Origin: a virus
Virus record (IMG/VR): IMGVR_UViG_3300014720_001820
Location: 1 to 30,960 of that record
Length of the DNA stretch: 30,960 nt
Direction: 5' to 3' (one strand)
Position numbers and translations under genes: made by a program. A model generated the notes under the pieces. That model ran no database searches. It was not told the DNA's origin and worked only from the letters and a program-made list of their open reading frames with translations. Of this stretch, positions 1 through 30,960 are shown piece after piece (the stretch's first letter is position 1; the number at the start of each line of letters is the position of its first letter).

Positions 1-600
1 AGTGGTGTTCTGTTTGGTAATAATTCCCACACCTGCTGCATCTTCCACAGGCACTTTTTCTTTTTGTTTTTGTTTCTGTTGGTATTGTTCCAATGCTTGT
101 GACACCTTGCTGAGTGGATGCTTGTTGGCCTGATACAGTATGCCATAGCCACCTTTGCCAATCCATTTGTCTATGTTGATGGGACGATCATCTATTAAAA
201 TATTTGGCACGCTGTTTTTAACAGCGTAGGATTCTTTGCGACCTGTCACAATAATGTCGTCTGGCTTCACTATGTTCTTGCCAATCCATACTTTCTTGTA
301 GTAGCCACTGTTCTCGTTGTCACCTCTCAATGGCGAAGTGAGTATGCTGTATTGACCACCTGTGAATTTCTTGATCATTTCGATCAATGAGTCTGCAGTG
401 CTGAATTTGGGCAGATGTGCAAAAAAATCTGTGCCGGTAATTCTATCAATCACATCTTGGCGAAGGTCTTTGGTCTTGTCAGATGTCAACTGTTTCCAGT
501 GATCCACACCGTACAAACGTTCCACTCCACCAAAAAAGTCAGCAATCACACCATCCATGTCCAAATACACAATAGGTTTGATGTTGTTCTGTTCTGTCAT
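1..600 (-). CDS. HAD-superfamily nucleotidase/phosphatase-like hydrolase, 3' end outside window
   Basis: The frame is open from the ATG at 600 to the window edge (200 codons, no stop), so the C-terminus is missing. The HAD motifs are in order: motif I is VYLDMDGVIADFF, with the nucleophile and acid/base aspartates at D14 and D16; motif II is ILTSPL (about 85); a basic motif III is GRKESYA (about 120); and motif IV is ILIDDRP (about 133). This layout matches the small 5'(3')-nucleotidase/NT5C-like hydrolases often carried by T4-like phages, which remove phosphate from nucleotides. The substrate cannot be read from the sequence. After about residue 165 comes a Lys/Gln-rich linker and the start of a further segment. 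A good sigma70-like promoter lies just upstream, so the gene probably starts a transcription unit. Confidence 0.8.
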   Translation of the reverse strand, partial: MTEQNNIKPIVYLDMDGVIADFFGGVERLYGVDHWKQLTSDKTKDLRQDVIDRITGTDFFAHLPKFSTADSLIEMIKKFTGGQYSILTSPLRGDNENSGYYKKVWIGKNIVKPDDIIVTGRKESYAVKNSVPNILIDDRPINIDKWIGKGGYGILYQANKHPLSKVSQALEQYQQKQKQKEKVPVEDAAGVGIITKQNTT

Positions 601-609
601 GTGTGTACT

Positions 610-638
610 ATTATACAACTTTTCGTTGTGTGAATCAA
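610..638 (-). promoter_or_regulatory. sigma70-like promoter for the HAD hydrolase gene
   Basis: On the minus strand a -35 element TTGATT (633-638) and a consensus -10 element TATAAT (610-615) are separated by exactly 17 nt. Only 9 nt lie between the -10 and the ATG at 600, so the expected start point leaves a leader of about 2-3 nt. The 74-nt gap (601-674) shows no obvious terminator hairpin for the upstream gene. Confidence 0.75.
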
Positions 639-674
639 GTGTTATTTTGGTATGTATGATTTCGGCTATTTTCA

Positions 675-836
675 TCAGTCTTTTTCACAGTTTTTACAGT
701 GACAATTGCGACACACTTCAATGGTCCACTCATGAACCTTACGGTCATTGATGTGTTCACTCTCTTTTCTTTTCAAAGTTTTTTTGCAGTGGCTTGAATT
801 ACCGCAGTTGCGGCAATAGGGTTTTTCTTTGACCAT
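675..836 (-). CDS. Small Cys-rich, probably zinc-binding protein (53 aa)
   Basis: I chose the ATG at 836 rather than 869 because it follows the upstream stop in the TAAtATG arrangement common in this window; the longer version would overlap the preceding gene. The 53-residue product has seven cysteines arranged as C8-x2-C11, C17, then C42-x2-C45-x-C47-x2-C50, with His residues between. This suits a zinc-ribbon or rubredoxin-like metal site. There is no signal peptide or membrane segment. It is the last gene of a minus-strand run and follows a His-rich membrane protein. The function is unknown. Confidence 0.6.
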   Translation of the reverse strand: MVKEKPYCRNCGNSSHCKKTLKRKESEHINDRKVHEWTIEVCRNCHCKNCEKD

Positions 837-837
837 A

Positions 838-1050
838 TTATTTACAATTACAGAATTTAAACCAAGCACCCAAATGTGCTAATCCCATTATTATCCACAT
901 ATAAAACATTTCTGTAAAATGTGAATGATTATGACCTTGATGATTGTGATGACATATAGTTTCTGAACAGTTTAAATAATAACTAATTGCTGCCGCTGCA
1001 AAAAATACTGGTGTCCAAATTTTGTTATAATGTTTTATCATTTTTTTCAT
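838..1050 (-). CDS. Small membrane protein with His-rich loop (70 aa)
   Basis: Two hydrophobic segments (about 11-26 and 47-64) flank a loop with six histidines (H34, H35, H37, H40, H42, H44) plus C28 and C33; further cysteines (C67, C69) lie at the C-terminus. A two-pass membrane protein with a metal-binding loop is the simplest reading. Its stop is 1 nt from the start of the Cys-rich gene, and its start lies 4 nt after the preceding stop, so it is inside an operon. An alternative ATG is codon 4. I do not recognise the family; metal binding is inferred from composition only. Confidence 0.6.
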   Translation of the reverse strand: MKKMIKHYNKIWTPVFFAAAAISYYLNCSETICHHNHQGHNHSHFTEMFYMWIIMGLAHLGAWFKFCNCK

Positions 1051-1054
1051 AAAA

Positions 1055-2146
1055 TTAAGTTTTCTGCTTTACTTGATTGTCTTTGGCTTGTTGATTTTTT
1101 CTATTTTTGGCTGCTTGTTGAATTTTGTGTCCAAGATAAGCACCAGCCACTGTGCCTGGTATGCCCGCAGCTGATCCCACCACACCACCTGCCACAGCAC
1201 CCAAAATTCCTTCTTTCTCAGGTTTATCTAACTTTTTTAATTCTTGATTCTTTTCTTTGCTGGCTAGATACTGTCGCACTGGCTCTCCCAGCTTCTTCAT
1301 GATTTTTGTTTTGAAGGGGGTACGTTGCATTTCTTGATTCAATTCAGATTCTGTTTTTCTAGTTTGCTTTGGTGCTTTTCGCATTTTCCATTTTTTATCA
1401 GTTGAACACCAGTATCGGCCATATCCTTCTTTAAATTTCAAAGGTGGAGTAGAAGGTTTATAATCTGCTGGCATAAATTTTGCATATCTATCCTGCATGT
1501 TCTTCACAGTGTTTAGGTTCTGTCCTGAATCCAAACTGATCTTTGCTGTCTCTATGTCCTGTTTGATATTCTGTATCAATTGTTGATCACCTCGTTGAGT
1601 GGCTGCATCCAACGCTCGGTTCATGGCCTGTATCACTGGCACATTGTTGTTGATGGCATTGTTGATGGAACCTATGCCTGCCACACTGCCCACAATGATT
1701 CCAGCCACAGCCATTTTTTGTAACCAATCTTTCAATCCTTCATCTAACTCTGTTTCTTTTAAATTATCGTAATTCTTTTTGAAGTAATCCTGCGCAACTG
1801 TGTAGTTACCGGATGAAAATACTGTTTTTCCGTTTTTGTCCAACACATTCCACTTGCCGTCAGAGGCCTGGCTCACGTAGGGTTTCTGTGTGCTTTCGAA
1901 ATGCCTGCTGTAAGGTCTCATCTTGGCAAACTCCCTGCCAAAACTGAATTCTTGTCTTTGAGCAAGTTCTTTGGCTGAAAATCCTGGTGCTACCACTCCA
2001 CCTCTGGCTGCTTTAGCAAAATCTGCTCTATTTTGAAAATATGCCTTGATCTCGTCCGGGGTCATCATGTCCAGTTTTTTCTTCCTGGCCGCCATGCTGC
2101 CGGACATCTTGGAGCCTTCCTGCGAAATAATGTCTCTTAATTTCAT
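1055..2146 (-). CDS. Putative virion protein with glycine-zipper segments and a prohead-protease-like site (363 aa)
   Basis: I do not recognise a named family. The N-terminal third is basic and polar. An LDE/G tetrapeptide (L134-D135-E136/G137) fits the (I/L)xE cleavage rule of the T4 gp21 prohead protease. It is followed directly by a Gly/Ala-rich hydrophobic stretch (about 145-160). A second, longer glycine-zipper-like hydrophobic segment lies near 315-345, and the C-terminus is Lys/Gln-rich. A short aromatic/Cys stretch (YGRYWCSTDKKW) lies near 245. The start ATG overlaps the upstream stop as ATGA, indicating coupling to the 72-residue gene. A membrane-active or internal virion role is possible but not shown. 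Confidence 0.65.
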   Translation of the reverse strand: MKLRDIISQEGSKMSGSMAARKKKLDMMTPDEIKAYFQNRADFAKAARGGVVAPGFSAKELAQRQEFSFGREFAKMRPYSRHFESTQKPYVSQASDGKWNVLDKNGKTVFSSGNYTVAQDYFKKNYDNLKETELDEGLKDWLQKMAVAGIIVGSVAGIGSINNAINNNVPVIQAMNRALDAATQRGDQQLIQNIKQDIETAKISLDSGQNLNTVKNMQDRYAKFMPADYKPSTPPLKFKEGYGRYWCSTDKKWKMRKAPKQTRKTESELNQEMQRTPFKTKIMKKLGEPVRQYLASKEKNQELKKLDKPEKEGILGAVAGGVVGSAAGIPGTVAGAYLGHKIQQAAKNRKNQQAKDNQVKQKT

Positions 2147-2361
2147 TTCTTTCTGCCTCTGAATTTACTGTTCACTGATCCGGTCATGTGAGGTAGACTG
2201 AACCACAATTTGAACCAGTCTGGATCACCAGGCTTTAGACCCAATTTTTTTTCTTTGTCTTTCAGTGCCTGTGCTGCGTGACTGATATTTTCCACTGATG
2301 GCATGGAGTTTGAATAAGTGTCTATGCCTGCCAGTTTTTTCAATTTATCAATCTCGTTCAT
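2143..2361 (-). CDS. Conserved-looking small protein of unknown function (72 aa)
   Basis: The product begins MNEIDKLKKLAGI, an N-terminal style I have seen in several small marine T4-like phage proteins, and ends with a basic FRGRKK tail. A central DPDWFKLWF segment is aromatic. There is no signal or membrane segment. Its stop overlaps the start of the 363-residue gene (ATGA), and its ATG lies 7 nt after the nucleotidyltransferase stop, so it is within an operon. Function unknown. Confidence 0.6.
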   Translation of the reverse strand: MNEIDKLKKLAGIDTYSNSMPSVENISHAAQALKDKEKKLGLKPGDPDWFKLWFSLPHMTGSVNSKFRGRKK

Positions 2362-2368
2362 ACAATAT

Positions 2369-2935
2369 TTATGCTGGTTGTTTTAAATTTTGACGTATTT
2401 TTTGATATATCTCTGTGGCTGTTTTTTCATCTGCAGGAATAGTGGTTAAAAAACTACGTTTAGCACCTTGCACAGCATACTCTCTAGCTCTGCTGGCACT
2501 CACACCTGCTGCGCCTTCTGCATCTGGATCTCGCATGCCAGCATTCACTGTTCTTATGCTGTTGAATTTGTAGTCTTTGTTATTGTATTTGTTCAACAAT
2601 TGATCAAATTGTTGCACTCTGTCTGATCCCGCCACATATATGATGTCTTGATAGCCCATGCTTTCTAATTTTTTCATTGCATCAATAATGGTCTTTACTC
2701 CACCATCTCCCACTTTGATGTTGGGAAACATCTTCTGTGCATAATCTAATTTGTCCGAAAAACTGAGAGGATTTGATTTGGCATCTTGAGTGTGTGTTAA
2801 AAATAAAAAGTGATCGCCTGGTTGAGCAGAGATGGTATCTATTAATTTTTTATGACCAGTGGTGGGTGGATTCATTCTGCCGTAAGCAAATGCGGCAATT
2901 TTAGGCGCTGGCTGACTTATTTCTAAGAATCTCAT
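2369..2935 (-). CDS. Nucleotidyltransferase of the cytidylyltransferase/NMNAT superfamily
   Basis: The 188-residue protein has the nucleotide-binding signature GRMNPPTTGH (19-28), the phage-type variant of HxGH in which the first His is replaced by Thr. A Rossmann core follows, with FLFLTH near 48 and DIIYVAGSDRV near 100. A C-terminal VSASRAREYA (about 146-155) corresponds to the ISxTxxR-type phosphate-binding motif. The family transfers a nucleotidyl group (for example AMP or CMP) from NTP with release of pyrophosphate, and close relatives are common in marine T4-like phages. The true acceptor is not known, so NAD or cofactor metabolism is only a guess. It overlaps the upstream gene by ATGA. 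Confidence 0.85.
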   Translation of the reverse strand: MRFLEISQPAPKIAAFAYGRMNPPTTGHKKLIDTISAQPGDHFLFLTHTQDAKSNPLSFSDKLDYAQKMFPNIKVGDGGVKTIIDAMKKLESMGYQDIIYVAGSDRVQQFDQLLNKYNNKDYKFNSIRTVNAGMRDPDAEGAAGVSASRAREYAVQGAKRSFLTTIPADEKTATEIYQKIRQNLKQPA

Positions 2936-3264
2936 TGTGCATTCTTCACTGGGTGTTTGGACAATCCTTGCACAATCTTATTGCTGAGTGCAACTTTGTC
3001 TTCTGCACTGATGATTTTTTCTGGTTTGCCGTTGATTTTAAATTTTTTAAAATATTCCTTGATTGCTTGATCCATACAACTGCCCCAATTTTCCATTGGA
3101 TTCTTTTCCATCATTTCTTTTTGATTGTCACTGTATTTTTTGGCTACTGGAAAGAAATTTTTTCTAAAAAACTCACTGTCGTTCAGCATGTACTGATAGA
3201 TGTCTTCTAAAATATCATATCCAATATTGTCTCTGGTTATGGCTGTGAATTCTTTGGCTTTCAT
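2932..3264 (-). CDS. Hypothetical protein (110 aa)
   Basis: A soluble, charged, mostly helical-looking protein with no motif I recognise. It contains a central NWGSCMDQAIKEYFKKF segment with the only cysteine. It ends in an ATGA overlap with the nucleotidyltransferase, and begins 2 nt after the preceding TAG stop, so translation of the three genes is likely linked. Function unknown. Confidence 0.6.
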   Translation of the reverse strand: MKAKEFTAITRDNIGYDILEDIYQYMLNDSEFFRKNFFPVAKKYSDNQKEMMEKNPMENWGSCMDQAIKEYFKKFKINGKPEKIISAEDKVALSNKIVQGLSKHPVKNAQ

Positions 3265-3266
3265 TG

Positions 3267-3464
3267 CTATTTTTCCTGTGCTGGTTCAATTGTTGGCTGT
3301 GTCTTTAACCATTCTTGACGATCTTTTTCTACTTCTTCATCGGAAATATATGGATCTTTGCCATCATAGATGTCCTGTAATTTTTGTCCTATCCAATCAA
3401 AAACTTCTTGATCTTCTTTGGAAATAGATTTCTTGTGTGCTTTGTAATCTGTGATTTTTACCAT
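3267..3464 (-). CDS. Hypothetical small acidic protein (65 aa)
   Basis: A short, charged protein rich in Asp, Glu and Lys, with no signal or membrane segment and no motif I recognise. Its ATG lies 1 nt after the stop of the GIY-YIG endonuclease gene (TAAtATG). Before that gene inserted, it probably followed the 195-residue gene now ending at 4101. Function unknown. Confidence 0.55.
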   Translation of the reverse strand: MVKITDYKAHKKSISKEDQEVFDWIGQKLQDIYDGKDPYISDEEVEKDRQEWLKTQPTIEPAQEK

Positions 3465-3465
3465 A

Positions 3466-4095
3466 TTAATATAAACTCCAAGTGTTTATGTGATTCCATT
3501 TTTTACACATATCTATTGATAGATTTAACTTATTACTTATTTGAGGATATGTCAATCCTTTAGTTTTAAGTAATTTAATTGTTTTAAATTGTTGAAAATT
3601 TATTTTTCTTCTTGTCATAGCACGTTTAATTATTTGTTCCTTAGTCCATTTTACCCATGGTTTTTTCATTCCTTGATGAGCTTGTGATATTTTAAATTTC
3701 GTTTTTGAAGAATGTTTTTTTCCTAACATTCTATTATAATTTTTCTTTATACCTTTTAATGCTATACTTCTTTTTTTATTAGACTCTATGCTCATTCTAA
3801 TTCCATTATTTCCATCACCACCTTTGGTAGCATTGTATCCTGTAAAATATGTATGGAATTTTTTTATGTTTTTAATTTCATTTATTTTTGCTTGATTTGG
3901 AGTAGAATAATTTCCTAATATTTTTATGGAAAAATTTTTAGGCCCATATTTTCTAATTGCATTATAAAAAGGTCGATTATCTCTGTTTTTTAAAGCATCT
4001 TTGATATGTGTATCGAATCTTTCATAAGGATTTTTTGAATATCCTATATACAATTTATTATTTAAATTATTTTTTATTTTATAAACAAAATACAT
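3466..4095 (-). CDS. GIY-YIG homing endonuclease, free-standing
   Basis: I chose the ATG at 4095, 5 nt after the preceding TAG; a longer frame to 4122 would overlap the upstream gene. The product (209 aa) starts with a GIY-YIG catalytic domain: VYKI at the first motif, then KLYIGYS and an ERFDTH with the conserved Arg. Next is a NUMOD3-type DNA-binding repeat (GKKHSSKTKFKISQAHQG), and last a C-terminal helix-turn-helix (about 170-200, around YPQISNKLNLS). It cleaves a specific site in cognate alleles lacking the gene, so that repair copies it in. It is visibly richer in A and T than its neighbours, consistent with recent arrival. It sits between two otherwise adjacent structural or unknown genes without breaking either. 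Confidence 0.9.
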   Translation of the reverse strand: MYFVYKIKNNLNNKLYIGYSKNPYERFDTHIKDALKNRDNRPFYNAIRKYGPKNFSIKILGNYSTPNQAKINEIKNIKKFHTYFTGYNATKGGDGNNGIRMSIESNKKRSIALKGIKKNYNRMLGKKHSSKTKFKISQAHQGMKKPWVKWTKEQIIKRAMTRRKINFQQFKTIKLLKTKGLTYPQISNKLNLSIDMCKKWNHINTWSLY

Positions 4096-4100
4096 TTGAT

Positions 4101-4688
4101 CTACCAAGCTCTGCAGGACCAATAACGAGCCTTTGTTCTAGGTCCTGGGTTAGCACAGTTGTGTCTGGCTCTGAAACTTCTGCGTCTTGCTGGATTGGAT
4201 TTTTTAATACGCATGTTGGGATCACCAAAATTCACTTTGACCACATTGCCGTTGGGTTTTCGCACGTAGACCTTAAATTTTTTTCGATCGCCTCTCATGG
4301 GTTTGCCCAAAGGCACTTTGCGTCCTCTGTATTCTGCTTCATCCAAAGACTCGTCTTCGTTGAACCACATCACATCATATGCTGAATTAAAATCATCACC
4401 TTCGTAGGTTTCTTCATCCAAGTTTTCATCTGTGCTGACTTCAATATCAAATTCTTCCAAGCCCATTTCTTTCAACTGCTCATTGAGGCTTTCAGCCAAT
4501 TCATCTGCTTCAATCTCATCCAATGCTCTGTGCAGTTCCACACGCAGCACTTGATTGCCTTGTTCATCTTCAAATATTTCATATGATGTTTGATCTTCAA
4601 ACAATCCTATGGCACTTTCGCTCAACGCCACATCCACCAAGGATTCTGGGTTGATATTCTTACCTATGATACTAAAAAAATGTTGCAT
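4101..4688 (-). CDS. Putative internal virion protein: acidic propeptide plus conserved basic C-terminal domain
   Basis: The 195-residue product has two very different halves. Residues 1-113 are strongly acidic. At 115-118 is LDE/A, a match to the (I/L)xE/(A or G) sites cut by the T4-type prohead protease gp21. The last 78 residues are highly basic, with FKVYVRKPNGN, VNFGDPNM and a Cys/Arg-rich end (RARHNC, ARYWSCRAW). I recognise this C-terminal domain as recurrent in marine T4-like phages, where it often follows a short capsid-targeting-like leader. An inferred role is a processed head or DNA-associated protein. The N-terminal half may act as a scaffold-like propeptide. It begins 1 nt after the stop of the 120-residue gene. 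Confidence 0.65.
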   Translation of the reverse strand: MQHFFSIIGKNINPESLVDVALSESAIGLFEDQTSYEIFEDEQGNQVLRVELHRALDEIEADELAESLNEQLKEMGLEEFDIEVSTDENLDEETYEGDDFNSAYDVMWFNEDESLDEAEYRGRKVPLGKPMRGDRKKFKVYVRKPNGNVVKVNFGDPNMRIKKSNPARRRSFRARHNCANPGPRTKARYWSCRAW

Positions 4689-4689
4689 A

Positions 4690-5052
4690 TTAATGATTCA
4701 GTTTGATTGAGTTTATGGTTCCTTCGGTGTAGACCACTTTGGCCCGCACCCACACAAAATTACCAGTAAAATTGTAGAAAAAACTACCTGTGCTGTTCAC
4801 ATGCACTGCAGTGGGCGCAGTGTGCGTGGCACCAGTCACATCAAACCAGTCTGTCACAGTGGGATCTGTGGCCAGTGTGGCCTGCATCTGTATGGTGCCT
4901 TCAAAACCTGCCACAGTGATCTGTATGGTGTGAAAACCATCGCTGCGACCATAGTAACCATCACCTTTGAATTGCTCACCCAACACTGTTTCCACAGTGC
5001 TGTCATTGGGATGATCCGTGGCTGATAATATGGTTTCGCTGTATGCTGGCAT
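4690..5052 (-). CDS. Putative virion structural protein, beta-sandwich type (120 aa)
   Basis: A Thr/Ser/Gly-rich, beta-strand-rich small protein with no signal peptide. The pattern GNFVWVRAKV followed by TINSIKLNH near the C-terminus resembles small structural (decoration or fibre-associated) proteins I know from marine T4-like phages, but I cannot name the family. It has its own late-type promoter motif CTAAATA ending 5 nt before the ATG, and is followed by the 195-residue gene at a 1-nt TAAtATG junction. A late structural role fits the promoter. Confidence 0.55.
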   Translation of the reverse strand: MPAYSETILSATDHPNDSTVETVLGEQFKGDGYYGRSDGFHTIQITVAGFEGTIQMQATLATDPTVTDWFDVTGATHTAPTAVHVNSTGSFFYNFTGNFVWVRAKVVYTEGTINSIKLNH

Positions 5053-5057
5053 GTGTA

Positions 5058-5064
5058 TATTTAG
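5058..5064 (-). promoter_or_regulatory. Late-promoter motif CTAAATA, 5 nt before ATG
   Basis: The minus strand reads CTAAATA at 5058-5064, with only 5 nt to the ATG at 5052. With T4 late-promoter geometry the start point would be the A of the ATG, giving a leaderless mRNA. No Shine-Dalgarno sequence can fit between motif and start. Confidence 0.55.
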
Positions 5065-5072
5065 TCCTTGTG

Positions 5073-7319
5073 TTATGCTGTGTGAGTGCTCAAAGACTCG
5101 GTGGTTTCCAGCACTATCTTACTATCTACAGCATTGATAGTCACTTTGCCACCATGTTTTAGTTTGCCAAACAACAATTCTTTGGCCATGGGAGTTTTGA
5201 TCTCTTGATCTATCAATCGCTGCATGGGTCTCGCGCCCATTTTGGGATCAAAACCTTTGTCCACTAGGTAATCTATGGCTTCATCAGTCACAGTGACCTG
5301 TATTTTTTTATCCACTAGATATGTTTTTAAATCAGTGAGGAATTTGCCCACAATTTTAATCATGGTGGGTTTGCTTAATTTTTTAAATGTGATCACTCCG
5401 TCCAATCTGTTTCTAAATTCTGGAGTGAAGAACTTTCTAAATGCTGTGTCGGAATATCCCTCATCCATGGGATCTCCGAAACCTATGCTGCCTTTTTCTG
5501 ACTGTTCTGCTCCCAAATTGGTGGTCAATATCAGTGTTAAATTTTTGCAATCTGCCACTTTGCCATTGCTGCCACTCACTGTGCCTTCATCCATGATCTG
5601 CAACAGTATTTGACTGACATCAGGGTGTGCTTTTTCTATCTCATCCAACAGCAACACACAGTTGGGAGATTCCTGTATTTTAGTGATCAATAATCCAGCG
5701 TTTTCTTCATAGCCCACATAGCCTGGAGGTGATCCTATCAGTTTGCTGATGCTGTGTTTTTCTTGGTATTCGCTCATGTCAAATCTTACCATTTTAACGC
5801 CCAAATGTTTGGCTAACTGTTTGGCAGTTTCTGTTTTGCCACAGCCAGTTGGTCCCATGAATATGAAAGATCCTATGGGTTTGTTTTCACGTTTTAATCC
5901 TGCCTGTGCAATCAGCACTTTGTCCACAATGTTGGTGATGGCTTCATCCTGATCATACACTTCTGCTTTCATGTTCTTGTCCAAACTGGCTAGATTGCTG
6001 GATTCTCTCTGCTGTATGGTCTCCACTGGTATGGTGATGATCTTGCTGAGTTCGTATTCTATCTCAGCTGAATCTATTCTACGTGTGTCTTTGGGAGCAA
6101 TGTTGAATCTGCTGCCAGCCAGATCAATCAAATCAATGGCCTTATCGGGTAATTTTTTATCTGTTTGATATTTGCAACTCAATTTTACTGCCGTCTCAAT
6201 GGCAGCATCAGTGATCTGTGCGCGGTGATAATTTTCATAGTATTTCTTCAGACCTTTAAGTATGTCAATGGTGACTGCTTGCGTGGGTTCATCCACAGTG
6301 ATCCTTTGGAATCTTCTCATAAGAGCACGATCTTTTTCAAAGTATTTTCTGTATTCTTCCCAAGTGGTACTGGCCACCACTTTTAATGTTCCTTTGGTCA
6401 ACACTGGTTTTAATAGATTGGCCAAGTCATTGGATCCTTTGTCTCCACCACCTGCTCCAGCGCCACTGATGTTGTGTGCTTCGTCTATGAACACAATGGT
6501 TTTGCCTTTTTTCTTCAATGCTTGCAACACTATTTTGAATCGCTCTTCAAAGTCTCCTCGGTATTTGCTGCCGGCCAACATGGCACCAATGTCCAAGTTG
6601 TACACTTGATATTCTTTTAGAAACTCTGGCACTCTGTTGGTCACAATGTTCAATGCCAATCCTTCTGCTATGGCAGTTTTGCCCACTCCTGGATCACCCA
6701 CTAGAATCACATTGTTTTTCATTCTGCGTCCCAATGCCAATGCTATTTGATCCAGTTCAGCATGACGACCTATTACTGGATCTATTTTGTCTTTTTTGGC
6801 TTCCAAGTTCAAATTGGTGGTGTATAAATTCAATGCTCTCTGTGTGACCGATGCATTTTCTTCCATTCCATACTCTGTGTCTGCTTCTGAATTGAGAAAA
6901 TCCGCAAATTTTTCCTTGTCAATATTGGCTTTGGCCACAAAGAAATAACTGTGACTTTTCTTTTCACTCATCATGCTCAAAAACACATCAGTCAATTCTA
7001 TTTGCTGGCGACCACTGAACAGTGTCTGTGTGAATGCTCTATTGAGCACTCTTTCCACACCCACAGTCTTTTTGGGCTTGTATTTGGCTGGGGGGTTAAC
7101 CAGTTCTATCTCTTTGAGTCTTTCTTTGAGATATGTTTCAAGATTTTTCTTCAATGTTTCTGCATCAGCCCCAAAATCGTTGATGGTCTTGATGAATTTG
7201 TCATAGCACAGCATAGCAAACAGCAGATGTTCCACTGTGACATATTCGTGTTTGAGTTTGGCAGCGTCCTCCACTGCTTTGTCAAATATGCGTTGTAGTT
7301 CGTCGCTGGGTTCTACCAT
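5073..7319 (-). CDS. clpA: ClpA-type AAA+ unfoldase (Clp protease ATPase subunit)
   Basis: At 748 residues this is close to bacterial ClpA (about 758). Residues 1-145 form a double Clp N-domain (HEYVTVEHLLFAML). The first AAA+ module has Walker A GDPGVGKT (208-215), Walker B VFIDE (276-280) and pore loop KYRG (252-255). The second has Walker A GPTGCGKT (489-496), Walker B VLLLDE (555-560) and pore loop GYVGY. There is no ClpB-type middle coiled coil. An IGF tripeptide at 612-614 sits where ClpA carries its ClpP-docking loop, so the protein probably feeds unfolded substrates to host ClpP; no clpP is in this window. It starts 1 nt after the deformylase stop, as the last gene of dnaJ-def-clpA. 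Confidence 0.95.
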   Translation of the reverse strand: MVEPSDELQRIFDKAVEDAAKLKHEYVTVEHLLFAMLCYDKFIKTINDFGADAETLKKNLETYLKERLKEIELVNPPAKYKPKKTVGVERVLNRAFTQTLFSGRQQIELTDVFLSMMSEKKSHSYFFVAKANIDKEKFADFLNSEADTEYGMEENASVTQRALNLYTTNLNLEAKKDKIDPVIGRHAELDQIALALGRRMKNNVILVGDPGVGKTAIAEGLALNIVTNRVPEFLKEYQVYNLDIGAMLAGSKYRGDFEERFKIVLQALKKKGKTIVFIDEAHNISGAGAGGGDKGSNDLANLLKPVLTKGTLKVVASTTWEEYRKYFEKDRALMRRFQRITVDEPTQAVTIDILKGLKKYYENYHRAQITDAAIETAVKLSCKYQTDKKLPDKAIDLIDLAGSRFNIAPKDTRRIDSAEIEYELSKIITIPVETIQQRESSNLASLDKNMKAEVYDQDEAITNIVDKVLIAQAGLKRENKPIGSFIFMGPTGCGKTETAKQLAKHLGVKMVRFDMSEYQEKHSISKLIGSPPGYVGYEENAGLLITKIQESPNCVLLLDEIEKAHPDVSQILLQIMDEGTVSGSNGKVADCKNLTLILTTNLGAEQSEKGSIGFGDPMDEGYSDTAFRKFFTPEFRNRLDGVITFKKLSKPTMIKIVGKFLTDLKTYLVDKKIQVTVTDEAIDYLVDKGFDPKMGARPMQRLIDQEIKTPMAKELLFGKLKHGGKVTINAVDSKIVLETTESLSTHTA

Positions 7320-7320
7320 A

Positions 7321-7815
7321 TTAATTCAATAATTTCTGTTGTTTCTTGCGGGCCATCTCCAGTTTCACTTTGCTGACTCTGTCGATAAAGTTGATTCCAT
7401 ACAAATGATCAAATTCATGTAAAAAAATTCTAGCATCCATTTCACTCAACTTTATTATACATTCTTTCTGTTCACTGTCAAGATATTTAACCACTATGGT
7501 GTGAGGTCTACGGATTTTAAGATACAATTTTGGAAAACTGAGGCAGCCTTCCTCCAACAAAACTAAATCAGTGGTGGCTTCCTGTATGATTGGATTGATC
7601 ACAGCAAATGGTTTGGTTTTGCCTTGGATATTTTGAGGTTGCATCACAAATATTTTGGCATCCAATTGCACTTGATTGGCTGCCAATCCTATGCCTTTTT
7701 CCACAATCATGGTGTCTATCATATCATGCTCTATCTTGCCTGCATCCATGGTGTTGAAATCAAAATCTTGCACTGTGCGATCCAACCATAAGTTGGGGTG
7801 TTTAATCAAGTTCAT
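7321..7815 (-). CDS. def: Peptide deformylase
   Basis: All three deformylase motifs are present: GIGLAANQ (41-48), EGCLS (89-93) and HEFDH (133-137). Metal ligands would be C91, H133 and H137, with E134 as the catalytic base. The enzyme removes the formyl group from N-terminal formyl-methionine of new proteins. At 164 residues it is the usual length. Marine cyanophages also carry deformylases, so a phage copy is not unprecedented. The start ATG overlaps the end of dnaJ by 14 nt, and the stop is followed after 1 nt by the clpA ATG, so all three are likely made from one message. Confidence 0.95.
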   Translation of the reverse strand: MNLIKHPNLWLDRTVQDFDFNTMDAGKIEHDMIDTMIVEKGIGLAANQVQLDAKIFVMQPQNIQGKTKPFAVINPIIQEATTDLVLLEEGCLSFPKLYLKIRRPHTIVVKYLDSEQKECIIKLSEMDARIFLHEFDHLYGINFIDRVSKVKLEMARKKQQKLLN

Positions 7816-8653
7816 CTCGTAATTTTTTTATTTTTTGCAACAGTGCAGCATTGTCCACTCTGGGAGTGTCTGACACCACAGTGATGTATAAATTGCCGCG
7901 CTGACGAGCATTGTGTACATGAGGCAAACCTTCACCAGTGATATTGAACACAGTGCCGTGCTGTGTGCCTTTGGGTATGCTGACTGAAAGATTTTTTCCT
8001 GACAGAGTGCGTATTTCTTTTTTAGTGCCTAAGATCAGATCAAACACATTCACTTTGATTTTGCTGTGTAAATTTATGCCATCTCGTTCCCATGTTTTGT
8101 GTCTTAAAATTTTGATTCTCACAATGAGATCACCGCGTGGAGCATTACTGATAGAGTCACTGCCTAATCCAGCAAATCTGATCATGTTGTTGTGTTCCAC
8201 TCCGGGTGGTATGTCTATGTTCACACTCTCCTGTCGACCATTGGGCAATCTGTAGCTGGCGATCAGTGATTTGCCATGGTACACATCTTCCAACTCCAGC
8301 GTGGCTTCTATGTTGATGTCCACATTGCGCGGATTGGATCTAAATGTGCTGGCTCTGCCAAAAGGTCCTCCACCACCTCCAAAAAAATTGTTGAATATGT
8401 CATTGATATCGCCATTGAAATTATAAGTGAAATTATCACCACCTTGACGATGCATGTCAGTGGTGCCGTATCTGTCATAGGCAGCTTTTTTTTGTGGATC
8501 TTTCAGTATGTCGTAGGCTTCATTGAGCTCTTTGAATTTGGCTTCATCACCACCTTTGTCTGGATGATGTTTCATGGCCTTGCTCTTGTAGGCTTTTTTC
8601 AAATCGTTTTCATTGGTGTTGCGACTAACACCTAAAACTTTGTAAGGATCCAT
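7802..8653 (-). CDS. dnaJ: DnaJ-like co-chaperone, type II (no zinc-finger)
   Basis: The 283-residue protein opens with a full J domain (1-65) carrying the HPD tripeptide at 30-32, which stimulates the ATPase of DnaK/Hsp70. A Gly/Phe-rich linker (about 85-100) follows, then two C-terminal beta-barrel substrate-binding domains, with no CxxCxGxG zinc repeats. This is the CbpA/type II layout. No dnaK is in the window, so it would recruit the host DnaK. It heads the operon dnaJ-def-clpA and has a sigma70-like promoter immediately upstream. Confidence 0.92.
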   Translation of the reverse strand: MDPYKVLGVSRNTNENDLKKAYKSKAMKHHPDKGGDEAKFKELNEAYDILKDPQKKAAYDRYGTTDMHRQGGDNFTYNFNGDINDIFNNFFGGGGGPFGRASTFRSNPRNVDINIEATLELEDVYHGKSLIASYRLPNGRQESVNIDIPPGVEHNNMIRFAGLGSDSISNAPRGDLIVRIKILRHKTWERDGINLHSKIKVNVFDLILGTKKEIRTLSGKNLSVSIPKGTQHGTVFNITGEGLPHVHNARQRGNLYITVVSDTPRVDNAALLQKIKKLRDELD

Positions 8654-8660
8654 ATGTTAT

Positions 8661-8688
8661 AATATAGTGGTTTTCTGTCAAAAGTCAA
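8661..8688 (-). promoter_or_regulatory. sigma70-like promoter for the dnaJ-def-clpA operon
   Basis: On the minus strand TTGACT (8683-8688) and TATATT (8661-8666) are 16 nt apart; an overlapping TTGACA and alternative -10 hexamers (TATTAT, TATAAC) also occur. Every choice of -10 ends within about 7 nt of the ATG at 8653, so the transcript would have little or no leader. The 47-nt gap holds nothing else that I can see. Confidence 0.5.
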
Positions 8689-8700
8689 GTGATAGAAATT

Positions 8701-9117
8701 TTATTTTTCTTTAAGGATGTATTTGATGGGATATTCGGCTTTGACTTTGACTCTTTTTTTGCTGTCGCTGTCCTCGTACTGTATCATATTAGGTGCCAAT
8801 TCCACAAAATCATCCACCTGTACCATATTTTGTACTCCATCGTGCCAGTAGGTCAGCTCAGCTGGAACTTTTCTAAATAAGGCAGCAATGCTGTCATACA
8901 GCCAGTATATGAATTTCCAAGTGATTAATACAATCTTCTTTGCTATCTGATACACATATTTGATCGCTGTGATTATTAACTTCACTGCGTGAGTGATCTT
9001 GGCAAACACCATGGCTGAATATTGAACAGAGTGAGAAAAAAAAGTTTTACTTTTTATCGCTGCTGTTTGGAGCCACTGAGCTGTTTTTGCTGCTATCTGT
9101 TTTAGTTGTTCCTTCAT
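8701..9117 (-). CDS. Hypothetical membrane-associated protein downstream of spanin-like genes
   Basis: I do not recognise this protein. From the ATG at 9117 it has 138 residues: a Lys/Ala-rich helical start, a long hydrophobic/aromatic amphipathic stretch in the middle (around ITHAVKLIITAIKYVY to WKFIYWLYDSI), and a charged soluble end. The start at 9117 makes it overlap the upstream lipoprotein gene by 71 nt in another frame; an ATG at 9012 would avoid the overlap and give 103 residues. Its position after the putative spanin pair would suit a lysis or membrane function such as a holin, but the topology is not typical, so this remains a guess. Confidence 0.45.
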   Translation of the reverse strand: MKEQLKQIAAKTAQWLQTAAIKSKTFFSHSVQYSAMVFAKITHAVKLIITAIKYVYQIAKKIVLITWKFIYWLYDSIAALFRKVPAELTYWHDGVQNMVQVDDFVELAPNMIQYEDSDSKKRVKVKAEYPIKYILKEK

Positions 9118-9451
9118 AATATTCTTTGTAACGTTCCAATATGTCCTGGGTTTGTTTGAGAGTGCTGCGAATTTGTGCAAAATTTTTGGCCAGCAGTTCA
9201 TAGTCCTCGTCGCTCAGTCCAAACAGCACAGGATCCAATCCCTCTTTCTTCATCTTGTCAAACACTTCCTGGGCGTTGTTGCTGGTGATCACGATCCATC
9301 TCAGCTTCTCCATCTCTTCCAATGTGGGGGTCTTGAGATTTAATTTTTCTCTAGGCTTCTCCTGTGTCAATATCTTGATGGCCTTCTCTCCCACCAAGCC
9401 GCAGCCGTTGAGGAACAGGCACAGGGTGATAATGGAAATTATTTTTATCAT
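9047..9451 (-). CDS. Lipoprotein, possible outer-membrane spanin subunit
   Basis: The 134-residue product begins with a lipoprotein signal: a short basic start, a hydrophobic core, and the lipobox LNGC with the lipidated cysteine at C17. The mature part contains a charged region with WIVITSNNAQEVF (about 52-64) and a helical segment to about residue 115, ending in a Ser/Lys-rich tail. It directly follows (TAAtATG) a gene with one membrane helix and a periplasmic coiled coil. This order matches Rz (inner) and Rz1 (outer lipoprotein) spanins, which fuse the two membranes at lysis. It is longer than classical Rz1, so another surface lipoprotein is possible. Confidence 0.55.
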   Translation of the reverse strand: MIKIISIITLCLFLNGCGLVGEKAIKILTQEKPREKLNLKTPTLEEMEKLRWIVITSNNAQEVFDKMKKEGLDPVLFGLSDEDYELLAKNFAQIRSTLKQTQDILERYKEYYEGTTKTDSSKNSSVAPNSSDKK

Positions 9452-9452
9452 A

Positions 9453-9938
9453 TTAGTTGTTATACTCTTTGAAACGGGGATTTGCCAGCGCCGGGCATTC
9501 CGAGTTTATCTCTGACTTCTTAGTGGCGTTCTTTTCTTGTTCTGTCAAAGGAGCCCCACCTGCTATCTCCACGCATCTCAGTGCTTTGTCGGATGCTTTG
9601 TTCACAATTCTTTCCATGGCTTCGGGTCTTTCCATGGCAGTCTTGCCGAGATCACGTGTGCCCTTGTTGAATCTTTTGTCTAGGTCGTCTATATCCTTCT
9701 TGAGATTGCCCACCAGTTTGTTGACCTCTTGATTGGCTTTGAGTATGGCTTCAAAATCTTTTTTCTGTTGCTCAATGTATTTGGTCTGTGCCTCCAGGGC
9801 CTGTTCCATCTTGACCTGATTGCCCTTGAGTATGGCATTGTCACTTCGCAGTTTGAGCACATAGGCACCAGCACCTGCCACACCCAGCAGCATGATGATG
9901 GTAAACACCATTTTTATCTGTCCGAATAGTCCAAACAT
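9453..9938 (-). CDS. Rz-like inner-membrane spanin candidate
   Basis: The 161-residue product has a single N-terminal membrane segment (about 9-28). A long Lys/Glu/Gln-rich heptad region (about 33-95) follows, predicted to be a periplasmic coiled coil, and the C-terminal part has two cysteines (in LRCVEIAGG and SECPAL). That is the layout of inner-membrane spanins. The next gene encodes a lipoprotein, supporting a two-part spanin. It begins 1 nt after the stop of the 236-residue gene, with a GGA 8-10 nt upstream as a weak ribosome-binding site. Confidence 0.65.
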   Translation of the reverse strand: MFGLFGQIKMVFTIIMLLGVAGAGAYVLKLRSDNAILKGNQVKMEQALEAQTKYIEQQKKDFEAILKANQEVNKLVGNLKKDIDDLDKRFNKGTRDLGKTAMERPEAMERIVNKASDKALRCVEIAGGAPLTEQEKNATKKSEINSECPALANPRFKEYNN

Positions 9939-9939
9939 A

Positions 9940-10650
9940 TTATTTTTCCAATATCACACAATGCCGATCATTTTCCAGCACGTATTTGTTGCCATAGATA
10001 CTTATGTTGTAGTCACCTATGTATTTGGTAAGATAGAGCACTTCAGGAAAGCTGTTGAAGCTGTAGGATTCTGTGATCTCACGCAGTTTGTTCACTGTGA
10101 TGCCTTGATCCACAAATCTAAAACGCAAAGGCTCAGCATATTTTTTACTGAACACAATGTGATTGTCTTCCATGATCACTTCATCCACATAACTGTTGGC
10201 AAAGAAATTCTTGTAGTTTTCCATGGCAGTTTCATTCTTGCGTATGCTGTACTCATTGCCGTCTTTGGGCACAATTGTTTCCAGTGTGGCTAGATCCGCG
10301 GGTTGACTTCTAAAATTTTTGTAGTATCTAAATTTGAATTCATTCACGTCTGCTAATTTTTTAATGCCGTCCAGTATTTCTGTGATCTGTTTACCCACGT
10401 GTCTGCTGCGTTCCATTTCCACAAACACTCTGTAGTAACCATCTGGCTGTTCACCACTGGTCTTGTCAGCATCCAGCACAAATTCGTAACCTTTTTCAAT
10501 AAAGTTAACCAAATCTTCTGCTGCTTGAATGGGTTTGACTCTGAAACTCAACACCACAATCTTTTCGTCAGTGCCCATTTTGGACTGATACGAATCCACT
10601 TCAAAAATATAATCCACACAGTATTTTAAATCGTGTTTGTTCAATGACAT
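9940..10650 (-). CDS. Conserved T4-like marine phage protein of unknown function (236 aa)
   Basis: A soluble, charged, alpha/beta-looking protein with no signal or membrane segment. The N-terminal stretch KHDLKYCVDYIFEVDSYQSK and the following segment to VFVEMERSR resemble a conserved family I recall from marine T4-like phages, never assigned a role to my knowledge. It lies between the 169-residue gene (TAAgATG junction) and the Rz-like gene (TAAtATG junction), so it belongs to the late operon starting at 11161. Confidence 0.65.
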   Translation of the reverse strand: MSLNKHDLKYCVDYIFEVDSYQSKMGTDEKIVVLSFRVKPIQAAEDLVNFIEKGYEFVLDADKTSGEQPDGYYRVFVEMERSRHVGKQITEILDGIKKLADVNEFKFRYYKNFRSQPADLATLETIVPKDGNEYSIRKNETAMENYKNFFANSYVDEVIMEDNHIVFSKKYAEPLRFRFVDQGITVNKLREITESYSFNSFPEVLYLTKYIGDYNISIYGNKYVLENDRHCVILEK

Positions 10651-10651
10651 C

Positions 10652-11161
10652 TTATGTTTCTGGAGTTATGGGTTGAGTTTGATCCACAGGTTGAATGTCC
10701 TGCACTGGAGTGTCTTTGATTGGTTCATTGCTGTAATTCATTTGACTCTGCATGCCGTCGTAGATATTCTTCATAAGATTGATGGGCATGGTGATTTCCA
10801 CTATCCAAATGGGAGTTGTATCCAGCTTGCCTTTTTTGGTGCCTGGTCTCACATCATCTGGTTCCACAATCTTTCTAGGTGCAATCAACTGATCTTTTTT
10901 GTAGGTGACCTTGCAATCGTAGTCCAACAATCTTTTGCCACCCATGGGGTCTGGCATCTGTTTCAAAGGCCACATGAATTTGCATGACACATAGTGTTTG
11001 GTCATGATGGGTCCTTCGATCAACTCACCATCCTGCCAATTGTCATACACATATAGATCCAATTCATCCAGCACTCTTTCAAAATCTTTGATGATGGCAA
11101 ATGCATTGTCATTGCCGTATATGGTTTCTATGTTTTTTAAAATATCTGCTGTGTCGTGCAT
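10652..11161 (-). CDS. Conserved T4-like marine phage protein of unknown function (169 aa), first gene of late operon
   Basis: Soluble protein with a recognisable conserved core: VYDNWQDGELIEGP, CKFMWPLKQMPDPMGGKRLLDYD and WIVEITMPINL. This resembles a conserved family in marine T4-like phages for which I know no function. The C-terminus is Pro/Gln/Thr-rich and probably disordered. A late-promoter motif CTAAATA lies 18 nt upstream, back to back with the phoH promoter. It starts a five-gene run with mostly 1-nt junctions. Confidence 0.65.
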   Translation of the reverse strand: MHDTADILKNIETIYGNDNAFAIIKDFERVLDELDLYVYDNWQDGELIEGPIMTKHYVSCKFMWPLKQMPDPMGGKRLLDYDCKVTYKKDQLIAPRKIVEPDDVRPGTKKGKLDTTPIWIVEITMPINLMKNIYDGMQSQMNYSNEPIKDTPVQDIQPVDQTQPITPET

Positions 11162-11179
11162 AATTGTATGTATCCAGTG

Positions 11180-11186
11180 TATTTAG
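11180..11186 (-). promoter_or_regulatory. Late-promoter motif CTAAATA for the 11161-to-8701 operon
   Basis: CTAAATA is read on the minus strand 18 nt upstream of the ATG at 11161. It is one half of a divergent promoter pair with the plus-strand motif at 11234-11240. No convincing Shine-Dalgarno sequence lies in the leader. Confidence 0.5.
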
Positions 11187-11233
11187 CCATAGCGTGACTG
11201 ATAACATGCTAGTTTTATAGACAGTTAACCACC

Positions 11234-11240
11234 ATAAATA
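11234..11240 (+). promoter_or_regulatory. Late-promoter motif ATAAATA for phoH
   Basis: ATAAATA on the plus strand lies 31 nt upstream of the phoH ATG at 11272; the leader carries a strong AAGGAG ribosome-binding site ending 5-6 nt before the start. Confidence 0.55.
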
Positions 11241-11271
11241 CTTGTACATTACCACGAACCAAGGAGCGTCG

Positions 11272-11994
11272 ATGGGATCAAAAAGAAACGCTTTTCGCAA
11301 GCGATCTAAACACAACAACATACTGCAAATCAATCAATATCAAATAGAAAAACAAAAAGATGTCCAAATAATACCCCGCAACAAAAATCAAGAATCCTAC
11401 CTAATCAAACTGTTAGACCCCAGCAAAGACATTGTGTTTGGTGTGGGACCGGCTGGCACAGGCAAAACACTGTTGGCAGTGCAGGTGGCCATCAAAATGT
11501 TCAAAGAACGTAGGGTGGATCGCGTGATCATCACCAGACCAGCAGTGAGTGTGGATGAAGACATTGGATTTTTGCCTGGCACATTGGAAGAAAAAATGGC
11601 GCCTTGGACACGCCCTATATTTGATGTGTTTCAGGAATATTTTAGAACACAGGATCTAAAAAATATGATGTATGAAGGTGTGATTGAAATAGCACCTTTG
11701 GCATTCATGCGAGGAAGAAACTTTATTCGTGCATTCATAGTGGCAGATGAGTGTCAGAATACCACCCACAGCCAAATGAAGATGTTGCTGACACGTTTGA
11801 GCGCAGGATCCAAAATGGCAGTGACAGGTGATCTCAATCAAGCAGATAGACAGCACGATAATGGACTGCTGGATTTTATTGAAAAATTAAATAAAAAAGA
11901 CAAGGCTCAACGCATTGATATGGTGAGTTTTCATAAAGGAGACATTGAACGTCATCCTGCTGTGCGAGAAGTATTGGATATCTACGGGGATTAA
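11272..11994 (+). CDS. phoH: PhoH-like ATPase
   Basis: The ATG at 11272 is chosen because AAGGAG stands at the right distance before it; an earlier in-frame ATG at 11242 has no such site. The 240-residue product has the PhoH Walker A GPAGTGKT (59-66), an ITRPAVSVDEDIGFLPG segment typical of PhoH, and Walker B IVADE followed by CQN (about 156-163). PhoH proteins are P-loop ATPases, often fused or linked to RNA handling. The gene is widespread in marine phages; its role there is unresolved and it is not a proof of phosphate control. It is one of only two plus-strand genes here. Its stop codon shares 3 nt with the stop of the convergent parvulin gene. Confidence 0.93.
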   Translation: MGSKRNAFRKRSKHNNILQINQYQIEKQKDVQIIPRNKNQESYLIKLLDPSKDIVFGVGPAGTGKTLLAVQVAIKMFKERRVDRVIITRPAVSVDEDIGFLPGTLEEKMAPWTRPIFDVFQEYFRTQDLKNMMYEGVIEIAPLAFMRGRNFIRAFIVADECQNTTHSQMKMLLTRLSAGSKMAVTGDLNQADRQHDNGLLDFIEKLNKKDKAQRIDMVSFHKGDIERHPAVREVLDIYGD

Positions 11995-12302
11995 TTTTTT
12001 CGGATAATGTGATATCCGTACACAGTGGGGCACACTCCACTGACTTCACCCACTTGCAATATGTCTATGTAGGCAACAAAATCTTGATCCATTGTGCTGG
12101 GCTTGAATGTGCCTAAATTTCCTTGATTCACTTTGCTGGGGCAATCACTGTATTTCACAGCAGCATCTTCAAAAGTGATCACGCCTTGAGCAATTTCATT
12201 TCTTATTCTCACAGCTTCAAAAAGAGCCTCTTCTTGAATTTTAGTGCCTGTGTATCTGGTGGCTCCTTGATAACTGATCAATATGTGACTGGCTCTGTAC
12301 AT
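11991..12302 (-). CDS. Parvulin-type peptidyl-prolyl isomerase, single domain
   Basis: The 103-residue protein covers just one PPIC/rotamase domain. It has ASHILIS at the N-terminus (active-site H6), KYSDCPS (50-56) with the Cys/Asp pair, a GNLGTF turn, a buried Phe near 75, GEVSG, and the terminal GYHII with H98. Such enzymes interconvert cis and trans peptidyl-proline bonds and help folding. There is no signal peptide, so it acts in the cytoplasm, for example on phage structural proteins. It starts 1 nt after the clamp-loader stop (TAAcATG), so it is probably co-translated with gene 44. Confidence 0.85.
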   Translation of the reverse strand: MYRASHILISYQGATRYTGTKIQEEALFEAVRIRNEIAQGVITFEDAAVKYSDCPSKVNQGNLGTFKPSTMDQDFVAYIDILQVGEVSGVCPTVYGYHIIRKN

Positions 12303-12303
12303 G

Positions 12304-13221
12304 TTATTCCATGTGGGAAAGTTTGATCATGGTGGCTGATAGATTTATTTCTGGATCTGATATCAACGTGTGATCCACCAGACCTTGTTTGATGATTTGA
12401 ATGGCTTTTTCTTGACGTGTTTCATTGCCAAACAGTGTGATATTATTATACATCCATTTAAAAATATCTTCCACTTCATCAGGTCTCACTTGACTGCACA
12501 CCAATTTCCTTGCTTCAGTGATCTTGCCTGCTTTGAACAATTCCACCATTTGTAACTTGTAATCTGATTCACCCATGTCACTCTTTTCAGGTTTCAGCAA
12601 CACGCCATTCTGTGCATTCATTTGCACCATGTTGATACACTTTCTAAGATCTGGATATGTGGCTTTGACATAAGTGTCCAATGTTTCTAGATCAGGAGTT
12701 ACTCCTTCTTTCATTAATATTTCAGCCACTCTGGCTGTGAATTCTGTTTGATCCACACGTTCAATGTGGAATCCTTGACATCTGCTGTGCAGTGCTGGGA
12801 TCACTCTGTTGGGATAGTTACAAGTTAATATAAATCTTGATGTGGTATGATATTCTTCCATCACACCACGCAGTGCTGCTTGTGCGTTGGGAGATAGATA
12901 ATCTGCCTCATCCAACAACACCACTTTAAAATCACCAAACGGAATCATTTGTACAAAATTAACAATTTTAGCTCTCACATCATCCACAGAGTTCGTCCTG
13001 CTGGCGTTGATTTCCAGCACATCCAGATCATTCACTTGCAATTCATTCAACAGTATTTTGGCCAATGTGGTTTTGCCTATGCCAGCATTGCCGCTGAACA
13101 GCAAATGAGGAATGCTCTTGTCTCGAACCCAAGTTTGAATCTGTTTTTTCTGATGTTCATCTCTAAACACATATTCATTAAGAGTTTTTGGTCTCCATTT
13201 TTCGGTCCATAATTCCTTCAT
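12304..13221 (-). CDS. 44: Sliding-clamp loader large subunit (T4 gp44-like, RFC-type AAA+ ATPase)
   Basis: The 305-residue product shows the clamp-loader signatures: WTEKWRPKTLNEY at the start, Walker A GNAGIGKT (44-51), the DEAD Walker B in VLLDEADYLS (101-110), sensor-1 ILTCNY, and the SRC arginine-finger motif (146-148). In T4, four gp44 and one gp62 load the gp45 clamp at the primer end for DNA polymerase gp43. Genes 45 and 62 are not in this window. Its ATG overlaps the stop of an upstream homing endonuclease (ATGA), and it is followed by the parvulin gene after 1 nt. Confidence 0.95.
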   Translation of the reverse strand: MKELWTEKWRPKTLNEYVFRDEHQKKQIQTWVRDKSIPHLLFSGNAGIGKTTLAKILLNELQVNDLDVLEINASRTNSVDDVRAKIVNFVQMIPFGDFKVVLLDEADYLSPNAQAALRGVMEEYHTTSRFILTCNYPNRVIPALHSRCQGFHIERVDQTEFTARVAEILMKEGVTPDLETLDTYVKATYPDLRKCINMVQMNAQNGVLLKPEKSDMGESDYKLQMVELFKAGKITEARKLVCSQVRPDEVEDIFKWMYNNITLFGNETRQEKAIQIIKQGLVDHTLISDPEINLSATMIKLSHME

Positions 13222-13916
13222 ATTTTAATCTTCTTCCCTTCTAATACTAATATCGCACTATAACGTTTTTGTTTTACACTGTCAAGTTTTGCTTTATTCA
13301 AACGTTCAAGTTTTTTATCTTTACCATGATTATTCCAAGTATAATTTCCTTTTATTTCAAATATTGTACTATCTATTTGAAAATCGCTGATGTATAATCT
13401 TTCTTTTTTGGTATCAGGATCTTTATAATAAAAACATGGTCCTCTTTTAACATTCTTTTTAATATAATCTATTCCATGCTGGTCTTCTAATTCTTTTAAA
13501 AAATTATATTCGTAACTACTTTGATACATAATATCAGTATCTTTGTATGTTCTCCATTTATTTTGATTATCCCATGGATGATCTTTCCAATGATGATGCA
13601 TTATTTTTGCAAGTTTTTTATAATGTCCGTTTTTTACTCTTGTTTTACCTGCTTTAATTTGTGAACTTTTTGTAATTCCTAGACGTATTCTTGTTTCAAG
13701 ACTTTTTTTTGTTCTACTTGTATGATCTAAATTACTAAAATTTTTTCTTTTTCCTGCACAGCTATTATAATGTTTTGAACAACATAATATACCACTTCGA
13801 AATTGATATTGGGCTTTTTGTCCACAGCCATAAGAGCAGTGTTCTATACTGTTAATTTTTTTATAATAAGGATTATGATGTGTCATACTATGAATAGAAA
13901 AGTGTTTTCTGTCCAT
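13218..13916 (-). CDS. Homing endonuclease-like protein, PD-(D/E)xK/EDxHD type with zinc finger
   Basis: The 232-residue product has an N-terminal metal-binding cluster (C27, C31, C45, C46, H49, C53), a basic linker with repeated Lys/Arg, and a C-terminal nuclease fold. In the fold, YEYNF (135-139) is followed by ISDFQ (D178) and FEIKG (E187, K189), fitting a D...ExK active site. Phage free-standing homing endonucleases of this type are known, so I read it as a mobile gene aimed at the gene 44 region. It is AT-rich compared with neighbours. Its own late-promoter motif ends 3 nt before the ATG, and its stop overlaps the gene 44 start. A Vsr-like repair nuclease is a less likely alternative. 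Confidence 0.75.
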   Translation of the reverse strand: MDRKHFSIHSMTHHNPYYKKINSIEHCSYGCGQKAQYQFRSGILCCSKHYNSCAGKRKNFSNLDHTSRTKKSLETRIRLGITKSSQIKAGKTRVKNGHYKKLAKIMHHHWKDHPWDNQNKWRTYKDTDIMYQSSYEYNFLKELEDQHGIDYIKKNVKRGPCFYYKDPDTKKERLYISDFQIDSTIFEIKGNYTWNNHGKDKKLERLNKAKLDSVKQKRYSAILVLEGKKIKI

Positions 13917-13919
13917 AGT

Positions 13920-13926
13920 TATTTAT
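13920..13926 (-). promoter_or_regulatory. Late-promoter-like motif ATAAATA 3 nt before the endonuclease ATG
   Basis: The minus strand reads ATAAATA-ACT-ATG. If used as a T4-type late promoter the start point would fall within the start codon, so either an mRNA from upstream is used or the motif is chance. Confidence 0.35.
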
Positions 13927-13935
13927 GCCATTTCA

Positions 13936-14103
13936 TCAGTTTCTTTTAATGTATTCTTGACCTATGCCAGAAATTATCAAAGGTATGTATAGCAACATCC
14001 ACCACCAACCCACAAGATACCCCAATATGTGCAGCGTCATCAGTGTGATGCCCAACACACCAGTGTTGTTTAATCCAGGGTTTCTAGTTTCAGGAAATTT
14101 CAT
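13936..14103 (-). CDS. Small two-helix membrane protein (55 aa)
   Basis: This short gene begins at the ATG at 14103 and ends with TGA at 13936-13938. The product starts MKFPETRNPGLNNTGVLG and then has two hydrophobic stretches: about 17-32, and about 34-47 around the Trp-rich VGWWWMLLY. It ends GQEYIKRN. It stands alone between the GroES-like gene and the endonuclease, behind a well-formed sigma70-like promoter whose -10 lies 6 nt from the ATG, which strongly supports it being a real gene. It could be a small inner-membrane effector expressed early, but I do not recognise it. Confidence 0.7.
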   Translation of the reverse strand: MKFPETRNPGLNNTGVLGITLMTLHILGYLVGWWWMLLYIPLIISGIGQEYIKRN

Positions 14104-14109
14104 ACTGTC

Positions 14110-14138
14110 AGTATATGACAGATTGAGGAGGAAGTCAA
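14110..14138 (-). promoter_or_regulatory. sigma70-like promoter for the 55-aa membrane protein
   Basis: TTGACT (14133-14138) and TATACT (14110-14115) on the minus strand are exactly 17 nt apart. Six nt separate the -10 from the ATG, so transcription would begin at the A of the ATG. The -35 hexamer is the same as in the dnaJ promoter. Confidence 0.7.
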
Positions 14139-14143
14139 GTGTT

Positions 14144-14503
14144 TTACAGCTGATTTTCTTTGCCCACGTACCAATCTTCTGGTTTTTGTTTGGTCCACAT
14201 CAGCACGCTTTTGGCTTCCACCATTCTCACTGTGTGTTCCACACCATCAGTTTTGATTTTGGCACCTCTGGTCCATCTGCCGTGTTCCACCAAGATCCAA
14301 TCACCCACCACATATTCATCTGTGTTGTCCCGGCCTTTGGCATACACTTTGGCCCATCTGGGTTTGATACCGTGCACCTTGCCATCATCTGTATTGAGTA
14401 TGATACCGCCTTTGGTCTTGAATGAATCAAAACTCATATCGCTCACAATCACACGATCTTTGATCGGGATCAAGTCTCCTTCGAGAGTGCGATATGAACT
14501 CAT
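14144..14503 (-). CDS. GroES/gp31-like co-chaperonin
   Basis: The 119-residue product has the Cpn10 start LIPIKDRVIV (11-20), then a mobile-loop region (about 22-40) with the hydrophobic tripeptide IIL at 34-36 that would dock onto GroEL. Beta-barrel strands follow (VYAKG, VGDWILVEHG), and an extension after about 100 is absent from GroES. T4 replaces host GroES with its own gp31 so that the major capsid protein can fold; this gene is a candidate for that role. It begins 3 nt after the stop of the 99-residue gene, in a unit with a late promoter. Confidence 0.85.
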   Translation of the reverse strand: MSSYRTLEGDLIPIKDRVIVSDMSFDSFKTKGGIILNTDDGKVHGIKPRWAKVYAKGRDNTDEYVVGDWILVEHGRWTRGAKIKTDGVEHTVRMVEAKSVLMWTKQKPEDWYVGKENQL

Positions 14504-14506
14504 AGT

Positions 14507-14806
14507 TTATTTTTTCTTAGTGAAGTTTCCTTCAGCGTCTTCCGTCCACTCTTCATTGGCAGTTTCTGTTGCTGCCTTTGGTCTTGTGGTAGGCACAGTT
14601 TTAGGATGATCTCTGTAATAATCAGCCAAAACTTCCTCACGTTTACGAACTATTTTACCACCAGGTCCCAATTCATCACCACGAGCATTCACTCTAGCAT
14701 TGCCCACAGCTGGAGTCAGTTCGTTGCGTTGTCTCAACAGATCAATATCAATCTGTTTGCCCTGCATGGTACGGTATACTTTGTTACCACTCTGTTTGAT
14801 AGCCAT
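14507..14806 (-). CDS. Conserved phage protein of unknown function (99 aa)
   Basis: The core YRTMQGKQIDIDLL, ELTPAVGNARVNARGDELGPGG and KIVRKREEVL resembles a conserved small family that I recall from marine T4-like phages, without a firm function. The C-terminal third is Thr/Glu/Lys-rich and probably disordered. A strong AGGAGA ribosome-binding site lies before the ATG, and a late-promoter motif stands 24 nt upstream. It is followed after 3 nt by the GroES-like gene, so a late, assembly-related role is plausible. Confidence 0.65.
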   Translation of the reverse strand: MAIKQSGNKVYRTMQGKQIDIDLLRQRNELTPAVGNARVNARGDELGPGGKIVRKREEVLADYYRDHPKTVPTTRPKAATETANEEWTEDAEGNFTKKK

Positions 14807-14830
14807 ATTTGTTGTCTCCTATTATGTGTG

Positions 14831-14837
14831 TATTTAT
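14831..14837 (-). promoter_or_regulatory. Late-promoter motif ATAAATA embedded in the stop of the DnaE-like gene
   Basis: The minus strand reads GATAAATAC. The TAA within it (14834-14836) is the stop codon of the DnaE-like gene, so promoter and stop share bases. The leader to the ATG at 14806 carries AGGAGA. Confidence 0.6.
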
Positions 14838-15355
14838 CTAAGGAACTCTCTCCAGTCCAAGCCATATTGAATGGAATCAATTCTGTGTACTCCCAACAGA
14901 TACAACACATAGGATGCCACTGAGCTGCCTCTGCCCACGCCCCATAAAATATGGTTTTCACGCATGTTTTGTACCAAATAGTGCAAAAATTTTAACAGAT
15001 TGAGATAGTTATGCTGTTTGAATGCTGTCAATTCTTCTTTCACTCTGTGTTGAATATGATCATCTTTGGGAGCAATGTTCAATATGTGTGACTCAATATC
15101 AAATTTTTTAGCACTGTCTGGCATGAACCATTCTGATTGTAACAATTGATCAAACTCTTTCACATCCACCAGCATGGATTGATATGTGTGCAAAGGTTCG
15201 CCCACTCCTGTGTGAGTCACTGAATTGTTAAAAATATCAATTTCTCGGTGAGGTTCAAACTGAAGATCTGCGAGCACGCCCAATCTATTTTGATAGATCA
15301 GATCCACAGCATCTTGATGATCAAATATGGGCAAGCCTAAACTGTCTGTTCGCAT
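14834..15355 (-). CDS. Short DnaE-like (DNA polymerase III alpha) fragment protein of T4-like marine phages
   Basis: The 173-residue product ends with WGVGRGSSVASYVLYLLG (138-155) and IDSIQYGLDWREFLR. These match the GxGRGS region of bacterial DNA polymerase III alpha and the segment just after it. The protein stops before the catalytic aspartates of that polymerase and has no PHP domain, so it cannot be a polymerase. Stand-alone proteins of this sort are recurrent in marine T4-like phages, usually labelled DNA polymerase III alpha-like. The role is unknown; interaction with host replisome parts is only a guess. Its start codon lies in an 8-bp hairpin arm. Confidence 0.75.
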   Translation of the reverse strand: MRTDSLGLPIFDHQDAVDLIYQNRLGVLADLQFEPHREIDIFNNSVTHTGVGEPLHTYQSMLVDVKEFDQLLQSEWFMPDSAKKFDIESHILNIAPKDDHIQHRVKEELTAFKQHNYLNLLKFLHYLVQNMRENHILWGVGRGSSVASYVLYLLGVHRIDSIQYGLDWREFLR

Positions 15356-15370
15356 AATAAAGTATTATGC
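15352..15370 (-). promoter_or_regulatory. Perfect 8-bp inverted repeat covering the DnaE-like start codon
   Basis: GCATAATA (15352-15359) and TATTATGC (15363-15370) pair perfectly around a 3-nt loop. On the message the ATG at 15355 lies in the 3' arm. The stem has only two G-C pairs, so it would be weak and could be temperature-sensitive or melted by ribosomes finishing the upstream gene. Confidence 0.45.
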
Positions 15371-15376
15371 AGTATA

Positions 15377-15610
15377 TTAATCGATATTGATTAAATTGTC
15401 AAGATCTTTTCCAGTTTCTTTAGCCATTTTCAGCTGTTCTGCTGCCAATCTTTGTTTTAATTCTTGATTGTACACATCCACAAACACAGCAATTTGTTGA
15501 CGCAGTTCTGGATTGCGACTTTGAAAATATTTTTTGCGCAAATCACTCAATTTAGCTTCCAGTTGTGCAATGCTGTATTGACTGATATCTTCACTGAGTG
15601 GATGAAACAT
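15377..15610 (-). CDS. Conserved small phage protein (77 aa), gene pair with the DnaE-like fragment
   Basis: I chose the ATG at 15610 over a TTG at 15625. The product begins MFHPLSEDI, resembling a small marine T4-like phage family that I recall lying beside the DnaE-like fragment. It is mostly helical and charged (LEAKLSDLRKKYFQS, VYNQELKQRL) and ends DLDNLINID, suggesting a coiled-coil or small helical-bundle protein. It follows the fibre-type gene by 15 nt with no clear ribosome-binding site. Function unknown. Confidence 0.65.
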   Translation of the reverse strand: MFHPLSEDISQYSIAQLEAKLSDLRKKYFQSRNPELRQQIAVFVDVYNQELKQRLAAEQLKMAKETGKDLDNLINID

Positions 15611-15625
15611 GATATTACTAATCAA

Positions 15626-16189
15626 TTAATTGGCGAATGTGCCTAAAAATTTTCCAAATATTGTGGCACCTTGGTTGTAGGTCCAAAACTCCACATACAT
15701 GGGATCTTCCAGAGCATTCACTATGAAAGGAGCGGGAAAAGCGGAATCTTTGTATATCAATCCAGCATTTTCAGTGCTCCACACCACTGTGCGAGCCACA
15801 CCATCACTTTTTAATTCTACTATGATGCTGCTCATGCCTGAAGTCACTGTGGGCCAGTTGGTGAATGTTAATGTAAGGTTAGCCCCCACTGTGAAAGTTT
15901 GAAAATTTCCATTGCTAAGACTGATATTTTGTGCAGTGGTCACAGTGCCAACCGAATACACAGTTAAATTATTGTTGATGAACTTGGCTCCAGAAATGGT
16001 GTTGTTGGCAAAGTTGTTGGCAGCGTTCAATTTGGCAGTGTTGGTTTGCAGTGTTTCTATTTCTGTTTTGGTAGTGGCAAAATTGGTTTTTATGGTGCTG
16101 AAATTGTCTCTAAAACCTTGGCTGTTGTTGTCCTGTCCGGCCACAGGATAGGTTTCATCTAGGTTAGTGGTGTTAATATTGCTGGGCAT
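15626..16189 (-). CDS. Small tail-fibre/adhesin-type structural protein (187 aa)
   Basis: The N-terminus (NINTTNLDETYPVAGQDNN, then FRDNFSTIKTNF) is related to the head module shared by the neighbouring fibre genes. A helical stretch (about 30-60) follows, then Asn/Thr/Gly-rich beta-strand sequence to the end, as in short phage fibres. No signal peptide. A late-promoter motif ATAAATA (22 nt upstream) and AAGGAA ribosome-binding site precede it. It would be exposed on the virion and may help host recognition; the exact position in the tail is not known. Confidence 0.7.
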   Translation of the reverse strand: MPSNINTTNLDETYPVAGQDNNSQGFRDNFSTIKTNFATTKTEIETLQTNTAKLNAANNFANNTISGAKFINNNLTVYSVGTVTTAQNISLSNGNFQTFTVGANLTLTFTNWPTVTSGMSSIIVELKSDGVARTVVWSTENAGLIYKDSAFPAPFIVNALEDPMYVEFWTYNQGATIFGKFLGTFAN

Positions 16190-16211
16190 AGTGTTTCCTT
16201 GTTGTTGTGTT

Positions 16212-16218
16212 TATTTAT
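16212..16218 (-). promoter_or_regulatory. Late-promoter motif ATAAATA for the 187-aa fibre gene
   Basis: The minus strand reads GATAAATAAAC, 22 nt before the ATG at 16189, with AAGGAAAC as ribosome-binding site. Confidence 0.55.
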
Positions 16219-16234
16219 CTGTTCCGATCACTGT

Positions 16235-18754
16235 TTAAATGTTATATTGATAGCTGGGGAACATAATATACTGTTCCACACCATTGTCCACAGTGCTGTC
16301 TATGATGTATCTATCTATTTCAAAATCTATCAGTTTGAAATCAAAATTGCTGTTTTTTAATGCAGTTAAAATGCCTTGACTGGTGCCTGGTTGACAGTAG
16401 CACAGCGGCACAGCAGTCACATAACCCAATGCTTGAGTTTGCCCCGATTGAGCAGTTCTCATCCACAAAGGCAAAAATTCATTTTCAGTTTCACCCACTG
16501 CACTTAGATTCTCTCTCATATTAGTGGTGTTGCTGATGAATCTTTCTATGTCATTGGCATTGGACACATTTAATACATTGCTGTCCACTCTAATTACTCC
16601 ACTGTTGGGTCTAAATCTAAATGGATCTGTGGGATTGGATACCACCTGACCCACGTTAATTATATTCCCGTTGGCTAATGTGACTGTGAGTTGACCAGTG
16701 CTGAGATTTAAGGTCAATTGACCTTGTCTAGCGTATATCATAAGATTGTTGCCGATGGCTCCCACGGCTATGGGCAAATTATTGTTGGTGAACAATGTGT
16801 AGCTGGTGCCATTCACATTCAAAATGGACACATCATCAGTCACCTCTATATCAGTTTGAGTGATGGTGATCTTGTTTGGATTTTTAATTTTTATTTTGCT
16901 CTGCACCTGTTGACTGGGGTGATCCTGCGGATCTATCATCTCCACATACAACACTTCATACACAATGTCATTGGTGCCGGGAGTTTTGGCTATTGCTGTT
17001 TTTATTTCTCCAAATTTATATCGTTTGCGACGATGATTCTTCACTGTGGCTGCCACATAATGATTGATGGTTTTGGTCTCAATGCCTGAGTAGATCAACA
17101 TCTGCAATTGTTTCTGCAAACCAAACTGTGTGTCGCTGGGTCTGTAGATAGATGTAGGAGTGAATATTTCTGGATCACCCACCAAAGCTAGATACGTATT
17201 TCTTTGATCAGGTTTTAAAAATGGTTTCACATACAGATTACTGTACAGTAGATCACTGGCAGCCACCACTGACAGAGTGAAAGTTCTTGTGGTAGCACTG
17301 TAGCCAAACTGGTCACGAGCTTCCACAGTGAATATGAATTTTCTATCAATACTTGTTTCGTTGTTGTCCAAAGTTAAATCTCTATCATCAAATGTGGTCA
17401 GTCCCAACAGTCCACCTATGGGGAACTGTCTCACTTTGCCTAGAATTTCACCATCCAAGGCCAGTGTCAATCCATTGGGCAATGCACCTGCGGTGATCAC
17501 ATATCTCAGCACAGCATTGGGCACTGTGGTGGTGGCGCTCACTGCCAGTGTGCTGATAAAGTTGGCATTGATGCTGCCCAAATCATTGTCAGTGTTCCAA
17601 GTGATCACACTGTCCACTTCACCCAATATTTTCACCACAAATGTTTTGTCTTTGATGGCTAAACTTTCGTTGTTGGCTCCGAATCTTGTGGCTCTCACAG
17701 TGAATTTGTATTCTTTGGTCACTGCTGGTTGATAGGGCACTCTACCTGCCACTTCACCTGAAGTGCTGTCCAATGCGCAGCCTGGTGGCAGTGTGCTCAC
17801 TGTGGCATCATCGTTGGTGGGTCTCAGTGTGTAGGCCACATAACCTGTGAGTGTGTTGGGATCATACAATTCCAAAAACAACGTCACATAGTTGTTAGCT
17901 CTTCTATATCCTAAATCTCTTGGAGTCAACCACTGTGGAGTTCTAATGTAAGTGCCGTCCGACGTGAATGTTCCTCCACCCACCTGCAGTATGGTGTTGT
18001 CTGCACGCAGAAAATCATCACCCACCACAAATATTCTAAATTTTCTTTTGGCAATGGTGTCACCGTCGCTCACGCTCACTGTGAATTCATAGTATCTGCT
18101 GAGTTTGCGAGGAGACTTGGTGGGAATAGCATAGTCGTAAAATTCCACGTCATAGTAAAAACTTTCAAAACCATTGGCACTTCTCAATCCAAAATCAAAA
18201 GGGAAAGCTCCGTAGGTGTTGGCATCATAGGTGCCGCTGGCGGCAGATGTGTCCAGAGCCAGTATGGGATCTATCACTCCTGTGAGCTTGCCTGATTTGG
18301 TTAGCGTGATGCCGGGAGGCAGAGTGCCGTCACTTTTGGCTATGAAATATTCCAGTTCATCACCTGCTGACAGATCTGTGTCTGTGGCCAACAGTTGATA
18401 ATCCACATACGCACTGTCCAGTATAAACAAAGCATTGTTGCTGCCTATGGGCAACACTCCCGCAGGTGTGATCCACACAGGAGCATCTGGTCCTGTCACT
18501 GTAATACTGTAGGTACGATCTTGAATATCACTGCCCAAACGAGCTCGCAGCACAAATCTTGATTGTGTGGTTCTGGCCACTTCCAGTGTGGTGCCCACAA
18601 TGGCTGCATTTTGCAATCGTAATCCTGCAGGCAGCGTGCCTGCGATCAGGGTCACTGCATCCACTGATGTGAGAGGCAAACTGATAGTTGTGATAGTTCT
18701 TTCAGCAATGGTGCCCAAAGAATACCCAGTTGGCTGTGTCCACAAGTTGCTCAT
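16235..18754 (-). CDS. Large virion protein with putative Ig-like (He_PIG type) repeats (839 aa)
   Basis: Repeated beta-sandwich modules show the pattern LPxGLxL...G.I.G: LPAGLRL near 44, LPPGITLTKSGKLTGV near 145, LPPGCALDSTSGEVAGRV near 330, and LPNGLTLALDGEILGKV near 425. These resemble the bacterial and phage putative-Ig domain. Strands such as YYEFTVSVSDGD and RKFIFTVEARDQFG repeat the cadherin-like strand pattern. The last 250 residues differ and may form the tail attachment or tip. Ig-like phage domains usually bind carbohydrate weakly. A late-promoter motif ends 6 nt before the ATG. Confidence 0.75.
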   Translation of the reverse strand: MSNLWTQPTGYSLGTIAERTITTISLPLTSVDAVTLIAGTLPAGLRLQNAAIVGTTLEVARTTQSRFVLRARLGSDIQDRTYSITVTGPDAPVWITPAGVLPIGSNNALFILDSAYVDYQLLATDTDLSAGDELEYFIAKSDGTLPPGITLTKSGKLTGVIDPILALDTSAASGTYDANTYGAFPFDFGLRSANGFESFYYDVEFYDYAIPTKSPRKLSRYYEFTVSVSDGDTIAKRKFRIFVVGDDFLRADNTILQVGGGTFTSDGTYIRTPQWLTPRDLGYRRANNYVTLFLELYDPNTLTGYVAYTLRPTNDDATVSTLPPGCALDSTSGEVAGRVPYQPAVTKEYKFTVRATRFGANNESLAIKDKTFVVKILGEVDSVITWNTDNDLGSINANFISTLAVSATTTVPNAVLRYVITAGALPNGLTLALDGEILGKVRQFPIGGLLGLTTFDDRDLTLDNNETSIDRKFIFTVEARDQFGYSATTRTFTLSVVAASDLLYSNLYVKPFLKPDQRNTYLALVGDPEIFTPTSIYRPSDTQFGLQKQLQMLIYSGIETKTINHYVAATVKNHRRKRYKFGEIKTAIAKTPGTNDIVYEVLYVEMIDPQDHPSQQVQSKIKIKNPNKITITQTDIEVTDDVSILNVNGTSYTLFTNNNLPIAVGAIGNNLMIYARQGQLTLNLSTGQLTVTLANGNIINVGQVVSNPTDPFRFRPNSGVIRVDSNVLNVSNANDIERFISNTTNMRENLSAVGETENEFLPLWMRTAQSGQTQALGYVTAVPLCYCQPGTSQGILTALKNSNFDFKLIDFEIDRYIIDSTVDNGVEQYIMFPSYQYNI

Positions 18755-18760
18755 ATGTTG

Positions 18761-18767
18761 TATTTAT
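18761..18767 (-). promoter_or_regulatory. Late-promoter motif ATAAATA, 6 nt before ATG
   Basis: The minus strand reads CATAAATAC then 5 nt to the ATG at 18754. No ribosome-binding site fits in between, so a message starting here would be leaderless or nearly so. Confidence 0.5.
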
Positions 18768-18774
18768 GGAAAAA

Positions 18775-19488
18775 TTACAGTGCGCCAAAGTCATGCACAG
18801 CAGCGCTGGGACCTACAAAAGTACCCATGTCCACTGGATTGAGCGAAAAGAATAAATCTAAAAGATTGGTAATATTGTCTTGATTGCTGGCATCCAGATT
18901 GATGTCTCCCAAATCAAATCCAATAAATGAATCTCTATCGTCTAGATTCAATCCATACACCAAAGACTGCACATTGGCAGCTTGTATGGTGTTCACTCCC
19001 ACTATGTTGTTGTTGGCTCCCGTGAGCGTGGCTCCCAGTGTGGGATTGGATTCATTGCTCAACAGTGTTGACACTCTCAGTGTGGGAAAACCACCCACTG
19101 AGGTCATATCTGTTCGGGTGGCTCCTGCGGCTGTGCCCAGCACTTGCAGAGTGTTACCATTAACCAAAGTTTCCACAGGGCCTGTGTTGCCCACTATGCC
19201 AAGAGTGATGATGCCTGATGCAGCAATGGTGATTTTGTCATTGTTGGTGGTCAGTGTGATGTTGCTGCCTGATTCTAAACTTTTTAATTGTAATTCTGCA
19301 CCTACTTTTTGATAGAAAACACCTTTCACAGTGCTGCTGTCTGGCAGTCTATTGATTACGCTGGTGTTCTCAGGATCTCTAGCATTTAATTCAGCAAAAT
19401 TATTATTGACTTTGATAAACGCTTCGCGTAAATCATCACCAGTGCCGTCATTGGCAATTGTTCCTATGTTTATGGTGCTTATGGGCAT
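18775..19488 (-). CDS. Tail-fibre/adhesin protein with shared N-terminal module (237 aa)
   Basis: Residues 1-37 carry the module INIGTIANDGTGDDLREAF ... NNNFAELN, found also in the 83-residue and 2188-residue fibre genes of this block. After it comes a Thr/Asn/Gly-rich beta-structured region with no enzyme motif. The C-terminus (GFDLGDINLDASNQDN, then FFSLNPVDMGTF) is different from its neighbours. A late-promoter motif and an AGGAA ribosome-binding site precede the ATG. A virion location is inferred from the module and context. Confidence 0.7.
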   Translation of the reverse strand: MPISTINIGTIANDGTGDDLREAFIKVNNNFAELNARDPENTSVINRLPDSSTVKGVFYQKVGAELQLKSLESGSNITLTTNNDKITIAASGIITLGIVGNTGPVETLVNGNTLQVLGTAAGATRTDMTSVGGFPTLRVSTLLSNESNPTLGATLTGANNNIVGVNTIQAANVQSLVYGLNLDDRDSFIGFDLGDINLDASNQDNITNLLDLFFSLNPVDMGTFVGPSAAVHDFGAL

Positions 19489-19506
19489 ATTTTTTCCTAT
19501 CTAATA

Positions 19507-19513
19507 TATTTAT
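19507..19513 (-). promoter_or_regulatory. Late-promoter motif ATAAATA for the 237-aa fibre gene
   Basis: GATAAATATATT on the minus strand is 18 nt before the ATG at 19488; TAGGAAAA serves as ribosome-binding site. Confidence 0.55.
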
Positions 19514-19518
19514 CTTTA

Positions 19519-21744
19519 TTAGAATCCTGTCAGTTCAGCCAGCACAGTATATAGGCCATCATTTATTATGCTGAATGTCACAACATCGATCCTGCCGTTG
19601 CTGGGTGTTGGGGTAGTGTTATTTTTCCATACAAATGGCTGAGCATTTCCTGCTATTTGTAATGCTGAAGGATAATAGCCTGTGCCACCTTGTTCTATCA
19701 CTAATTTGATTGCTGTAGCATAACCATTTGCGAGATTTAGATTAGTAAGGTTTACGGTCCAGTTAGCCTGTGGTGTTACATGATAGAATATGTGTCCCGC
19801 TGAGCAATCGTGTGTAACCGTGCCCGTGACACTAGTTTTAGTCTGTACCTTTTCGTGGACACCATCTTCTATTTTAAGTATGCCACCGACCGTAACCGCA
19901 CCTGGGGTTTCTAAATTGCCATCTTCGCCAAAGCGCCAGATGCGTGTGGTAGAGTCTGTGAGATTGACTTTAATTTCTACAGCATTTTCTGATTCTATTA
20001 AACTGGTATAACCTATCTCTTTGGTTGTGGTATTATAAGTTAGGATATTTCCAGTGCTGAGATTTCTTATGGGATTGATATACAAGCCAGCCGCTGAACC
20101 ATTTAACACAACTCCGCTGGCATTGATCACAATGCTGCCGGCAGCTTGATTATTATTTCCTGCTAGATAACCTAAGGCCACGGCATTAGTACCCTGATTA
20201 GTCTCACCAGCAGAAACGCCCACAGCCACAGCACCTAGACCTTGACCGGTCGTAGCTGCCAATGTTCCAACGGCCACTGCAGCCGCCCCCTGATTGGTAG
20301 TACCGGCCTGTGTGCCTACGGCTACAGAACTGACTCCTTGATTGGTCTGTCCTGCTTGTCCGCCTATTGCCACAGCACTGATACCTTGATCAGTCTGACC
20401 TGCTGCTGATCCTATAGCTATAGTGTTTACGCCTTGATTGGTCTGTCCAGCAGTGCTGCCTAATGCTATTTTTGTCCCTGAAGTTCTCAAACCCGCGGCG
20501 CTGATGATGCCAGGTGCTTCGAGATTGCCATCTTCGCCAAAGCGCCAGATGCGTGTGGTAGAGTCTGTGAGATTGACTTTAATTTCTACAGCATTTTCTG
20601 ATTCTATGTTTTTTGCGATGTCGGCGACACCCGTAAGATTACCAGAAAAGTTTGCTGCTGTTAGGGTATTAGTTGCCGAGTTAAAAGTTAAATCAACATC
20701 GCCTCGCAGTTCTTGAGCGGCACTCCTACTTTCAACGAAAGTTATAGAATAGTTGGTGTCAATGCCGTTGGTGTTTGTGATATCAACTGTGGCCGCATTA
20801 TGATCGAATGCAGTGGTCTGCACCGTGCCGTCTGGGAATGTGAGATCACCATCCTCACCAAATCTCCATCTACGCAGAGTGGAATCTGTGAGATTGATGT
20901 CTATGTTGATAGCACTTTCGCTGCGGATATCGCCTGGTAAAGTTAGTGAACCATCAATGTTGAACAGCCAAGATTTCGTGTTGTGTTCCGAATCTGTAGA
21001 CTGCAATGCTATGCCTCGATCATTGGCTCCTTGCAGCGTAAAATATGTGTCTAACTCTGGTTCTGGATTAAAAGTTTGTATTGTGCCAGCACTGTCTACG
21101 ATTATAGTGGCAAATGTTGGTGAACCTGTGGTCGACAGTTCAGCATCTTGGTCAGTTCCGGCACCTGACTCTCCTTGTGGTCCTGCAGGTCCTGGATCTC
21201 CCTGTGGTCCTGGATCTCCTTGTGGTCCTGGCTCTCCTTGTGGACCTGCTTCACCTGTATAAGCAGTGGTTTGTGTTGTGCCATCTGGAAATATTACATT
21301 GCCTGTGCTGAGAAATTGCCAAATTTTTATTCCACCCTCAGTGCTGCTGGTGCGTATCTCAGCATTGACATTGATGGGTGCAGTGATTCTTCTGGTGGCC
21401 ACTGTGTTAAATGTGACATTGTCGGAGGTATTTAAACTTTGATTGTAGTTGCCCAGTGTTATAAAACTTAAATTGCCTGTGCCATCAGTGCTCAACACTT
21501 GTCCTGCTGTGCCACCTGTGATAGTGATGTTGTTAATGTTGCCTAGATTGGTGTCAGCGGTCACTGTGAGATTTTGCGTAGTGACATTAGTGAATGTGCC
21601 AGTGGTGGTGGTGATGGACAGTGCAGTGATGCCGGACACTCCCACAATGTTGGAACCAGTCATCAATAGACTATCGCCTATGGGCAACTCTTTGATCTTG
21701 TTGCCGTTTGTGGTGTCTACTATGAGTGGTATTCTATCTGCCAT
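19519..21744 (-). CDS. Modular tail fibre with collagen-like and YadA-head-like repeats (741 aa)
   Basis: The product is a string of recognisable fibre parts: beta-rich N-terminal segments; a collagen-like Gly-x-y run (about 163-192, [13 protein letters not shown] style); several modules of the form LTDSTxRxWRFGEDG; seven tandem 16-residue repeats of the AGxTNQGxxAVAVG type (about 430-541) resembling the YadA head beta-roll; and a C-terminal domain beginning [12 protein letters not shown] that I recognise as common at the ends of marine phage fibres. It is probably a trimeric receptor-binding fibre. It starts behind AGGGG, 13 nt after the stop of the 83-residue gene. Exact internal duplication suggests recent rearrangement. 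Confidence 0.8.
19915..19998 (-). repeat. 84-bp direct repeat, copy A (exact match to 20524-20607)
   Basis: The 84 bases are identical at 19915-19998 and 20524-20607. Both encode the fibre module [18 protein letters not shown] with the following RFGEDGN. A third, diverged relative lies near 20836-20920. Such identity across synonymous positions points to a recent duplication or gene conversion. Confidence 0.9.
20122..20457 (-). repeat. Seven tandem 48-bp coding repeats (16-residue fibre repeat)
   Basis: The 336 bp encode seven units of 16 residues, each near AGxTNQGxxAVAxG: [56 protein letters not shown], then more diverged units ending [14 protein letters not shown]. The pattern resembles the trimeric YadA head repeat (usually about 14 residues). 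Confidence 0.85.
20524..20607 (-). repeat. 84-bp direct repeat, copy B (exact match to 19915-19998)
   Basis: This is the second copy of the duplicated fibre module; it lies N-terminal to the 48-bp repeat array, with copy A on the other side. Confidence 0.9.
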
Positions 21745-21757
21745 AATTTATCCCCTA

Positions 21758-22009
21758 TTAAAAACTTGTTAAAGCAATACGTTTCCAAATTGCTCCAGCT
21801 CCGTCATAATTCTTAAAACACACATAAAGATAAGATGTGTCCACAGCCAGCATGCCTTTGATATCACCTGTTTTTCCAGCACTGGTGGCTGGCACATCTT
21901 GCACGTACAATTCTGTAAAGTTTTCATTGATCTTGGTGAATGCTGTGCGTAACGGATCACCATTGCCCTTATTGGCTGATGTGCCTATGTTCACTGTTTG
22001 TTTGGCCAT
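21758..22009 (-). CDS. Mini-fibre protein: shared N-terminal module with a short C-terminal beta domain (83 aa)
   Basis: Residues 1-36 carry the module VNIGTSANKGNGDPLRTAF ... INENFTELY. The remainder (about 45-83, GDIKGMLAVDTSYLYVCF, ending AIWKRIALTSF) resembles a small repeat found at the ends of phage fibre proteins. With its own start, preceded by AGGTAG, and a stop, it looks like a stand-alone short fibre or a remnant of a longer one. It follows the giant fibre gene by 1 nt (TAAcATG). Confidence 0.7.
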   Translation of the reverse strand: MAKQTVNIGTSANKGNGDPLRTAFTKINENFTELYVQDVPATSAGKTGDIKGMLAVDTSYLYVCFKNYDGAGAIWKRIALTSF

Positions 22010-22010
22010 G

Positions 22011-25000
22011 TTATCTACCTATCGCAATCTCGATCACACCCACTTGATCTGAATCATAATTCTCCAGTGACTTGCCGATCACTGTGCCTGTTTTGATTTC
22101 GCCGTGAGCCGCACATGCAACGCCCGGAACGCTGCTGGATATCAGCATGTCACCTTTGAAAATTTTTCCTATAACCTTACATGGCACTCGACCCTGCAGA
22201 GCCACTGCCACCACTGCACAAGGTGCAGTCATTTGCAATTCTTCATTCATCAAAAATGCTGGCTTGGTGCTGACCACTCCGGCCAATTTGGCATTGGCTT
22301 CACCTATACTGATGGTCACTTCTCTATCACCACCAAACATCACCACTGTGCCTGCATCATACTGCACATCTGCAGTGTAATTCTCTGCCAAGTCAGCGTA
22401 CAATGCTTTGGTGGCTGTGCCGTGGAATGTGGTGGCAAATATGGTGGCATATCTAGCTGAAGCGTTACCAATGGTGTAAACGTTGTCGGTATCCGGATAC
22501 ATGCCTGGGGTCACGCTGGTTGAATCATCAGCATCACCAGCAAATATGAATGGCACATCTCCTGCCAGCACAATACTGATCTTGCCTGCTCCTGCAAACG
22601 AACCACCACCAGTGCCAAATGCAATACCTGTGCCGCCTGCCTCTACCACATCGCTCTCAATAAATTTTGTGAACAAGTGAGGAGTGGCTATGCCCCTGCC
22701 TTCATTGGCACCCAGTGATTGCAGTGTGTCTGCAGTGGGTGAATTGGGCAATGTGCTGCCACCAAACTCAAATTTTCTTCCAGTGAACGCCAGTGTGGTG
22801 CCTGCCACAGTGCTGCCTTGTGCTGTGAGGAAGTCCACATTGCCTCTGGTGGTGAATATGCTGGTATTGGTACCAGTGTTGCTGTCGATCAATTTGAATC
22901 CATCCACTTTCAACTGAGCCACATCCACAATGCCTGTGGCATCTGACTTCACGATGCTGTTGACTTCACCTGTGGTGCTCACATTGGTGATGCCGTAGGT
23001 GCCGGAGCCGGTCTTGATCAATGCCTCTCCTGGATCTGCTGCTGCAAGAATGAGGGTAGTGAAGTCACCATCAGCCAATCCCAATCCATAATTGATCACA
23101 TCTGCATAGCTGATGATGGTGGGAGAACCGGAACCTGCTGTGTTCTTACCAAAAGTTTGATACTGGTTGAGGTCTGGCAAATCTGCCAGATCCACTCCAG
23201 CTGTGGCCAATGTGACCCAACCGTTGGTCACTGTGAAATCTCCGCTGTCAAATGCAGCCAGTCCTAAATCTGCTTGACTGATTCCCACAGCATTGGCACG
23301 TGTGGTGGCAGCGTTCATGGCCAATTTGCTCTGCTGTATGGCTGCGGCTGCGTTCACATCTGCGTTGATGATGCTGCCGGCCACTATTTGCAAGTTTAAA
23401 TCTGTCTGTGCTGTGGTTCTGGTGGCAGTGATTGAGATGTCTGTGCTGCCTGACATAACTCCATTGGCCAATTCATTCATGGGGTCATCTATCACTTGTG
23501 CAGAAACTCCGCCGCCTGTGCTGACAGAATCCAATGTGCTAAAATCAGGACCTGACACCAATGCGTATGTGATGCGTCTTGCATTCAAAGTGCCTGGCAA
23601 TACCACCGATTCATAATCTACGATGGTGGCCACTGAACCAGTGCTGCTGCCAGTGATGGTGTTGCCCACAGCAAACAATCCGCCTGTTTCTGGTGCAGTG
23701 AATATTCTGCGTCTGCCATTGAACACCAATATTTGATTGGCTGCAAAACCTGCGATATCCACGTTTCTTAAATCTTCTATCTGATCGCTGTCATACAAAG
23801 TTGTGTCCACATAGGCCTTGTTGGCAGCATCCAGTGATGTGGTAGGAGCACCCAATGTGATCAGTTTGAATCCACCAGCGCTGATGTTGTTGGTGAATGA
23901 TGTGGTGCCGTCTCTGGCAATGGCTCCTGGTCCAATAGGATTGCCCACCAAAGTGCCTGCTTGAGTGTAGTGCAATCTGCGATCCACATAGCCTCGCACA
24001 GCTGATTCTGTGGGCACTGTGTCGGAAGCATTGTCGGTCATGGCTGAATCTGTTGAAAATTCTGCTGCTATCACACCTCGTTTGAAGCCTAATCCATCCA
24101 AGTTGCTGAGCGCAATGGAAGCTGAGAATGTGACTGATCCAGTGCCTTGATCCACTGTGAAGAATCTACCCACTCTAAACACACCGTCTTGGTCAGTGCT
24201 CACATAGAACACTCTACCTTTGCCTCGTTCATCCACTTCATTTTCCTGAGCAGCCAGTATTGCTGGGTCTCCGAAGATGTTGTTGGGATAATTGCTGTTG
24301 TTGAATGATCCTGTGCCAATATCTAAGAAATCATGTCCGGTGGCTCTGCAGGTGGAAATTTTCACTGTGATGTCTGCATTGGCATTGGCCAACAGTCCGC
24401 AACGCAACACAATGTTTTCTGTGCCAGCGCCTCGCACCAAAGTTTCTTGAATACCTGTTACTGGTCCTGAGATATTAATATTGCTGATATCCACAATGCT
24501 CACAGTGGCATAAGTGCCTCGGTCTATATAACTGGTGACTCTGTGTGTTTTGCCTGCCCAACCAAAACTCATAGCACCTGTGTTCAATCTGGTGATGTCC
24601 AAAGCTTCTGTGATCTGCTCAATGGCCAACACCACGTCGCCTGCAGTGGCTCCCATGGTGGTGCCTGTGCCAGCGTAGGTGTTTAACACAGCTGATGCAG
24701 GTCTGATTTGTAATCTCACAAAGTCAAATGTGGTATCAAAAGAAGCAATCACGTTGTTGGCAGGCAACGCTGTGCCCACTGCATTGGTGACGTTGAATGC
24801 TGTGGTTCTATACACTATATCAGTGGTATCATCATAAAACACCAATGCTGTGCTGGGACGTGTGGGTGACACATTGGCCACTCCACTGAATTGATGTGCT
24901 TGACTGGCTCTGATGGTCACATTCTGTTGATTGGCCAACACTGCTTTGAGTCCTGTGGTGGAGGCGTTGTCAGTGCCTGCAGTGCTGAGATTTAATTTGT

Positions 25001-28000
25001 ACACTGTGCCATCACGTGTGACTGAAGGACCTGTCACTGTGACTGGCGGTGTTAATGTTTCCACACTGGCTATTTCGTATCTTTGTATGCCTAGAGTCAC
25101 AGATGAATCCAAAGGATCGTGATCTATTTCAATTTCGGATCTGTTGTGAGGTATGTATTCCAAATCGTACACATAAACGCTCAATGCCAGCAATGGGTGA
25201 TCATAGGTGGCTCCATCATCATACACCTTGGCCACCTGTGCCATATTGCGTACTAGATCCACATCATCTGGCACTTCCAAAGGATCTGAACCTTGAGCCA
25301 CCAAACCATACACACCGTTGGCATTGCTGCCGTTGAGTGATCTGATCTGTCCACCATTCAGCGCCATGTAGGCAGCATGACAGTAGTAAGTGAATGTGCT
25401 GACCTGTTCAGACAATGCACCATTGGTAACCAAAAGACCATAACCCAAATCGTTCACCTGTGTGAAGTCATTGGCCAACATGGATCTATTGCCTGCTGTC
25501 TGCAGTATGGTGGTGTAAGGTATGGGCGAAGTGATCACAAAACCCAATCCCGCATTGCTGCTGGCATTCAATAATAAAGTTGCTGTGCCTGCTGGTCCGT
25601 CATAATTTTTGATCGCATCCACTTGATATCTGGTTCCATCAATGTAGAACGCAGTGGGAGTGAGTGGTTTTCTTATGAATAATCCTTGACCAGCGTTGCT
25701 GTCCACATCCAATTCGAATGGGTTCACCACATTGGTGATATTGATGGGTATGTTACCGCATGAACCATCCACAAACATACCACCTCGGAATGCCTGAGTG
25801 TTGATGCTGGCAGAGAAGCTGGAACCTGTTTGAATATAAGGTGATTTGTTAAGTACCTGTGAAGCCGGATCCAACACACACATGAATCCACCCTGACCCT
25901 GCGAACTGATATTTCTCAAAATAGTAGCTTCTCCCATGAGGAACATATCCATGTTTCTGTTGTGTTTGGGCGGATTGTATGAGCCATTGAATGCATACAC
26001 CACACGAGCCATCTGTGCAGTGACAATGTTTTTAATGGTTGCAGAAGCAGATGCAATCACTGAGGCATTGATATAGGTAGCAATATAGCTGATGCCTGCT
26101 TGCTCTTGGGCAATCAGTCCTGAGTTGTAGAAGTTGCCTTGCACTTCCAATATTTTTTCATTGCCACCAGTTTTTAAATCTGAGAATATGGCATCCACAA
26201 TGGTACCAGTCTCTCTGCGATTTCTTGCTTCGTTGGCAGCGTTCAACGAGCTGGGACTCAGTAATGAATTCACATAATTCACCACAGCAGTCTGTATAGC
26301 AGGTTTGGCATTTAATATGGTCAAGGCCTGAGTGTCATAGCCACCCACGTTCGTATAATTAACTCCTGTGTTGACCACTGCAGTGGGATCGGCTAGATAG
26401 TGACGTCCAAAGTTGGTGGTGGTCACTGTGAGACCATCTATCACTAGATCTCTGTAGAAATATGTGTTGGCAAACTGAGATTGTGAAATTCTATTCTTGG
26501 GTCGAATGATTACTCGTCTAAATTCATCACCTTTGATGCTGACTCCATCTGGCACTCTGATGGGAAAATCTTCCAGATAGGTACCACTCTCTACTCTTAT
26601 GGTGATGTTGTTGCGTTTGAATTGTGAAGCAAATTCCAAACCTTCACCTACCAAAAACTCCAATGGTTCAATCAATATCACTTCCAATGTGTCCACTGCA
26701 CCACCTGCTGTGACAGAAACAATTCTGCCTATGGCACCAGTGGTCTTGCCTCGGATCAATTTGCCTGGAATCAAATCTTGATTGTTGGGATCGTTCTGAT
26801 CCACATTGCCAAATCCACCGTTGTCAATGGTCAGTGTGTAAGTGCTGCCTTCCACTTCTGGTGGAGCACTGAGGATGCCGTTTTGAATTATGTTGGTTAT
26901 GATGTCAAATTTTGCGTCCACTGATGATCTGCCTGTGTTGTTCACAGTGCTGGGTGCGTCAAAGGTCTGAGTGAATCCCGCATTATAGATTGGTGTCACA
27001 GCAAGATTTTGCAGCACAGTGTTGGTGATGGATTTGGCATAGTTGATGCCTGCCAATGTTTCAGTCAGCTGCTGATTGATGGCCTTGGCGCCGCTGGCGT
27101 TGCTGTAATATCTGATACCTGCCTGAATACTTCTCACATTGGAATTGAGATCTGCCAACACATCGATCACAATACCATCTAAAATATATCCTAAATCTCT
27201 TTCACAGATCAATTCATCGTAGGTAAAGTTGGGATAGGTAGCATTCACAAAGCCTATCATCTGTTTGATAATAAATGTTCTGTTGGCATCTATCAACAAT
27301 TTCACATTGTTGTAACCGCTGCCGCTGGTGACACCTTCTGTGACCACCACTGAATCACTGGCTCCATCATCATAAGTGATGGTTTGAGTGTAAGGCCCCA
27401 ACTCCACCGGAGTGGCCAGCATGATTTCTTCAGCTTTGACACAGGCAGCATTGATAGTTTTGTATGCATAACTGAATGATGTGCCCACCTTGTCTGGTGG
27501 CACGCCTTCCATCCTGTCATCACCTTTAGTGCTCACAAATAAGTTGGTGGCTGAAGAATAACTGGTGTTGTCCACATAAAATTTGGTAGCAGCCTGAAGA
27601 TCATCCGCGCCATTGGGAGCACCTAATCCTGCCAAGTCTCCTGGATGGTCATCAAGATAAAGAGCACCAGTCATGGTGTCTCCTTGACGTCTCACAATGG
27701 ATTCTCTTGGCATGGCTTCATCGCTGAGGAAGAATCCTGCCAGTGTATCATCATAAGCAGCATCAGTGAATGTCTGTACACCTGTGCCACCTGCCACAGT
27801 GATTTTTACTCTGGTAACGTCATCATTGTTGGTGGCTTCAGCAAAACTGGAATGAAAGCTCAATTGATTGGCATTCACATATCTAATGTAGTATGCACTG
27901 CCATTCACCAATCCTGAAGCTGCTGCGCCAGTGGTGTTGTAGATCACTTCTAAACCATTCACACTGGTATCATAACCATGTGCAGTGACCACTGCGTTGC

Positions 28001-28577
28001 CTGCTGTGTAGCTGGAGATAGTCTTGGTATAGGCTGCGGCATCCACAGGTTCACTTCTCACTCTGATCTGACCTGCTGTGCCTGCTGCGCCACCACCCAG
28101 TTTGATATACCTTTGATCTGCATAACCTTTGGTTATGACCAAATCATCTATGGTGATGGCTGTGCCGTGAGTGTTGTTGAAATCTATTGCGGCTTGTGAG
28201 CTGACCACTGCACTACCAACAGGGAATCCATTGGCATTCAAAGGTCCTCCCAGTGTGGGTGAAAGATCATCCACCAACTCACTGCCTGTGTTGGTGATGG
28301 TAATATCACCTGGTGTGGCATAACTGATTGAGATTCCTGTGCCGCCAGTGAGCTCACGCATTTCCAATTCTGTGCCTGTGGTGTTGCTGACGGGAATATT
28401 TCTTATGCCCAACACGTCAGGAGTGTCACTGAGTGATGTGAATGCTATCTGACCACCTGCACCAAACACTGCATACAGTTCCGTGAAGTTTTCATTAGCT
28501 TTCCTAAACGCATCGCGGATACTATCGCCTGTGCCGTCATTGCCCTCTACTCCGATATTGATATTTTGAAATGCCAT
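22011..28577 (-). CDS. Giant tail-fibre/adhesin protein with beta-helix region (2188 aa)
   Basis: The N-terminal 40 residues are the fibre module (INIGVEGNDGTGDSIRDAF ... NENFTELY). The middle is Thr/Asn/Gly/Ala-rich beta sequence. A region near 660-950 (VESGTYLEDFPIRVPDGVS, IRPKNR) looks like a right-handed parallel beta-helix of the pectate-lyase type. Near 1480-1520 is RVGRFFTVDQGTGSVTF, a stretch I recall from marine phage fibres. The last 140 residues (LAENYTADVQYDAGTVVMF, then KLAGVVSTKPAFLMN) form a conserved C-terminal domain possibly related to self-cleaving or assembly domains. It is the largest gene here and probably a long fibre; enzymatic activity is not shown. GGAGA precedes the upstream junction. 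Confidence 0.8.
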   Translation of the reverse strand: MAFQNINIGVEGNDGTGDSIRDAFRKANENFTELYAVFGAGGQIAFTSLSDTPDVLGIRNIPVSNTTGTELEMRELTGGTGISISYATPGDITITNTGSELVDDLSPTLGGPLNANGFPVGSAVVSSQAAIDFNNTHGTAITIDDLVITKGYADQRYIKLGGGAAGTAGQIRVRSEPVDAAAYTKTISSYTAGNAVVTAHGYDTSVNGLEVIYNTTGAAASGLVNGSAYYIRYVNANQLSFHSSFAEATNNDDVTRVKITVAGGTGVQTFTDAAYDDTLAGFFLSDEAMPRESIVRRQGDTMTGALYLDDHPGDLAGLGAPNGADDLQAATKFYVDNTSYSSATNLFVSTKGDDRMEGVPPDKVGTSFSYAYKTINAACVKAEEIMLATPVELGPYTQTITYDDGASDSVVVTEGVTSGSGYNNVKLLIDANRTFIIKQMIGFVNATYPNFTYDELICERDLGYILDGIVIDVLADLNSNVRSIQAGIRYYSNASGAKAINQQLTETLAGINYAKSITNTVLQNLAVTPIYNAGFTQTFDAPSTVNNTGRSSVDAKFDIITNIIQNGILSAPPEVEGSTYTLTIDNGGFGNVDQNDPNNQDLIPGKLIRGKTTGAIGRIVSVTAGGAVDTLEVILIEPLEFLVGEGLEFASQFKRNNITIRVESGTYLEDFPIRVPDGVSIKGDEFRRVIIRPKNRISQSQFANTYFYRDLVIDGLTVTTTNFGRHYLADPTAVVNTGVNYTNVGGYDTQALTILNAKPAIQTAVVNYVNSLLSPSSLNAANEARNRRETGTIVDAIFSDLKTGGNEKILEVQGNFYNSGLIAQEQAGISYIATYINASVIASASATIKNIVTAQMARVVYAFNGSYNPPKHNRNMDMFLMGEATILRNISSQGQGGFMCVLDPASQVLNKSPYIQTGSSFSASINTQAFRGGMFVDGSCGNIPINITNVVNPFELDVDSNAGQGLFIRKPLTPTAFYIDGTRYQVDAIKNYDGPAGTATLLLNASSNAGLGFVITSPIPYTTILQTAGNRSMLANDFTQVNDLGYGLLVTNGALSEQVSTFTYYCHAAYMALNGGQIRSLNGSNANGVYGLVAQGSDPLEVPDDVDLVRNMAQVAKVYDDGATYDHPLLALSVYVYDLEYIPHNRSEIEIDHDPLDSSVTLGIQRYEIASVETLTPPVTVTGPSVTRDGTVYKLNLSTAGTDNASTTGLKAVLANQQNVTIRASQAHQFSGVANVSPTRPSTALVFYDDTTDIVYRTTAFNVTNAVGTALPANNVIASFDTTFDFVRLQIRPASAVLNTYAGTGTTMGATAGDVVLAIEQITEALDITRLNTGAMSFGWAGKTHRVTSYIDRGTYATVSIVDISNINISGPVTGIQETLVRGAGTENIVLRCGLLANANADITVKISTCRATGHDFLDIGTGSFNNSNYPNNIFGDPAILAAQENEVDERGKGRVFYVSTDQDGVFRVGRFFTVDQGTGSVTFSASIALSNLDGLGFKRGVIAAEFSTDSAMTDNASDTVPTESAVRGYVDRRLHYTQAGTLVGNPIGPGAIARDGTTSFTNNISAGGFKLITLGAPTTSLDAANKAYVDTTLYDSDQIEDLRNVDIAGFAANQILVFNGRRRIFTAPETGGLFAVGNTITGSSTGSVATIVDYESVVLPGTLNARRITYALVSGPDFSTLDSVSTGGGVSAQVIDDPMNELANGVMSGSTDISITATRTTAQTDLNLQIVAGSIINADVNAAAAIQQSKLAMNAATTRANAVGISQADLGLAAFDSGDFTVTNGWVTLATAGVDLADLPDLNQYQTFGKNTAGSGSPTIISYADVINYGLGLADGDFTTLILAAADPGEALIKTGSGTYGITNVSTTGEVNSIVKSDATGIVDVAQLKVDGFKLIDSNTGTNTSIFTTRGNVDFLTAQGSTVAGTTLAFTGRKFEFGGSTLPNSPTADTLQSLGANEGRGIATPHLFTKFIESDVVEAGGTGIAFGTGGGSFAGAGKISIVLAGDVPFIFAGDADDSTSVTPGMYPDTDNVYTIGNASARYATIFATTFHGTATKALYADLAENYTADVQYDAGTVVMFGGDREVTISIGEANAKLAGVVSTKPAFLMNEELQMTAPCAVVAVALQGRVPCKVIGKIFKGDMLISSSVPGVACAAHGEIKTGTVIGKSLENYDSDQVGVIEIAIGR

Positions 28578-28580
28578 GTG

Positions 28581-28928
28581 TTATGCTGTCTCCTTTTCAA
28601 AACTGATGCTCTCACCGCAGCCACATGCACTCTTGGCATTGGGATTTTTAATTTGAAATTGTGAACCAAACACTTCATGCACATAGTCCAACTCAGTGCC
28701 CAAGATATACATCACACTGGCAGCATCTATGGTGAACTTGGCTCCATCACCAAAATTCAGCAACTCATCTGAGGGTGCAATTTCTGACTCGTCAGCAAAT
28801 CCCCAATCATATGAATAGCCTGCACAGCCACCACCCTTGATGCTGAGTCTCACGGCATATCTGTCGTTGGTGTGGCACAACTCGCGAATCTTATGAATAG
28901 CTTTTTCAGTAACAGTGATTACAGCCAT
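28581..28928 (-). CDS. A-type iron-sulphur carrier (IscA/HesB-like)
   Basis: The 115-residue product matches the IscA/ErpA/HesB family in length and in its three conserved cysteines: C35 in GGGCAGYSY, and C102 and C104 in CGCGES. The positions are very like those of E. coli IscA (35, 99, 101). A-type carriers hold and pass on Fe-S clusters to target proteins. Similar genes occur in some marine T4-like phages. It lies between the giant fibre gene (3-nt gap, with GGAGA before the fibre start) and a divergent zinc-ribbon gene, and has its own late-promoter motif. Confidence 0.92.
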   Translation of the reverse strand: MAVITVTEKAIHKIRELCHTNDRYAVRLSIKGGGCAGYSYDWGFADESEIAPSDELLNFGDGAKFTIDAASVMYILGTELDYVHEVFGSQFQIKNPNAKSACGCGESISFEKETA

Positions 28929-28949
28929 GTGTTTCCGTTCTGTTTCAAT

Positions 28950-28956
28950 TATTTAT
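28950..28956 (-). promoter_or_regulatory. Late-promoter motif ATAAATA for the Fe-S carrier gene
   Basis: AATAAATAATTG on the minus strand, 21 nt before the ATG at 28928; CGGAAA serves as a weak ribosome-binding site. It is back to back with the plus-strand motif at 28978. Confidence 0.55.
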
Positions 28957-28977
28957 TAAAAAAACACAAATCCTAAT

Positions 28978-28984
28978 GTAAATA
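28978..28984 (+). promoter_or_regulatory. Late-promoter-like motif GTAAATA, 7 nt before ATG
   Basis: The plus strand reads TGTAAATAC and then reaches the ATG at 28992; the 7-nt space (CAACTGC) has no ribosome-binding site. Confidence 0.4.
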
Positions 28985-28991
28985 CAACTGC

Positions 28992-29279
28992 ATGTTCATA
29001 GAAAAAATTACAAAAAAACGTCTTACTGAACGCATCAGTAAACTGGGCACAAAACACACCTGTGTGCGGCACAAAACCTACTATAGGTTTCAGTGCGACA
29101 GCTGCCACACCCAGTTCGAACGCGAGAAAGGCAGCATAGCTGTCAAACGCATCAGCAATGATTACAAGCATGTGTGTGGTGCATGTGATCCCAAGCGTTT
29201 TGCCCAGAAACAAGGTGTGCGCCAGCGCAAAATACTGGACATGAATGTCAGCAGTGACACTCCTATAGATAAACTGTGA
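28992..29279 (+). CDS. Small zinc-ribbon protein conserved in marine T4-like phages (95 aa)
   Basis: The product begins MFIEKITKKRLTERISKLG and carries two CxxC pairs (C35/C38 in QCDSCHTQF and C57/C60 in CGACDPKR) about 18 residues apart, as in a zinc ribbon or treble clef. Related proteins with nearly the same opening are, as I recall, common in marine T4-like phages, without known function; a nucleic-acid-binding role is likely from the fold. It is one of two plus-strand genes. Its TGA is directly abutted by the stop of the convergent SOD gene with no spacer. Confidence 0.75.
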   Translation: MFIEKITKKRLTERISKLGTKHTCVRHKTYYRFQCDSCHTQFEREKGSIAVKRISNDYKHVCGACDPKRFAQKQGVRQRKILDMNVSSDTPIDKL

Positions 29280-29849
29280 TTATTTGGTGTTCAAACGGTC
29301 GTTGATCACTGACCAATTGATTATTTTTAAAATATTTGTGATGTATCTTTTTTTAGCATCTTTGGCAGGCACATAATCCATAAAACTATGCTCCCACATA
29401 TCTATGGGCATCAATATGTCTGTGCGATAGGTTTGATTGGGAGTGGTTTTGATTTCTCCGGATCGAGCCAAGTACACCCATCCTGATCCTTGCAGTTTCA
29501 TTGTGGTCAACAGTAATGTTTCTTTGAAACTATCATAATCTTTGTGATGAGTGTTTATGAATTCTTTTATTGTGCCCTGTGGCAGATTGCTGCCTCGAGG
29601 CGCTTGCAATTGAGCCCAAAATAAATTGTGCAATTTAGCACCACCATAATTGAAATCTGCATCACCTTCACCTGCGTTGTATCTGTTCACATATCCTCGA
29701 CTCAGCACACCATAGTGATATTCCACATTGGCTCGGCTTAGAACAGGATCCAAATCACCCATGCCATAAGGCAATGTTTCTAACACTAATGTTTTTTCAC
29801 GTGATTGTTTGGCTTCAAATAGTTGAATCCATTGTTTCATGTCCTGCAT
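29280..29849 (-). CDS. Fe/Mn superoxide dismutase with capsid-targeting-like N-terminus
   Basis: Residues 25-185 match the Fe/Mn SOD fold: LPYGMGDLDP, then VEYHYG (ligand H45), AKLHNLFW (H74), the GSGWVYL stretch (121-127), and PIDMWEHSF (D150 and H154), ending in IINW. All four metal ligands are present, so it should convert superoxide to oxygen and peroxide. The His of the usual GKHH gate is absent, while Y53, at the family's Tyr34 position, is kept. Iron or manganese cannot be told. The first 20 residues are extra: MKQWIQLFEA (4-13) resembles the T4 internal-protein capsid-targeting peptide MKTYQEFIAEA, with LFE/A (10-13) fitting the gp21 protease rule. A late-promoter motif ends 5 nt before the ATG. 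Confidence 0.9.
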   Translation of the reverse strand: MQDMKQWIQLFEAKQSREKTLVLETLPYGMGDLDPVLSRANVEYHYGVLSRGYVNRYNAGEGDADFNYGGAKLHNLFWAQLQAPRGSNLPQGTIKEFINTHHKDYDSFKETLLLTTMKLQGSGWVYLARSGEIKTTPNQTYRTDILMPIDMWEHSFMDYVPAKDAKKRYITNILKIINWSVINDRLNTK

Positions 29850-29854
29850 GTCAG

Positions 29855-29861
29855 TATTTAT
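29855..29861 (-). promoter_or_regulatory. Late-promoter motif ATAAATA for the SOD gene, 5 nt before ATG
   Basis: The minus strand reads AATAAATAC then reaches the ATG at 29849; with T4 late geometry transcription would start at the A of the ATG. No ribosome-binding site is possible in between. The 24 nt beyond it (29862-29885) hold no other recognised signal. Confidence 0.55.
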
Positions 29862-29885
29862 TACAAATGTGAGCTTAAAATAATA

Positions 29886-30230
29886 TTAGGTGGTATTTTC
29901 GTTTGAGTTTTCAGATTCTTCTGATTCTATCTTTTTGGGTGCCTGTGTGGGTAACCCTGCTCGATCAAACCATCTGCCATCTGCAGTTTCATACACATAG
30001 GATCTAAAGGCTTCACCTTGATTGTTCAGCATTTTGATGAATCGCTGAGTGATTTTTCCTTGATAATAGCTGTTGTCCTGGTTGATTAGATACACTGATC
30101 CGTGGAAGTCGCTGTAAATTCTGTCTCCACCAAGGTTGCTGACCAACACGCCCTCAATCTTTTGCTGGCAAGGTTCTTTCTCAGTGATCTCTTTTAATTT
30201 TTGCAGCAGTTGTTTGGTCTTCTCACTCAT
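29886..30230 (-). CDS. Hypothetical protein (114 aa)
   Basis: A soluble protein with a helical charged start (KTKQLLQKLKEITEKE), a beta-rich centre (VLVSNLGGDRIYSDF, SVYLIN), and a Ser/Glu/Asn-rich tail that is probably disordered. I recognise no motif or family. Its ATG lies 1 nt after the UV-endonuclease stop (TAAcATG), so the two are likely translated together. Function unknown. Confidence 0.6.
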   Translation of the reverse strand: MSEKTKQLLQKLKEITEKEPCQQKIEGVLVSNLGGDRIYSDFHGSVYLINQDNSYYQGKITQRFIKMLNNQGEAFRSYVYETADGRWFDRAGLPTQAPKKIESEESENSNENTT

Positions 30231-30231
30231 G

Positions 30232-30960
30232 TTAATTCTTTATTAAGTTCAATTCAACTGCTTGTTTCCAAAGTTGTTCAGCTGCCAAGTTCTTGGATTT
30301 AGCCTCCACTTGTATGTCAAATGCATCTAAAAATGACAAGGCCCATTCATTCTGTGCTGCATTGGGCAACATATCACTGTGAGATCTCAGTTTAACTTTT
30401 TTGCAGCCCAGTGTGATCATGTCTTTTATGGGCAATATGTTTTTGTGCATCATGTGCTGAGTGTCAGCATCAAATGCAGGCTGCAGTGCTTCATCACGGA
30501 AATAGGAATAATGCATGGTGGGTCTAACTCCACGCCATGAATCTACCACCCTTTTGACTCTATCATCGTTGTAGTTAATATATTCTTCATCGCGAATCAA
30601 ATGGTGATGTATGTCCAACACCAATGCCACGTGTTTTTCCAATTGCAGTGTGGCGTCCAATCCCCAACCCATCTCATCGTTTTCTATGGTGATAAGATTG
30701 CGTGCTTCGGGGCTCAATCTAGGCAATGCCTTTATGATGCCTTCTGGCCCTTGCCGGCCGGATATGTGTACATTGATTTTGCAACCGTCTTGAAACTGTT
30801 TGCCGAATCCCATCATCTTCGCCATACGCACATGGTATTCAAATTCGTCTATGCTGCGATCCACTATGTCAGGGTTTTCTGAAGCCAGCACTGTGTATTG
30901 TCCTGGATGAAATGATATCTTTACATCATGTTGGCGAGCCAAATCACCTGCTTCAGCAAA
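30232..30960 (-). CDS. uvdE: UV-damage endonuclease (UvdE/UVDE), 5' end outside window
   Basis: The frame is open to the window edge, so the N-terminus is missing (243 codons seen); a TTG at 30942 is not a convincing start. UVDE TIM-barrel motifs are in order: SFHPGQYTVLAS, HISG, TIENDEMGWGLD with metal-binding Glu/Asp, VLDIHHH, MHYSYFRD, LRSHSD and VEAKSKN. The enzyme nicks DNA 5' to UV photoproducts and other lesions, starting an excision repair pathway independent of UvrABC, and uses divalent metal such as Mn. In a sunlit-water phage it would repair the phage genome after entry. It is followed by the 114-residue gene after 1 nt. Confidence 0.92.
   Translation of the reverse strand, partial: FAEAGDLARQHDVKISFHPGQYTVLASENPDIVDRSIDEFEYHVRMAKMMGFGKQFQDGCKINVHISGRQGPEGIIKALPRLSPEARNLITIENDEMGWGLDATLQLEKHVALVLDIHHHLIRDEEYINYNDDRVKRVVDSWRGVRPTMHYSYFRDEALQPAFDADTQHMMHKNILPIKDMITLGCKKVKLRSHSDMLPNAAQNEWALSFLDAFDIQVEAKSKNLAAEQLWKQAVELNLIKN

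Follow-up and report, generated by a model that had tools for sequence, protein, structure and literature searches.

The window, i.e., the whole stretch of viral DNA analyzed in this work (30,960 nucleotides, IMG/VR record IMGVR_UViG_3300014720_001820), harbors on its minus strand an open reading frame (29280..29849, ATG at 29849, stop at 29280-29282) coding for the 189-aa precursor of an Fe/Mn superoxide dismutase (SOD), whose sequence opens MQDMKQWIQLFEAKQSREKTLVLETLPYGMGDL. The Pfam domains Sod_Fe_N (3.2e-9) and Sod_Fe_C (1.9e-16) were both recovered above cut-off, the metal ligands H45, H74, D150 and H154 (three His and one Asp) are invariant across the viral alignments (42 and 41 rows), and the AlphaFold2 model (mean pLDDT 93.4) shows a full SOD core from which an N-terminal helix (residues 2-15) is detached; a Foldseek search with this model matched Fe/Mn SODs (E ~1e-12, TM ~0.77). 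On these grounds (Pfam, alignments and model) the claim of a complete Fe/Mn SOD with these four ligands, put forward in a sequence-only reading of the window, held, and the enzyme identity can be considered as shown. The possibility that the ORF is an annotation or frame artefact was rejected on the ORF check.

Gln120, located before GSGW, and Tyr53 are retained as in Mn-type SODs. The former residue points to a possible Mn-type enzyme, the identity of the metal and the catalytic activity being inferred from sequence alone. In the phmmer alignment, Leu49 occupies the position of human MnSOD His30, and Leu is found there throughout the aligned viral SODs; an equivalent of His30 is also missing from some Clostridia SODs (e.g., L206). 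At the position near human Tyr166, most of the viral SODs have Phe (F156 in the window).

The SOD core is preceded by a leader, MQDMKQWIQLFE (residues 1-12; 29814..29849, minus strand), which forms an amphipathic helix (moment 0.34) and which we propose to be a prohead-targeting propeptide. It ends in a predicted gp21-type cleavage site, L10-F11-E12/A13 (29811..29822, minus strand; cut between 29814 and 29813), which fits the (I/L)xE rule, and the predicted mature SOD, A13-K189 (29283..29813, minus strand), carries all four ligands. Twenty-five residues lie ahead of the LPY core, whereas most of the 27 cellular SODs compared have only 4-11 there. The claims that about 20 extra residues, LFE/A among them, precede the enzyme, and that LFE/A fits the (I/L)xE rule of gp21, were thus both upheld, cleavage before A13 remaining a prediction. 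The claimed closeness to the T4 capsid-targeting sequence MKTYQEFIAEA held only in part, that is, for length and pattern, and was overstated at the level of the letters: when scored with a profile built from SOD leaders, the T4 targeting sequences, used as a positive control, reached a low 3.9 bits and fell outside the top 15 N-termini of T4. A Sec signal peptide was rejected by inspection, a long hydrophobic core being absent.

A total of 80 IMG/VR loci with SOD relatives were retrieved and a second scan added more, with gene starts on metagenome contigs assigned by a simple script. The leaders differ among relatives (MQDMKQWIQLFE/A, MSIMRQYIDIVE/S, MNQDIRKYINLFE/A, MKLEHITE/S, MKIRQLFE/A, MRLNEVTLHE/A, MREYLDLFE/A and MIIRELLE/A). 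A strict [IL].E is nonetheless found in the leaders of 37/38 lineages when the SODs are clustered at 90% core identity, of 20/21 at 80% and of 10/10 at 70%; the corresponding values after shuffling of the leaders are 20.7, 10.8 and 5.0 (p <= 0.001). For [ILVMF].E[AST] the count is 16/21 lineages vs 2.8 in shuffled leaders. These p-values are to be read as descriptive, because the regular expressions were adjusted after examples had been seen. The sequence-only reading would have been refuted by phage SODs devoid of an (I/L)xE-containing leader; in the 66 relatives examined this was not the case at the level of lineages. Indeed, the comparison of homologues revealed that the site is kept across viral SOD lineages and that no cellular SOD (0/27) possesses the leader, so that the interpretation of the leader as a prohead-targeting propeptide is supported by comparison, the presence of SOD in the virion of this phage being inferred.

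In the phylogenetic tree, all viral SODs, including those of PA5oct, of its relative L131 and of Vibrio phage 2.275.O, split from the 27 cellular SODs on a 99/97 branch; given the long branches, the precise placement of the PA5oct and Vibrio SODs is uncertain. A bacterial contamination was rejected, since the viral SODs form a single clade and the neighbors of the gene in the window are T4-related. According to the clamp loader (56% identity), the nearest named phages are those of the PA5oct type. The SOD of Vibrio phage 2.275.O has no N-terminal leader, and a scan for its relatives found none. Its C-terminal tail, KMLDE/SVNIRHLINFISK (L083:3968-4537), resembles the leader helix; it is possible that the tag has been relocated to the opposite end, an idea resting on one sequence.

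Upstream of the gene lies an element resembling a T4 late promoter, AATAAATA (29855..29862, minus strand), which ends 5 nt ahead of the ATG. TAAATA occurs 4-6 nt upstream of the SOD start in 51/65 relatives and within 30 nt in 53/65; for comparison, a 40-nt search over all genes recovered it for 13-20% of those in each of four contigs and for 12/38 of those in the window. The late-type element is shown, and its placement predicts a late synthesis of SOD, as for head proteins, transcription being inferred from the sequence only. In the genes of several contigs (including G002, G003 and G004) the TAAATA spacing falls into two classes (~5-9 and ~20-29 nt), with SOD in the first; these might correspond to leaderless and led late transcripts, a possibility likewise inferred from the sequence.

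The leader is not confined to SOD. With the profile built from SOD leaders, matches are more frequent at the N-termini of unrelated genes than at internal stretches and, counted by family, the signature plus site occurs at 10/921 representative N-termini vs 0/3227 internal methionines (p=2.8e-7); the bare [IL].E pattern showed little or no genome-wide enrichment. In contig L032, the SOD (MKIRQLFEA) adjoins a cytidyltransferase-like enzyme (PHROG 3041) opening MHLRQIFEA, and in L081 and in the 243-kb contig G004 runs of leader-type genes surround the SOD gene. The same leader type is also carried, in five phages, by a small portal-adjacent gene which occupies the place of T4 gene 67 (MKLFEFFEA in G002, MRYKELKEA in G004, MKINDIITEG in PA5oct, MKLVELFEA in Vibrio 2.275.O and MKLTELFNPLTES in Atu_ph07). 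IscA/HesB proteins among the profile matches were discarded as false, their native start being xxLTExA.

Cys/Lys-rich cassettes (CWSGYKQIGMKKKNGKQVPNCVP, SSINCxNPKGFSQKAHC, KARYWSCKAW and MYHWCANMK) recur in leader-type proteins near SOD (window 4101-4688, G004:228833-229297, L073:6860-8061, L081:2345-3399 and L064:3300-4340), and in L064 one of them is fused onto the C-terminus of SOD itself.

In another subclade (L072, L073, L074-L077, L078 and L081) SOD starts with MDLEYLKKLAGI or a similar sequence. The alternative tag of this sister group, DLEYLKKLAGI, matches the C-terminus of the scaffold gp22 (motif ..DLKRLAGI). Indeed, the gp22 encoded at the scaffold position of six T4-related phages ends in a (D/E)LKRLAG(I/L)-type motif: ..VIDLKRLAGL in G002, ..IVNIKRLAGLRS in G004, ..VVELKRLAGL in G012, ..MDLDRLTKIAGIRK in the Vibrio phage, ..VEELRRLAGIK in PA5oct and ..INDLKRLAGIKK in Atu_ph07 (genes at L107:4057-5148, L123:13674-14765, L292:2376-3464, L085:34724-35830, L205:21476-22720 and W01:315071-316168). 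In the 518,996 aa of seven contigs the LAGI-type motif was matched nine times vs 0.63 expected in shuffled proteins, and the nine matches comprise four gp22 C-termini, one SOD and, for the rest, leader-type or MS-flagged proteins, each of the nine thus being a scaffold, an SOD or a candidate head protein. The motif is a rare one, and besides SODs it also opens small proteins of these phages. The motif is absent from T4 gp22. The scaffold match is thus shown, and we infer from it that the LAGI tag mimics the capsid- or core-binding end of the scaffold. The window itself encodes, outside the SOD gene, a related candidate, i.e., a small protein (MNEIDKLKKLAGI...; 2143..2361, minus strand) bearing this motif of gp22 C-termini and of the SODs of the other subclade.

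It is known that T4 gp23 is matured at LTE65/A66. In the major capsid proteins (MCPs) of the related phages, phi-x-E/ precedes an ATAGAT..GN segment at this same position. Eight mini-proteins (G003:35165, G004:236605, G012:17521, L032:8380, L073:9343, L074:6895, L078:6528 and L081:6839) exhibit a short leader that terminates in phi-x-E and is followed directly by the same segment as the MCP mature N-terminus, and one PA5oct protein carries an MCP-type segment after an internal phi-x-E, for 15/15 in all (MCPs, mini-proteins and the PA5oct protein). As the MCP and mini-protein sites share phi-x-E, the presumed prohead sites of this group fit the SOD leader. T4 gp61.1 (NC_000866 18966-19130; MKTFKEFIKE/DMVAGD..NISIGTTSGAVVNKGPE), compared with the sequence of T4's own gp23, looks like a similar mini-protein design. 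A gp21-family protease and a T4-type head module were found in the SOD contigs G002, G004 and G012 and in Vibrio 2.275.O, and a protease of this family, a T4-type scaffold and T4-type head genes also in PA5oct; the window is a fragment without a head module, its own protease and scaffold lying outside it.

Among named phages, the closest SODs belong to PA5oct, a Pseudomonas jumbo phage, and to its relatives. PA5oct gp223 opens MNDSIKKYISIAE/AASS, with a leader ending in IAE/A, and its record (NC_071039) is annotated ESI-MS/MS. The same annotation is present on 93 PA5oct CDS, including those of ribonucleotide reductase and thymidylate synthase as well as further enzymes not belonging to virions, and because clearly non-virion enzymes bear it, it represents only weak evidence for presence in the virion; it is the sole wet-lab hint of packaging, and a faint one. 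No annotation of this kind appears in the record of Atu_ph07. Of the flagged PA5oct proteins, 7/93 display the leader signature M[KR]-phi-x-[DE]-phi, vs 1/168 of the unflagged ones compared (p=0.0035); this holds for the fuller signature only, the bare (I/L)xE showing no enrichment among MS-flagged proteins. Consecutive genes for a ClpA-like ATPase, a peptide deformylase and a DnaJ-like protein are located at 5073-8653 of the window, and DnaJ and ClpA genes likewise adjoin in PA5oct (192924-195842).

What ties the leader to the head is that it is shared with unrelated cargo and with the portal-adjacent gene, that the alternative tag matches gp22, and that phi-x-E stands at the MCP site. We consider it likely that the leader is a head-targeting signal, every step of the following scheme (docking, cutting, packaging, injection, activity and physiological role) being inferred. 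The SOD, of the Mn type of Fe/Mn enzymes, would be made late in infection as a precursor, and its first 12 residues would act as a short amphipathic helix docking it on the prohead core (scaffold plus core proteins). A gp21-type prohead protease would then cut after LFE12, leaving the SOD from A13 onwards unattached inside the head, next to the DNA. In the sister group the DLEYLKKLAGI tag, whose sequence matches the scaffold C-terminus of these same phages, would do the job of the leader. Finally, the enzyme would most likely accompany the DNA into the next host and remove superoxide before phage gene expression, or it would protect the packaged DNA. Packaging in the head appears likely, even though it is inferred and no virion of this phage was analyzed; injection into the host, also inferred, we favor only by a narrow margin. 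The part of the sequence-only reading according to which SOD is injected and acts on superoxide, or guards the packaged DNA, accordingly remains an inference.

Other explanations can be put forward. SOD might be an ordinary phage enzyme acting in the infected cell, with a neutral or stabilizing helix and with the PA5oct mass spectrometry reflecting the carry-over of an abundant late protein. Phage Fe/Mn SOD has indeed been counted among auxiliary metabolic genes, with a possible buffering effect on the host (PMC12542629), and cytosolic enzymes are on the PA5oct list. However, a neutral extension would not hold phi-x-E in every lineage, and it would neither recur on unrelated neighbors nor be exchanged for the C-terminal motif of the scaffold, so that we regard this explanation as unlikely. 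Even less support exists for the idea that the leader addresses a membrane, a host partner or a phage compartment instead of the prohead: a short amphipathic helix is a generic shape, but the sharing with the portal-adjacent gene, the alternative tag matching gp22 and the MCP-type cut sites all indicate the head, and we judge this idea very improbable.

A different objection concerns the fate of the enzyme rather than its address. The SOD might be packaged via its leader and never delivered, either protecting the DNA or the capsid from oxidative damage or being a scaffold-associated passenger. The targeting evidence fits this alternative equally well, and ejection is untouched by the present data. 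Nevertheless, internal proteins of T4 that bear this kind of leader are ejected together with the DNA (PMC9026906), which makes delivery the default expectation, and this alternative too seems unlikely to us.

If head targeting is accepted as the preferred reading, a bolder one can be built on it, that is, a general head-loading system of these T4-related phages with two interchangeable tags (the phi-x-E helix and the DLKRLAGI scaffold mimic), which would have replaced one another on SOD, and with a cargo of enzymes (SOD, cytidyltransferase and deoxynucleotidase) and small basic proteins that would be released by the protease and delivered at infection; we regard it as slightly more likely than not. 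SODs of this type occur in many aquatic metagenome phages and, were the head-targeting reading true, they would provide the first known case of an antioxidant enzyme inside the head of a tailed phage, ready ahead of any phage gene expression. The leader and the scaffold-tail motifs would also make the head contents of uncultured T4-related phages readable from their sequences. The packaging idea is testable in the culturable relatives PA5oct or Paride (host P. aeruginosa PAO1). In the literature searched, which left subscription papers largely uncovered, mentions of phage Fe/Mn SOD were limited to its proposal as an auxiliary gene (PMC12542629), and an SOD in a phage head was not encountered; the sequence-only reading likewise knew of no such phage.

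Among known systems, the Cu/Zn SOD A245R of chlorovirus PBCV-1 (PMC7019647) is similar in that it is expressed late, packaged in the virion and proposed to lower superoxide in infection; unlike the SOD of the window, it is an unrelated enzyme of a eukaryotic algal virus, and it is not known to possess a gp21-type leader. The ejection proteins of phiKZ and SPN3US, cut by gp21-like proteases (PMC9026906), likewise reside in the head, undergo maturation by a prohead protease and reach the host, but these phages belong to another jumbo-phage lineage, the cut motif of phiKZ is S/A-x-E, and no SOD is mentioned in the relevant sections of that paper. PA5oct gp223 belongs to the same viral SOD clade and has a leader ending in IAE/A, an ESI-MS/MS annotation and a phage background with T4-type head genes; it differs from the SOD of the window in being only ~33% identical and annotated as a hypothetical protein, and its leader is not described as a targeting signal in the accessible literature. 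A further parallel is represented by T4, whose internal proteins are targeted to the prohead, cut by gp21 under the (I/L)xE rule and ejected with the DNA (PMC9026906). Like IPI, IPII, IPIII and Alt (PMC9026906), SOD would be a non-structural cargo with a proposed N-terminal propeptide (10-19 residues) fitting that rule, and a gp21/gp22/gp23-type head module is seen in related contigs. In contrast to the T4 proteins, the cargo is an SOD, its packaging and cutting are inferred, the letters of its leader differ from MKTYQEFIAEA, and the alternative tag matches the scaffold C-terminus. What may be new is SOD as the cargo of a known kind of head-targeting system and, possibly, the scaffold-mimic tag itself.
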